Source of the DNA: a bacterium HR28
Lineage (GTDB): Bacteria > Chloroflexota > Chloroflexia > Thermomicrobiales > Thermomicrobiaceae
DNA length: 64,000 nt
Direction of reading: 5' to 3'
NCBI GenBank assembly: GCA_002898255.1
Contig: BEIE01000001.1
Location: 1 to 64,000, forward strand
Under the pieces are notes generated by a model, which saw nothing but the letters and a program-made list of their open reading frames with translations, did no database searches and was not told where the DNA came from. Within the stretch, counting starts at the first letter, position 1. Each line of letters opens with the position of its first letter. Made by a program: the position numbers and the translations under genes. This document shows positions 1 through 64,000 of the stretch, one piece after another.

Positions 1-906
1 GAAGGTGATGCCGTCCAGGTACGGCGGCCGCTGCAACGGCTGACCCGTCGAGTCCGTCTGGCTCAGGAGCTCGCGCAGACGGCTCGGGTGCATGATCGCG
101 GCACGCGGCGTGTGGTTCGCATCGATGACCGCACCCGCCGCCTGGATCAACGGGTCGTAGGTGAGCGCACCCGTGTGCGCCACCGTCGCGACACCGCTCG
201 TGTTCAGGATCCCCCGCGGTTCCGGATCAGTGCCGCTCCCGGCGAGGATCGCCGCATCGAGCGCCAGCGCCATGGCCTTGGTGATCTCGCTCGTCACCGC
301 GCGATCAGCAACCGCCGAATCCATGAGCAACTCGCGCGAGACCCGGACCAGTGTCGCGAGCGACTTCGGCTCGAGCGTGATCGATGCGAACGTCACGTCC
401 GAGTCGGGGATGAGCTGGTGCTCGTTCCGCCACGCTGCAGTCGGACCCGAGACGACCTTCGGGATCGCGAGGTCGCTCGTCTGCAGGCGGACGGTCGTCA
501 CGCCGGCGCGGACCGCGACGGTCTCGGCGCGCGCCAGGTCGATGACGAAGGCGGCGATCGGATGCGGGACCAGCGCACCCCCGCCGCTCGAGATGCCGAC
601 GCCGCGGAGCTCGGCATCGGTCCCGGTGTAGCGGCGGTGCAGCCACTCGCCGAGCGTCACCGGCGGCGGTACCGCGGCGAGCTTGTCCTCCGGTCCCAAG
701 AACCGCTTCTCGCCGGCGAACGGGTCAGCCGGTACCGCAGCCGACGCGTCCTTCTCCAGCATTCGATCGAATTCCGCCTCGAGCTCGAGGAAGCGACGCA
801 GTTCCTCCTCACTGACGTCGCGCTTCTCGCGCAACGCGCGATCGACGATCGCCCGCATCTCCCGGTGGATCGCTTGTCGCCGTTGATAGAGATCCTGCCA
901 GCCCAT
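1..906 (-). CDS. HK97-family phage major capsid protein (partial, runs off the left edge)
   Basis: Own reverse-strand translation from ATG at 906: MGWQDLYQRRQAIHREMRAIVDRALREKRDVSEEELRRFLELEAEF...TLVRVSRELLMDS...ALDAAILAGSGTDPEPRGILNTSGV...AAIMHPSRLRELL. Coiled-coil N-terminus and the core motifs of HK97 capsids. Not in the ORF track because it has no stop within the window. Confidence 0.9.
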   Translation of the reverse strand, partial: MGWQDLYQRRQAIHREMRAIVDRALREKRDVSEEELRRFLELEAEFDRMLEKDASAAVPADPFAGEKRFLGPEDKLAAVPPPVTLGEWLHRRYTGTDAELRGVGISSGGGALVPHPIAAFVIDLARAETVAVRAGVTTVRLQTSDLAIPKVVSGPTAAWRNEHQLIPDSDVTFASITLEPKSLATLVRVSRELLMDSAVADRAVTSEITKAMALALDAAILAGSGTDPEPRGILNTSGVATVAHTGALTYDPLIQAAGAVIDANHTPRAAIMHPSRLRELLSQTDSTGQPLQRPPYLDGITF

Positions 907-1039
907 GTGACGTACCTCCCTCGGCAGTGATGTGGTCTTCCTCTCCTCGCTTCGTCGGTGGCTCATCGCCGGCCGAGAGAGCGTTGCCGGTCCGCGTGCG
1001 TGGTTCCTCACCGGCGCTGCTGGACCGTGCGTCAACCCA

Positions 1040-1045
1040 ATTATA
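1040..1045 (-). promoter_or_regulatory. Candidate -10 box (TATAAT on the minus strand) between the small gene and the capsid gene
   Basis: Reverse complement reads GGCGGTATAATTGGG ~130 bp upstream of the capsid ATG. No good -35 found. Confidence 0.3.
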
Positions 1046-1050
1046 CCGCC

Positions 1051-1380
1051 TTACGCGTCGAGTTCCTGCGTCCGTACGCGCTCGACCAGCGCGAGCTCGG
1101 CCAGGATCGACTCGGCCAGTGCCGGGTACGACACCCGCAACCGCTCGGCTGACGCACGCAGCAGGGCGACGGTCTCCGGCGTGAGTTCGCTCAGGTCGAG
1201 CGAGGCTGGCTCGAGCGTCCGCCAGCGGACGGCCAGGACACGCCGCGCCGCGCGTCCCATGAGTTCCCAGACCTCGCGACCCGGCTCGCCACGCTCGATG
1301 AGCGCACCGGCGCCGACGACGGCAACGAGCAGTTCGGTCTCGTCGAGCAGCGCGAAGAAGGACTCAAGGTCGAGTTTCAT
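1051..1380 (-). CDS. Hypothetical phage-module protein
   Basis: Start trimmed to MKLDLESFFALLDETELL at 1380, where ATG overlaps the TGA of the upstream small gene (4-nt overlap). Confidence 0.65.
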   Translation of the reverse strand: MKLDLESFFALLDETELLVAVVGAGALIERGEPGREVWELMGRAARRVLAVRWRTLEPASLDLSELTPETVALLRASAERLRVSYPALAESILAELALVERVRTQELDA

Positions 1381-1523
1381 CGGGACACTCCTTTCGAACG
1401 TCGCAGTGCCGGGTCGCCGTCCCGGACATAGTTGCGGCACCGCAAACAACGTAACCAACCAGCGTGGTCGCTCGGGATCGCTGGCGTGTCCGCGTTAGCG
1501 CGGACATGTCGGTTCCGTGTCAT
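1377..1523 (-). CDS. Small CxxC protein (48 aa)
   Basis: MTRNRHVRANADTPAIPSDHAGWLRCLRCRNYVRDGDPALRRSKGVSR. ATG overlaps the primase stop (ATGA), with GGAGGTG ribosome-binding site inside the primase 3' end. Confidence 0.6.
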   Translation of the reverse strand: MTRNRHVRANADTPAIPSDHAGWLRCLRCRNYVRDGDPALRRSKGVSR

Positions 1524-3481
1524 GGTGACACCTCCATCAGTTCGCTCGCTCGCACCCAGTCCCACGAACCGCCTCGACACCCGCAGCGGACCTGCACCCA
1601 ACCTGGCCGGTCGGTCACGCGTACCTCGTACGGCTGCCGGCACACAGGACAGCGCCGGCGCTCGAGCGGTGGATCATGACTGTTTCCGGAATTCTGGATC
1701 GGACGGCCAGTGGCTCGTGCACCGACCTCACCGATCTCACCGATCTCACCGAATTTCGGAGTTTTTGCAGCTGCTCTATATACGTCGGCGATTTTTCCGA
1801 TTTTCGGTGCGATCGGTGAGATCGGTGAGCGGGTATCACGTCTGTCGGTGGTCGAGGCGTCTTCGCTCGAGCTGTCCTCGTGGTGATCTGGTTCTGGCGT
1901 CTCCGGCTCGTGGTCCCGGCGGAGACGGATGCCGGCACGCGCTTTGACACGGGCGTTACCCGGCAGCGGTGTCGCGGCGAAGCCGCGCTCGGTCAAGCGG
2001 TCGGCGAAGCGACGGCTCGACATCGGCGACTCAGCCTGCTCTTCACACCAGGCGGTGTACGATGCGTAGAGCTCGCGGAACGGTGTGACGGCCTGCGGGT
2101 CGAGCACGCAGCAGCTCTCGATCCAGTCGGCCAAGATGTCCTGCTCGCGGCGGTACTGCGCGGTTGCCACGCGCACGGCATCGGGCACCTGCAAGCCGTG
2201 CTGCAGGTAGCGCTGCAAACCCTCGAGCATCCAGAGCAGGATCCCGTCGCGCTCGGCGACGAGGCGCTCCGGAAGCCGCGGGTCGCGCTCGTCCTCAGGG
2301 ATGGTGACCGTGTACGGGATGAGCAGCACCCGGCGCCAGATGGCGTGGTCGGTGCCGCGGATCACCGGCCGGTGGTTGGTGACGAGCCAGAGCTTGTGCG
2401 TTGGCGCGAACTCGAAGAAGTCCCGGTGCATGAAGCGCGCGCGGATCCGGTCGCCGCCGGTCAGTTGCTTGAGGAGCGCTTCGGCGAGCCGAGCACCCTC
2501 GTCCAGCTCGACCGTGACGGCCAGTCGCACACCTAACAGGTCGGCGAGTTCTGTCGGGTGCCGGTCGTGCTTGCGAGCCACTAGTTCGGGCGCTGTCTGG
2601 ATGGCGTAATCGCCGAGCACCGCGAAGAGCGCGCGGATCAGGGTCGATTTTCCGTTCGCGCCACCGCCCCAGTGCACCGGGAAGAGGTGCTCGCTCGTGT
2701 CTCCGGTCAACGCGATCCCGCTGAGTTCCTGGACGAAGCGACGGACATCCGAGTCCGGCAACACGCGCTCGACGAAGGCGCACCAGGTCGGCGCGAGTTC
2801 CTGCCAGTCGGCGCCTGCACGGTAGGTGACCGGAGCCAGCTTCGTCACACGGTCGTGCGGGGTGCGCGTGCGCAGCGTTCCGCTGCGCAGGTCGAGGATC
2901 CCATTGAGCACGTTCAGTTCCCAAGCGTTGCGGTCGAACTCGTCCGGCCGGGCGAGCAAGAGGCCGCGCGCGAGGTCGAGGGCGGCGCTCACCCGCGCAC
3001 GGGACTGCACGCGGATCGCGTACTCGGCGTAGCGCTGGCGTGCAGGTGAAGCACCCGCCGCCAGTGCGCGCTCCAGGTAGTAGGAGCTCAGCCGCTCGGC
3101 AGCGATGGCTGCGACGCGTGCACCGTCGGGATCCCGCACCCACCGATAGCCATCCCAGACGCACCATCCCCAGGCCTCGACGTACAGCGCTTCCTCGCGA
3201 AGCAGCTCGGCGAGGATGCGCGCGTTCTGCCAGTCGGTGCAGTCTTCGCCGTGTTCCGGTGCGTGGTCTCGCGTCGCCGGCGGCTGGGACGCGTCGTCGT
3301 CTCCGGCCGGCGGTACCGGCCGCTGCGCTGGTTCGCCACGTTCGTCGTCCCGCCGTGCGAGGAGCTTGCCGGTTGCCGGGTCGCGCGGGACGAAATGACC
3401 GCGCACACAGGTCGCACCGTCCGGGCTAATACGGACGAGTTCGCCGGCGCACGTGGGGCAGAGGAGGGGTGCACGGGTCAT
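1520..3481 (-). CDS. Phage/plasmid P4-family (D5-type) primase-helicase
   Basis: Contains HWGGGANGKSTLIRALFAVLGDYA (Walker A of P4/D5 helicases) and KLWLVTNHRPVIRGTDHAIWRRVLLIPYTVTIP. C-terminal CxxC...CGC zinc ribbon. Start trimmed to MTRAPLLCPTCAGELV at 3481. Confidence 0.9.
   Translation of the reverse strand: MTRAPLLCPTCAGELVRISPDGATCVRGHFVPRDPATGKLLARRDDERGEPAQRPVPPAGDDDASQPPATRDHAPEHGEDCTDWQNARILAELLREEALYVEAWGWCVWDGYRWVRDPDGARVAAIAAERLSSYYLERALAAGASPARQRYAEYAIRVQSRARVSAALDLARGLLLARPDEFDRNAWELNVLNGILDLRSGTLRTRTPHDRVTKLAPVTYRAGADWQELAPTWCAFVERVLPDSDVRRFVQELSGIALTGDTSEHLFPVHWGGGANGKSTLIRALFAVLGDYAIQTAPELVARKHDRHPTELADLLGVRLAVTVELDEGARLAEALLKQLTGGDRIRARFMHRDFFEFAPTHKLWLVTNHRPVIRGTDHAIWRRVLLIPYTVTIPEDERDPRLPERLVAERDGILLWMLEGLQRYLQHGLQVPDAVRVATAQYRREQDILADWIESCCVLDPQAVTPFRELYASYTAWCEEQAESPMSSRRFADRLTERGFAATPLPGNARVKARAGIRLRRDHEPETPEPDHHEDSSSEDASTTDRRDTRSPISPIAPKIGKIADVYRAAAKTPKFGEIGEIGEVGARATGRPIQNSGNSHDPPLERRRCPVCRQPYEVRVTDRPGWVQVRCGCRGGSWDWVRASELMEVSP
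1722..1833. repeat. Inverted array of 9-bp repeats (CCGATCTCA units / TGAGATCGG units) within the primase gene
   Basis: Left arm CCGACCTCA-CCGATCTCA-CCGATCTCA-CCGAATTTCGG (1722-1759), 37-bp spacer, right arm CCGATTTTCGG-TGCGATCGG-TGAGATCGG-TGAGCGGG (1797-1833). Confidence 0.85.
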
Positions 3482-3816
3482 CGCGCACCTCCGTTCTGCC
3501 GCCGCGCGAGCTCGGCGCGGAGACGCTGCAAACGCTCTTCGAACCAGGCGCGGTTGAAGTCGCGCTGTGCCGCAGCGGTATCGAGGTACGATGCGATGAC
3601 GCGAATCTCCCGCCGCAGCTCCCACGCCTCGAGCGAGCGGATGTCTGCGTGGCTGCGGCGGAGCCAGCCAGCTTCCGTCAACGGCGACGGCAAGAGTTCT
3701 CGCGCGGCGCGCTCGACGAGGCGGTCGAGCGTGGTATCCTTTCCCCGCGCAGGTGACAGGGTGTGCTCGGTTCTCTTCGCGGCGGGAACGAACCCGCCGT
3801 GGAGGCGTGCGCTCAT
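3478..3816 (-). CDS. Hypothetical phage-module protein
   Basis: MSARLHGGFVPAAKRTEHTLS...; 4-nt overlaps with genes on both sides. Confidence 0.6.
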   Translation of the reverse strand: MSARLHGGFVPAAKRTEHTLSPARGKDTTLDRLVERAARELLPSPLTEAGWLRRSHADIRSLEAWELRREIRVIASYLDTAAAQRDFNRAWFEERLQRLRAELARRQNGGAR

Positions 3817-4049
3817 GCCACGCCCCCTTCCGCCTCGTCGTCGGCCGGCAGCTCCGGCGCCGCCGCGAGAAGCGCGCGCCAAAAGCTTCTCCACGCGCGC
3901 AGCTGCTCCGGCGACAAAAGGTGAGCGGGTTGGATGCGAATGGTCACGAGGACGGCTTCGGCGGCCGCTTGCCGACGCGCTCTGGCGCTCGCACGTGCGG
4001 CGCGGCGACGTGCCTCGAGGACGTCCGGGGACTTACTGCGACGAGCCAT
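3813..4049 (-). CDS. Small basic hypothetical protein
   Basis: MARRSKSPDVLEARRRAARASARARRQAAAEAVLV...; first gene of the overlapping chain. Confidence 0.55.
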   Translation of the reverse strand: MARRSKSPDVLEARRRAARASARARRQAAAEAVLVTIRIQPAHLLSPEQLRAWRSFWRALLAAAPELPADDEAEGGVA

Positions 4050-4158
4050 AACGGCGACCCGACCCGAGCCGCGTGCCTGTCGCGCTGGGGGTGGTCGCCG
4101 ACGGTTCGGTTATCTGGTTGTCCTGCCGCTGCCGGCCACGCCGGCATCGCCTGAAGTA

Positions 4159-4177
4159 TACGTGCAATGTGCACGTA
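4159..4177. promoter_or_regulatory. Candidate operator: TACGTGCA-ATG-TGCACGTA
   Basis: Perfect 8-bp inverted repeat with 3-bp spacer, intergenic, ~110 bp upstream of the 4049 start and just past the stop of the 4180-4611 gene. Confidence 0.5.
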
Positions 4178-4179
4178 CG

Positions 4180-4611
4180 TCAAGGTCGGCGGTGCACCCT
4201 CTTGTCGTGGCCGATCCAGGCCGTGACGCCGAGCTTGTCGGGGTCGAGGATCGACTGGTGGCCGTTCGGACAAAGGATCGTCGCCGGCAGTGGGATGCCG
4301 CCATAGACGACGTCTTCCTCAGGTCGAAGCTCCGGCTCGATCGGCGGCCGTCCGTCCTTTCGCCAGAACGTCACCTTGCCCTGACGGAACTCCTTCGGAT
4401 CGCGCCGGTACGTCGCGCCATACCGGTGGTATCGGCGTCCGACGTGCCAGACACCGCGATCCGGGTCGTAGAGTAAGTGTGCGTTCGACGCCAGCATCCT
4501 GTCGGACCAGCCGTCGGCTCGCGGCACGTCGGTGAGGACGCCGATGAGGAAGCCGCAGCCAGGCACGCTGCAGACGATGCGACCGTCGCGTGTCAGGTGT
4601 GCTGGTCGCAT
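4180..4611 (-). CDS. Hypothetical protein with paired cysteines
   Basis: MRPAHLTRDGRIVCSVPGCGFLIGVLTDVPRADGW... uninterrupted 143-aa ORF collinear with the phage-like module. Confidence 0.55.
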   Translation of the reverse strand: MRPAHLTRDGRIVCSVPGCGFLIGVLTDVPRADGWSDRMLASNAHLLYDPDRGVWHVGRRYHRYGATYRRDPKEFRQGKVTFWRKDGRPPIEPELRPEEDVVYGGIPLPATILCPNGHQSILDPDKLGVTAWIGHDKRVHRRP

Positions 4612-4822
4612 TGCGGCTACTCTCCCCTCACGCTACGCTTCGAGCTGGTCGAGTCGAGGATGCGTCGGACAACACTGGTATACGGATCAGGATAATGTCG
4701 GGTTGCATCAACGACTGGCGGCTCGCTTTCCAAGGTCAGCTGCATCGCATCAGTGAACGCGACTTTACTTTGATACGCCAGGCGCTTGCCCAGGCTGCTG
4801 CAGTGAGCGAAGGGGTGCAACG

Positions 4823-5173
4823 ATGAAACGAGCCGTCCGTTTGGCCAAAGCACTGTCCATCGCCTTGCTCACGATGGTCGTCAGTATCGCAATCCCGGGT
4901 TTGCACTTCGTGCTCGGTCCACTCTCACCGTTGCTTGGTGGTTTTGTCGCTGGCGTCGTCGGCCGCCTCCGAGGCGACGAAGCCTTGCTGCTTGGCGTGT
5001 TCGAGGCACTCCTCGCTGGGATCGGTGTTGGTATCCTCCTGCCGGATGTTGCACACCTTACGCTTGGATTGGCAACGCTCTGGTTCTTCGGTCTTTTTGC
5101 AGCGGTGTACGCTGGCCTCTTGAGCGGCGTGGCCGCCTATGTTGGCGGAAGACAAGCGCGAACACGCGGCTAA
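4823..5173 (+). CDS. Small multi-pass membrane protein (hypothetical)
   Basis: MKRAVRLAKALSIALLTMVVSIAIPGLHFVLGPLSPLLGGFVAGVV...; hydrophobic, Gly-rich helices. Confidence 0.6.
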   Translation: MKRAVRLAKALSIALLTMVVSIAIPGLHFVLGPLSPLLGGFVAGVVGRLRGDEALLLGVFEALLAGIGVGILLPDVAHLTLGLATLWFFGLFAAVYAGLLSGVAAYVGGRQARTRG

Positions 5174-5192
5174 CATCCGGAGGAGTCGACCA

Positions 5193-5417
5193 ATGGGATA
5201 TTGCCCACGTTGCGGTGAACACTCTCCTTATCGGGAGGACGATCCGAATCAGCTCGCCGAGTTTCCGCCGGTCCGGATACCGATCGGTTCACGGATCGTC
5301 CCGCTTCCGGCTGATCTCGAAGATGGAGCGATGATCCAATACGCTGGCTGCCTCTTCACTGTCCGGCGGAGCGGCGACCGGTACGAACTCCTCTTGGCAC
5401 GGGTCGGTCACAGCTGA
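5193..5417 (+). CDS. Small CxxC protein (hypothetical)
   Basis: ATG at 5193 preceded by CGGAGGAG ribosome-binding site; MGYCPRCGEHSPYREDDPNQLAEFPPVRIPIG.... Confidence 0.6.
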   Translation: MGYCPRCGEHSPYREDDPNQLAEFPPVRIPIGSRIVPLPADLEDGAMIQYAGCLFTVRRSGDRYELLLARVGHS

Positions 5418-5824
5418 GCAAGAGTCCACCAACGGCCCGTGCCGCTTTCTCGTTAAGCAGCCACAGTCTGGTCGGCCGCGCCTTGCGGTATGCGCACACG
5501 TTTCCGGCGCGAAGGAGCGTGATACGTTGTCGCGCCCCTGCACACACGCGTGGTTAGCAGGGATAGCTGCACGGAGGAGTGCGTGAGCTGCTCACAAGAG
5601 AGAACTCGTTCCACCTTCCTCCCGCCGTCATCACACCGGCAGCGAGAGCGCCTCGCTCTCCGGTAGGCAGCTCTCGCGGGATAACGCGGACTTCGTGCGG
5701 CACGAGACCGGTTCTTTCCCAATGAAATCGACGCGGGCGCGCCGGCACAAACTCTCGTGCGCAAGGACTGTGCAAGAGCGAAGAAGAGATCGACACCGCA
5801 ATACGCCGTCAGACGACAACGGGG

Positions 5825-5853
5825 AACAAAGAACCCCAGCCGAAGGGCTGGGG
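5825..5853 (-). terminator. Intrinsic terminator of tmRNA
   Basis: CCCCAGCC-loop-GGCTGGGG stem (5834-5853) followed on the minus strand by TTCTTTGTT. Confidence 0.75.
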
Positions 5854-5860
5854 TACAGCA

Positions 5861-6213
5861 TGGTGGAGATGGGGGGAGTCGAACCCCCGTCCAGAGCGTT
5901 CAGCCGAGGATCTGCTACAGGCTTAGCCGGTGTTCTCATGTCGCTGCCGGGCTCCCACCGACAGGATCCCGGTCAGCCGAGCCGGATCAGACTTGACCTC
6001 GCCCGCACCGGCGCTTGGGCGAGGGGCACCCCGGCCTTGCGACGCCCGCTCCGAACCCGCCGGGGAGGGGTTCGGACAGACGTGGCTGCGTTAATTACGC
6101 AGCCAGAGCGAGTTCGCGCTCGCCAGTTACTTTGCTGCCCCTTTTTACGAGTTCGTGGGCGACCTCGGCCTGCAATCCTCGCACCTACGGCCCTGTCGAA
6201 TCCGGTCATCCCC
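5861..6213 (-). ncRNA. ssrA: Transfer-messenger RNA (tmRNA)
   Basis: 5' GGGGATGACCGGATTCGACAGG..., 3' GGACGGGGGTTCGACTCCCCCCATCTCCACCA; 7-bp acceptor pairing GGGGATG/CATCTCC. Tag reading frame GGC GAG CGC GAA CTC GCT CTG GCT GCG TAA. Confidence 0.95.
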
Positions 6214-6241
6214 ACGAGCCGTGGCTGCGAGCGCATCAATC

Positions 6242-6271
6242 ATTATAGCCAACCAGACACCCAACGCACAA
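6242..6271 (-). promoter_or_regulatory. ssrA promoter
   Basis: Minus strand TTGTGC (-35), 18-nt spacer, TATAAT (-10) ~30 nt upstream of the mature tmRNA 5' end. Confidence 0.6.
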
Positions 6272-6795
6272 GTGCTCCCCTGTGCTCACAGGCTTGTCAA
6301 CGGCTACGGGTAGTCATCGCTTGTTCCGTCCGATCCGAACGGGGAGATGCTCGACCAGGGCAACCGTCTGGCCGACAACGTTGTGTCTCCACGAGGCGTA
6401 GGTGCAACGCCGTTGCAGTAGTGGAGGCAGGTGCTCCATGAAGCCCCTTGTCTTTCCGGGGCCCGACTCGACCATAGTCCCGCCCGGTCAGATCTCTGCG
6501 CTCAGAGCCCTATCACAGTCGCGCTCCCGCTTCCCACCCGACGCCGAAGCCGACCCTCGTCCAAACCCACTCTGGCTATACATCGTCCTGTACTGCGGGA
6601 ACGTATCGCCGAACGTCCCGCCTCCGCTTCGAACGAACTCACATGATCATTGACCATCACCGAAAAAGCGACGCACCCGCAACCGTACCGACTCCGGTGC
6701 CTCACGGGGCTGGTGAGCGGGTACGCCACAGCGGTTCCAACGCTATCAACGTCAAGGAAGAGGCATCCACACTCATCCGGTGCATCAAAGGCGCA

Positions 6796-7272
6796 TCAGC
6801 GCGGACGGAGCGCTCGCTCAATCTCACGCCGCGCCTCACGCTCAGCGATCGCCTCTCGCTTGTCATACTGCTTCTTGCCACGAGCCAGTCCGAGGTCGAC
6901 CTTCGCCAGACCTCGTCGGATGACGAGTCGAAGCGGCACCAGGGTATACCCCCGCTTCTCCAGCTTGCCCCGCAGGTAATCGAGTTCGTGCTTGTGGACA
7001 AGCAGCTTGCGTGGCCGTGTGGGATCGTGCTGGTGCTTTCCACTCGCCCCGGGATAGGGACTGATGTGCATCCCGATGAGCCAAAGCTCGCCATTTTCGA
7101 TACGGGCGTAGGCATCCCGAAGATTCACTCGTCCCGCCCGAATCGACTTAATCTCCGACCCCGTGAGCTGGATGCCAGCCTCCAGCTCCTCCTCGATGAA
7201 GTAGTCGTGATACGCTTTCCGGTTAACCGCGATAACCTTTTCCGCTTCGCGGCTCTTCGTCTCCTTGCTCAT
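6796..7272 (-). CDS. smpB: SsrA-binding protein SmpB
   Basis: [65 protein letters not shown]...; start trimmed to 7272. Confidence 0.95.
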
Positions 7273-7734
7273 GCTCCCATCATACCTCGCCGAGGAGCGT
7301 GTTGACAGACACCACACTGCGAAAAGGCGAACTCTGGCGGACGAATGGCCTGTCAATCTTGTCCCCTGGACGATGCAGACTCGACTGCCAGCCAGTAACT
7401 CCACGCGGCGCAGCTCTACCGCAGGAGAAGCTTAGATCCGTCCGCCTCCTCAATCGCTCGGGCTCGATACCGGAAAGCGGTGGAATGATGAGGAAAGCGC
7501 ACGCTTGGCTCCTGACTAGAGATCCACTGAGTTGCTCGTGCCGTCTTGCCGAGAGGTACGCGTCCACCGGGACACTATCACGAATTAGGCTCGTCTCCAC
7601 CCTGACAACCCCAATCACTGCGGGAGCATCTCCATCGCTCCACACAGGCGAGCCTCAGAATCACGGCCAACGCGCTTGGGTTGACGACCGCAGTCCGGTT
7701 GCGCCTTCACCGCATCCGGGTACACTAGGGCGGG

Positions 7735-8544
7735 ATGCAGGGGACGACCGACCCGTACGAGATTATCGCCGAGTATTACGACCTCGAATTCGCCGACTTC
7801 ACAGCAGATGTCGAGGTCTATCTGGCCTTTGCCCAACGGACCGGCGAACCGATCCTCGAGGTTGGCTGCGGGACAGGCCGGTTGCTCCTTCCGCTTGCCC
7901 AAGCCGGTTACCAGGTAGACGGCGTTGACCGGTCACCGGCGATGCTGGCCCGTGCGGCGGAGCGGCTCAAAGCAGCTGGGCTGCAGAGTGTTCGCCTCTT
8001 CCAGACTGACGCCGAGGATTTGCACCAGCTTTCTGACCACACCTATCGCTTGGCAATCGTGGCGCTGAACGGGTTCCTGCACCTCCCAGATCGTGCCGCG
8101 CAGCAGCGCGCTCTCGCAGAGCTCCACCGCGTCATGCAGACCGGTGGACTCCTCTTACTTGACGTTCTTCATCCCACGCCCCACCAACTCCGCGCCCTCG
8201 AGCAGCCTCTTGCCTGGGATGGATCCTGGGACTTACCTGATGGTAGCCGACTCGACCGCTTCACGAGCCGCACCGTTCACCCGGCCGAGCAAATGATCGT
8301 CACCACCTTGTTCTACGACCGCACAGACAAGACGACCGGGCAAGTGACGCGCCAGGTGGCACGCTACACTCTCCGCTACGTTCATCGCTTCGAACTGGAA
8401 CTCCTGCTCGAACTCGCTGGTTTTGCCATCGAGGCGATTTACGGGTCGTACGAACTCGAGCCTCTTTCCGACGAGAGTCCACAGATGCTCGTCGTCGCCG
8501 AGCGGCGGCCTCGCTCGGTATACTCGCTCCGCGTCGAGACATGA
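7735..8544 (+). CDS. Class I SAM-dependent methyltransferase
   Basis: ILEVGCGTGRLLLPLAQAGYQVDGVDRSPAML motif I. Confidence 0.85.
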   Translation: MQGTTDPYEIIAEYYDLEFADFTADVEVYLAFAQRTGEPILEVGCGTGRLLLPLAQAGYQVDGVDRSPAMLARAAERLKAAGLQSVRLFQTDAEDLHQLSDHTYRLAIVALNGFLHLPDRAAQQRALAELHRVMQTGGLLLLDVLHPTPHQLRALEQPLAWDGSWDLPDGSRLDRFTSRTVHPAEQMIVTTLFYDRTDKTTGQVTRQVARYTLRYVHRFELELLLELAGFAIEAIYGSYELEPLSDESPQMLVVAERRPRSVYSLRVET

Positions 8545-8566
8545 TGGTCCGACGGAGGCGAGAGCG

Positions 8567-9022
8567 GTGATCCACGGTGTGGAGATTAAACGGCTGGTCA
8601 CGCATGTCGACGAGCGCGGCTCGCTCACCGAGCTCATTCGTTGCGACGATCCGTTCTTTGAGAAGTTTGGGCAATGCTATGTCTCGGTCTCCTGGCCTGG
8701 GGTCATCCGCGCCTGGCACTGGCACAAGAAGCAGACCGACTATTTTGTCTGCATCAAAGGGATGATCAAGGTACCGCTCTTTGACCTACGGGAGGACTCG
8801 CCAACCTACCGCGAACTCAACGAGTTTTATCTCGGTGACGATAACCGGATCGTCCTCAAGATTCCACCGGGAGTGGCTCATGGCTTTAAGAACATCGGGA
8901 CTGAACCCTGCTACCTGCTCAACTTCCCCACCGAGCCGTACGATCCGGAGAATCCGGACGAGTATCGCCTGCCGTATGACACGCCAGAAATCCCGTATTC
9001 ATGGGACATCAAGTACCGCTGA
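8567..9022 (+). CDS. dTDP-4-dehydrorhamnose 3,5-epimerase-like (RmlC/cupin) protein
   Basis: GTG start; VIHGVEIKRLVTHVDERGSLTELIR...GVIRAWHWHKKQTDYFVCIKG...IPPGVAHGFKNI. Confidence 0.8.
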   Translation: MIHGVEIKRLVTHVDERGSLTELIRCDDPFFEKFGQCYVSVSWPGVIRAWHWHKKQTDYFVCIKGMIKVPLFDLREDSPTYRELNEFYLGDDNRIVLKIPPGVAHGFKNIGTEPCYLLNFPTEPYDPENPDEYRLPYDTPEIPYSWDIKYR

Positions 9023-9031
9023 GGGTAGCCT

Positions 9032-10336
9032 GTGGTGATCACACGTTCTTATCCAGACCGCCTCGAGATTCGGCCAGCCGAACGTCCGGTCGATGCGGTT
9101 GTTCAGCTTCCCGGCTCAAAGAGCCTGACCAACCGAGCCCTCGTCCTCGCCGCACTCGCTGACGGCACGAGTGTCCTCGAAGGGGCGCTCCTCAGTGAGG
9201 ATAGCCTGGTTATGGTCGAGTCGCTCCGCCGGCTCGGCATTTCGGTCGAGGTCGATGAGACCTCCGAGCGGATGATCGTGGACGGACAGGGAGGAGCGAT
9301 CCCCGCTAAAGGGGCGGAACTCTTCGTTGGCAATTCTGGAACAACGGCGCGGTTCCTCACCGCAGTGGTCGCACTCGGACATGGCGACTACGTCGTGGAC
9401 GGGGTACCGCGCATGCGTGAGCGGCCAATCGAGCCCCTCCTCGATGCACTGCGGCAGTTGGGTGTGGACGCCGTCTCGCTGGCTGGCACCGGATGCCCGC
9501 CGGTGCGGGTGCGAGCACGCGGGATTGCGGGCGGCACCGTCCGGATGCGCGGGGATGTTTCAAGCCAGTACCTCAGCGCGCTCCTGATGGTCGGACCGTA
9601 CACGCGGGAGGGGTTACGTATCGAACTCGAGAGCGAGCTCGTCTCGATCCCCTACGTTGAAATGACGCTCGCCGCGATGGCCGACTTTGGCGTGCGCGCC
9701 TGGCGTGAGAGCGACCGCGTGTTCGTCGTCCCTGGAAATCAGCGCTATTGTGCTCGTACGTATCCCATCGAGCCCGATGCCTCGGGAGCTTCGTACTTCT
9801 TTGCCCTCGCGGCAGCGACGGCCGGCCGCGTCAGGGTGCCGCATCTTGGTAGTCGTTCGCTCCAGGGCGATGTGCACTTTGTCGATCTGCTCGAACGGAT
9901 GGGTTGCCAGGTGATCCGTGAACCGGACGCGATCACCGTCATTGGACAACGCCCGCTCCGTGGCATTGAGGCAGACATGAACGCCATCTCTGATACTGTC
10001 CCAACCCTGGCGGCCCTTGCCCCGCTTGCCGATGGGCCGGTGGTGATCCGGAACGTGCAGCACATCCGCTACAAGGAGACGGATCGCATCGCTGCAGTCG
10101 CGAACGAACTCCGTCGGCTCGGTCAAGAGGTTGAAGAGTATCCGGATGGCTTGCGGATCATCCCGCGGCCCGTTCGTCCGGCTGTCGTCCACACGTACAA
10201 CGACCACCGCATGGCGATGAGCTTCGCCGTGCTCGGCTGCGCGGTGCCCGGGATTGTTCTCGATAACCCTGGCTGTGTGGCCAAGACCTTCCCTGACTTC
10301 TTCGAGCGACTCCGGGCAGCCTTAGACGCTCACTAG
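9032..10336 (+). CDS. aroA: 3-phosphoshikimate 1-carboxyvinyltransferase (EPSP synthase)
   Basis: [48 protein letters not shown]. Confidence 0.95.
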
Positions 10337-11400
10337 ACGCGTGCCGCGCGATTCATCAGATAGCAGTCGGCGAGGACGAGCAGCAGCATCGCCTCTGCAA
10401 CCGGAACGACACGCGGGCAGATTGAGGGATCGTGTCGCCCTTCGACGACGATGGTCCGCTCGTTGCCATAGATGTCCACCGTCCGCTGCGGGCGCGCGAT
10501 CGAAGATGTCGGCTTGACCGCGAGCCGCACGACAATCTCTTCACCGGTGGAAATACCGCCCAACATCCCGCCAGCATGATTCGTCAGCGTCCGCACCCGC
10601 CCGTCTTCCATCACGAAGGGATCGTTGTGCTCGTGGCCATAGAGCCGCGCCGCAGCAAAGCCATCCCCGATCTCGACCCCCTTTACTGCGGGGATGCTTA
10701 GCATCGCATAGCCGATCAGCGCATCTAATTTGTCCATCGTCGGCTCACCGAGCCCTGGCGGTACGTTCACCGCCCGCACTTCGACGATGCCACCGACGCT
10801 CGTCTTCTGTTCCTTTGCCTCGAGGATGGCCGCGACCATCTTCTGTGCGGCGACCGGGTCAGGGCACCGTACCGGGTTGCGATCGATCTCTTCACGGTCG
10901 AACGTTTCAATCGTGATTCCAGCGAGCTCCCGGACGAACCCATAGACCTCAACACCTGCCACCGTCCGCAGGAGCTGCCGGGCGATTGCTCCTGCCGCAA
11001 CCCGGCCCCATGTCTCCCGAGCACTCGAGCGTCCGCCACCACGGTGATCGCGATGCCCGTACTTGACCCAGTAGGTGTAATCGGCATGCCCGGGACGGAA
11101 GACATCGCGCAGTGGCTCATACTTGCTCGAGTCAGCATCGGCATTGTAGGTAATCAGAGAGATTGGGGCCCCAGTGGTCTTCCCCTCAAAAACGCCTGAG
11201 AGGATCGTCACTCGATCGCGCTCCTGGCGAGGCGATGTCACCTCGCTTTGTCCTACTCGACGGCGGTCAAGGTCTCGCTGAATAATCTCCTCATTCAATT
11301 CCAGTCCAGCCGGACAACCATCGACCACAACACCCAAGGCTGGACCGTGCGATTCACCCCAGGTCGTCACCCGGAAAAGTCTGCCGAACGTACTGCCCAT
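10333..11400 (-). CDS. aroC: Chorismate synthase
   Basis: [35 protein letters not shown]...[34 protein letters not shown]. Confidence 0.97.
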
Positions 11401-11433
11401 TGTCCCTGTACTCCTCCATCCTCCGTAATCGAC

Positions 11434-12282
11434 TTATGCCTCGAGCGGATCAGCTAGCCAGCGCCCGTAAATTTGATAATCCAGCTCCGGTACGCGGCGG
11501 AAGCCGAATCGCTCGTAAAGCCGACGGCTGCGCTGATTGCTCGCCTGTGTACTGAGTGCGATCCGATGTGCTCCGCGCGCCGCCAGAACACGTACTGCCC
11601 ACACCAACGACTCGTACCCGTACCCTCGCCCTTGGTACAAGGGTGAGACAGCGAGCCGATCCAGATGTCCCCAACCGCGCAGACGCGTGACACCGACGTA
11701 GCTCACCGGCGTCCCGTCACGTTCGCGGCCAAGATAGACATCGACGCGTGGATCACTCATGTACTCGTCGAATTCCTCTAAGCTGTTCCACCACAGCCAG
11801 TCGAATGCCTCGTGATCGAGGTCGAGCAGCTCTCCCAACGTAAACGGATCGTCTGCATCCACCCGCTCAAAGCGCAAGCGTGACGGACCCGGTGGCACGG
11901 TGTAGAGCACCATCTCGTACACTAAGATCTCCTCGAGCAGCTCGAAACCCGTCCGCTCATAGAACACCGGTGGACGCCGCTCGTATTGTTGCGCAGAGAC
12001 GAGAAGTTGCTTCCCTTGCGCAGTCGCAACATCAGCCAGCGCATCAATCAACTGATAGGTGAGCCCGCCACTGGTCACTTCGAGAAGTGCGACGATCTCT
12101 TCGCGATGTCGCCACGGTCCGGCGAGCACATATTCACCTGTCGCTGGTGCCCACAGCGACAGGCCAGGTGCATCTCGCACGAGCTCGGCGACCTCCTCCA
12201 CACTGTACCGGCTTCCCCACTTCAGCCGGAGACGTGGGAGGTCGTCGAGGGCCAATGGGACAATCAGCGTCGACTCGACCAT
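11434..12282 (-). CDS. GNAT-family N-acetyltransferase
   Basis: C-terminal LDRLAVSPLYQGRGYGYESLVWAVRVLAARGAHRIALSTQASNQRSRRLYERFGFRR. Confidence 0.8.
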   Translation of the reverse strand: MVESTLIVPLALDDLPRLRLKWGSRYSVEEVAELVRDAPGLSLWAPATGEYVLAGPWRHREEIVALLEVTSGGLTYQLIDALADVATAQGKQLLVSAQQYERRPPVFYERTGFELLEEILVYEMVLYTVPPGPSRLRFERVDADDPFTLGELLDLDHEAFDWLWWNSLEEFDEYMSDPRVDVYLGRERDGTPVSYVGVTRLRGWGHLDRLAVSPLYQGRGYGYESLVWAVRVLAARGAHRIALSTQASNQRSRRLYERFGFRRVPELDYQIYGRWLADPLEA

Positions 12283-12308
12283 TTCTCTCCGACCAACATC
12301 ACGGGCAC

Positions 12309-14039
12309 TCAGCGCGCTGGGTGCGATCCATCGATCCAGACACGCTCCAATCCGAGGATACCCAAAGGGGTCATTGGAAAGTCGCGAACCCGCGGCGCGA
12401 CGAGCAAGTATTCCACGTCGAACGTCAGTGGGAGAACGACCGCCTCATCGAGGATAGCTTGTTGGGCGGAGAGAAATGCCTCCCGCCGCTCGCCTGGATC
12501 CAGAGTGTGCCGAGCCTGGTCGAGCAAGCGCTGGACACGCGGGTTCTCGTACGCGATCGGGCGCGCAGGGCTGTCCGTTGCGAACAAGGCATCAAGTATC
12601 GCCTCGGGATCGGGATAGTCCGCGACCCAGGAAAAGACGAAGATTGGCAGCCGCCTCGCATCGAGATCGGCCAGATAGTCTGGCCAGTCCAACTGGAGGA
12701 CTTCGACGTCCGCGCCGAGTTCCTGCTCCCAGACGCGGGCGAGCATAACCGCTAGGTCGCTCCCAGCACTCACGACCTCAAGCTGGAGCTGACGCCCGGC
12801 CAAGAGTTCTCGCGCAGCCTCCGGATCGGTGGGCAACACCGAAGCTGCCCACGGGCTTCCTGGCATCTCTTCTGGCACGATCCCCTCGGCCAGCCGCACC
12901 TTCCCTTGGAGTGTCACCCGGGCCACCTTCTCGCGGGGAAACGCTTGAATCAATGCTCGCCGCACGGCTGGATCGTCGAGCGGCGGCACAGCCGGGTTAA
13001 AGAACACATAGGTTCCCGCGAAGAGCGGCTGCACAACCAAGTGGTCGCGATAAGGCGACTCGGGCGCGCTCAACCGATCCACAGCCCAGGGCGGAACGTT
13101 GGCGACATCGAGCTGACCGCGCTCGTACTGATTCAGCGGCGAGAGCGCCGCTGAGCCGATCGCGATGTGCACCTCACGGAGATATGGTGGCTGTGGTCGA
13201 TAATCAAGATGAGGTCCGAGCACGAGCTCCTCGGTGTCCCAACGCAATAACCGGAATGGGCCGCTCCCAATGGGATGTCGCCACCACTCCGGCCCTTGCT
13301 CAACATTGGCACGCAGCACCACGCTCGCGACCGGCAAGGCCAAGCGGAGCAGAAAGGTCGCGCTCGGTGCCTCCAAGCGCAGCCGTAGTGTCCGCTCATC
13401 AAGGAGCTCGACTCCCGGAATATCACTGCGCCGGCCGAGCAGACGATCTTCGGCACCAACAAGATCACGCAGTACACCCCAGGCTGGTAGTCCCCGCCCG
13501 TCGCCGCCGTTCAGTGCTGGATCGCACGCCCGTTCGAGCGAGTACTTGACATCAGCGGCAGTGATCGGTGTTCCGTCGTGAAACGTAATATCGGGACGCA
13601 ACCGTACCGTGTAGGTACGCCCATCCGGAGATACCTCAATGCGCTCAGCCAGTTCCGGGACAGGACGGAGCGAGGGATCGAAGCGTACTAACCCACGAAA
13701 CAGCTGCTGGACCACAAAGGCGGACTCAACATCGCGGACGAGCGCCGGATCGAGCGTGAGTGGCCCATCTGGTGAACCGGCCAAGGTGAGTTCTTGATCG
13801 CCTACCAGAGGTGGCGGCTGAGGCGCCGGTGGTGCCTCGAGGATCTCTCCCGGCAGCACCGGCGTGACCGATGGAGTCGTGAGGATCACCTGGGGGAATC
13901 CATCAGGTGAGGAAACTGCCTCGGGCGGCGAATTCCCTGGCGTCGCGACTGGGCTGGACGGAATCAGGAACCGACAGCTCGCCAGAACGAGCAGTAGGAG
14001 AATAAACAGCGTCAGGCGACTACGCTCGTGGGCCTTCAT
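12309..14039 (-). CDS. ABC transporter substrate-binding lipoprotein (peptide/nickel family 5)
   Basis: Lipobox-like LLLLVLASC; LTLDPALVRDVESAFVVQQLFRGLVRFDPSLRPVPELAERIEVSPDGRTYTVRLRPDITFHDGTPITAADVKYSLERA. Confidence 0.85.
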   Translation of the reverse strand: MKAHERSRLTLFILLLLVLASCRFLIPSSPVATPGNSPPEAVSSPDGFPQVILTTPSVTPVLPGEILEAPPAPQPPPLVGDQELTLAGSPDGPLTLDPALVRDVESAFVVQQLFRGLVRFDPSLRPVPELAERIEVSPDGRTYTVRLRPDITFHDGTPITAADVKYSLERACDPALNGGDGRGLPAWGVLRDLVGAEDRLLGRRSDIPGVELLDERTLRLRLEAPSATFLLRLALPVASVVLRANVEQGPEWWRHPIGSGPFRLLRWDTEELVLGPHLDYRPQPPYLREVHIAIGSAALSPLNQYERGQLDVANVPPWAVDRLSAPESPYRDHLVVQPLFAGTYVFFNPAVPPLDDPAVRRALIQAFPREKVARVTLQGKVRLAEGIVPEEMPGSPWAASVLPTDPEAARELLAGRQLQLEVVSAGSDLAVMLARVWEQELGADVEVLQLDWPDYLADLDARRLPIFVFSWVADYPDPEAILDALFATDSPARPIAYENPRVQRLLDQARHTLDPGERREAFLSAQQAILDEAVVLPLTFDVEYLLVAPRVRDFPMTPLGILGLERVWIDGSHPAR

Positions 14040-14403
14040 CGCTTTTCTTCCGAGACGCACGCTCCGTCAGTACTGCCAAAATCCGCGCGACGACTTCGTC
14101 CACAGTCAGTAGACCGGTATCGAGAACGAGATCAGCGTGCGCCCGTGCCTCGGCCAACCGTTCTTGCTCAAGCCGATAGAGCCACTCGGGCCAGTCGTGA
14201 CCGCGTCGTGCCCGCACCGTCTCTAAGCTCGCATCGAGGTAGACCAGGAGATCTGGTTCTGGTCGGCGCCAGAGATCACGCACGATGGAATGTTCCTGCC
14301 CAACGACGACGGCATCGATTCCGCGTCGAGCGAGCTCCGCAGCGATGGTCGATTTTCCGGCCCCGCAAGGGCCGACGAGGACGACACGCATCGACGACTC
14401 CAT
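14020..14403 (-). CDS. Small P-loop nucleotide kinase-like protein
   Basis: MESSMRVVLVGPCGAGKSTIAAELARRGIDAVVVGQEHSIVRDLWRRPEPDLLVYLDA. Confidence 0.7.
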   Translation of the reverse strand: MESSMRVVLVGPCGAGKSTIAAELARRGIDAVVVGQEHSIVRDLWRRPEPDLLVYLDASLETVRARRGHDWPEWLYRLEQERLAEARAHADLVLDTGLLTVDEVVARILAVLTERASRKKSDEGPRA

Positions 14404-14449
14404 ACCGCACGTTGTAGGGAAGTGTACCGGGTTCCTTTCACCCTGTGCC

Positions 14450-15163
14450 TCACTCGGGCAGCGGAAAGCAGAGTGCGAGCCGCCGGATTGGCTGCACCGC
14501 TCCACCGCCGTGGAGTTTGAGTGCTACGACCGTCATATCGTCCTGTGGATTCCCGCGGTCGGCCGCCAACGCTGCCGAGAGGAGACCGTCAGCGACTTCT
14601 TGCGCCGTCCGCTCAGGCCACGCCTCCTGCTGGGCATACGCGACAACATCGAACGCTTGTTGCCAACGTCGACCAGCGTGCGCAACACCGTCGCTGACCA
14701 GGATGGCAGTCAACCCGGGCTCCAACGGCCACTCGGTGACACTCGGACGAGTGTGCCGATAGACGCCAATGCGCCCGCCCGTGGAAGCGACCACCTCGAT
14801 ACCACTGTCGCGGACAAGTACGAGTGGGGCTTCACTATTCCGCGTGACGACGAGCGTGCGGCTGGCAAGATCGACCGAGACAATGTCCAATTCGGCCGAA
14901 ACACGTCCACCGCGCAGTGTGTACAAGAAGTCGTGCGCCGCCCGTGCCGCTGCTCCGTCACGCACGCCTTCATTCAGCAGGCCGATGACCCGCCCAGCGA
15001 TCTGTAGGCTCAACAGTTTGGCTGCACTCCCGGAACCCTGGGCATCCACCAGGACGACCGAAATGCCACCACCCGGCCGTTCGACGAGCTCCACAGTGTC
15101 GCCGCTCTCGCGACTACCCGCCCGGTGTGTCTTCGCAATGGCGAGTTCGATAGTAAGTGTCAC
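14450..15163 (-). CDS. SpoIIE/PP2C-type serine phosphatase
   Basis: GGGISVVLVDAQGSGSAAKLLSLQIAG...LTAILVSDGVAHAGR...GNPQDDMTVVALKL. Confidence 0.75.
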   Translation of the reverse strand: MTLTIELAIAKTHRAGSRESGDTVELVERPGGGISVVLVDAQGSGSAAKLLSLQIAGRVIGLLNEGVRDGAAARAAHDFLYTLRGGRVSAELDIVSVDLASRTLVVTRNSEAPLVLVRDSGIEVVASTGGRIGVYRHTRPSVTEWPLEPGLTAILVSDGVAHAGRRWQQAFDVVAYAQQEAWPERTAQEVADGLLSAALAADRGNPQDDMTVVALKLHGGGAVQPIRRLALCFPLPE

Positions 15164-16194
15164 GACGATCGAAGAACTGATGTCCGACCTTCGTAGTTTC
15201 GGGCGTAGTACGCCGCAAATGCGTCATCGCGCCGGGCCCGCCACCAGTCCTGTCGTTCGCAATACCATGCGACCGTTTTGGCCAAGCCCTCAGCGAACGA
15301 AATACGGGGGCGCCAGCCAAGTGCCGCGAGACGACTCCAGTCGACGGCATACCGCCGGTCATGGCCCGGACGATCAGCCACATGGACGATTGCCGCAGGG
15401 TCCGCCCCGAGAAGCTCGACAAGTGCGCGCGCAACCGCGAGATTTGGCCGATGCTCGGAAGCTCCGATATTGTAGACCTGCCCCGGTTCACCGTGCAGGA
15501 GCACCACCCAAATGGCGCGGCAGTGATCATCGACATAGAGCCAGTCGCGCTCTTGCAGACCGTCACCGTAAATGGGAATCGGTTGCCCGCTCAGAAGATT
15601 CGTGATGGCCAGCGGAATGAATTTCTCAGGATGCTGGTATGGCCCGTACGTATTGCAACCGCGGGTGACGAGGACTGGGAGCCCGTAGCTAGCCCAATAG
15701 GCAAAGGCAAAGTGTTCGGCAGCCGTCTTGCTCGCAGCATAGGGATTCCGAGGACGCAGCGGATCATCTTCTTTCGCCGCGCCGATCAGCACCTCCCCAT
15801 AGACCTCGTCTGTACTCACATGGAGGAATCGAGAGACACGAGCACGCGTCGCGTGTTCAAGGAGCACCATCGTTCCCCAGACATTCGTCTGGACAAAGGC
15901 AGCAGGCTCGAGGAGCGACCGGTCAACGTGGGTCTCGGCCGCGAAGTTCACGACCGCATCACAACCGGTCATCGCTTCGGCAACCGCATCCGGGTCGGCA
16001 ATATCGCCTTGGAGAAAACGAACCCGTGGATCGTCGAGCACTCCCTCGAGATTGAGGAGGCTTCCAGCATACGTGAGCTTGTCGAGGATCACAATCTCGG
16101 GAATCCCACAGGCCAAGGCCAGTCGGACAAAGTGACTTCCGATAAATCCGGCGCCACCGGTCACCAGTACACGACGAAACGGCGCTGTGGACAC
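15160..16194 (-). CDS. rfbB: dTDP-glucose 4,6-dehydratase
   Basis: VLVTGGAGFIGSHFVRLAL...FAAETHVDRSLLEP...STDEVYGE...YAASKTAAEHFAFAYWASYGLPVLVTRGCNTYGPYQHPEKFIPL. Confidence 0.93.
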   Translation of the reverse strand: MSTAPFRRVLVTGGAGFIGSHFVRLALACGIPEIVILDKLTYAGSLLNLEGVLDDPRVRFLQGDIADPDAVAEAMTGCDAVVNFAAETHVDRSLLEPAAFVQTNVWGTMVLLEHATRARVSRFLHVSTDEVYGEVLIGAAKEDDPLRPRNPYAASKTAAEHFAFAYWASYGLPVLVTRGCNTYGPYQHPEKFIPLAITNLLSGQPIPIYGDGLQERDWLYVDDHCRAIWVVLLHGEPGQVYNIGASEHRPNLAVARALVELLGADPAAIVHVADRPGHDRRYAVDWSRLAALGWRPRISFAEGLAKTVAWYCERQDWWRARRDDAFAAYYARNYEGRTSVLRSS

Positions 16195-16558
16195 CGACGC
16201 CCTCCCTATTCAGTGTGAGCCTAGCATCTGCACGGCATGATCAGCAACCTGCTGGTAACTTCCATGACGCACTGGAGAGAGTTGTCCGAAAACGAGCTGT
16301 TCTGACCGCTGGAGGACATCAGAACCGACAACAGCAAGGTGACCTGGCTAGTATCGATTCCCCACGCCTTCGTCTTCCATGAGAGGTCTTTGCCACCACA
16401 GCCCGGTAGATGCCCCCAAGCATGGCAGCAACCCGTCGTGGCAAGCGGAGCACCCGTCACCCTTGTGCGCTGCTCAGAGCGCTACCTGAAGGAAGCGCCC
16501 CGCGTTCAAGTTGCGGCAGCACGGCGGCGAGAAGGACAAAGGTTTGCAAACCCGGGTA

Positions 16559-16587
16559 TTGACAGGCAGGGCCGTTCGTACTAGAGT
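16559..16587 (+). promoter_or_regulatory. Promoter TTGACA-17-TAGAGT
   Basis: Consensus -35 at 16559-16564, 17-nt spacer, -10 at 16582-16587. Confidence 0.65.
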
Positions 16588-16593
16588 GGTACT

Positions 16594-16802
16594 AGCCAGT
16601 AGTACTCGCCGCAGGGACGGCCGGCCGAAACCAGAGCGGGACCAGAGTACTACCCGGTGCGGGTCGGTTTGCTCAAGGGAAGGGGGAATTCCCGTGAAGT
16701 GGAAGAGCTGGAAGATTCGCTGACACGTCCCACAGGGACGGAAGGCCACTGTTCATAAACACCCTGGCCGCTGAGAGTCACCGGCGGCGCGGGGTGTTTT
16801 TC
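16594..16802 (+). ncRNA. Candidate autonomous structured RNA (sRNA or riboswitch-like), family unknown
   Basis: Own promoter and terminator, no coding ORF of known type. 9-bp stem GTAGTACTC (16599-16607)/GAGTACTAC (16645-16653); hairpins CCCGgtgCGGG, GGGAATTCCC and CGTCCC-ACA-GGGACG (16726-16740). Confidence 0.55.
16759..16801 (+). terminator. Intrinsic terminator of the candidate RNA
   Basis: ACACCCtGGCCGC...GGCGGCGCGGGGTGT followed by TTTTT. Confidence 0.75.
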
Positions 16803-16972
16803 TGCTACACCATGCGTTCTATGAAGCTAAGACTTCAGTACCTGCAAACCCTGTGCATCCAGTCACGAGAAGCACAGACCTTCGTCGCCACCAAAGCCTG
16901 ACCTGATGATCCTGGAAATTTAAAGGAGATCGTGGTAAACACAGAACTGGGCTGATTGAGTCGAGAGAACGC

Positions 16973-18277
16973 ATGACGAGTCAGCGAACAGGCACCGATC
17001 TCAAGCGGTTTTTGCCGTTTCTTCTCTTTCTCACGGCAGCGAATGTTGCCGCGTTCTTCTTTGCAATGTTTCATTTTCCAGTAGAGAATGATCTTCGTTC
17101 ACTTTTTACTGCCGCTATCCTCCTGGCTCTCGTTGTTCTAGCTGAACAGCTGGCTATTGATCTTCCGGTACCCCACGCTAGGATTACAGTTTCCGTTTCA
17201 TCAGCAATTAACTTCGCTGCTGTGCTGACTCTTGGACCACCTCTTGGAATTGCAGTCGCTGTTCTTGGTACCCTTATTGACGACCTTATCGAGCGCAGGG
17301 AACCTATCAAGATCCTTGTCAATATGAATAATTTCGCCTTGCAAGGCATTATCGCTAGCCCAATTTACTTCTCTATGAGTGAAGGTGGATCGCCTCTCGC
17401 CAGTCCGCGTAACTTCTTCGCTATGCTTGTGGCCGCTGTTGCTTCCTCTGGTGCCCAAACTATTCTCTTAGCACTTTTGCTCTCTGTCGCCACCGGCACC
17501 AGTGCGTGGTACCTCTGGCGCTCAATGGCGCGCGGCCTTCTCGTCGAGTTCCTCGCCTTGCCCGCACTCGGTAGCCTCTTCCCCATTCTCGCTCGTGAGC
17601 ACCCACTCGCGCTTGTGCTTATGGTGATCCCGCTGCTTGGTCCCTACCTCGCCTTCCGCGACTACCGACAGCTCCACCACGAGACGCAGAGCACCTTCGA
17701 GCTCCTTGCTGACCTCTTGGATCGCCGCGACCCCTACACCGCGGCACACTCCCAACGCGTCGCACAGCTCACAGCACTCATCCTTGACGAGTTCCCAGAA
17801 CTCACCGTCGAAGAACGGGAAGCCATCATCTCGGCCGCTCGCATCCACGATCTCGGTAAAGTCGCAACCAGCGACCTCATCCTCCGTAAGCCAGGACGTC
17901 TCTCCGACGACGAGTTCGCGGTGATCCAGCGCCATCCGGTCGACGGGAGCGAGATCCTGCGCCATTTGAGTCCCTACCGGCATATCGTCGAGATCGTGCG
18001 GCACCACCACGAGCGCTGGGACGGTCGTGGCTATCCGGACGGGCTCACCGGCGAGGAGATTCCTTTCGGTTCGCGCGTCATCGCAGTGGCAGATACGTAT
18101 GACGCCATGACCACCGATCGCCCGTACCGGCGTGCGCTCACGCACGAAGAGGCGATGGCTGAGCTCCGTCGCGGCGCCGGGACACAGTTCGACCCCGCTG
18201 TTGTCGCCGCCTTCGAACGAGCCGTCGCACGCGCGAGCGCAGCCGTGCGTGAGAAGGCAGCAGCTTCTCTCTCGTAA
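16973..18277 (+). CDS. Membrane-anchored HD-GYP domain protein
   Basis: N-terminal TM region, then DRRDPYTAAHSQRVAQLT...AARIHDLGKVATSDLILRKPGRLSDDEFAVIQRHPVDGSEILRHL...IVRHHHERWDGRGYPDGLTGEEIPFGSRVIAVADTYDAMTTDRPYR. Confidence 0.9.
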   Translation: MTSQRTGTDLKRFLPFLLFLTAANVAAFFFAMFHFPVENDLRSLFTAAILLALVVLAEQLAIDLPVPHARITVSVSSAINFAAVLTLGPPLGIAVAVLGTLIDDLIERREPIKILVNMNNFALQGIIASPIYFSMSEGGSPLASPRNFFAMLVAAVASSGAQTILLALLLSVATGTSAWYLWRSMARGLLVEFLALPALGSLFPILAREHPLALVLMVIPLLGPYLAFRDYRQLHHETQSTFELLADLLDRRDPYTAAHSQRVAQLTALILDEFPELTVEEREAIISAARIHDLGKVATSDLILRKPGRLSDDEFAVIQRHPVDGSEILRHLSPYRHIVEIVRHHHERWDGRGYPDGLTGEEIPFGSRVIAVADTYDAMTTDRPYRRALTHEEAMAELRRGAGTQFDPAVVAAFERAVARASAAVREKAAASLS

Positions 18278-18471
18278 CTGCGTTCAGCGCTTCGTCTGTT
18301 GACGCCAGCCCGGCACAGCGCTCCCGTGTGTCCGTCTCTGTTCCGCACCGTGTGATCTTCCCGGCCCCACACCGCGACGAGCGCCGTCATCCACGTGGCG
18401 GCGACGTGTCCTGATAGCCGTCTGCGCTCCGAGACCCTAATCTGCTAGGCTGAGGATGAAAGGGGCGAGTG

Positions 18472-19248
18472 ATGCGCTTCGACGTCTTTACGATCTTCCC
18501 ATCGATGTTCACCGGCTTCCTCAACGAGAGCATCCTCAAGCGTGCGCAACAGGCGGGGCTCATCCAGATCGCACTCCACGATATTCGCGCCTGGGCGACC
18601 GACAAACATCGCACGGTCGATGACACACCCTACGGCGGCGGACCGGGCATGGTGATGATGGCACCGCCGATCGTCCACGCAGTGGAAAGCGTGCTCGGCG
18701 ATGAGCTGCCAACAACCCCAATCGTCATCTTGAGCCCGTCCGGTGAACTGTTTACACAGCAGGTCGCTCGAGAGCTCGTCCAGTATCCGCGCCTCGCGCT
18801 GATCTGTGGTCGCTATGAGGGGATCGATGACCGCGTGCGCATCATCCTTCGAGCGCGCGAACTCTCTATTGGTGACTACGTTCTGACTGGTGGGGAATTA
18901 GCAGCAGCGGTGGTGATCGACGTGGTCAGCCGGCTCGTCCCCGGCGTCATCGATCCCGAGTCGCTCGCCGAGGAGTCCCATACCTCCGGACTGCTCGAAT
19001 ATCCGCAGTACACGCGCCCGCCAGTCTTCCGCGGTCTCGCTGTCCCGGAAATTCTCTTGAGCGGGCACCATGCGAAAATCGCCGAGTGGCGGCGGATGAT
19101 GGCGCTCTGCCGGACAAAGGCACGGCGGCCTGACCTCTTAGAGAAGGCTCCGTTGACGCCGCGTGACCATCAATTACTTCAGCAGTGTCCACCAGACCCG
19201 TTTGCTCACCTTGGCCCAATCGTCGACGAATCCACTGAAAGGGGGTAG
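18472..19248 (+). CDS. trmD: tRNA (guanine-N1)-methyltransferase
   Basis: [63 protein letters not shown]...[12 protein letters not shown]...[14 protein letters not shown]. Confidence 0.97.
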
Positions 19249-19249
19249 A

Positions 19250-19510
19250 GTGCCGCCAACCGAGCCGCGCTCACTTTTCGGGTGGATTGTTATCGGTTTT
19301 CTGGCGGGTTGGCTTGCCGGGCTCTTGACGCGCGGCCGTGGATTTGGATGCCTCGGAAACGTCGCAGTCGGACTCGTCGGCGCCGTCATTGGTGGCTATC
19401 TCTTCCATCTGCTTGGCCTCCGCGGGCCAGCAGGGTTTGTCGGGAGCCTGCTCGTCGCACTGGTCGGGGCCGGTGTACTTCTTGCTATCGCCAACCTGCT
19501 CCGCCGATAA
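19250..19510 (+). CDS. GlsB/YeaQ/YmgE-like small membrane protein
   Basis: SLFGWIVIGFLAGWLAGLLTRGRGFGCLGNVAVGLVGAVIGGYLF. Confidence 0.7.
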   Translation: MPPTEPRSLFGWIVIGFLAGWLAGLLTRGRGFGCLGNVAVGLVGAVIGGYLFHLLGLRGPAGFVGSLLVALVGAGVLLAIANLLRR

Positions 19511-19529
19511 CCCGGTCAGGGGTTCGCAG

Positions 19530-20219
19530 ATGCTTCTCACCCCACTGGTGCAGCTTCAAGAAGTGACCAAGGTTTACCGCGATGGGCAGCGCGAGGTGAC
19601 GGCACTGCACAACGTCACGCTTGAGATCTGGCCAGGAGAGTGGGTGGCAATCGTCGGGCCATCGGGGTGCGGCAAGTCGACGCTCCTGAACCTGGTCGCC
19701 GGCCTGGATCGGCCGACGAGTGGCCGTGTCCTGGTTGACGGGATCGATCTTGCCACGCTTGACGAGGAAGCCCTCGCACGCTGGCGACGGACACACGTTG
19801 GCTTCGTCTTCCAGTTCTTCCAGCTCCTTCCCACACTCACCGCACTGGAAAATGTCCAACTCCCGCTCATCCTGGCCGGCAGCGCACAAGCACGGCAGCG
19901 CGCCGCAGAGCTGCTCCAACGTGTTGGTCTCGCACAAGCTGCGCACCGCTTCCCGAGTGAGCTCTCGGGTGGTGAACAGCAACGGGTCGCAATCGCGCGA
20001 GCGCTGGCCAATCAGCCACGACTCCTCCTCGCGGACGAACCGACCGGTAATCTCGACAGCGCGAGTGGTGCAGCTGTTTTGGAGCTCTTTGCGCAGGCGT
20101 GGCAGGACGGCACCACTCTTCTCCTCGTTACCCACGATCTCACCGTCGCTCAGCGCGCCCAACGATTGATCGAACTACGCGATGGCATCGTCGTTGCTGA
20201 CACACTCCTGCGTCGCTGA
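19530..20219 (+). CDS. ABC transporter ATP-binding protein (LolD/MacB type)
   Basis: VQLQEVTKVYRDGQREVTALHNVTLEIWPGEWVAIVGPSGCGKSTLLNLVAGLDRPTSG...LSGGEQQRVAIARALANQPRLLLADEPTGNLDS. Confidence 0.95.
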   Translation: MLLTPLVQLQEVTKVYRDGQREVTALHNVTLEIWPGEWVAIVGPSGCGKSTLLNLVAGLDRPTSGRVLVDGIDLATLDEEALARWRRTHVGFVFQFFQLLPTLTALENVQLPLILAGSAQARQRAAELLQRVGLAQAAHRFPSELSGGEQQRVAIARALANQPRLLLADEPTGNLDSASGAAVLELFAQAWQDGTTLLLVTHDLTVAQRAQRLIELRDGIVVADTLLRR

Positions 20220-20226
20220 CAAACGA

Positions 20227-20253
20227 GACCGGGCCGGCATGACCGGCCCGGTC
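20227..20253. terminator. Hairpin between convergent genes (possible bidirectional terminator)
   Basis: GACCGGGCCGG-CATGA-CCGGCCCGGTC, perfect 11-bp stem between the + gene ending at 20219 and the - gene ending at 20276. No strong U tract. Confidence 0.5.
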
Positions 20254-20275
20254 CACGTTGCCTCATCCGCGCAGT

Positions 20276-22144
20276 TTATTCACGTCGCCAGTCGGCGATA
20301 TTCCACACATCGGACGCCCAAGTCGACGGCTGGTAGCCGGTCAAGTTCTTTGCCGCCGCCGAAACCTCATTGCGATGCACAAGCGGGATTTCGACAACAT
20401 CAGTCACACTGATCCAGTTGACCTGTCGGAAAAGTTCCGTCTGCTTGTCTGGATCCATCTCCGTAGCAAGCTGGTCGAGAATCTTATCCATTTCTGGATT
20501 TTGATAGCGCGTGATATTTACCCCAGCCCAATTGTTCGCCTTCCGTGCCACCTCGCGAGAGTGGTATCGGCGCGCCCAGTTAAGTGGGAACGGGTTCGAC
20601 GGCCCATTGGTATACATCTCAATATCTGCATAGAAGTGACCGTAGGTGTCAGGGTTACCCGGATCGGAGGAGAAGAACACGGAGGCATCGATCGACTTCA
20701 GCTCGACCTTAAAACCGATCTTCTCGAGTTCCGCCTTGACGATCTCCTGTGTTCGCTGCCGGATCGAGTTGATTGACGTCTGGTAGAGGATCTGGAGCGG
20801 CTTGCCGTTATACTCGCGCACACCGTCGCCGTTGGTGTCCTTTGCTCCCGCCTCGTCAAGCAGCTGGGCTGCTTTCTCCAGGTTGAATTCCCACTTGAGG
20901 TCAGGATGCTTGAAGCGCGCCGGAGCATTCAGGTTGTTTGCTGTCGCTTGCCCAGCCGGACCGTAGAGCTGCTCCGCGATGACATCACGCCGGATCGCCA
21001 GTGCGATTGCCTGCCGAATGTTCTTGTTCGTCAGGAACGGATGTGGAACATCTGGCTCAGCCCGCGCACCGTCCTTCTCTGTGTTTGGATCGGCAAAGTT
21101 GACCATGATCCGCTCGGCAGACGCACCCGGACCAATCACCAGCTTCCCCTGCCCTGCTTTCTCAAGCTGGAGAAGAACCTGCGCTTCGACCTGCAGGTTC
21201 CAAGCCCAGTCCACCTCGCCCGTCTGGAGCACCGCCCGTGCGGCGCTCGTCGCGTCGCCTCCGCCCTTGAGCTCGACGCGATCGAAGTACGGCTTCCCGT
21301 CCTGCCAGTAGTCCTGATTAATCTCGTAGACGACGACGTCTCCCGGCTTGAACTCGACCACCTTGTACGGTCCGGTGCCGATCGGCTTGAGGTTGAATTC
21401 CGCATTGCGCGCCTTCTCGCCCTTAAACTCACGAAGTTTGTGCTCGGGCAAGATCAGTCCAAAGTCACCGACGAACGCTTCAAACCACGCCGGATTTGGC
21501 TGCTTGAAATTCACCTTAACCGTATAGTCATCGACGATTTCAACGCTTTCGATCGCACGGTAGGAGCCAATGGTAGTGGCCGTCGTCTTTTCGTCGGTGA
21601 TGTATTCCCACGTGAACTTCACATCCTTCGCAGTAAATGGCTCACCATCATGCCACTTCACGTTCTTGCGCAGCTTCCAGATGACCCAGCGTCCCTCTGG
21701 ATCGAGCGTTCCCTTTTCAACAGAGGGAATCTCCTCAGCCAGCCGCGGCACGAGCTTATCCTCAGCATCGAAGTAGGCGAGCGCCTCAAAGACGATGTTT
21801 GAGGCGTCGAAATCCTTTGTCCCCTGAGCGAGGTGCGGATTTAGGATGGTTGGTGCTTGCCACCACAGTAAGCGGAGGGTCCCACCCCCACCGCGTTGTG
21901 CTGCTGGTGTTGTCGGTTGCGGCTGGGGTGTGGCAGCTGCGGCCTGGGTCGGCGTCGGTGCCGCTACCGGGGTCTGCCCTGCCGGAGCAGCCGCCGTAGG
22001 CGTCTCCTGCGCACGGGCGCAGGCAGCAAGCAGGGATGCGATCATAGGGGCAGTTAGCCCCAGCGCCGCCGCCCGCCGGAGCACATCACGTCGCGTCAGT
22101 CGCCCCTCCCGTACCTCCACCTGGAGCCGCTCCAACTCGCTCAT
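20276..22144 (-). CDS. ABC transporter substrate-binding protein (peptide family 5), Tat/lipoprotein-like signal
   Basis: MSELERLQVEVREGRLTRRDVLRRAAALGLTAPMIASLLAACARAQETP...VIWKLRKNVKWHDGEPFTAKDVKFTWEYI. Confidence 0.9.
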   Translation of the reverse strand: MSELERLQVEVREGRLTRRDVLRRAAALGLTAPMIASLLAACARAQETPTAAAPAGQTPVAAPTPTQAAAATPQPQPTTPAAQRGGGGTLRLLWWQAPTILNPHLAQGTKDFDASNIVFEALAYFDAEDKLVPRLAEEIPSVEKGTLDPEGRWVIWKLRKNVKWHDGEPFTAKDVKFTWEYITDEKTTATTIGSYRAIESVEIVDDYTVKVNFKQPNPAWFEAFVGDFGLILPEHKLREFKGEKARNAEFNLKPIGTGPYKVVEFKPGDVVVYEINQDYWQDGKPYFDRVELKGGGDATSAARAVLQTGEVDWAWNLQVEAQVLLQLEKAGQGKLVIGPGASAERIMVNFADPNTEKDGARAEPDVPHPFLTNKNIRQAIALAIRRDVIAEQLYGPAGQATANNLNAPARFKHPDLKWEFNLEKAAQLLDEAGAKDTNGDGVREYNGKPLQILYQTSINSIRQRTQEIVKAELEKIGFKVELKSIDASVFFSSDPGNPDTYGHFYADIEMYTNGPSNPFPLNWARRYHSREVARKANNWAGVNITRYQNPEMDKILDQLATEMDPDKQTELFRQVNWISVTDVVEIPLVHRNEVSAAAKNLTGYQPSTWASDVWNIADWRRE

Positions 22145-22391
22145 CCCTCCTCCTCCTCTTTCATCCCCGAACACGCCCCTCGCGTGTCGGATTCGGCACC
22201 CCGTCAGCGCTATTCTACGAACGCGACACAGGGCCGCAAGCTAGGAACTGTCGAGTTGCGGGCTTTCTTCGAAGTTGCTCCTGCAGTGCTGGTCGTGCCG
22301 TAGGGCGCTGTTTTTGTGACGGGACACCTTCGCTCCACGCACAATGTGTTACCGCTCGTACAATCTGTCGACGAATGAACGGACGGCGCTG

Positions 22392-24740
22392 ATGCGGTTA
22401 GCCCTGGCACTGGCATTCGCTCTCCGCACACTTGCGATCCGGCGAACCCGCACGCTACTCGCGACAGCGAGCATCACGCTCGCGGTCTTTACGCTCGTTG
22501 CCATCCACACAACGGGGCTCGCACTCGTTGAGGCACAGCGACGAACCTATGCCGATACCGGCCAACCGGACATCGTCGCGAATGTCCCCGGCCTCACACC
22601 CGGATTGCTCGCGACACTCGCTCGACGACCGGGCGTTCAGCTCGCGGAAGCTCGCACCGTACAGACCAGTCGTATCTCGGCCGGTGCTCGCTGGCTCCCA
22701 GTCCGCCTTGTCGGCATCGATCGGTTCTCGGAGCTCCGGCTTGACCGGCCGCAGCTGGTCTCAGGACGTTGGCCAGAGCACGGTGAACTCGTGCTTGATG
22801 TCGCGGCACAACGTCTGCTCGGAGTTCGAGAGGGCTCGCTCGTCGCGCTGCAAGCCAATCCTGCCGATCCAATCCGCTACGCTCGCGTGAGCGGCTTCGC
22901 CTGGGTGCCGGCCCGCCCCGACGCCACCCTGCTCAACCAATTGACGGCCTACCTCCCCGAGCGTGATGTCCGCCAGATCCTCGGAACGGATGCTGCCAAC
23001 ACGCTCCTCGTCAAAGTCATGGAACCGTCACTCGCAGGGCAGGTCGCCAGCGAGCTCCGACGCTTTCTCGCTGCGCGCCAAGTCACGAGCTATGGATGGA
23101 CGGTGCGCGACCCAGCATCGTTTCTTGGCGCACGCGAACTCCGAACCCTCATGCTGCTTCTCCAGGCCTTTGCCGGGCTCGGAGCGCTCGTTGCTTTCTT
23201 CATCGTTGCGAACACGAGCGTCGGACTCCTCACCGAGGAGCGCCCGCACCTCGGCACGCTCCGAGCGCTGGGAGCGATTCGCCTCCAAATCGCGGTCCTG
23301 TACCTTGCTCCCTTCGTTGTGCTCGGTACAGCCGGGAGCCTGCTTGGGCTCTTCCTAGGTTTGCTCGGCGGCCACATGCTGAGCTCCTACCTTGCGCACC
23401 TCGCCGGACTCGTCGTCCCACCCATTTCGCTTGCCCTGACGACAGTGCTACTCGCCTTTGCCGGAGGACTGGGGATCGCACTGCTCGGGGCTGTGCTCCC
23501 TCTCGTCATAAGCACCCGGACATCTGCCGCACAGCTGATGAGGGGCCATCTGGTGCAACACGTTGTCCCGCCACGTTGGCTGACACGGCTGACGCGGTGG
23601 CTCGCACACCATTCACCCCTCCTGGCGATGAGCGTGCGTGACCCATTCCGCCGACCATTGCGCACCGGTTTAGCGACGCTGGTCAGCGCCATCGCCCTGG
23701 CAGCGCTCTTAGCGAGTCATCTTGTCGACCACTCGCTCCGCGTCACCGTCAACCAGTTGTACAGTCGCTACCAGGCAGATGCCTGGTTGCTGACCAATCC
23801 ACCAGTGCTACCCACCTACGCACGACACCTTCAGGCAGCACCAACGGTACAGCACGCTGAACCTTGGACTATTTCGCAGGGAGCGATCGGCGCCGTACGT
23901 ACCGACGTTTGGGGGCTCCCCCGCACGACGGCTGTGTATCAGCCACGCCTCATCGCTGGCTCGTGGCTCACTCCATCACAACCGCCCGCGGTGGTTCTCA
24001 CGAGCAATCTCGCCGCACGGATCGGTGCTCGCGTCAACGACGTGCTCGCACTCGATCTCGGAGCACGACGTGTACCCGTCCGCGTCGTCGGCATTGTGGA
24101 TGATGAGAGCACCTACCTTGGGGCAACAGCGCTGGGCAAAGTATTTATCGATCGTGACGAACTTGCTCGCCTCCTCGGCCGCGACGGCCGAACAGCACTC
24201 TACGCTGTCCGCTTCTGGAACGCGTCTCCCGCCCTCGCTGCGACCGCCCTGGACGCTCTCGAGCGACAGGAGCGGGCAGTGCGTCCAATGACGCTGCTGA
24301 TGGCCGAGGACCGCGCGGCAACGGAGCGTGTGCTGGCTGTCCTGACTGTGCTGGCACGCACTGTCGTCCTCGTCGTAGGAGCGGCAGCTCTCTTCGGCGT
24401 CGCGAACGCGCTCCTTCTCGACGTGACCGAGCGCCGGCGTGAGTTTGGTGTTTTGCGTGCCATTGGGACTGTGCGACGCAGCCTCTTCGCAATGCTTTTC
24501 ACCCAGGCACTAGTCATTGTTGCGAGCGGCATGCTACTGGCAGGAGCGCTCGGCCTCGGCATGGGGTGGGTCATCCTCCATTTTGTGAGCGCGCAACTCT
24601 TCTTTATTCCGCCCAGCCTGGACCGATGGCTTATTGGACTTGCCGTGGGAACCGCGATTCTCAGCGCTGCTTTCGCCGCCATCGTACCAGCGATCGTAGC
24701 CACCCGCCTGCGCCCCGTCGAGGTTCTGCGCTATGAATGA
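22392..24740 (+). CDS. FtsX/MacB-like ABC transporter permease
   Basis: Two FtsX-like regions (LGTLRALGAIRLQIAVLYL; REFGVLRAIGTVRRSLFAML). Confidence 0.9.
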   Translation: MRLALALAFALRTLAIRRTRTLLATASITLAVFTLVAIHTTGLALVEAQRRTYADTGQPDIVANVPGLTPGLLATLARRPGVQLAEARTVQTSRISAGARWLPVRLVGIDRFSELRLDRPQLVSGRWPEHGELVLDVAAQRLLGVREGSLVALQANPADPIRYARVSGFAWVPARPDATLLNQLTAYLPERDVRQILGTDAANTLLVKVMEPSLAGQVASELRRFLAARQVTSYGWTVRDPASFLGARELRTLMLLLQAFAGLGALVAFFIVANTSVGLLTEERPHLGTLRALGAIRLQIAVLYLAPFVVLGTAGSLLGLFLGLLGGHMLSSYLAHLAGLVVPPISLALTTVLLAFAGGLGIALLGAVLPLVISTRTSAAQLMRGHLVQHVVPPRWLTRLTRWLAHHSPLLAMSVRDPFRRPLRTGLATLVSAIALAALLASHLVDHSLRVTVNQLYSRYQADAWLLTNPPVLPTYARHLQAAPTVQHAEPWTISQGAIGAVRTDVWGLPRTTAVYQPRLIAGSWLTPSQPPAVVLTSNLAARIGARVNDVLALDLGARRVPVRVVGIVDDESTYLGATALGKVFIDRDELARLLGRDGRTALYAVRFWNASPALAATALDALERQERAVRPMTLLMAEDRAATERVLAVLTVLARTVVLVVGAAALFGVANALLLDVTERRREFGVLRAIGTVRRSLFAMLFTQALVIVASGMLLAGALGLGMGWVILHFVSAQLFFIPPSLDRWLIGLAVGTAILSAAFAAIVPAIVATRLRPVEVLRYE

Positions 24741-25710
24741 GCGTCGCCGGTGGCTGATTCTCTTCGCGCTCGGCGTCCTCGTGGTGGGGGCGATCGCGCT
24801 TGCCTTGTGGGTACGCCGCCCCAGCGAGACACTCTGGACAGTACGACGTGGCGACCTGACCGGCTCGCTCGAGGTTCCCGGACGAATCATCTCGCTGCGC
24901 ACGGTCTCAGTTCGTGCGACCTTCGACACTCGCGTCCAAATCCTCCCCGTTGCACTCGGCGATATGGTCCTCGCTGGGGATATCGTGGCCGTCCTCGATG
25001 ACACGTCGCTGAAGGCACGTCAGAAGCAGGCAGAACAGCAACTTCGCCAAGCCGAGGCAGCTCTGGCGCAGGCCGAGGCAAGCGAGGCACCGCTCGACGT
25101 TCGGCTCCGTGCCGAACAGCAGCGACGCGAAGCTGCTGACGCCTATCGTGAAGCGACCGCACGCCTGGCCGAAAAGTATGTCCTTGCGCCAATCGACGGC
25201 ATCGTCACGGAAGTCGTTGTCGCTGAAGGAGCACCGGTTGGAGCAGGGAGCGTCCTCCTCCGTATTGCCGATCTCCATGCTCTTGGAGTCTCAGCGACCG
25301 TCGATGAAGTTGATGTCCGATATTTCGAAGCAGTACAGGACGTGCGCGTGACCGTTGATGCGCTGCCCGGATGGGAGGGGCGGGGAAAGGTCGTTGCAGT
25401 GGGACGGTCAGCAACGCAACAAGCTGGCGTTGTAGGTTTTCCGCTCACTGCCCGCCTCGTCGATACAACAGAGAGTCTCCGACCTGGTATGACCGCCACC
25501 ATCCACCTCGCCGCGGTACTCCGCCAGAACGTGCTGCTTGTTCCGGAGCGGGCAGTACGGATCGTGGGTGAACGTGCTTTTGTGACAGTCATCCACGACG
25601 AGAAGCGTGAGGAGCGGGAAGTCACGCTTGGTCTCCGAAGTGGGGGCATGGTCGAGGTGGCCGCTGGGCTAGCGGAGGGAGAACAGGTGGTTCTTGCGCC
25701 GCAGGGATGA
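24733..25710 (+). CDS. HlyD/RND-type periplasmic adaptor (membrane fusion) protein
   Basis: Signal/TM helix, GDLTGSLEVPGRIISLRTVSVRATFDTRVQILPVALGDMVLAGDIVAVLDDTSLKARQKQAEQQLRQAEAAL...APIDGIVTEVVVAEGAPVGAGSVLLRIADL. Confidence 0.88.
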   Translation: MNERRRWLILFALGVLVVGAIALALWVRRPSETLWTVRRGDLTGSLEVPGRIISLRTVSVRATFDTRVQILPVALGDMVLAGDIVAVLDDTSLKARQKQAEQQLRQAEAALAQAEASEAPLDVRLRAEQQRREAADAYREATARLAEKYVLAPIDGIVTEVVVAEGAPVGAGSVLLRIADLHALGVSATVDEVDVRYFEAVQDVRVTVDALPGWEGRGKVVAVGRSATQQAGVVGFPLTARLVDTTESLRPGMTATIHLAAVLRQNVLLVPERAVRIVGERAFVTVIHDEKREEREVTLGLRSGGMVEVAAGLAEGEQVVLAPQG

Positions 25711-25820
25711 GAAAAGATGGCTAGGACATTTGGGAGTCAGACTCCCCTTTCGAGGCGCTGCCACTTTGCCGATCTGATTCCAAGAGAGCGGAAGAGGCAG
25801 ACGTTGGAGCACCCAACGAC

Positions 25821-27086
25821 ATGACCGTCAGTACTCGGAAAGATTCTGTTCTGACGATTCCGCAACCGGCAAACCTGGAGGAGGCGGGACTCGACCTCCA
25901 GCTTGTGGTCGAACTCGTACTCAAATTCCTCTACGCGCACGGCTCTCAGACGGCACGCGATCTCGTGGATGCGCTCTGCCTGCCCTATGCGGGATCGCTG
26001 GAGCGGGCACTCAGCCAGGCCAAGCGCGAGGAACTTGTTGAGGTGACCGGCAGTAACGGAATCGGTGAACTTGCCTACCGATATGCGCTCACCAGCAAAG
26101 GGCACCACCGCGCGCAGGAGTACTTGGCGCGGAACGGTTACATTGGCCCAGCCCCGGTACCGATCGAACAGTACCGATCTGTTGTCACTGCCCAGAGCCT
26201 CCGTAACATCCCTGTAACGCCGCAAGCGATTCGACGGGCCCTCGGACGACTTGTCTTCTCCGAACCAGTGCTCGACCAGATTGGGCAAGCGTTGAACAGT
26301 GGCCAAGCGATCTTCCTCTTTGGAAAGCCTGGTAACGGCAAGACTGCTCTGGCGCAACGTGTGGTGGCCATGTACGGTGGGGCTGTTTTCGTTCCCCACG
26401 CCATCCTGGCCGATTCGCAAATCATTCGTGTCTTCGATCGGCACCACCATCATCCCACACCTGAACAGCCAGCTGGCGACCGTCGTTGGGTACTCTGCGA
26501 GCGGCCGCTCATCCAGGTGGGTGGAGAGCTTACGCTTGAACAGCTCGATCTGATCTATGACGAGCGGAATCGCTTCTACGAGGCGCCACTGCAGCTACGA
26601 GCGAACAATGGGGTGCTCCTCATCGATGATTTTGGCCGACAGCGGGTGTCACCACGAGCTTTGCTCAATCGCTGGATTGTCCCTCTGGAACAGCGGATCG
26701 ATATCCTTACCCTGCACACTGGCAAGCAGATCGAGGTACCCTTCGAGGGGCTGGTGATTTTCTCGACGAATCTCCAGCCAACCGACCTCGTCGACGAGGC
26801 GTTCCTGCGACGAATTCCAAACAAGATCCATCTCGGAAACCCAACGGTCCAGCAGTTCGCGGAAATTTTCCGTGCGCAGTGCGAGGAACTCGGTATACCG
26901 TTCGATCCACAGGGGCTTGCCTACCTCTTGCGAACCTACTACGTCGGAAAGCGGGAGCTCCGCGCTTGTCATCCACGCGACATCTTGCGCGCCTTGGTTG
27001 GCGCGGCACGTTACCTCGGCCGCGAACCCCGCCTGACACCTGACCTCATCGATCGCGCCTGCCGGAGCTACTTCATAAACCCCTGA
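25821..27086 (+). CDS. AAA ATPase with N-terminal winged-helix-like region
   Basis: AIFLFGKPGNGKTALAQRVVAMYGGAVFVPHAILADSQIIRVFDRHHH...NGVLLIDDFGRQRVSPRALLNRW. Confidence 0.75.
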   Translation: MTVSTRKDSVLTIPQPANLEEAGLDLQLVVELVLKFLYAHGSQTARDLVDALCLPYAGSLERALSQAKREELVEVTGSNGIGELAYRYALTSKGHHRAQEYLARNGYIGPAPVPIEQYRSVVTAQSLRNIPVTPQAIRRALGRLVFSEPVLDQIGQALNSGQAIFLFGKPGNGKTALAQRVVAMYGGAVFVPHAILADSQIIRVFDRHHHHPTPEQPAGDRRWVLCERPLIQVGGELTLEQLDLIYDERNRFYEAPLQLRANNGVLLIDDFGRQRVSPRALLNRWIVPLEQRIDILTLHTGKQIEVPFEGLVIFSTNLQPTDLVDEAFLRRIPNKIHLGNPTVQQFAEIFRAQCEELGIPFDPQGLAYLLRTYYVGKRELRACHPRDILRALVGAARYLGREPRLTPDLIDRACRSYFINP

Positions 27087-27121
27087 CATACAGCCTTCAG
27101 CGACGCTGCACTCTGGCCGGC

Positions 27122-27158
27122 AAAAAGAGACGGGATGGCGCTCGCTGGCGCCATCCCG
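27122..27158 (-). terminator. Intrinsic terminator downstream of speE
   Basis: CGGGATGGCG...CGCCATCCCG stem followed on the minus strand by TCTCTTTTTG. Confidence 0.75.
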
Positions 27159-27185
27159 GCAACGGTTCTGTCTTGGCGTCCTCGT

Positions 27186-28124
27186 TCAAGCCGTCGGCCG
27201 CCGGACTGCCGCTTCCGGCAAGAGCGGATGAGAGTCTGCCGGCCGCCCGAGCGCGATCGAGTCCTCAATGAAACGCCGCAGGAACGGTGGCAGGCGGAAC
27301 GCTGCCCAATGAATTTCCGGCGAGTAGTACTGGCAGTCATCAATCCCGCGCGCACGCAGGCGCTCGGCGACCGTCTCCACATCGAGTGCGGCCGGATCGA
27401 CATCGCGCGAGGCAACGGTGAAGCTCCAGTAACTGTCGTATGACTGCACCATAGTCAAATAGGTGCGGACAATGGGAAGCACCTCGCGCAGGTGAAGATG
27501 TGTCGCCGCCGTCTGGATCGGGAGCAGCATTGGGGACTCTGTCTGCTGCACCACCAGCCCACCGGGTGCGAGCATGTCGGCAAGCCCGTGGTAGAAATCG
27601 GGCGAGAAGAGCACCATCCCAGGCGTGTCACCCAGTGGATCCGGCCCATCGACGATGATCACATCGTACGTTGCCGGCCGCCGCTCGACGTAGGCGAACC
27701 CGTCCTCGAAGCGGAGCTCGACCCGCGGGTCGTCGAACGCCCCCCGATGCACACCCCACAGGTGGGCACGGCAGGCTTCGACGACTTGCTCGTCGATCTC
27801 CACCATCGTGACGTGCTCGACAGGATGCTGCAGTACTCGCCGGAGCGCACCGCCGTCCCCACCACCGATGATGAGCACCCGGCGAGGATTCGGATGCGCG
27901 ATCATCGCCGGATGCACCAGCATCTCGTGGTAGCAGAACTCGTCGCGCTCCGCCGTCTGGAGCACGTTGTTCAGTACCAGCGCGCGACCGAAGAGGACCG
28001 TTTCGATAATCGCGATCTCCTGGTACGGGGACGTACCCCGGTACAGGACGTCGCGCACCTGCAGGAATACCCGTTGGCTTGGGACCTCCGGGTCGTCGGT
28101 ATGCCAGAGTCCTCCGTCAATCAA
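27186..28124 (-). CDS. speE: Spermidine synthase
   Basis: YHEMLVHPAMIAHPNPRRVLIIGGGDGGALRRVLQHPVEHVTMVEIDEQVVEACR...YDVIIVDGPDPLG. Confidence 0.92.
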   Translation of the reverse strand: MIDGGLWHTDDPEVPSQRVFLQVRDVLYRGTSPYQEIAIIETVLFGRALVLNNVLQTAERDEFCYHEMLVHPAMIAHPNPRRVLIIGGGDGGALRRVLQHPVEHVTMVEIDEQVVEACRAHLWGVHRGAFDDPRVELRFEDGFAYVERRPATYDVIIVDGPDPLGDTPGMVLFSPDFYHGLADMLAPGGLVVQQTESPMLLPIQTAATHLHLREVLPIVRTYLTMVQSYDSYWSFTVASRDVDPAALDVETVAERLRARGIDDCQYYSPEIHWAAFRLPPFLRRFIEDSIALGRPADSHPLLPEAAVRRPTA

Positions 28125-28509
28125 CGATCATCCCCCTACTCACCTGCAGCACTTCCATCCGCTGCGGCTGGAACCGCTCCCGGAGAACCGGGATCGCCGC
28201 CTCAGGATCAGTGTGCTCACCGCACGTGAAAACGTCCACCGCCGCATACCCGAGCTCCGGCCACGTGTGGATGCTCAGGTGCGACTCCGAGAGGATCGCA
28301 ATCCCGCTCACTCCGTTGTACGGCTCCCAGGGAAAGACCTGCAGGTCGCGCAACGTCGCATTGGTTGCCGCGACTGCATCGCGGATGGCCTCTTCGACCG
28401 CCTGCAGGGAGTCGATGTTCTTGCAACCCCAGAGTTCGACAATGACGTGTCGACCCAGGCTCTTCACTCCCCACGGACCTCCGTTTACCTGAGAACGATC
28501 ACCCCCCAA
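28117..28509 (-). CDS. speD: S-adenosylmethionine decarboxylase proenzyme
   Basis: GRHVIVELWGCKNIDSLQAVEEAIRDAV...SGIAILSESHLSIHTWPELGYAAVDVFTCGEHTDP (ESHLSIHTWPE processing site). Start uncertain: 28509, or GTG at 28467. Confidence 0.93.
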   Translation of the reverse strand: MGGDRSQVNGGPWGVKSLGRHVIVELWGCKNIDSLQAVEEAIRDAVAATNATLRDLQVFPWEPYNGVSGIAILSESHLSIHTWPELGYAAVDVFTCGEHTDPEAAIPVLRERFQPQRMEVLQVSRGMIVD

Positions 28510-28918
28510 CAGCCCGTACCAACCTCACGGGCAACGACATTAGAGTGTATCACCCCTCCCCCTGTTCTGCAACCCCCTACTCGCAGACTCCATCGCAACG
28601 ACTCACCTCGTCCCCAGTATCCGCGCTTCTCCCGACGCAACAGCCACCGCTATCCCTGGTCTCACCGTCACATCGTATGGAGTCGGTGTGCGCCGCGCAC
28701 TAGCCCGAAGACTTGGCGTCACATGAGCCTACCGCTCCAGAGGTTCCCGCCGCTGGAACTCGCTGCCTCGCCTCGTGACGGGCACGCGCTCGAGCACACC
28801 AGCTAGTTCTGGGCCGCATCAAGAACTCCGGCACGACCACCAGCTTTCCGCGGTACCGTCACCTCAGCACGATCCCGGCATTACCGAGTGCCTCCACTCC
28901 GACTCGAGCCAATGCCTC

Positions 28919-33092
<4,174 letters not shown>

Positions 33093-33146
33093 GCCAAGTG
33101 GTCGAGAGAAACGACACAACGTGGACTGACGAGAGAGGAGCGAGAT

Positions 33147-33800
33147 GTGAGCGAAGAGCGATCACGAGCGGAGGAACGCAGCGTTGAGGAACGACTCGAG
33201 GAGATTGCCCAGCGCGTGCGCGTGTGCACACGCTGTGATCTCTGGCGAACCAGGACGCACGCGGTGCCGGGTGAGGGGAATCCCCGGGCCGAGGTTATGT
33301 TCATCGGCGAAGCTCCGGGGTACCACGAAGACCGGCAAGGACGGCCGTTTGTGGGGGCAGCTGGCCAGTACTTGAACGAGCTCCTTCAACGAGCTGGCCT
33401 GCGGCGGGAAGAGGTGTACATCACCAATGTCGTGAAGTGCCGACCTCCGGGTAACCGCGATCCGCTACCAGACGAGATCGCTGCCTGTGCGCCCTACTTG
33501 GACGAGCAGCTGGACGTGATCCGACCACGCGTGATCGTGACGCTCGGCCGCTACTCGATGTCCCGCTGGTTTCCCAACGAGAAGATCTCGCGCGTGCACG
33601 GTCAGGCGCGCCGCGTCGGTGACTATGTCGTGGTCCCCATGTATCATCCCGCAGCGGCACTACATCAGCCAGCATTGAAGGAGTTGGTGGAGAAGGACTT
33701 CGAGAAGCTCGGCGAGATCATCGCCCAGGTGCGTGCTGAGACCGCAACGACTGCTGACGATCAGCCCGAAGAGAAGCCCCAGCAGATGCGTCTCTTCTGA
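33147..33800 (+). CDS. Uracil-DNA glycosylase, Fe-S (type 4/5-like)
   Basis: [59 protein letters not shown]...[16 protein letters not shown]...MYHPAAAL. Confidence 0.93.
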
Positions 33801-33849
33801 ACCGCTGCTATACTGCGTACGGACGTGCGAACGGACGCAGGGGGACGCC

Positions 33850-36093
33850 ATGGCGCAAGCGCGGACGCGGGGTCGGCAGCGAGCGGCGGAATCCAAGCGA
33901 GATGCCGGTTCGGTGGTTTCCAACGTGCTGAGGCACCTCGCACGGATCGGTCATGGGGTAGTGATGGGGATTCCGCGGCGGCTACCGCGTGATCTGGCGG
34001 CGCTGTTCCTGGCGACCGTTGGAGTTCTTCTCGCACTGGCGCTCCTTGGCCAGGCGAACGAGACAGGGCTTGTGGGATGGATTGCGAATGGGTGCCAACA
34101 GCTCTTTGGGCGCGGCGCACTCATCGTGCCACTCACCTTCTGGTGGGGTGCTTTCGAGGTTGCGGCCTCAAGTTCTCGCCAGGCGACGATCCGCCGCACG
34201 GTTGGACTTGGGCTCTATGCAGCCGGTGCTCTGGCGCTGCTTGATGCACGTGCGACTGATCGTGTCGAGGAGGCTGGCGGGTATATCGGGGCAGGCATTG
34301 CCACACTGCTGCGGCTGGTGGGCGGTGAGGTAGGGCTTGGGCTTCTGGCGCTTGCGCTCGGGCTGGCGGGGTCGACTCTTATCGCCGGGGTCGACTTGCG
34401 GACGCTGGTGGCGCGTGGTGTTGCACTGGGGCGGGTGCTGTCCGGCCACTTCGCACGTCGCAGACGGGGTCCAGACAGCAACGCGGTGCTCGAACCAGGC
34501 ACTGCCGTACCAGGGCATCGGATGGAGGACACGACCAAGCGAGAACCGACGCCTGCCGTCATCACCCCACCGCGACACACGAGCACGAGCCGCGTGCGCA
34601 GCAAGCGTGGGACGACCGAAGGCCGACCGCGCGTCGAGCGGCCGGCTACCCGGGAGCCCGAATCGGCGAGCGACGAACAGGTTCCACCACCCACACGTGG
34701 TGAGGATGTGCTCCCGGATATCGGACGGCTGCAACGCTACGAGGCGAGTCTCCCCGATCCAGAGGAGCTCCAGCACAAAGCCGCGATCATTCAGGAGACG
34801 CTTGCCAATTTTCGGGTCGATGCGCGGGTACGGGAGATCTATCCAGGGCCGGCTGTAACACTTTTCACCCTGGAGCCTGGTCCCGGCGTCAAGGTGCGAC
34901 GGATCACCGAGCTGCAAAATGACCTCGCGCTGGCGCTTGCAGCCCCAGCGATCCGGATTGAGGCTCCGGTACCCGGGATGGCCCGCGTGGGCATCGAGGT
35001 ACCGAACGCGGCAATTTCGACCGTCGGGCTCCGCGAAGTGATCGAGTCACCAGCGTTTCAGCGTTCACGGGCACGGTTACCGCTGGCGCTTGGACGCGAT
35101 GTGCACGGCGAGTACGTGATCGCCGACCTCACCCGGATGCCTCACCTTTTGATTGCTGGTGCGACCGGATCAGGGAAATCAGTCTGCATCAACGGCATCA
35201 TCGCCACGTTCCTCCTCACACGCCGGCCCGATGAACTCCAGATGTTGCTGATCGATCCGAAAAAGGTGGAACTCGCAGGCTATGACGGTGTGCCACACCT
35301 CAAGCGACCAGTTGTGACCGACATGGGGTTAGTGGTGGGCGCGCTGCGGCGCGTTCTCCAGGAGATGGAGCGGCGTTACGAACTCTTTGCGCAGCTCGGT
35401 GTGCGCAATCTCGAAGGATACCGGTTACGGCGCGAAGAGGATCCCTCGTTGGAACCGCTGCCCTACCTGGTTGTGATCATCGACGAGCTAGCCGACCTTA
35501 TGTTGACGACACCTGACGAGGTAGAGACCTTGCTGGTGCGGTTAGCGCAGATGGCTCGCGCGACCGGTATCCATCTTTTGATCGCGACCCAGCGCCCATC
35601 GGTCGACGTTCTCACCGGGCTTATCAAAGCGAACGTCCCGGCGCGGATTGCCTTCGCGGTCACCTCCCAGACCGATAGCCGTGTGATTCTGGATATGCCG
35701 GGCGCTGAACGTTTGCTCGGTCGTGGCGACATGCTCTACCTCCCACCGGATGCCGCGCGCCCGCTCCGGGTGCAAGGTTCCTTCATCGAGGATCGCGATC
35801 TGGAGTACGTGGTCGAACACTGGCGACGGCTCTATCCGGAACCACGCTATGACCCGACGTGGCTAGATCTCGAAGAGGCGGGCCCGGAGCCCAGCCGAGG
35901 CGACGATCCACTGTTGGAGCAGGCCAGGCAACTCGTACGGCAGCTCGGCACGGTGTCGACCTCGCTCCTTCAACGGCGACTCCGGATCGGCTATAACCGG
36001 GCAGCGCGGATTATGGAACAACTGGAGGCCGAGGGGATTGTTGGTCCAGCTGAAGGGGCGCGCGGCCGTATGGTCTACCTGGGGGAGGAGTGA
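33850..36093 (+). CDS. ftsK: FtsK/SpoIIIE DNA translocase
   Basis: N-terminal TM helices; HLLIAGATGSGKSVCINGIIATFLLTRRPDELQMLLIDPKKVELAGYDGVPHL...ARATGIHLLIATQRPSVDVLTGLIKANVPARIAFAVTSQTDSRVILD; C-terminal gamma-like winged helix. Confidence 0.96.
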   Translation: MAQARTRGRQRAAESKRDAGSVVSNVLRHLARIGHGVVMGIPRRLPRDLAALFLATVGVLLALALLGQANETGLVGWIANGCQQLFGRGALIVPLTFWWGAFEVAASSSRQATIRRTVGLGLYAAGALALLDARATDRVEEAGGYIGAGIATLLRLVGGEVGLGLLALALGLAGSTLIAGVDLRTLVARGVALGRVLSGHFARRRRGPDSNAVLEPGTAVPGHRMEDTTKREPTPAVITPPRHTSTSRVRSKRGTTEGRPRVERPATREPESASDEQVPPPTRGEDVLPDIGRLQRYEASLPDPEELQHKAAIIQETLANFRVDARVREIYPGPAVTLFTLEPGPGVKVRRITELQNDLALALAAPAIRIEAPVPGMARVGIEVPNAAISTVGLREVIESPAFQRSRARLPLALGRDVHGEYVIADLTRMPHLLIAGATGSGKSVCINGIIATFLLTRRPDELQMLLIDPKKVELAGYDGVPHLKRPVVTDMGLVVGALRRVLQEMERRYELFAQLGVRNLEGYRLRREEDPSLEPLPYLVVIIDELADLMLTTPDEVETLLVRLAQMARATGIHLLIATQRPSVDVLTGLIKANVPARIAFAVTSQTDSRVILDMPGAERLLGRGDMLYLPPDAARPLRVQGSFIEDRDLEYVVEHWRRLYPEPRYDPTWLDLEEAGPEPSRGDDPLLEQARQLVRQLGTVSTSLLQRRLRIGYNRAARIMEQLEAEGIVGPAEGARGRMVYLGEE

Positions 36094-36165
36094 GCGGCAA
36101 GGGCTTCTTCGCCGGTTTGGTATACTGGTGAGCGTGAACGCGCGTTTTGCCGGACGGCGACTGAG

Positions 36166-36777
36166 GTGACTGTGCGCGCACGGGGTCCGGCCGAGCCGAT
36201 TGCTCGGCTCATCGAGGAACTCGCCAAACTTCCCGGAATCGGTCCGAAGACCGCATCACGGTTGGCGTATCACCTGCTGCGCAGCCCGCGCGAGGAGGCG
36301 TTGGCACTCGCGCAGGCCATCGTCGAGGTGAAAGAGCGCGTCCAGCTGTGCTCGCGCTGCTTCAATTTGACGGATGTGGATCCCTGCCCGATCTGCTCCG
36401 ACCCGACGCGGGATCAGCAGACAATCTGCGTGGTTGAGGATCCGCTGGATGTGCTCGCGCTCGAGCGGACCGGTGCGTATCACGGGGTCTATCATGTGCT
36501 GCACGGCGTCATCTCGCCGGTGGACGGGATCGGGCCGGAGCGCCTGCGTATCCGGGAGCTCGTGCAGCGCGTGCGGGATGAGCGCCCCAACGAGGTTATC
36601 CTGGCGCTGAACCCGAATATCGAGGGTGATGCGACAGCAATGTACCTGGCACGCCAGCTCATCCCGCTGGGAGTAACAGTGACGCGTCCAGCGAGCGGAC
36701 TCCCGGTCGGTGGCGACCTGGAGTATGCAGACGAAGTGACGCTTGGTCGCGCGCTTGCTGGACGACGCGCGCTCTGA
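36166..36777 (+). CDS. recR: Recombination mediator RecR
   Basis: [37 protein letters not shown]...[64 protein letters not shown]. Confidence 0.97.
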
Positions 36778-36800
36778 GAGGACACGGAGGAGGACCCGGC

Positions 36801-37781
36801 GTGCTGTGGCGGCGGCCTCAACGGGCAACGGATGATCGGCCGGGTCGACTAGCGATCAAAGGCTGCGACCTTGTCAACTTGCCGCATGCGTTCCGGCCCT
36901 GGTTGCTGCGGAGCATCCTTGGCAACGCATTCGGTTCGGCCGGAGGACGAGTATTTGTGGATCATCAGCGGTCACTCGCCTTTGCCCAGGTCGTGGCCGA
37001 ACCAGGGCGCGACCACTGGTTCATCGTCCGGCTGGTCGCCGAGGCCGGTGTCACGGATGGCGGTCGCGAGCTCCTCGATCGGATCGCCCGAGAAGCGGGC
37101 ACGCGTGGAGTGATCCGACTGCACACATTAGTCACGGAGCACCCGGACGTGCTGGAGTGGTGGCAGCGAGCCGGATTCACGCCGTTTCGGCGCGTTGTCC
37201 TGCTCACGACAACGGCTGAGGGGCGTCACGCTCCCCCGGAGGGGACGATTCGTGTGCAAGAGGCGGTCGACGCGTGGGAGGTGCAACGGCTCTACGAGCG
37301 GCTCACGCCGCGTCCGGTGCAGTATGCGGAGGCACGCAACCGTGCGACGTGGCAGGTCGGTCGGCGCGCTGGATGGCGTGTGCGAGGATTTTTGCTCTCG
37401 AATGGGCAGGAGACGACAGCCTATTGTCGTGTGCGCTCACGCGGTAAATGGCATCTCGTCGAGGTACTCGCGTCGGATCATGCGGCAGACGATGCAGTCA
37501 GTTTGGTGCGCTATGCGATTGGGCAAAGCGCGAGGCCGCACGATCAGGTTCTGCTTGTGCTTCCCGAGGAGGCTCCCTGCATGCTCGCCGCGTTCGAGCG
37601 CGCGGGATTTCGGACACAGGAGAGGAGAGTCTGGCTCGCACGCTATACCGTACGACGAATCCGGGTCGGGACCCTGGCAAGCGATGCAGCAAGTCTTGCC
37701 GCTCTGGCTGACGCGCGGCGCGCGTTCTACCGGCGTGAGCGCCCGAAGGTCGCCGTGGTCGAACGCGCGACATCACACTGA
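36801..37781 (+). CDS. GNAT-like acetyltransferase
   Basis: FAQVVAEPGRDHWFIVRLVAEAGVTDGGRELLDRIAREAGTRGVIRLHTLVTEHPDVLEWWQRAGFTPFRR. Confidence 0.6.
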   Translation: MLWRRPQRATDDRPGRLAIKGCDLVNLPHAFRPWLLRSILGNAFGSAGGRVFVDHQRSLAFAQVVAEPGRDHWFIVRLVAEAGVTDGGRELLDRIAREAGTRGVIRLHTLVTEHPDVLEWWQRAGFTPFRRVVLLTTTAEGRHAPPEGTIRVQEAVDAWEVQRLYERLTPRPVQYAEARNRATWQVGRRAGWRVRGFLLSNGQETTAYCRVRSRGKWHLVEVLASDHAADDAVSLVRYAIGQSARPHDQVLLVLPEEAPCMLAAFERAGFRTQERRVWLARYTVRRIRVGTLASDAASLAALADARRAFYRRERPKVAVVERATSH

Positions 37782-37815
37782 AAATCGATGAAAGAGGAGG
37801 ACGAGTACGCGAACC

Positions 37816-39537
37816 GTGACGAAGCCCACAACAATTCTTCCAGCAGCGCCGGAGCAGACCATCACTGACAATCTTGAGGATCTGCTCGCGGTCTTGCCTC
37901 CTGATATCGTCGAAGCGCTCCAGCAATACAACAACCCTGAGGACCGGGCTAAGTTGCTGGAGATCGTTCTCGACCTCGGCCGTCGCCCGGAGGCCCGGTT
38001 CGAGGATCGCGAGGTCTACCTCGCCGAACGCGAGGTGACGCGTGAGGATATCGCTTACGTCGCCTCACGGATCGGACGCTTCGGCGACGATAACCGTGCG
38101 GGGATCGAGCGGACACTCCATCGCATCTCAGCGATCCGCTCCCGCTCTGGTGAGATCGTCGGGCTTACCTGCCGGATCGGGCGCGCAGTCTACGGGACCG
38201 TCGCTATCATTCGCGACCTGATTGAGTCCGGCGAGAGCATCTTGTTGCTTGGGCGACCCGGCGTCGGGAAGACGACGATGCTGCGTGAGACGGCCCGGGT
38301 GTTGGCCGATGACTTGCGCAAGCGGGTCATCGTCGTGGACACCAGCAACGAAATCGCCGGAGACGGCGACATCCCTCATCCGGCGATCGGACGCGCGCGC
38401 CGAATGCAGGTACCAACGCCGAGCCTCCAGCATGCGGTGATGATCGAAGCGGTGGAAAACCACATGCCGGAGGTAATTGTCATCGACGAAATCGGCACGG
38501 AACTCGAGGCGGCTGCCGCTCGGACGATCGCTGAGCGCGGTGTCCAGCTGATTGGTACCGCCCATGGCAACACGCTCGAGAACATTATGATGAATCCGAC
38601 GCTCTCTGATCTTATTGGCGGAATCCAGTCAGTCACGCTGAGCGACGAGGAAGCGCGGCGACGCGGGACGCAAAAGTCGATCCTAGAGCGCAAGGCTCCA
38701 CCAACGTTCGGAGTCCTCGTCGAGATCCAGTCGCGCAACCGGGTGGCCGTGCACCGCGACGTCGCGGCAGCGGTCGATGCAATCCTGCGCAACCAGCCAC
38801 TGCGGGTGGAAATCCGCGAGCGGAATCCCGATGGCACGGTGTCGATCTGGTACGAGGAACTCTACGGACAGGAACACCGCGCAGAGCGTTCGATGCTACC
38901 CTCGGGGCCGCGACGTACCTACCAGCGGATCCCAGGTGCACAGCCGCCCAGCCGACCGACGACTGCATCTGTACCGTCGGCTTCTCTGCCTGCGGTCACT
39001 GTTGAGTCGTCCCGGCGGACCATGCGGCTCTTTCCGTTCGGCGTCAGTCGCAATCGCCTCGAGCAAGTGATCCACCAACTCGTACTTCCGGTGGAACTCG
39101 TGCGTTCACCGCGGGAAGCGGATGCAGTCGTGACGCTGAAGAACTACTTCCGGAAGCGGCCGCAAGTGCTACGCGAGGCGGAGCAGCGGGGCGTTCCGGT
39201 CTATGTGCTGCGTAGCAACACAGCTCAGCAGATGGCGAATCTCTTCCGCTCGCTGTTCCCAGATCGCTTCGTCGAGGAAAGCGACACGGAAGAGACGGAT
39301 GACGGTGACGGCTCATTTGCACCGCAGGACCGCATCGCTGCGGCGATGTACGAGGCTGAAGCGGCAGCGCACCAAGTCCTGCAGGGAACACGCGACCGGG
39401 TCGAACTCCGTCCCCAAGAAGCCTGGATCCGCCGCCTGCAGCACCAGCTCGCTGAGCGCTACAACCTCGCCTCGCGCAGCCGCGGACGCGAACCATTCCG
39501 CCGGGTGGAAATCTATCGCGAGGACGAGGGCTGGTGA
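37816..39537 (+). CDS. SpoIIIAA/Ycf45-like AAA ATPase with C-terminal R3H-like region
   Basis: ESILLLGRPGVGKTTMLRETARVLADDLRKRVIVVDTSNEIAGDGDIPHPAIGRARRMQVP...VIVIDEIGTELEAAAARTIAERGVQLIGTAHGNTLENIMMNPTL; C-terminal LQHQLAERYNLASRSRGREPFRRVEIY. Confidence 0.85.
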   Translation: MTKPTTILPAAPEQTITDNLEDLLAVLPPDIVEALQQYNNPEDRAKLLEIVLDLGRRPEARFEDREVYLAEREVTREDIAYVASRIGRFGDDNRAGIERTLHRISAIRSRSGEIVGLTCRIGRAVYGTVAIIRDLIESGESILLLGRPGVGKTTMLRETARVLADDLRKRVIVVDTSNEIAGDGDIPHPAIGRARRMQVPTPSLQHAVMIEAVENHMPEVIVIDEIGTELEAAAARTIAERGVQLIGTAHGNTLENIMMNPTLSDLIGGIQSVTLSDEEARRRGTQKSILERKAPPTFGVLVEIQSRNRVAVHRDVAAAVDAILRNQPLRVEIRERNPDGTVSIWYEELYGQEHRAERSMLPSGPRRTYQRIPGAQPPSRPTTASVPSASLPAVTVESSRRTMRLFPFGVSRNRLEQVIHQLVLPVELVRSPREADAVVTLKNYFRKRPQVLREAEQRGVPVYVLRSNTAQQMANLFRSLFPDRFVEESDTEETDDGDGSFAPQDRIAAAMYEAEAAAHQVLQGTRDRVELRPQEAWIRRLQHQLAERYNLASRSRGREPFRRVEIYREDEGW

Positions 39538-40169
39538 GTTGGTTCATCACCTTCGAGGGGCCAGAGGGCGCTGGGAAGACAACACAGTGTCACGCACTGG
39601 CGACACGGTTGCGTGACCACGGGTACGACTGTTTGGTCACTCGCGAACCCGGCGGAACGCCACTTGGCGAGGCCATCCGAGAATGGTTACTGGGCAGGAA
39701 CACGTTGCGCGCCGAGACGGAAGCGCTCCTGTTCACCGCTGCGCGCGCCGAGCATGTGTGGGAACGAATCCGTCCGGCCCTTGCGCGTGGCACGATCGTC
39801 TTGTGCGACCGCTATGTGGATTCGACGCTGGCCTATCAGGGGGCAGGTCGCGGGTTGGATGAGCGCTGGTTGCGCGAGCTCCACCGCGTCGCGACCGGAG
39901 ACCTGTGGCCGGACTTGACCGTGTTGCTCGACGTGCCGGTCGAACTCGGCTTGGCGCGCCGTCGGGCAGCTGGTGAGACATTGACACGTTTGGACAGCGA
40001 GCTTACGAGTTTTCACGAACGGGTCCGGGCCTGGTACCACACGGCGGCACAGCGCGAGCCCACCCGCTGGCGGGTTATCGACGCGACGAAGGCACCGGAG
40101 ACGGTGGCCGAGGCCGTCTGGATAGTGGTTGCGGAGTTCTTGGAGCAGAGGAAACGGACGGGCCGATGA
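39534..40169 (+). CDS. tmk: Thymidylate kinase
   Basis: FITFEGPEGAGKTTQCHALATRLRDHGYDCLVTREPGGTPLGEAIREWLL...CDRYVDSTLAYQGAGRGL. Confidence 0.97.
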   Translation: MSWFITFEGPEGAGKTTQCHALATRLRDHGYDCLVTREPGGTPLGEAIREWLLGRNTLRAETEALLFTAARAEHVWERIRPALARGTIVLCDRYVDSTLAYQGAGRGLDERWLRELHRVATGDLWPDLTVLLDVPVELGLARRRAAGETLTRLDSELTSFHERVRAWYHTAAQREPTRWRVIDATKAPETVAEAVWIVVAEFLEQRKRTGR

Positions 40170-40507
40170 GCTCGATGAAGCTCGTCATCGCGGTGGTACA
40201 GGCGCGGGATGCTGACAAGCTCCTTCATGCCCTGCAGCAAGAGGGCTTCCGCGCCACGCGCATCAGCAGTACCGGCGGCTTCCTTCGCGAGCAGAACGTC
40301 ACCGTGCTGATCGGTGTGGAAGCCACACGACTGGAACAAGTCTTGCGCATCATCAAAGCGAACTGCTATACGAGAACGCAGTACGTCAACCCGCTGTTAC
40401 CGATCGTTGAGTCAGGTGAGTTCTTTGTTCCGCAGCCCATTGAGGTCGAGGTGGGTGGTGCCAACGTCTTCGTTGTTCCCGTCGAGCGGTTCGAGCGCAT
40501 CCCCTGA
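40166..40507 (+). CDS. Cyclic-di-AMP receptor-like protein (DarA/PstA, YaaQ family)
   Basis: MKLVIAVVQARDADKLLHALQQEGFRATRISSTGGFLREQNVTVLIGVEATRLEQVLRII...PIEVEVGGANVFVVPVERFERI; 4-nt overlap with tmk. Confidence 0.9.
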   Translation: MSSMKLVIAVVQARDADKLLHALQQEGFRATRISSTGGFLREQNVTVLIGVEATRLEQVLRIIKANCYTRTQYVNPLLPIVESGEFFVPQPIEVEVGGANVFVVPVERFERIP

Positions 40508-40529
40508 GGTAGGAGGGTGAGGTCGCGCG

Positions 40530-41156
40530 GTGGAGCAGTTGATCGCGCAAGCAGTGCACCTTCTGCTCGCGCTCGGTGGCGCGTATTATCTTGCACTCTG
40601 GTTTGCACTCGTCGTCTGGACGTTTCAGGATATCCAGACGCGAACTCGGAGCGTCATCGCGCAGATTTTTGCGACCCTCCTGGTCGTTCTCTTCTCGGTT
40701 CCTGGAGTTGTCCTCTACTTGCTCATGCGGCCCCGTGAGACGCTTGAAGAGCAATATGAACGGGCCCTGGAAGAGGAGTACTTGATTCAGGATTTGGAGG
40801 CGACCGGCCGCTGTCCATCCTGCCGCCGACCGGTGCAGGAGGAATTCCAGTTCTGTCCCTATTGTCGCACCGCTCTCAAGCAGCTCTGTGTCACCTGCGG
40901 ACGGCTTTTAAGCTTGGACTGGCCACACTGCCCATACTGCGGTGCAGCACAACCAAGCGAGGAACCAGAGCTCGTGGTCCGCGAACGACGGTCACCGCTT
41001 GAAGCGGTTCAGCGGGCGTTGGGACGCACCGTGCCGCTCCGTGAACGCCGGACAGAATCGTCTCTCCCAGAGGAGCCAGCGTCCACGCTTCCTCCGGGCT
41101 GGTCGCGTAGCGAGGCACGAACGGAGCCAGAGACCGACCAGCTACCGCGCGCGTGA
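40530..41156 (+). CDS. Membrane protein with double zinc ribbon
   Basis: N-terminal TM helices; CPSCRRPVQEEFQFCPYCRTALKQLCVTCGRLLSLDWPHCPYCG. Confidence 0.75.
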   Translation: MEQLIAQAVHLLLALGGAYYLALWFALVVWTFQDIQTRTRSVIAQIFATLLVVLFSVPGVVLYLLMRPRETLEEQYERALEEEYLIQDLEATGRCPSCRRPVQEEFQFCPYCRTALKQLCVTCGRLLSLDWPHCPYCGAAQPSEEPELVVRERRSPLEAVQRALGRTVPLRERRTESSLPEEPASTLPPGWSRSEARTEPETDQLPRA

Positions 41157-42005
41157 CTGGGATGCGGCACGGTCATTCCCACGACTCGGCTGCGCTTCGG
41201 GACGGATTTGAAAGTTGAACTTGCTTCGGAAGGCCTCGTAGAAGTTCGTGCCAGGCAGTATCACGAGACGAAAGAGCTGTGTGCCGCGCGTTACTCGAAT
41301 GAGGTCCCCACGCTGCAACGCGAGCACGGGATCACCATCGATGATAAGGCGCGCCTCCCGGTCACTCAGGTACACCTGCTCGATAGTCGCCTGCTCCGGA
41401 ACCACGAGCGCGATGCGGATCGGAGAATGCGGGCAGATGGGCGTGACCGCGAATCCATGTACCCCTGCCGTCAGAACCGGGCCACCAGCTGCCATACAGT
41501 AAGCCGTACTGCCCTGGGGAGTGGCCACGATCATGCCATCTCCCGGATAGGTGTTGACAAATTGGCCATCGATGTAGAGCTCCAGCTCGATCAGTTGGAA
41601 CCCGGCGCGGACGACCACGTCGTTGATCGCCCAGGCGTCCACGATCACTGCACCGTTACGCTCGAGTTGAACCGCGAGTGTCGGTCCCTCCTGGACGTGA
41701 TAATGGTCGCTGAGAAGATCGGTCAGCGCACGTTCCCAGTCCTCTCGCTCAACCAAGGCAAGGAAGCCCACCCGTCCAAGATTGATACCCAGAATCGGTA
41801 CCTCGGGGTAGGCATGCGCAACACGCATGATCAGACCATCGCCGCCAATCGCAATGACCACATCGCGATCGCGCCAAGACTGGACAAGCGTCTGCTCGTC
41901 CGCGACGTCACAGCCCCGAGCGACGAGCCAGTCGTGGATCTCCCTCGCGAGGAGCGCTGCTTCTGGTTTGCCATGCGCCGCAATCACTCCAAAACGTCGT
42001 GCCAT
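41142..42005 (-). CDS. nadK: NAD kinase
   Basis: DVVIAIGGDGLIMRVAHAYPEVPILGINLGRVGFLA...GDGMIVATPQGSTAYCMAAGGPVL. Confidence 0.93.
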   Translation of the reverse strand: MARRFGVIAAHGKPEAALLAREIHDWLVARGCDVADEQTLVQSWRDRDVVIAIGGDGLIMRVAHAYPEVPILGINLGRVGFLALVEREDWERALTDLLSDHYHVQEGPTLAVQLERNGAVIVDAWAINDVVVRAGFQLIELELYIDGQFVNTYPGDGMIVATPQGSTAYCMAAGGPVLTAGVHGFAVTPICPHSPIRIALVVPEQATIEQVYLSDREARLIIDGDPVLALQRGDLIRVTRGTQLFRLVILPGTNFYEAFRSKFNFQIRPEAQPSRGNDRAASQSRAR

Positions 42006-42096
42006 CTCGGTCGCTCCTCCTCCCGGCTCGGAGCCGTTACACTGAGCACCGGGCGGACATCCATGCGAATGGTACTCGAGGGAAAGGAAATGACGC

Positions 42097-42738
42097 GTGA
42101 ACTGGATTGAAACCTATCGACTCATCGCTGTTGTGCGGCTGGACGATCTCAGCTGCGCGACCGAACTCACGGCAGCGCTCCTCGAAGGGGGCGTCCGCGT
42201 GATTGAGTTCACCTATACCAATCGAGAAGCCGGCCGCGCGATTGAAGAGGTGCGCCGTCGCTTTGAGGGAACCTGTCTTGTCGGTGCAGGCACAGTGCTC
42301 GATGCAGAAACAGCGCGGCAGGCAATGCTGGCTGGCGCACAGTTCATCGTAACCCCCACCTTACGGCGCGAGACGATCGAGATCTGCCGCCGCTACTCGG
42401 TGCCGAGCGTCATCGGTGCCTTCACGCCAACTGAGATCTTGACAGCGTGGGAGTGGGGTGCCGATTACATTAAGGTCAACCCAGCCAGCTTAGCTGGCCC
42501 AAGCTATTTCAAGGATGTGCTTGCACCGCTCCCACAGGTAAAGCTCATCCCATCAGGAGGTGTCACGCTGGAGACCGCGCCTGCCTTCCTTGCCGCTGGT
42601 GCTGTGGCGGTCGCGGTCGGCAGTCACCTGGTTGATCGGAAGCTAGTCGCGGCGCGTGATTGGGTAGGTCTTCGCGAGCGCGCACGCCAATGGGCCGAAC
42701 TCGTCGCCCGTTCGGGCGGAGAGGGTCTTAGGACATGA
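42097..42738 (+). CDS. eda: KDPG/KHG aldolase
   Basis: LIAVVRLDDLSCATELTAALLEGGVRVIEFTYTNREAGRAIEEVR...VGAGTVLDAETARQAMLAGAQFIVTPTL...YIKVNPASLAGPSYFKDVLAPLPQVKLIPSGGV. Confidence 0.9.
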   Translation: MNWIETYRLIAVVRLDDLSCATELTAALLEGGVRVIEFTYTNREAGRAIEEVRRRFEGTCLVGAGTVLDAETARQAMLAGAQFIVTPTLRRETIEICRRYSVPSVIGAFTPTEILTAWEWGADYIKVNPASLAGPSYFKDVLAPLPQVKLIPSGGVTLETAPAFLAAGAVAVAVGSHLVDRKLVAARDWVGLRERARQWAELVARSGGEGLRT

Positions 42739-43568
42739 GCCAAGATGGAAACGCATTCGAGCATCGCCGAATCCGCCTGGTCCGAGCTGAAGCAGTCGTC
42801 TTGCGGCGACGAGATCTCGGTGAGGCGGATCGTATCTTGACGCTTTTTACACGCGAGCTCGGAAAATTGCGGGTGGTCGCGAAGGGAGTACGCCGCCCAC
42901 TCAGCCGCCTCGGCGGGCATCTGGATCTCTTTGCCCGGACACAGGTGCTTCTGGCACGCGGTCGCGAGCTGGACGTGGTGACACAGGCACAACTGCTCGA
43001 GTCGTTTATCGGCCTTCGCCACGAGCCGTGGCGAGCCGGCTGGGCGGGATACCTCGCCGATCTCACAGATCGCGCGACAGCAGACGCCGACCCGCAGCCG
43101 GCGCTGTATGACCTGCTGGTTGACTGTCTCCGCGCGCTGGCCGACTGCACCGACTCGTTCGCGATCGTTCGGCGCTTCGAGATGCGTCTCCTGGTTCTGC
43201 TCGGCTACCAGCCAGAACTCTCGATCTGCCCACGCTGCAGCAGACGCCTCATACCCGGATCACTCGCGTACGCTCCGGAACAGGGCGGGGTACTTTGCGC
43301 AGAGTGCGTTGGCAGCACCGCGAACGAGATTCCGGTGAGCGTCGGGGCGGTCAAGGCACTGCGATTACTCCTCGCCGACCAGTGGCGCGAGGTGGCAAAC
43401 CGAACGTTGAGCCAGTCCTTGCGGACACAAATCGAGGCTGTCCTACGTGCCGCACTGGAGGCGCATATCGGCGGACCACTTCCTTCGGCGACGGTGGCGA
43501 CGATCCTCGAGCAGCGAGGAGAAAACGATGAGCGTCCTGCTGCACCCCTATCAGGAGCAGGCGGCTGA
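42735..43568 (+). CDS. recO: DNA repair protein RecO
   Basis: RAEAVVLRRRDLGEADRILTLFTRELGKLRVVAKGVRRPLSRLGGHLDLFARTQVLLARGRELDVVTQAQLLESF; CxxC zinc motif CPRCSRR. Confidence 0.92.
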   Translation: MSQDGNAFEHRRIRLVRAEAVVLRRRDLGEADRILTLFTRELGKLRVVAKGVRRPLSRLGGHLDLFARTQVLLARGRELDVVTQAQLLESFIGLRHEPWRAGWAGYLADLTDRATADADPQPALYDLLVDCLRALADCTDSFAIVRRFEMRLLVLLGYQPELSICPRCSRRLIPGSLAYAPEQGGVLCAECVGSTANEIPVSVGAVKALRLLLADQWREVANRTLSQSLRTQIEAVLRAALEAHIGGPLPSATVATILEQRGENDERPAAPLSGAGG

Positions 43569-44376
43569 GCGTGCACAGCGACTTGCCCGGCAATATGGCG
43601 TGGAACCAACAGTCTTTGTGGTTCTGGGGTCAGGACTCGGAGGGTTACCGGAGAACGCGCGAGTCATTGCGCGTGTCCCACTCGACGAGGTGACAGGGAT
43701 CACGGCTGCCACGGTCGCCGGGCATGCCCGCGAACTGGCATTGGCTCACTGGCAGAATGTTGCGACGTGGTTCTGCCTCGGGCGATATCACCTCTACCAA
43801 GGTCTTTCCGCAGCAGCGGTCGCAAGTCCGATCGTCATGTTGGCGCACCTGCCGGTACGGTGCGTCGTACTGACGAACGCGGCCGGAGGACTTAATCCGG
43901 TGTATCAGCCTGGGGACTTTGTGCTGATTCGCGATCATCTCTTCGTACCCGGCTTGGCAGGACAACATCCGCTGATCCCACCTCCCGGACCCGTTCGCTT
44001 TTTCAGTCTGCGTGATGCTTACGATCCAGAACTCCGAGCTGCAGTGCGCCGCGTGGCCGAGGAACGCGGACTCATGCTCCGCGAGGGGACATATGCGATG
44101 GTGGCAGGCCCAACGTTTGAGACGGCGGCTGAGCTCCGGTGGCTACGCTTGGCTGGTGCCGACCTCGTCGGTATGTCGACGGTACCGGAAGTGATCATGG
44201 CGCGGGCGCTCGGTCTGCGGGTGCTGGCGATCTCTGTTGTTACCAACCGAGCGATCCCAGATGAGCCGCACATTCCCACACACGAAGAAGTGGCGGCGGT
44301 CGGCGAACGAGCGCGCCCACAACTCTTCGCCCTGCTCGAGGCAATTCTCCCCCTGCTGGCGACCCTCGAAGTGTGA
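43528..44376 (+). CDS. Purine-nucleoside phosphorylase
   Basis: VFVVLGSGLGGLPENARVIARVPLDEV...CVVLTNAAGGLNPVYQPGDFVLIRDHLFVPGLAGQHPL...MVAGPTFETAAELRWLRLAGADLVGMSTVPEVIMARALGLRVLAISVVTN. Confidence 0.93.
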   Translation: MSVLLHPYQEQAAERAQRLARQYGVEPTVFVVLGSGLGGLPENARVIARVPLDEVTGITAATVAGHARELALAHWQNVATWFCLGRYHLYQGLSAAAVASPIVMLAHLPVRCVVLTNAAGGLNPVYQPGDFVLIRDHLFVPGLAGQHPLIPPPGPVRFFSLRDAYDPELRAAVRRVAEERGLMLREGTYAMVAGPTFETAAELRWLRLAGADLVGMSTVPEVIMARALGLRVLAISVVTNRAIPDEPHIPTHEEVAAVGERARPQLFALLEAILPLLATLEV

Positions 44377-45221
44377 GCAAAACGAAATCGGAGAACCTTG
44401 GGCGCTGAGCCCTCCCCTTGCACCCGGCGTCCCGCGACCAAGCCTCGTTCGACCCCGGCACCTACTGGATGGGTACGCTGCCACCCACTGACGTCCTTCC
44501 CGAAAGACAGTAAGGCGGTGCCATCGGGCGGGGAAGGCCATAGCTTAATGGGCAACTCTCGTCCCTCCCACCGGCTCTTCCGCTCGGCCTCCCCCGAGCC
44601 CCGAAGTGTTCCTTTAACGCATCGTCTCTTCCAGCAGGCAAACGCGCTCAACCTTTCCTCCTGCAAGCGTGCGGCATCGTTGACCTCGGCGCCCGCCCGA
44701 TGGTCACACCGCCCGGATCACGGGTGCTGGAAATCTCCAAGCCACATTCCCTGGGCACTGAACTATCTCACTGGGGTTCCATGTGAAGGACGAACCACTC
44801 AGGTGCGCTGAGTAGCATCCGTGGGCAGTGCCCTTTCGTAGGAACACCAGGCACAGGCGCATGCACGCTGCCCTTTACTCGCTGAGGCGCCCTGCATGAC
44901 GCCGGCCGTGAGCACACGTCCGGAGGGAACGCCCCTTCTGGCTTGGTGCTTAAAGCATCACACCAACGGTTCGGTGCGTCACCCGCGTCGGAACGAGATG
45001 TACAGGACACGTCTCACCACATCAGGGAGTCACTGACAGTCCTCAGCCGCTGCTCCTCAAAGTGAGGTGAGCGCCATCTCTAGGTGATTGGTGACGCGTC
45101 TCCTGTACTCCCCCTCACCCCACCCGGCCGGAGAGGGACACGCACTGAGGATGTGCGCCACGCGAGTGCCGCTGACCCTCCTGACGACAACCAACCGTGA
45201 TGCGCTGGACGGTCTCGGTGG

Positions 45222-45854
45222 TTACCCCTGGGCTGCCCCCTGCGCAGTTGTTCCCGGCTTCACGAGTGGAATTCCTTGCTTGCAAAGCGGGCAATCTGCG
45301 GGCAACCAGCTTGAAATCTCCAGCCGCAACAGCGCAGCCAGCGGAACACCCACTTCCACCGGCTCGGTCGAGCGGTCAACGAGCACCGCCACACCGACGA
45401 CCTCGACCGGGTGTTCAGCGAGCGCACGGAGTGTCTCACGCACCGAGCCCCCTGTTGTAAGCACATCGTCGATCACAAGCACGCGCGTTCCTGGCACGAA
45501 ACGGGTTCCGCGGCGGATGACCCGGCGCGCGCTCCCCTCGGCCTCCCGCTCGGCATAGGCCGCCTGCACACCCAACTGGCGCGCACACTCGAACGCTAGC
45601 AGAATTCCACCAGTAGTCGGCCCGACCACCGCCTCAATGCTGCTCCAGGGTAACCGGGCAAGGAGCTCGCGGCAGACTTCCTCCACCCGTCGTGGCCAGC
45701 GTAACAACGCGAACTTCTCCACATAGCGGTCGCTATGTCGCCCTGACGCGAGGAGGAAGTGACCGTCCAGCAACGCACCAACCTCGCCCAGGAGACTCAC
45801 GAGCTTCTTGGTCGTTCCTTCGTCGGCTAACACGTACACCAGCCTCACCTCCAC
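45222..45854 (-). CDS. pyrE: Orotate phosphoribosyltransferase
   Basis: LLDGHFLLASGRHSDRYVEKFALL...VVGPTTGGILLAFECARQLGVQAAYAERE...RVLVIDDVLTTGGSVRETLRAL. Confidence 0.93.
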   Translation of the reverse strand: MEVRLVYVLADEGTTKKLVSLLGEVGALLDGHFLLASGRHSDRYVEKFALLRWPRRVEEVCRELLARLPWSSIEAVVGPTTGGILLAFECARQLGVQAAYAEREAEGSARRVIRRGTRFVPGTRVLVIDDVLTTGGSVRETLRALAEHPVEVVGVAVLVDRSTEPVEVGVPLAALLRLEISSWLPADCPLCKQGIPLVKPGTTAQGAAQG

Positions 45855-46069
45855 TCCTCGAATCGCTCCCGTCTCCCAGCGGGATCACCCGAGCGGACGC
45901 CCCTGTAGCGCCCCTGCCGTCCTGCTACTCGCACAAGCGCGCAGGCGTGCGCCGTCCAGCCGTCGCGCTACCCTGGGTGACACGGCCAGCAACATGATCC
46001 GACGCGGAGCCAGATCCCTCGCTGCGCCTGGTCTGAGCGCTCTTCCCCGTGCAGACCAGCAGCGCACCG

Positions 46070-47101
46070 TTACGGAAGGAAGAAAAAGCCGACCGCGAGC
46101 CCCGCATAGACAGCTAAGAGCATCGCCCCTTCAAGCCAGTGTGAGCGGCCGTCGACGGCGATCAGCGAAGAGACGAGTGCCGCTCCCAATAGTGCGACCA
46201 GTTCGTAGACATTGAAGACGAGCGACATGGGCTGGCTCGTGGCAAGACTCGCGAAGATGAGTACCGGCGTCACAACAAGCGCGATCTGCAAACTCGAGCC
46301 ATAGGCGATACCAAGACTTAAGTCCATCTGGTTCCGCCCAGCCACTTGGACAGCGACAAAGTGTTCGGCCACGTTCCCAACTAGTGGCACCAGGACGACA
46401 CCAAGAAAGAACTCGGAGACGCCAGTCGCCTCGACCACTGGCTCAACTGCACCGACCAGCACCTCGCTCATCACCACGACGCCAAGTGTGGAACCTACCA
46501 GGACGGCAATCGCACGCGGTAACGACCAGGTCGCATGCGCATGCTCGGTCACCGGGCCACCCATTCGCAGCGTGTACACGAGGTACAGGAAGTAGATCAC
46601 CGCAAGGACGACCGCAAGGCCGATACTCATCCACTCGACCGCTGCGCCGTGCACCGGTGTGGGGCCCAGGGTGAAAAGCCCGGGGACGAGCAGCAGTACC
46701 ACCGCGAGCGTCATCATTGTGGCGCTAATGCCGGCCAAGTGCGCATCGAACTGCTGGAGCCCGTGACGAAGCCCTCCAACCAGCAGGCTCGCCCCGAGGA
46801 TGAGCAGCAGGTTTCCAAGAATGGATCCCGAGATCGATGCCTTGACGAGCTCGTGTAGCCCAGCACGTAACGCGGCCAGGGCAATGATCAGCTCTGCAGC
46901 GTTCCCCAGTGTCGAATTGAGCAGGCCACCAATAAAAGGGCCAGTGCGCGCTGCCACCTCTTCAGTCGCTCGACCCAGCAAGGCGGCGAGGGGTACCAGT
47001 GCCGCCGCCGAGATGAGCAGAACAGCCAACGGCGGCGCATGCAACACCTCAAGGACCACTGCGACCGGCACGAGCACGAGTCCAGCGACCCACCAACGCA
47101 T
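46070..47101 (-). CDS. Ca2+/H+ exchanger (CaCA family)
   Basis: GGLLNSTLGNAAELIIALAALRAGLHELVKASISGSILGNLLLILGASLLVGGLRHG...VVLVPLVGNVAEHFVAVQVAGRNQMDLSLGIAYGSSLQIALVVTPVLI. Confidence 0.93.
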   Translation of the reverse strand: MRWWVAGLVLVPVAVVLEVLHAPPLAVLLISAAALVPLAALLGRATEEVAARTGPFIGGLLNSTLGNAAELIIALAALRAGLHELVKASISGSILGNLLLILGASLLVGGLRHGLQQFDAHLAGISATMMTLAVVLLLVPGLFTLGPTPVHGAAVEWMSIGLAVVLAVIYFLYLVYTLRMGGPVTEHAHATWSLPRAIAVLVGSTLGVVVMSEVLVGAVEPVVEATGVSEFFLGVVLVPLVGNVAEHFVAVQVAGRNQMDLSLGIAYGSSLQIALVVTPVLIFASLATSQPMSLVFNVYELVALLGAALVSSLIAVDGRSHWLEGAMLLAVYAGLAVGFFFLP

Positions 47102-47110
47102 CGGTCCCCC

Positions 47111-50100
47111 TCAGGCAAGCGCCGATACCGTTTCCCGAGTGCGGTACGCGGGCAGAGGTTGCACCGTGTACGTCGTGCAGCCGAGCAACGCCCGCACCAA
47201 TGCCCGTGCCGTGTCAAGCGAGGTCAGACACGGCATTCCGCGCTCCACCGCCGCACGCCGGATCAGGAAGCCGTCCTGGATGGTGCCCTCGTCCTGTCCC
47301 GGCGTGTTGATCACCCCGCGTACTGTCCGATCAAGGATCACTTCAAGGACATCCGGATGCCCATGCCCAATGTGGCGCACCACGAGTTCAACCGGGACAC
47401 CACACGAACGAAGATATGCTGCTGTCCCCTCGGTCGCAACGATGGGGTAACCAAGTTCGACCATCGCTCGAGCGAGCTCGACGCCGGCCGGCTTGTCCTC
47501 GTCAGCGAGGCTGAGCAAGACTGGAGCACCGCGCGGGATCGCGAGTCCGGCCGCCAAGAACGCCTTGGCCAGCGCCGCCTCGAACGTGCGGTCGATCCCC
47601 ATCGCCTCACCGGTCGACTTCATCTCCGGGCCGAGCTGCACATCCACACCGTGCAACTTGGCCATGGAGAAGACCGGCGCCTTCACCGCCACCAATGGCT
47701 GGCGTGGCCAGAGTCCACCGCGATACCCCTGCTCGGCGAGCGTCTGGCCAAGCAGGATTCGCGTCGCAACCTCGACCATCGGTACACCGGTCACCTTGCT
47801 CAAGAAGGGGACTGTCCGTGAGGCTCGCGGATTGACTTCCAGGACGTAGATAGTTCCCCCGTGCAACACGAACTGGATATTCATGAGTCCTCGCACGCCG
47901 AGCGCGAGCGCAATCTCGGTGGTATAGCGGACGAGCGTCTCGACGTGCTCGTGCGGGAGCTCAACAGCCGGGTAGACTGCGAAGCTATCTCCAGAGTGTA
48001 CTCCTGCACGCTCGATGTGCTGCATGACGCCGGGGATCAGTACCTCGCGCCCGTCGGCGAGCGCGTCGACCTCGAGTTCGACTCCATCGAGATACTTGTC
48101 GATCAGCACCGGACGGCCGCTAGCAAAAGCACCTGACGTCTCCAAATACCGTTCGAGCTGCTCGCGCCGGTACACCACCTCCATCGCTCGCCCACCGAGG
48201 ACATACGATGGCCGAACGAGCACGGGATACCCGATGCGCTCCGCCACGGCGAGTGCCTCCTCAAGGCTCAGCACGCCGGCACCCGGTGGCTGCGGAATAC
48301 CCAGCTCGCGGAGGAAGCGCTCGAACCGTCGGCGGTCTTCTGCGATATCGATCGCCTCCTGATCGGTGCCGAGAATCGGTACTCCCGCCGCTGCGAGTTC
48401 CCCGGCGAGGTTAATCGCTGTCTGCCCGCCGAACTGCACGACGACTGGTGGAACCGCGTCCAGACGTCCGGCTGCCTCATGGACCAGCACATCCAGCACT
48501 GACTCGGCATCAAGCGGGACGACATAGAGCCGGTCGGAAGCATCGAAATCGGTCGAGACCGTCTCCGGGTTGTTGTTCAGCATGATCGCTGCGACACCGG
48601 CCCGGTGCAGCGCCTGTGCCGCTTTCACGCTGCAGTAATCAAACTCGATTCCCTGACCAATCCGGATTGGCCCGGCCCCGATCACCACCGTCTTCGGAGG
48701 CGGGAGCGGTGGTGCCTCATCCTCATCCTCATATGTGGCGTAGAAGTACGGCGTCTCGGCCGCAAACTCGGCAGCGCAGGTATCGACGAGCTTGTGGACT
48801 GGCACGATGCCCCAGCTCCACCGGAGCTCCCGCACCGCCCGCTCCGTGGTACCGCGCAGGGCAGCGATTGTGCGGTCACCGTACCCAAGCCGCTTTGCCT
48901 CCCAGAGGAGATCTGGCGTGAGTTCATCACGGGCGAGGGGCGCTTCTAGGGCGACAATTCGCTGGATTGCCCGAACAAACCAGGGATCGATCCCGCTGAG
49001 GGCGCTGACCTCATCCGGGTCCCAACCGCGGCGAACCGCAGCAGCGACCGCCCAGAGCCGTAGATCGGTCGGCACCCGCAGCGCGTGCTTCAGTGCCTCC
49101 TCATCCTGCCAAGTTGGATCTTCCCACAGTAAGTCAGCCTGATCTGAATCGAGGCCACGCACTGCCTTTTGCAGCGCCGCCTCAAAGCAGCGGTCAATGG
49201 CCATGACCTCGCCAGTCGCCTTCATCTGTGAGCCGAGTGTTCGATCGCCATGGCGGAATTTGTCAAAGGGCCAGCGCGGAATCTTGACCACACAGTAGTC
49301 AAGTGCTGGCTCAAACGAGGCCATGGTCTTCCCCGTCACCGGATTGGGCAACTCATCGAGGGTACGCCCAATCGCCAGCTTGGCCGCGATCCGGGCAATC
49401 GGGTAACCAGTGGCTTTCGAGGCCAGAGCCGAGCTCCGACTAACCCGCGGGTTGACCTCGATGACGTAGTACTGATCGGAGCGAGGATCTAGTGCGAACT
49501 GAATGTTGCACCCGCCGACAATGCCGAGGGCCCGAATGATTTTCAGCGCGGCACTGCGCAGCATTTGATAGTCACGGTCGCTCAGCGTCTGTGAAGGTGC
49601 AACGACGATGCTATCGCCGGTGTGCACGCCCATGGGATCGAGGTTTTCCATATTGCAGACCGTGATGCAGGTATCGTTAGCGTCCCGCATCACCTCGTAC
49701 TCGATCTCTTTCCACCCAAGAAGGCTCCGTTCGACGAGCACCTGGCCGATAGGACTAGCCGCGAGGCCGCGCTGGACCAGGGCGATCAGTTCCTCACGGG
49801 TGAAGGCAATCCCGCCACCTGTCCCACCGAGCGTGAAGGCCGGTCGCACGATGAGCGGGAGTGGCACTTCCTCGGCAAAGCGCAGCGCCTCGTCGACACT
49901 GTAGGCCGTGACACTCTCCAGCACCGGCTCGTTGATCTCCAGCAGCAACTCCTTGAAGAGCTGACGGTCCTCCGCCTTGCGAATCGCCTCAAGTGGCGTC
50001 CCCAGGAGCCGCACACCGTACCGATCGAGCACTCCCGCCTCAGCCAGCGCGACGGCGAGGTTCAGCCCTGTCTGGCCGCCAAGTGTGGCCAAAAGCCCCT

Positions 50101-50350
50101 CCGGACGCTCGCGCGCGATGATCCGCTCGAGTACTTCGACCGTCAGCGGCTCGATGTAGACGGCATCAGCCATGTCCTCGTCGGTCATGATGGTCGCTGG
50201 GTTGGAGTTGACGATGATGGTGCGGACACCTTCCTCGCGCAACGCCCGGAGTGCTTGGCTCCCCGAATAGTCAAACTCGGCTGCTTGGCCGATGACGATC
50301 GGTCCCGAGCCGATCACAAGCACGCTGGAAACAATTGGTCGGCGGGCCAT
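47111..50350 (-). CDS. carB: Carbamoyl-phosphate synthase large subunit
   Basis: [48 protein letters not shown]...; duplicated ATP-grasp halves. Confidence 0.98.
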
Positions 50351-50352
50351 CC

Positions 50353-51504
50353 TTACACCCCCTCTCCGGCGAGGAGCGCTGGCTGCGTCATGCGCGCCTG
50401 CCAGCGCTGCCGCACCAGTTCCAGGAAGGCATCAAAGAGGTCCTGACTATCTTGCGGCCCGGGTGCTCCCTCCGGGTGGAACTGGACGCTGAGTACTGGC
50501 AACTCCTGATGCCGGAGACCTTCCACCGTCCCGTCGTTCACGTTCACCATCCAGACCAGCCAGCCCTGCTCGGTCGGCACGCTGGCTGCTTCGACGCAGT
50601 AGCCGTGATTTTGCGACGTGATACGGACCCGACCAGTCAGGAGATCTTTCACTGGATGGTTCCCTCCGCGGTGCCCGAAGACGAGCTTGGTCGTCTTGGC
50701 ACCAGCCGCGAGTGCAAGCAGCTGATGGCCAAGACAGATGCCGAAGAACGGCACGCCAGAGTGCGCAAGCTCGCGCACCGTCTCAACCGCCTGGCGTGCC
50801 TGCGTTGGGTCACCCGGACCAGGCGAGACCACTACCCCGTCCGGATCGAGTTCGAGCACTTCAGTTGCCCGCACACCATAGGGGAGCACGGTCAGTCGCA
50901 CACCACGCCGGCGAAGTGAAGCGAGGATGTTGTGCTTCACACCGCAGTCGATCACGACAACGTGTGGCGCATCCGCTGGGCCAAAGGTCGCACGCTCTCC
51001 TCGGACGGCAGGCACGACATCTTCCACGTCCGGTGTCCAGGCACGACGCGCCATCTCGCAAAGCTCTTCGTCCGAGAGGCTGGTGCGGTCGCTCACCAGT
51101 ACGGCCCGCATTGTCCCGTGCAGGCGGAGATGCCGAGTGAGCGCCCGAGTATCGACCCCGGCGAGTCCAGGAATCCCCCAGCGCTCCAGGTACTCGCCCA
51201 GCGTGCCCTGCGCGCGCCAGTGACTCGGCTGGTCGCAATACTCGCGCACCACCAGCCCAGCCACCCACGGGCGCCGTGACTGTTCATCCTCATCGCAGAT
51301 ACCGTAATTGCCGATAAGTGGGTAGGTCATACAGACGATCTGCCCATAAAAAGAGGGGTCAGTGACCACCTCTTGATAGCCAGTCATGACAGTGGTGAAG
51401 ACGGCTTCGCCCTCAGCGTTGCGGCGCGCCCCGAACGGGGTGCCCGGAAAGATCCGGCCGTCCTCCAAGACGAGTGCACCGGTCCGCAAAGTGCGTATCG
51501 ACAT
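50353..51504 (-). CDS. carA: Carbamoyl-phosphate synthase small subunit
   Basis: Class I glutamine amidotransferase [40 protein letters not shown]-terminal [36 protein letters not shown]. Confidence 0.97.
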
Positions 51505-52873
51505 AGACCACCTTCCCTCCGACGATTGTCAAGAGCGCGCGCCCGTGCAGCGTGAGTCCCAGGAGTGGCGTATTCGCGCTGCGCGAGTGCAGCGACTCGC
51601 GTGTGACCTGCCAGGGAATCTCCGGATCGAACACCACAACATCGGCCGGGGAACCCGGCCTGAGCGTTCCTCCTGGCAGACCAAACAGTCGCGCTGGCTG
51701 ACAAGAAAGGAACTCGATCAGTTCGCGTAGCGTCAGTGATCCAGCGCGGACGAGGCGCAGCAAGAGCGGAAGTGCCAGCTCGAGCCCGACCATGCCGAAT
51801 GCGGCGCGACGGAGATCGCTCGGCTTATCCTGCTGGTGATGCGGGGCATGATCGGTAGCAATGAGGTCGATCGTGCCGTCGCGCAGGCCGGCCCGCAAAG
51901 CCAACGCATCACCCTCTGGCCGCAAGGGCGGATTGACCTTGGCGTTCGGATCTGGACACGGTCCAGCTCGTTGCGCTTCCTCTTCACCAGCAAACCGCCG
52001 CACCCCAGCCACCCACTCATCAGTCAGCAACAGATGGTGCGGGGTCACCTCGACCGTCACACGCACGCCGTCACGCTTCGCCCGCCGCACCATGGCGAGC
52101 CCTCGCGCTGTCGTCAGGTGCAGGACGTGCAGCCAGCCGCCGGTCAGGCGCGCCAGTTCCAGGTCGCGCAGCAGCACGATCTCCTCCGCGGCGGCCGGGA
52201 TCCCAGGGAGGCCAAGTCGCTGGGCAACCGGCCCTTCGTGCACCACCCCACCCGCTGCGAGCGTCCACTCTTCGCAGTGCACCATGATGGGTCGCCCGAG
52301 CGTACGGCTCGTCTCCAGCGCCGCCCGCAGCACTCGTGCACTCCGCGTGCTGTCACCGTCGTCGGAAAAGCCCACGGCGCCCGCCTCGGCCATCCCAACC
52401 AGGTCGGCCAACTCCTCTCCCCGGCGACCGCGCGAAATCGCCCCGATGGGGTAAACGCGCACCGGCAGCTCCCGTGCCCGTTCGACGATGTCACGCACGC
52501 GCTCTGGAGTGTCCAACGGGGGATCCGTGTTGGGCATGCAGCAGATCGTGGCAAAGCCACCAGCTGCCGCTGCCGCAGCACCTGTCTCCAACGTCTCCTT
52601 CTCGGGGAAACCTGGATCACGAAGATGCACGTGCACGTCGACGAAGGCCGGAGCGACGATCAGCCCCTGCACGTCCATCACTCGCGCGTCATCCGGGATC
52701 GGCAGGCGCGGCTCAATCGCCACGACCTTCCCGTCACGAACGAGCACATCCACACGCTCATCGAGCCCCTGCGTAGGGTCGATGACGTGGCCACCACGGA
52801 GCAGGAGTGCAGGAGCCCATAAAAAAGGCCTCTGGATTCGGGCTGAATCCAGAGGCCCGCTCGCCTGCCGCAT
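51413..52873 (-). CDS. pyrC: Dihydroorotase (start codon uncertain)
   Basis: LLRGGHVIDPTQGLDERVDVLVRDGKV...VAPAFVDVHVHLRDPGFPEKETLETGAAAAAAGGFATICCMPNTDPPLD...LIATDHAPHHQQDKP. Candidate starts: ATG at 52873, GTG at 52903, or a non-ATG start just after the leader terminator. Confidence 0.93.
   Translation of the reverse strand: MRQASGPLDSARIQRPFLWAPALLLRGGHVIDPTQGLDERVDVLVRDGKVVAIEPRLPIPDDARVMDVQGLIVAPAFVDVHVHLRDPGFPEKETLETGAAAAAAGGFATICCMPNTDPPLDTPERVRDIVERARELPVRVYPIGAISRGRRGEELADLVGMAEAGAVGFSDDGDSTRSARVLRAALETSRTLGRPIMVHCEEWTLAAGGVVHEGPVAQRLGLPGIPAAAEEIVLLRDLELARLTGGWLHVLHLTTARGLAMVRRAKRDGVRVTVEVTPHHLLLTDEWVAGVRRFAGEEEAQRAGPCPDPNAKVNPPLRPEGDALALRAGLRDGTIDLIATDHAPHHQQDKPSDLRRAAFGMVGLELALPLLLRLVRAGSLTLRELIEFLSCQPARLFGLPGGTLRPGSPADVVVFDPEIPWQVTRESLHSRSANTPLLGLTLHGRALLTIVGGKVVYVDTHFADRCTRLGGRPDLSGHPVRGAPQR
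52821..52857 (-). terminator. Intrinsic terminator/attenuator in the pyrC leader
   Basis: Minus strand GGCCTCTGGATTC-AGCCC-GAATCCAGAGGCC (perfect 13-bp stem) followed by TTTTTT. Confidence 0.85.
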
Positions 52874-52952
52874 CTGAGGTTGTGGACTACCGCTACCCTG
52901 CACGCCTCACCCAGTCGCGTCCGTACGCACTCGCTCCGACACTCAGACGCAA

Positions 52953-52981
52953 ATTCTACCGAAGCATGCTCGTGTTGTCAA
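52953..52981 (-). promoter_or_regulatory. pyrC-carAB promoter TTGACA-17-TAGAAT
   Basis: Minus strand -35 TTGACA (52981-52976), 17-nt spacer, -10 TAGAAT (52958-52953). Confidence 0.75.
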
Positions 52982-53140
52982 GACAGCATTCCAACGACCA
53001 ACTGAAAGACAGCGCTTCGCACTAAATCAAGGCAATACGCAAATCCCCAACACGTGGGGCAAAATGAAGCCTCATTGGGGTTGGAATTTCACCACCGAAA
53101 CGCAATACCAGAACGCAACCTCCTGCGACTCCCTGAGCAG

Positions 53141-53767
53141 TCATTCCTGTGCGAACGCCAGTGGACAGGTTCGGCACACGTCGGGGAGTTGAGCCGGCCG
53201 TGGCAACTCCCACCCACTCCGCCGCAGCAGCCGCCAGGTCAACCAGATCGAGAGCCCCACCACATTACAGTAGCAGCCCCGCCACTCCGCGACCGGCCGC
53301 AGATCCGGATCCTGAATCGCATACCCACCCGCCTTGTCAAAGGGCTCACCCCGCGCAATGCTCGCCGCAATGTCCGCCTCCGAGTACGCACGCATCCGCA
53401 CCCAGGTCGTGGCGTGATCCACCCACAGGCGCCTTCCCCGCGCAACCGCCACCCCCGTAATCACCCGGTGCCAGCGACCGCGCAGCAGCTGCAACATCGC
53501 CCGGGCGTCCTCCGCTGTCTCTGGCTTCCCGAGCAGGCGACCACGGAACACCACCACCGTATCTGCGGCCACCACCCAGTCCCCTGGCCGACGTTGAGCA
53601 ACTGCTGCCGCCTTGTGTCGTGCCAAAGCCCGCGCCACACGCTCCGGATGCGGGTGCCGCTCCGGCAGCGGCTCCTCAACCGCCGCTGGATCGATCTCAA
53701 AGGGCACACCAAGCCACGCCAGGAGCTCGCGGCGCCGGGGCGAAGCGGAGGCGAGGACGAGCGTCAC
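53141..53767 (-). CDS. maf: Maf family nucleotide pyrophosphatase
   Basis: LVLASASPRRRELLAWLGVPFEIDPAAVEEPLP...VVAADTVVVFRGRLLGKPETAEDARAMLQLLRGRWHRVITGVAV...GEPFDKAGGYAIQDP. Confidence 0.93.
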   Translation of the reverse strand: MTLVLASASPRRRELLAWLGVPFEIDPAAVEEPLPERHPHPERVARALARHKAAAVAQRRPGDWVVAADTVVVFRGRLLGKPETAEDARAMLQLLRGRWHRVITGVAVARGRRLWVDHATTWVRMRAYSEADIAASIARGEPFDKAGGYAIQDPDLRPVAEWRGCYCNVVGLSIWLTWRLLRRSGWELPRPAQLPDVCRTCPLAFAQE

Positions 53768-54978
53768 GGCAGCCCCTCGGCCAGCTCAAGCGTCGCAACC
53801 GACTCGATGTGGTACGTCTGTGGGAACATGTCGAGCGGCGTCACGTCGACCAGACGGTAACCGCCATCGACCAGCTTCCGGAGGTCGCGCGCCAGCGTTG
53901 CCGGGTCGCAGGAGACGTAGACGATTCGCGGTGGCCGCAGCATGAGTACACCGGTGATCGCCTCCGGCGCACAGCCAACCCGCGGTGGGTCGAGGATGAC
54001 CACGTCCGGCCGCACGGCCAGCTTACCCAGCACGTGCTCGACCTTCGCCATCACGTACTCGACGTTGTCGAACGGGTCGAGGTTGACTTGAGCATCTGCG
54101 ACAGCCGAGGGCGACTCCTCGATCCCGATGACACGTGCCACACGCGGCGCCAGGAAGGCAGCGAACGTCCCCACCCCTGCATAGGCATCAACCACGACCT
54201 CCTGACCGGTTGGGGCAATCCGCTCCAACACCAGCTCAACCAACCGCTCGGCGATCCCCGTATTGGTCTGGAAGAACGAGCTTGCCGAGATGCGGAAGCG
54301 ATAGCCTCGCAGTGCTTCGTGGTAGTACGGCTGGCCCGAAGGAAGTTCCGGATCAATCTCGTGAACGTTCGGATGCACAAGAAGCTCGCCGGTGTTGACA
54401 CCGTACCGTACCATGAGCTGGTGCTTGACGTGTGCCTTCCCCTGCAGCCGCTCGAGCACCTCGTTGATCTTCGGATGCATGATTAGGCAGCGCTCGATCC
54501 GGATGAACCGGTAGCCATGCCCCGGACGGGAGATGTAGCCCAGGTTGCCCTTTCCGTCGACCGAAAATCGAGCGTGGTTCCGGTACCCGTAGGGGCTAGG
54601 CGAGGGAATTGTCGGTGAAACAGGTGGATTTTCGAATTTGCCAATCCGCCGGAGTTGTTGGCGAACTACGTGTTGCTTGAGAACCAGCTGGTGCTCGTAT
54701 CGGATGTGCTGCCACTGGCACCCGCCGCAGACGCCGAAGTACGGACACGGCGGGTCGACTCGCTCCGGCGACGGTGTGCGTACCTCGACGACCCGTCCCA
54801 GCGCGTGATCCTTGCGGTCACGCTCGATTGCAACAAGCACATCCTCACCAGGGATCCCGTACTCGGCAAAGACGACGCGACCGTCTTCGCGGCCGATCGC
54901 TGCACCCTGGTAGGCCATCTCCTCAAGGTGGAGCTCGATCGTGCGGAGCGTCCGCGGTGTCGGGAGCGGCTCTCCCAT
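53764..54978 (-). CDS. RlmD/TrmA-family RNA uracil-C5 methyltransferase
   Basis: N-terminal TRAM-like domain; CPYFGVCGGCQWQHIRYEHQLVLKQHVV...VVVDAYAGVGTFAAFLAPRVARVIGIEESPSAVADAQ...VILDPPRVGC...IVYVSCDPATLARDL. Confidence 0.9.
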   Translation of the reverse strand: MGEPLPTPRTLRTIELHLEEMAYQGAAIGREDGRVVFAEYGIPGEDVLVAIERDRKDHALGRVVEVRTPSPERVDPPCPYFGVCGGCQWQHIRYEHQLVLKQHVVRQQLRRIGKFENPPVSPTIPSPSPYGYRNHARFSVDGKGNLGYISRPGHGYRFIRIERCLIMHPKINEVLERLQGKAHVKHQLMVRYGVNTGELLVHPNVHEIDPELPSGQPYYHEALRGYRFRISASSFFQTNTGIAERLVELVLERIAPTGQEVVVDAYAGVGTFAAFLAPRVARVIGIEESPSAVADAQVNLDPFDNVEYVMAKVEHVLGKLAVRPDVVILDPPRVGCAPEAITGVLMLRPPRIVYVSCDPATLARDLRKLVDGGYRLVDVTPLDMFPQTYHIESVATLELAEGLP

Positions 54979-55249
54979 AGCGAACCTCCTTCGGGGATAG
55001 TGTACCGGCCGTGTCGGCTACTGCCACGCCTCTGTCCGCTGCTCGTTCCACTGCCGACAGCAGCTGTACGAAAGCGCGACGCCTCAAGGTCTGCTTGTCC
55101 GTAGAGAGCAAGCCGGGTAGCAGACGGCGCGGACCCACTTGGCGAGCTCCGGGGACGCTCCTCGAGGAAAGCGCCTCCGTCGCACAGCCGGGCCGCATAC
55201 TTGACCTCAGCACCCCAGCCCTCGACAATCGGTCGCGCACGACGCAGGG

Positions 55250-56557
55250 ATGACTGAGAGGACCGTGACGATGAGCGAGCCATTGACACAAACCGTGATC
55301 GCGATGGATCTCGTACCCTTCCGTTTCGGCCCAGGCGCAACTACAGAGGTGACGGACGAGCTCCGCCGCCTCGGCGCACGGCGCGTACTGCTGGTGGCCG
55401 ATCCCACGCTCCGGCGTCACGGCCTGGTAGACCGTCTCGAAGCGGCGATTCAGGACGCTGGGGCCGAAGTCACCACGTTCGAGCGCGTTCACATCGAACC
55501 CACGGACCGCTCGCTCCGTGAGGCGATCGAATTTGCGCAACGTATCCACCCCGATGCCTACGTATCGCTTGGTGGCGGCAGCACGATCGATACGGCCAAG
55601 GCGATGAACCTCTTCACGACGTATCCAGCCGACCTCTTCGACTACCTCAACAAGCCGATCGGTAAGGGACTTCCGGTTCCGGGTCCCTTGGCGCCTCACA
55701 TCGCCCTACCGACCACAGCTGGTACAGGCAGCGAGACGACCGCAGTGATTGCCCTGGAGCTTTCCGAGCGACGGCTGAAGACAGGGATCTCGCACCGGTA
55801 CATCCGGCCGACAATCGCGATCGTCGACCCACTCAACACCGTCACCTGCCCACCGATGGTCACCGCCTTCGCTGGGCTGGATGTACTGTGCCATGCAATC
55901 GAGTCCTATACCGCGAAACCGTATAATGTCCGGCCACGCCCAGCCAGCGCAGCAGAGCGGCCCGCGTATATCGGATCCAACCCGATTGCCGATCTCTGGA
56001 GCGCTCAGGCGATCCGTTGGGGCGCGAAGTATTTGCGTCGGGCCTTCTTCGCGCCGCTTGACTTGGAGGCGCGCACCTTCATGGCGATGGCCAGCCTGAC
56101 AGCTGGGATCGGCTTCGGCAATGCGGGTGTGCACATCCCACACGCGATGTCATACCCAATCGCAGGCATGGTCCGTGAGTTCTTCCCACCAGACTACGAC
56201 GTCGACGAGCCGCTGATCCCCCACGGCCTCGCTGTCGTCGTGGGTGCGCCTGCCGCATTGCGCTTCACGGCGGTTTCCTGGCCAGAGCGTCACGCGGAGG
56301 TCGCAGAGATGCTGGGCATCGATACGCGCGGCATGCCGGTACGCGCCGCCGCCGAGGCTGTCGCCGAGGCGCTCCTTCAGCTTATGCGCGACCTCGGCTT
56401 GCCGAGCGGTCTTGAAGAACTCGGATTCAGTGAAAAGGACATCCCGGCACTCGTCGAGGGCACGCTCGCTCAGCAACGCATCCTGGTCAACAGCCCACGA
56501 CCGGTCGATGAGCGTGCGCTGACCGAAATCTTCCGCCAGGCGATGCGGTACTGGTAA
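55250..56557 (+). CDS. Iron-containing alcohol dehydrogenase (hydroxyacid-oxoacid transhydrogenase-like)
   Basis: FGPGATTEVTDELRRLGARRVLLVADPTL...YVSLGGGSTIDTAKAMNLFTTYP...LPTTAGTGSETTAVIAL...GFGNAGVHIPHAMSYPIAGMVREFFP. Start may be the ATG at 55271. Confidence 0.88.
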   Translation: MTERTVTMSEPLTQTVIAMDLVPFRFGPGATTEVTDELRRLGARRVLLVADPTLRRHGLVDRLEAAIQDAGAEVTTFERVHIEPTDRSLREAIEFAQRIHPDAYVSLGGGSTIDTAKAMNLFTTYPADLFDYLNKPIGKGLPVPGPLAPHIALPTTAGTGSETTAVIALELSERRLKTGISHRYIRPTIAIVDPLNTVTCPPMVTAFAGLDVLCHAIESYTAKPYNVRPRPASAAERPAYIGSNPIADLWSAQAIRWGAKYLRRAFFAPLDLEARTFMAMASLTAGIGFGNAGVHIPHAMSYPIAGMVREFFPPDYDVDEPLIPHGLAVVVGAPAALRFTAVSWPERHAEVAEMLGIDTRGMPVRAAAEAVAEALLQLMRDLGLPSGLEELGFSEKDIPALVEGTLAQQRILVNSPRPVDERALTEIFRQAMRYW

Positions 56558-56982
56558 ACGCATCCCGAAAGGTACGCGCGACACGCACAATGCTTGGTCC
56601 ACCTGTGCCACCCAGGGATCGCCCCTCTCTGAGCGGTGCGGTATCCATGTGTGGCCGGCTACCCCCTGCCCTACAACAGCTTTGCAGCGACAGCGGCCCT
56701 CACAACCGCACACAAGTCGGGCACGTTGTGTGACCGTCGCGCGTCTTGTCGACTGGCTCGGACTGCCCCGGCGACATTGGAACTCCCCGCGGCTTGCAGT
56801 CTCGGCATGGGGATCGCGTCAGCACGCGCCCGCACAGTGCCGCGAACACACAGCGGATGCTCATCGAGAGCGACGGCCAGTCAGGACTTTAGATTTTATC
56901 GCCCCGCGCCGAATGGTAGACTGGATTACCTGCACCCCCTTGGTGCAGACAAAGCAGACCATCGAGCGAGAGGAGGCGCACG

Positions 56983-57750
56983 ATGGCTCCCCCCAGGAGA
57001 TGGATCGTTATTCTCGCGGCGACTATTGCCCTCGTTATGGTGGCCTGCAGCAGTCCGGCTGCAAGTCCGTCACCAGCGCCCAGCGCACCGACCACCACCG
57101 TAGCTACTACCGCAACGGCATCGGCAGAAAGACCGACGCCGACGGTGTCACTCCCCACACCCACGCCTGCCAGTATGCCGCCCACGCCCACTGTGGCTGT
57201 CCCCTCCCCGACCACTGCAAGCCAGCCGGAGACAGCACCCCGCGACCGCTGGGCCGCGGCCTGGCAAGGTGTTCGGAGCGTTGCCATTCACGGACAGGCC
57301 TACGACCCGTCCGGTGTGTTGCTCTCGGAAACGGACCTTCTCCTCGAGAAACCCGATCGACTTCGCGCACTCACCTCCCTCCCAGACGGAACCGAAATGG
57401 AAATGATCCTTATCGGTGAGCGACTCTGGCTCCACTTCGGTGGCACCTGGATGGAGGCACCGAGCGGCACGATGAACGAACTTGTCGCGCAGGCGTTCCT
57501 CTTCGAGGACCGCGTTCTCGACGACTCGGGCAACACACCCACCTTCGAACTGGTTGGAGAGGAAACCTTGGACGGTGAGCGGACACAGGTGTGGCAGGCA
57601 GAGTTCACCCAGTTGGGCGGTCGTTCAACCGTTTGGGTCGGCGCGGACGATCTCCCAAGACGACTCGTCTGGGAAGATAACAACGGTCGCGTTGAAGTGC
57701 GCTACTCCCGGTACAACGAGCCGTTTGGAATCCAACCGCCCACCTCGTGA
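56983..57750 (+). CDS. Secreted lipoprotein, LolA/LppX-like fold guess
   Basis: Lipobox-like LVMVACSS, low-complexity TPTPTP linker, then a beta-rich domain. Confidence 0.65.
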   Translation: MAPPRRWIVILAATIALVMVACSSPAASPSPAPSAPTTTVATTATASAERPTPTVSLPTPTPASMPPTPTVAVPSPTTASQPETAPRDRWAAAWQGVRSVAIHGQAYDPSGVLLSETDLLLEKPDRLRALTSLPDGTEMEMILIGERLWLHFGGTWMEAPSGTMNELVAQAFLFEDRVLDDSGNTPTFELVGEETLDGERTQVWQAEFTQLGGRSTVWVGADDLPRRLVWEDNNGRVEVRYSRYNEPFGIQPPTS

Positions 57751-57965
57751 CCGGGCTGGTGCCAAACGAACTCTGGGAGCCTAGCAAGACTGCGACGAGA
57801 CAGAACCGTCCTGATCAGTCAGTCGCAAGCGCTATTGGCTGTCCGACCACAGGAGTGTCCCGTCCGTCCAGCGAGCGCGAGCTCCGACCAGCACTGTAGT
57901 GCGTCCGCGAGCAGGACGGTCCACACCTCGCGTGGTGCACCGCAAGGAGAGGCACGGACGCAACC

Positions 57966-57994
57966 TTGACAAGGGTAGTCTGACGTTCGAGAAT
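57966..57994 (+). promoter_or_regulatory. Candidate promoter TTGACA-17-GAGAAT upstream of the cobalamin riboswitch
   Basis: -35 at 57966-57971, -10 at 57989-57994. A second TTGACA lies near 58027. Confidence 0.5.
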
Positions 57995-58029
57995 GATGGG
58001 GAGGCCGATCGGCCAGTGTGTGCACCTTG

Positions 58030-58200
58030 ACAGGACGTGCGAGACGGCGGCGAGTGCGAGCGTCTGACCGGGCACATGCTCGGTCCGCTCGTCCACACGG
58101 GGGAACACCGGTGAAAGTCCGGGGCTGTGCCGCAACTGTGACGTCGCGCCAGGTGGCGTGGCGAAGCCAGGTCTACCGTCGCCGCCGTGTCCGACCCGCC
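58030..58200 (+). promoter_or_regulatory. Cobalamin (B12) riboswitch
   Basis: Core GGGGGAACACCGGTGAAAGTCCGGGGCTGTGCCGCAACTGTGACG followed by GAAGCCAGGTCTACC; matches the conserved cobalamin aptamer core and B12 box. Outer boundaries approximate. Confidence 0.92.
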
Positions 58201-58259
58201 TCGAGCTAAGGGGGGAGGACGCCAGTGATCCGCTGTGCCTCGACGCAGTGAACCACCGG

Positions 58260-58291
58260 CAGCCCGCCCCGCGCGGGCTGTTTCCGTTTTT
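58260..58291 (+). terminator. Riboswitch expression-platform terminator
   Basis: CAGCCCGC-CCCGC-GCGGGCTG hairpin then TTTCCGTTTTT, between the aptamer and the first gene. Confidence 0.75.
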
Positions 58292-58347
58292 CCCGATAAG
58301 CCAAAGAGTGCGGTTCGGAGCCGACCTCAGTCCGAAAGGGGGTTGGA

Positions 58348-59856
58348 ATGATGCGTCGTTTCGTGACAGTTCTCGTGCTGCTGTTGCTGGTGCTCGCACC
58401 TGGAGCAGGTGTCTCAGCGCATCAACTCGACGCTGCACGAGCACTGGCCGGAGCCACCCACTGGCTGCTTACCCAGCAACGGCCCGACGGTGGTTTCGCC
58501 GGTTTCAGTGGTGAGAGTGACCCAGGAATCACCGTTGATGCAGTCCTGGCACTGGCAGCAGCGGGAATGAACCCAGCGCAGGTCCGGCAGGAAGGGGGCA
58601 GAAGTACCATCGAATACCTTGAATCAGTGGCAGCAAGTTATGCCGAGCGCCCCGGTGGTGCGGCGAAACTGGTACTGGCCGCAATAGCATCAGGGCAGAA
58701 TCCTCGCTCCTTCGGTGGAGTCGATCTGGTCAGGCGACTCGAGCAAGCCTTCGATCCAGCAACCGGCCTCTACGACCAGCAGCTTTTCAGCAACGCGTAC
58801 GTGCTCTTGGCACTTTCTGCTGCTGGGGTTCGCGTGCCAGACGCTGCAATCGGCGGAATCCTGGAGCGCCAAGCTGCTGACGGCAGCTGGGCTTGGGACG
58901 GAAGTACGACACCTGGTGCTGGAGACTCCAACACGACTGCCCTCGTTGTCCAGGCACTGGCAGCACTCGGCCATGCTGACCATCCAGCCGTCCAACGCGC
59001 TCTCCAGTACCTGCGGAGCGTACAGGCATCCGATGGCTCCTTTGCCTATCAACCAGCTGACACCTTGGTTGGCGATGCGAACTCGACCGCGTTAGCCATC
59101 CAGGCACTTCTCGCCGCTGGCGAGGAACCGCAGTCGGCGACATGGCGGTATGCACTCGACGCGTTGGCGCGTTTCGCCAACCCGAGCGGTGCGCTCCGCT
59201 GGCGCGACGATGCCGCTGACGACAATCTGTTCGCCACCGTCCAAGGGATCCCAGCGCTAGCTCGCCAACCCTTCCCGCTGCGCAGTACTGTGCGCCCACT
59301 GCTTGTGGCGCGGGCTCCTCTGGCGACCGAGGAGCCGGGTTGTCGATTGTTCCCGGAGACCGATCAGAGTCTCTGCGGCCCATTCCTTGAGACATGGGAG
59401 CAGCTCGGCGGACTTCCGAACTTCGGATACCCCTTGACGCGCGCCTATTATGATCCAGCTCTCGGACTCGTCGTCCAGTACACCGAGCGGGCGCGCTTCG
59501 AGCTGCACCGTCTTCCCGACGGGAGCGAACTAGTTCTGCTTGGTCGGCTCGGCGCGGAGTCGGCACCATCGGCCCCTCAGGAAGCCTTCGCACCAGCCGA
59601 GCCGAAGACGTCAGCTGACTGCGTCTATTTCGCTGAGACACAGCACAACCTCTGCGCTGGCTTCCGTGCCTACTGGGAGCACTTCGGTGGGTTGAGCGCC
59701 TTTGGTTATCCGCTCAGTGAGGAGTTTGTCGAGAACGGCATGGTCGTTCAGTACTTCGAGCGAGCCCGTTTTGAGTGGCACCCAGGTGTCTGGCCAGAGC
59801 GGTTCGATGTGCTCCTCACCCGGCTCGGCGCTGAGATCGTCGAGGAAGGCTCGTGA
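58348..59856 (+). CDS. Secreted alpha/alpha-barrel protein (prenyltransferase/intrinsic-factor-like fold) with two C-terminal LGFP-like repeats; candidate cobalamin-binding protein
   Basis: Signal peptide; repeats WLLTQQRPDGGFAGFSGESDPGITVDAVLALAAAGM, ILERQAADGSWAWDG...DSNTTALVVQALAALG, YLRSVQASDGSFAYQP...DANSTALAIQALLAAG; then two CxxFxETxxxLCxxFxxxWExxGGLxxFGYPL...VQYxERARFExH repeats. Confidence 0.85.
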   Translation: MMRRFVTVLVLLLLVLAPGAGVSAHQLDAARALAGATHWLLTQQRPDGGFAGFSGESDPGITVDAVLALAAAGMNPAQVRQEGGRSTIEYLESVAASYAERPGGAAKLVLAAIASGQNPRSFGGVDLVRRLEQAFDPATGLYDQQLFSNAYVLLALSAAGVRVPDAAIGGILERQAADGSWAWDGSTTPGAGDSNTTALVVQALAALGHADHPAVQRALQYLRSVQASDGSFAYQPADTLVGDANSTALAIQALLAAGEEPQSATWRYALDALARFANPSGALRWRDDAADDNLFATVQGIPALARQPFPLRSTVRPLLVARAPLATEEPGCRLFPETDQSLCGPFLETWEQLGGLPNFGYPLTRAYYDPALGLVVQYTERARFELHRLPDGSELVLLGRLGAESAPSAPQEAFAPAEPKTSADCVYFAETQHNLCAGFRAYWEHFGGLSAFGYPLSEEFVENGMVVQYFERARFEWHPGVWPERFDVLLTRLGAEIVEEGS

Positions 59857-60788
59857 GAAGAATTCAGCTCCTCTACCGACTCTTCCTTGCGCTCCTGCTC
59901 GCCCTCGCACCACTGGCGGGGGCGAGCAGCGCACCCTCGCTCGCCGAGCGGCCAAACGGTGCTGGACTCGTCGTGCGCTTTGGCGACGGACGCGTCGTCA
60001 CAGCCTATGTGCAGTTTGACGAACCAGCGATTACGGGAATCGAGCTCCTCCAGCGCGCCGGCATTCCGATCACTGTCGCCCCGTTCGGGGGGCTGGGGCT
60101 GGCTGTCTGTGCAATTGCCGGAGAAGGCTGCCCAGCAGAGGACTGCTTTTGTCAAGCCAAGCAGCAACCGGCGTGGTTCTGGCATTACTACGGGTTAACT
60201 CCAGACGGTCGTTGGGTGCTCCATTCGGTCGGCGCGTCGAACCGTCTCCTGAGAGACGGCGACGTCGATGGCTGGTCGTGGACGAGCGGGGAGAGCGGAC
60301 TCCCGGCGGTGACAATCGATGACATCGCGCGGGCACACGGCGTCGAGCGGACAAGAGAGCCATCGCCACTGCCGACACTAGAACCAGTAGTGACAGTGAC
60401 TCCAACGCCGCTGCCAGCAGTGCCTGCTGGGTCACCTCCCTCGCCCGCGACGCTCACAACCCCGACACCGCTTCAAACATCGATCCCGCTAGCGACTCCA
60501 ACCGCACCTCCACGCGTAGCAGCAACGCCGACACTTCCGTCTGCCACCGCTACCTTAGCCCCGAGTGTTACACCGCTCCCGACCCCTGCACTTCCATCGG
60601 TACCACCCTTGTCTCCGGTCGCCGCGGCGACGACTCCAAGCCAGCTCACCGTGCCCACTGTGACCCCACCATCGACACCAGGGAGGAATGGAAGCGGCCC
60701 ACCCTGGATGGCCATTGCCTTCGTCGGCCTTGGTGTGCTGGGGCTCGCTGGGATCGCGTTCCGTCACCGCTGGAGGAAGTGGCGATGA
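59853..60788 (+). CDS. DUF4430/transcobalamin-C-like domain protein with Pro/Thr linker and C-terminal TM anchor
   Basis: GLVVRFGDGRVVTAYVQFDEPAITGIELLQRAGI...CFCQAKQQPAWFWHYYGLTPDGRWVLHSVGASNRLLRDGDVDGWSW; TPTPLP-rich linker; MAIAFVGLGVLGLAGIAFRHRWRKWR. 4-nt overlap with the upstream gene. Confidence 0.8.
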   Translation: MRRIQLLYRLFLALLLALAPLAGASSAPSLAERPNGAGLVVRFGDGRVVTAYVQFDEPAITGIELLQRAGIPITVAPFGGLGLAVCAIAGEGCPAEDCFCQAKQQPAWFWHYYGLTPDGRWVLHSVGASNRLLRDGDVDGWSWTSGESGLPAVTIDDIARAHGVERTREPSPLPTLEPVVTVTPTPLPAVPAGSPPSPATLTTPTPLQTSIPLATPTAPPRVAATPTLPSATATLAPSVTPLPTPALPSVPPLSPVAAATTPSQLTVPTVTPPSTPGRNGSGPPWMAIAFVGLGVLGLAGIAFRHRWRKWR

Positions 60789-61780
60789 ACGGGATGCTCT
60801 GGCTCGTCTGGGCTATTCTCCTGGCGCTGGCGGTCTCGGTGACGCGAAATCCCTTCTACCTGGCGCTCGCACTGCTGGCAGTACTGAGCGTCCGGATCGC
60901 CGTGAACACGACGCGCCCGCTCGGACGAGCTGCCCCACGGTTCGCAGTCTTGGCAGCGCTTGTCCTGATCGGTTGGAGTACGGTTGTCAACGTACTCCTT
61001 GCGCACGTCGGGGATCGGGTCATCACGCGGCTACCGCCCTGGCCGGTTATCGGCGGGCCGCTGACATTCAATGCCCTCTTGTATGGTGCGCTCACAGGCA
61101 TTGCGCTCGCCACCGTCCTCATCGGCATAAGCCTTCTCCACGCTGTCCTCGATCGTCATGAGGCGTTGCGGCTCGTTCCGGGGAGACAGCGCGTGCTCGC
61201 GACGACACTCGCGATCGCGCTCAATGCACTTCCTACCTTCGCTGCAGCGGCACGTGATGCCGAAGAGGCAATCCGGTTCCGTGGGCTGGCTCAGCATTCG
61301 CTTGTGCATCTCCGCATGCTGATCAACGCCGTCCTGGTACGCGGCATGGACTACAGCTTAGCCGTGGCCGAGACGCTCGAGGTACGTGGTTTTGCTGCTG
61401 CCAGCCGTCCCAGTCATCGCACACGGCTCGGGACGCTCGTGTTCCTCGCTGGGGGGCTGATCGCCATTGGCGGGAGCATCGCCGGATCGGGGGCCATCCT
61501 GGCCCTCGGTTTGAGTGGTCTTGTCTTCGGCCTAGCAGGAGCAGCGATTCACGCTTGGCCGGGAGTGCGCGCCCTGCCATGGCCCTGGTCAGCACGCGTG
61601 ACAGCGCTCCTGCTCGGTCTCGTCGCCGCAGGCTTCGTCTGGGCGTTACGCGATCCGGCCGCCGATCTCGCCTACTCGCCCTATCCCACGCTTCACTGGC
61701 CCGGCTTCTCACCAGTTGTTGGCGCCGCGTACCTCCTCCTCGCCGCTCCGGCATTCGCGTTACGCGGAGGACAAGAGTGA
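60785..61780 (+). CDS. ECF transporter T component (CbiQ/EcfT-like)
   Basis: ATG overlaps the upstream TGA (ATGA). Multi-pass protein with ALPTFAAAARDAEEAIRFRGLA and ETLEVRGFAAASRPSH (T-component ARG-type coupling motif region). Confidence 0.88.
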   Translation: MNGMLWLVWAILLALAVSVTRNPFYLALALLAVLSVRIAVNTTRPLGRAAPRFAVLAALVLIGWSTVVNVLLAHVGDRVITRLPPWPVIGGPLTFNALLYGALTGIALATVLIGISLLHAVLDRHEALRLVPGRQRVLATTLAIALNALPTFAAAARDAEEAIRFRGLAQHSLVHLRMLINAVLVRGMDYSLAVAETLEVRGFAAASRPSHRTRLGTLVFLAGGLIAIGGSIAGSGAILALGLSGLVFGLAGAAIHAWPGVRALPWPWSARVTALLLGLVAAGFVWALRDPAADLAYSPYPTLHWPGFSPVVGAAYLLLAAPAFALRGGQE

Positions 61781-63432
61781 TCGAGGTGACCGAGCTCCAC
61801 TACCAGTATCCCGCCGGCCAGTCCCCCGCGCTGATCGCGCCGCGCTGGTTCGTCGGAGAGGGCGAGTTCGTTCTCCTTGCGGGCACTACGGGGTCCGGGA
61901 AGACGACCCTGCTCCGCAGCTTGGTCAGTCTCGTACCGCACTTCTATGGCGGCTGGTTTGGCGGTCGCGTTGTTATTGGCGGTCGCGACACGCGCTCTCA
62001 CCGTCCAGCTGACCTCGCCGACCTCGTTGGCTACGTTAGCCAGGAACCGGAGGCGCAGACACTGCTTGACCGCGTCGCCGACGAGGTCGCTTTCGCGCTC
62101 GAGAATCTCGGCTATTCCTCCGGGGCTGTTGCCGCACGGGTGGAAGAAGCCCTCGATCTCCTTGGGATTGCACATCTGCGCGAGCGTCCCATAGAGTCGC
62201 TTTCCGGCGGAGAGCGGCAACGCGTCACACTAGCTGCAGCACTCGCGCTTCGCCCACGCCTCTTACTGCTCGATGAGCCGACCTCGCAACTCGATCCGTG
62301 GGCTGCCGAGTCGGTGCTCGAGGTCCTCCGGCGGCTCGTCGACGAACTCGGCGTAACGGTTATCCTGGCAGAGCACCGGCTCGATCGCCTGCTGGGCAGT
62401 GCGACACGACTAACGGTCATGGATAAAGGGCACTTGGTCGCCGATGGACCGCCCGCTGAGACTGCCGCCTTTCTTCCCGATCCACCACTACTCGTCCAGC
62501 TCAGCCAGGCACTCGGCTGGTCGCCACCAGCACTGACAGTCGCTGACGCCAAGCGACGACTAGGGCGCGCCTCGTTCCCATCTCGAGCCAAAAGGCACTT
62601 AGCTGGTGGCGAAGTGATCTTAACTCTAGAAGGTGTCACCTGCCAGCGTGGCGATCGCGTCGTGCTCCGCGACATCGACGTTGTGTTTAGACGCGGCAGC
62701 GTCACAGTAATTGTGGGCCGGAATGGGGCAGGGAAGACGACGCTGGTGCGAGCTGCACTCGGACTTGAACCTGTCCAGCGCGGCCGAGTTCGGTTGTTCG
62801 GCCATGAACCGGGAGAGCCGGCATTTCGCAAACGCCTGCGCAGTGTGGCCTATGTGCCGCAGTTTCCCGGTGCCCTACTCCTTGCGACGCGACTCGCCGA
62901 CGACCTCGAGCTGGCACGTCAGAGTCGTGAGTGCTCTCACGATGCCGTCCAGGCTATGGTCGACATGTTCGAGCTCGCGCCACTGCTGTCTGCCCACCCG
63001 TTTGATCTGAGCAGCGGGGAACGCCAGCGTGCCGCGCTGGCAGTCGCGCTGCTCGGTAATCCAGAACTCATCGTCCTTGACGAGCCGACCCGGGGGCTCA
63101 GCCTGACCGTCAAGCGTCGGTTGGCGAAAGAGTTGCGTCAGCGCGCCGCAGGTGGGGCCACGGTCATCGTGACCACACACGACGTCGACTTCGCAGCAGC
63201 AGTTGCCGATCGTGTCTTGCTACTCGGCAATGGCACAGCCATCGCGGAGGGGCCACCCGAGCAGGTACTGGGAGAGAGTTTCGCCTATGCCCCGCTGATT
63301 AGTCGGATCTTTGGCCCCGCGTTCCTCGACCTGGAGGATGTGCTCGAAGTGCTTGCGGCGACGTCTCCGCCGCTCGATTGGCCAATCGGCTATACTCTGG
63401 ACGTCGACGACGTCGATGGGATACGCATGTGA
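61777..63432 (+). CDS. ECF transporter ATPase, two fused ABC domains
   Basis: Two Walker A motifs (GTTGSGKTTLLRSLVSL; GRNGAGKTTLVRAALGL) and two signatures (ESLSGGERQRVTLAAAL; DLSSGERQRAALAVAL). GTG start overlaps the upstream TGA. Confidence 0.95.
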   Translation: MIEVTELHYQYPAGQSPALIAPRWFVGEGEFVLLAGTTGSGKTTLLRSLVSLVPHFYGGWFGGRVVIGGRDTRSHRPADLADLVGYVSQEPEAQTLLDRVADEVAFALENLGYSSGAVAARVEEALDLLGIAHLRERPIESLSGGERQRVTLAAALALRPRLLLLDEPTSQLDPWAAESVLEVLRRLVDELGVTVILAEHRLDRLLGSATRLTVMDKGHLVADGPPAETAAFLPDPPLLVQLSQALGWSPPALTVADAKRRLGRASFPSRAKRHLAGGEVILTLEGVTCQRGDRVVLRDIDVVFRRGSVTVIVGRNGAGKTTLVRAALGLEPVQRGRVRLFGHEPGEPAFRKRLRSVAYVPQFPGALLLATRLADDLELARQSRECSHDAVQAMVDMFELAPLLSAHPFDLSSGERQRAALAVALLGNPELIVLDEPTRGLSLTVKRRLAKELRQRAAGGATVIVTTHDVDFAAAVADRVLLLGNGTAIAEGPPEQVLGESFAYAPLISRIFGPAFLDLEDVLEVLAATSPPLDWPIGYTLDVDDVDGIRM

Positions 63433-63764
63433 AACTGATCATCGCGATCGTGCAGGCAGAAGATGCAGATCGGCTCGTGAGCGAGCTGGTCGACGAAGGA
63501 TTCCGGGTCACACGGATCGCAAGTAGTGGCGCGCTCCTGCGACGTGAGAACGCGAGCTTGCTGCTCGGCGTCGAGGAGCGGGATATCCCGCGGGCCCTGT
63601 CGATCATCCGACGCACTTGTCGCCGGCGCAAGGAGATTGTGATCCCCTACGCCCCAGCAATGGAACCGGGGCTGCTCTGGCTCCCCGAGAACTTCGAGGT
63701 GGAAGTCGGCGGTGCGACAGTTTTCATCCTTCCCGTCGAGCGCATGGAACGGATCGATGGCTGA
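63429..63764 (+). CDS. Second DarA/PstA-like (c-di-AMP receptor family) protein
   Basis: (V/M)KLIIAIVQAEDADRLVSELVDEGFRVTRIASSGALLRRENASLLLGVEERDIPRALSII...NFEVEVGGATVFILPVERMERIDG. GTG overlaps the ECF ATPase stop. Confidence 0.87.
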   Translation: MKLIIAIVQAEDADRLVSELVDEGFRVTRIASSGALLRRENASLLLGVEERDIPRALSIIRRTCRRRKEIVIPYAPAMEPGLLWLPENFEVEVGGATVFILPVERMERIDG

Positions 63765-63906
63765 GCAGCACGGCGGAGCCTAGTGAACGGAAGCGTCATC
63801 TCGTGGCCGGTTCGGGACAAGAAAACAGGACCGGTTCGTTGGGTGGTGACGGTTACCGACAGCGATCAGGAGGGGAAAGAGGCCAACCGCCGCTTGTGAG
63901 GAACGA

Positions 63907-63935
63907 TTGACAGCCCTGATCGGACGCGGTAGGAT
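63907..63935 (+). promoter_or_regulatory. Candidate promoter TTGACA-17-TAGGAT reading off the right edge
   Basis: -35 at 63907-63912, 17-nt spacer, -10 at 63930-63935. Confidence 0.5.
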
Positions 63936-64000
63936 TGACCAGGACTCGAACATGGGTTCTACCTCCAACTCGACGAGCTGAGGAAGGCGGCGACGCAGAT

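Follow-up and report, generated by a model that had tools for sequence, protein, structure and literature searches.

A nine-codon, tryptophan- and lysine-rich peptide gene next to an HD-GYP phosphodiesterase gene points to an apparently undescribed family of ultra-short genes in Chloroflexota

RESULTS

A nine-codon ORF in the intergenic region

The window (the whole 64,000-nt stretch of DNA that was analyzed) has an intergenic region at 16195-16972, between a dTDP-glucose 4,6-dehydratase gene and a gene for an HD-GYP cyclic di-GMP (c-di-GMP) phosphodiesterase (Table 1). The best-conserved element of this region is an open reading frame (ORF) of nine codons, GTG AAG TGG AAG AGC TGG AAG ATT CGC TGA, or MKWKSWKIR. 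It had been overlooked in an earlier, sequence-only reading, which proposed a structured RNA with its own promoter and terminator. The stretch conserved across the family is (G/A)TGAAGTGGAAG-NNN-TGGAAG with GGGAAGGGGG upstream, and it is not a stem. In relatives the Shine-Dalgarno (SD) sequence is stronger (AAGGAGG). The locus is very probably a translated peptide gene, judging from these features and the comparisons below.

Table 1. Features at the locus (window coordinates)
Feature	Position	Strand	Evidence or remark
dTDP-glucose 4,6-dehydratase gene, divergent; context outside the unit	15160..16194	-	TIGR01181, 413 bits
Putative sigma-70-type promoter of the mini-gene, TTGACA-17-TAGAGT	16559..16587	+	Match at 16559; recurs in related loci
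GTACT/AGTAC words	16578..16653		At 16578, 16589, 16601 and 16646; the two arms of the "long-range stem" are among them
Predicted mini-mRNA, ~207 nt	16594..16801	+	Start inferred from the -10; end is the terminator
SD region GGGAAGGGGG	16677..16686	+	7-10 nt 5' of the GTG
Ultra-short peptide gene, 9 codons	16694..16723	+	Synonymous changes and varying start and stop codons, 30 genomes
Hairpin CGTCCC-ACA-GGGACG	16726..16740	+	From the sequence-only reading; not conserved
Intrinsic terminator	16757..16801	+	Hairpin of -29 kcal/mol plus TTTTT
HD-GYP c-di-GMP phosphodiesterase gene, N-terminal membrane domain	16973..18277	+	Pfam HD_5, 5e-37

Single and tandem mini-ORFs in relatives

DNA similarity to the 291-bp region extends through the genus, and through the family for the core only. 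The homologues always lie between the dTDP-glucose 4,6-dehydratase and HD-GYP genes, and every one contains a free-standing ORF that stops after nine codons. These encode MKWKSWKIR (the window and G003), MKWKSWKLR (G001 and G006), MKWKNWKIR (G002), MKWKSWKWG (G009), MKWKGWKWT (G008), and MKWKGWKWQ (G013 and G016). The penultimate residue is Ile or Leu in the window's genus versus Trp in other families. Another genus has tandem copies of the ORF, three in G017 and four in G014.

We then located the orthologues of the HD-GYP gene and read the DNA upstream for mini-ORFs. Such ORFs, of 5 to 18 codons and one to nine in tandem, occur in 30 genomes from four Chloroflexota families, and in 27 of the 30 they immediately precede the HD-GYP orthologue. 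In the other three (G010, G039, and G136), the array is at the end of one contig and the HD-GYP gene at the end of another, which prevents a reading of their adjacency. MKWKNFRWK occurs with MKNFRWK in G007 and G012, and likewise in G015; two copies of MKWKTHKWR in G020 differ as ACA CAT versus ACC CAC; G033 has MKWKNWTWR, MKWTNWTWR, and others; and G155 has four copies of MKWKGVKWL plus one variant. There are also MKWKNMKWT (G038), MKWKNLKWG (two copies, G039), MKWSSFGLKWE (four, G136), MKWSSFGLKWG (G137), MISWK (five, G154), MSSVKWG (four, G150), MLGVKWS (five, G149), and, in family f5, MKWTDITWN (G024). G131, which belongs to a family outside the order (f14), has nine copies of MKW[AS]xxALKWD. 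Peptides of 17 to 18 residues, MTWD...TWK, are found in five copies in G037, seven in G147, and two in G146. Four-codon MTWD-stop ORFs with an SD (at 526 and 617 in L169 and at 514 on the reverse strand in L170) at the 5' end of arrays with 17-codon members may be truncated or minimal copies.

A motif search of 158 genomes of the class recovered the arrays with few chance matches, and the reversed control gave 4 matches. A pattern search of 400 genomes of the phylum yielded, outside the class, only chance-like matches. When 84,980 species were scanned with the nine-codon pattern, free-standing matches with an SD appeared only in Thermomicrobiaceae/Sphaerobacteraceae records; most other matches were discarded because they were inside long ORFs or had no SD (L053, L067, L073, and L075 were assigned to neither group). 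We found no account of these arrays in the open-access literature searched.

Selection on the encoded peptide

Copies within arrays differ with a pS of 0.456 and a pN of 0.134 (pN/pS of 0.29), although these pairwise counts are not independent. Synonymous and nonsynonymous differences number 11 and 0 in G136 and 7 and 0 in G155, and wherever an array has more than two differences, pS exceeds pN. Identity is 0.76 to 0.98 in the ORFs versus mostly 0.2 to 0.4 in the 25-nt flanks on each side. Starts (ATG/GTG) and stops (TAG/TGA/TAA) are free to vary. Because the copies differ mostly synonymously while the flanking DNA is randomized, the translated peptide appears to be under selection. A detector for at least three similar SD-led mini-ORFs found none in 1.7 Mb of background. 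By these sequence comparisons, the unit is evidently protein coding, selected at the amino acid level, and linked to HD-GYP despite differing neighborhoods.

Transcription signals

The proposal that the unit has its own promoter and terminator is supported by relatives. At 20 of the 26 loci compared, TTGACA-17-TAnnnT, with a spacer of exactly 17 nt, lies 134 to 229 nt 5' of the first mini-ORF, and G137 has TTGACT-17-TAGCAT at -99. Convincing terminators are present 3' of the array in the window and in G001, G002, G009, G012, G020, G024, G131, and G137. In most loci of family f3, we did not find a clear terminator between the array and the HD-GYP gene.

At most loci the HD-GYP gene apparently has its own extended -10 promoter, 3' of the array. 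Of 24 loci, 16 have GnTAnAnT 5' of the HD-GYP start versus 1.9 expected by shuffling, a result that is supportive only, since the motif was defined after inspection. In the window this promoter is weak, with GGTAAACA only and no exact match to GnTAnAnT. An apparent separate promoter 3' of the array argues against the idea that the unit is a riboswitch for the HD-GYP gene.

Seven GTACT/AGTAC words, versus 1.0 expected, occur in the intergenic region, including one GTACT further downstream at 16837. Such words are enriched family-wide near the promoters of both the array and the HD-GYP gene, although not in most f3 loci, and they are absent from several. They are possibly an operator set, to which some regulator would bind; those around the promoter could perhaps also form a hairpin in the 5' untranslated region (UTR).

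RNA structure

All the elements of the sequence-only reading exist: TTGACA-17-TAGAGT, an inverted repeat (GTAGTACTC at 16599-16607 and GAGTACTAC at 16645-16653), the CGTCCC/GGGACG hairpin, a CAGGGACGG repeat (16612 and 16733), and the strong terminator. Each alone is weak evidence, not far above chance. The promoter pattern had 1 match versus 0.6 expected, and the fold of the 212-nt RNA gave a z of -1.41, and 16 of 200 shuffled sequences folded equally well or better; folds of both strands gave a z of about -1.3 to -1.4. Among the homologues, neither the 6-bp hairpin nor the CAGGGACGG repeat is retained, even across the genus. The arms of the 9-bp long-range stem are mostly invariant; by eye they show one or two compensatory changes, and in L006 they are partly compensated. 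They also have an alternative explanation, since both are GTACT sites.

A search with the Rfam covariance models, including those for 6S RNA and the c-di-GMP riboswitches, gave no match at gathering score to the array region in the window and none to 20 related loci. At a permissive threshold, the region had only chance-level matches, and those to mycobacterial small RNAs (sRNAs) were dismissed as such. With Rfam empty, the fold within chance, and the terminator as the sole conserved hairpin, the suggestion of a structured RNA, 6S-like or a riboswitch, finds no backing. The only gathering-score match in the window was a tmRNA gene (5861-6213, minus strand; RF00023, 163 bits). The region had no match in the plasmid collection.

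The HD-GYP partner and the neighborhood

The HD and GYP motifs of the HD_5 domain, HHERWDGRGYPDG, are present in the partner sequence. In Foldseek searches with a model of moderate confidence (pLDDT of 69.5), the C terminus matched 4r8z and the N terminus matched RibU (3p5n). The N-terminal membrane domain (window 16973-17700) folds like the S components of ECF transporters (RibU and ThiT), and on this model it is possibly a sensor of a small ligand. An N-terminal membrane domain joined to HD-GYP is also the layout of HD-GYP proteins with MASE-type sensors; what sets the present domain apart is its likeness to an ECF S component (RibU). A significant match to Pfam MASE9 was obtained for the G137 partner only; in that protein, a long stretch masked as N's (L265, 1400-7303, minus strand) hides the HD-GYP part. 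More distant HD-GYP genes of the class have no array.

The ancestral context of the pair includes aroC, a GNAT gene, and genes for an SBP_bac_5 oligopeptide-binding lipoprotein, a SpoIIE phosphatase, and TrmD. In the window, the SBP_bac_5 lipoprotein-like gene is at 12312-14060 (minus strand), and other families, too, keep it in synteny with the array; its product is a candidate for peptide capture. Elsewhere the surroundings differ. The pair is near PAS-GGDEF-EAL genes in G037, G146, G147, and G154; read from the sequence, it adjoins polA in G131 and G137; and it is in still other surroundings in G033 and G024. The PAS-GGDEF-EAL genes of these nonancestral neighborhoods are at 6383-8194 in L211, 7229-9217 in L214, 7141-9390 in L218, and 1838-3655 in L233. 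Because the partner is constant while the neighbors change, the array and the HD-GYP gene form a pair. No exporter or processing enzyme is adjacent in all loci, and the contexts examined have no immunity or export gene in common.

DISCUSSION

That genes of 7 to 10 codons exist and function has been shown by the leaderless communication peptides (LCPs) (PMC10518010) and by mccA (PMC6495379). LCPs of the SIP type, which act with RopB, are peptides of ~8 to 10 residues made straight from an ultra-small ORF without a leader or cleavage site; their genes adjoin that of the presumed receptor and are missed by annotation (PMC10518010). The mini-genes described here likewise are ultra-small ORFs (9 codons, 5 to 18 in relatives) without a secretion or cleavage segment, and each adjoins a presumed receptor gene. 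However, LCPs are hydrophobic (MWLILLFL), act on the cytosolic RRNPPA regulator RopB, and are reported in Firmicutes, with tandem arrays unmentioned (PMC10518010), whereas the present peptides are rich in Trp, Lys, and Arg, are not highly hydrophobic, and are encoded in arrays of one to nine beside a membrane HD-GYP protein in Chloroflexota. No RopB/Rgg-type receptor gene is among the neighbors (HD-GYP, TrmD, SpoIIE phosphatase, and RmlB).

The seven-codon mccA, which encodes the precursor of microcin C, is conserved in length, and its transcript outnumbers those of the downstream genes because of termination after mccA (PMC6495379). Our mini-genes share the ultra-short, conserved length and the terminator; unlike mccA, they occur in tandem, vary in the C-terminal residue, and are not in an antibiotic cluster. 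No MccB-type ThiF adenylyltransferase gene is among the neighbors within ~8 kb. Since the partner proteins of both systems are lacking, we do not file the family under LCP or mccA; by analogy, it may at most work like the LCP system. PqqA, mycofactocin, and tnaC were also considered but set aside, as their partner genes or motifs appear to be lacking.

We propose that transcription from the TTGACA promoter would yield a mini-mRNA of ~200 nt, which would stop at the unit's own terminator and code for a single leaderless nonapeptide, MKWKSWKIR. In evolution, the mini-ORF family appears to be coupled to a single HD-GYP phosphodiesterase, which is membrane bound and has an ECF-S-like sensor domain. 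A high output of peptide would result from the strength of the promoter and the SDs together with the number of copies. The peptide would then work in trans: either directly or once exported and reimported, it would serve as a ligand or signal that modulates the linked HD-GYP protein and hence the level of c-di-GMP. It is speculative that the W-x4-W spacing of the nine-residue forms could give a small Trp-paired hairpin. Taken whole, the proposal of an autonomous gene whose leaderless, Trp/Lys-rich product acts in trans on the linked HD-GYP protein is, in our estimate, close to evenly balanced between right and wrong. More tentative, and rather likelier to be wrong than right, is the specific claim that the Trp-containing peptide from arrays of one to nine copies is the ligand of an S-component-like HD-GYP receptor and sets c-di-GMP directly.

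Attenuator leader peptides, such as those of trp and tnaC, are encoded by a short Trp-containing ORF with an SD, followed by a terminator and the regulated gene. The mini-gene has this same succession of elements, and the main rival to our proposal is a cis-acting leader, a ribosome-mediated attenuator in which translation of, or stalling on, the Trp-rich mini-ORFs controls the terminator or access to HD-GYP. The mini-ORFs are always 5' of the HD-GYP gene on the same strand, their Trp codons are conserved, and in the window and several relatives a terminator follows the last mini-ORF by 20 to 55 nt; a GGCCA/TGGCC pairing, seen by eye in the window and L002, could compete with it. However, several features are unlike those of attenuator leaders: as many as nine ORFs stand in tandem, mostly at a distance of hundreds of nucleotides from any terminator; the HD-GYP gene has an apparent promoter of its own 3' of most arrays; and a conserved alternative stem appears to be lacking. 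In addition, residues other than Trp are under purifying selection, and HD-GYP is unrelated to Trp metabolism. The case for cis attenuation is strongest where a terminator or separate promoter is not evident. At f3 loci, most of which have no clear terminator between the array and HD-GYP, cis control may operate, although the same lack tells against terminator control there. Overall we consider a cis leader unlikely.

A precursor of a modified peptide (a RiPP or microcin C-like) or a cationic antimicrobial as the product of the mini-ORFs, with a purely regulatory link to HD-GYP, is still less probable. Precursor copies in tandem, the basic, Trp-rich composition, the g19 peptides with conserved ends and a variable middle (MTWD...ATWK), and the mccA precedent would fit, as would the radical-SAM gene that lies at a distance of two genes in G037. 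That gene, however, is present in just one examined context; ThiF/MccB, YcaO, LanB, and radical-SAM genes were not found near the window locus, and a shared immunity or export gene is lacking. It is very improbable that being translated is itself the function of the mini-ORFs, for instance to soak up tRNA-Trp or ribosomes. Their extreme shortness, strong SDs, and Trp codons would suit such a sink, but a sink needs neither selection on the other residues nor a length conserved within families. A noncoding structured sRNA, 6S-like RNA, or riboswitch is barely credible: there are a promoter, a terminator, and some hairpins, but these hairpins vary among relatives, neither Rfam nor the fold favors it, and the conserved segment obeys codon logic.

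Read as a peptide gene, the locus illustrates that a putative small RNA can turn out to be a peptide array. The results point to an apparently undescribed family of ultra-short bacterial peptide genes. Genes of 5 to 11 codons are below annotation cutoffs, and very few are established (mccA and the SIP-type LCPs). Here a conserved family with codon-level selection is found in 30 genomes of four families, with up to nine repeats before a single enzyme gene. Many sensor domains in c-di-GMP signaling have no known ligand, and the family provides a candidate peptide input that can be tested. Peptides this small can be synthesized and applied to cells or to purified protein. If the more tentative ligand claim is true, an ultra-short ribosomal peptide would directly set c-di-GMP levels in Chloroflexota, and the family would represent an undescribed class of peptide signaling.
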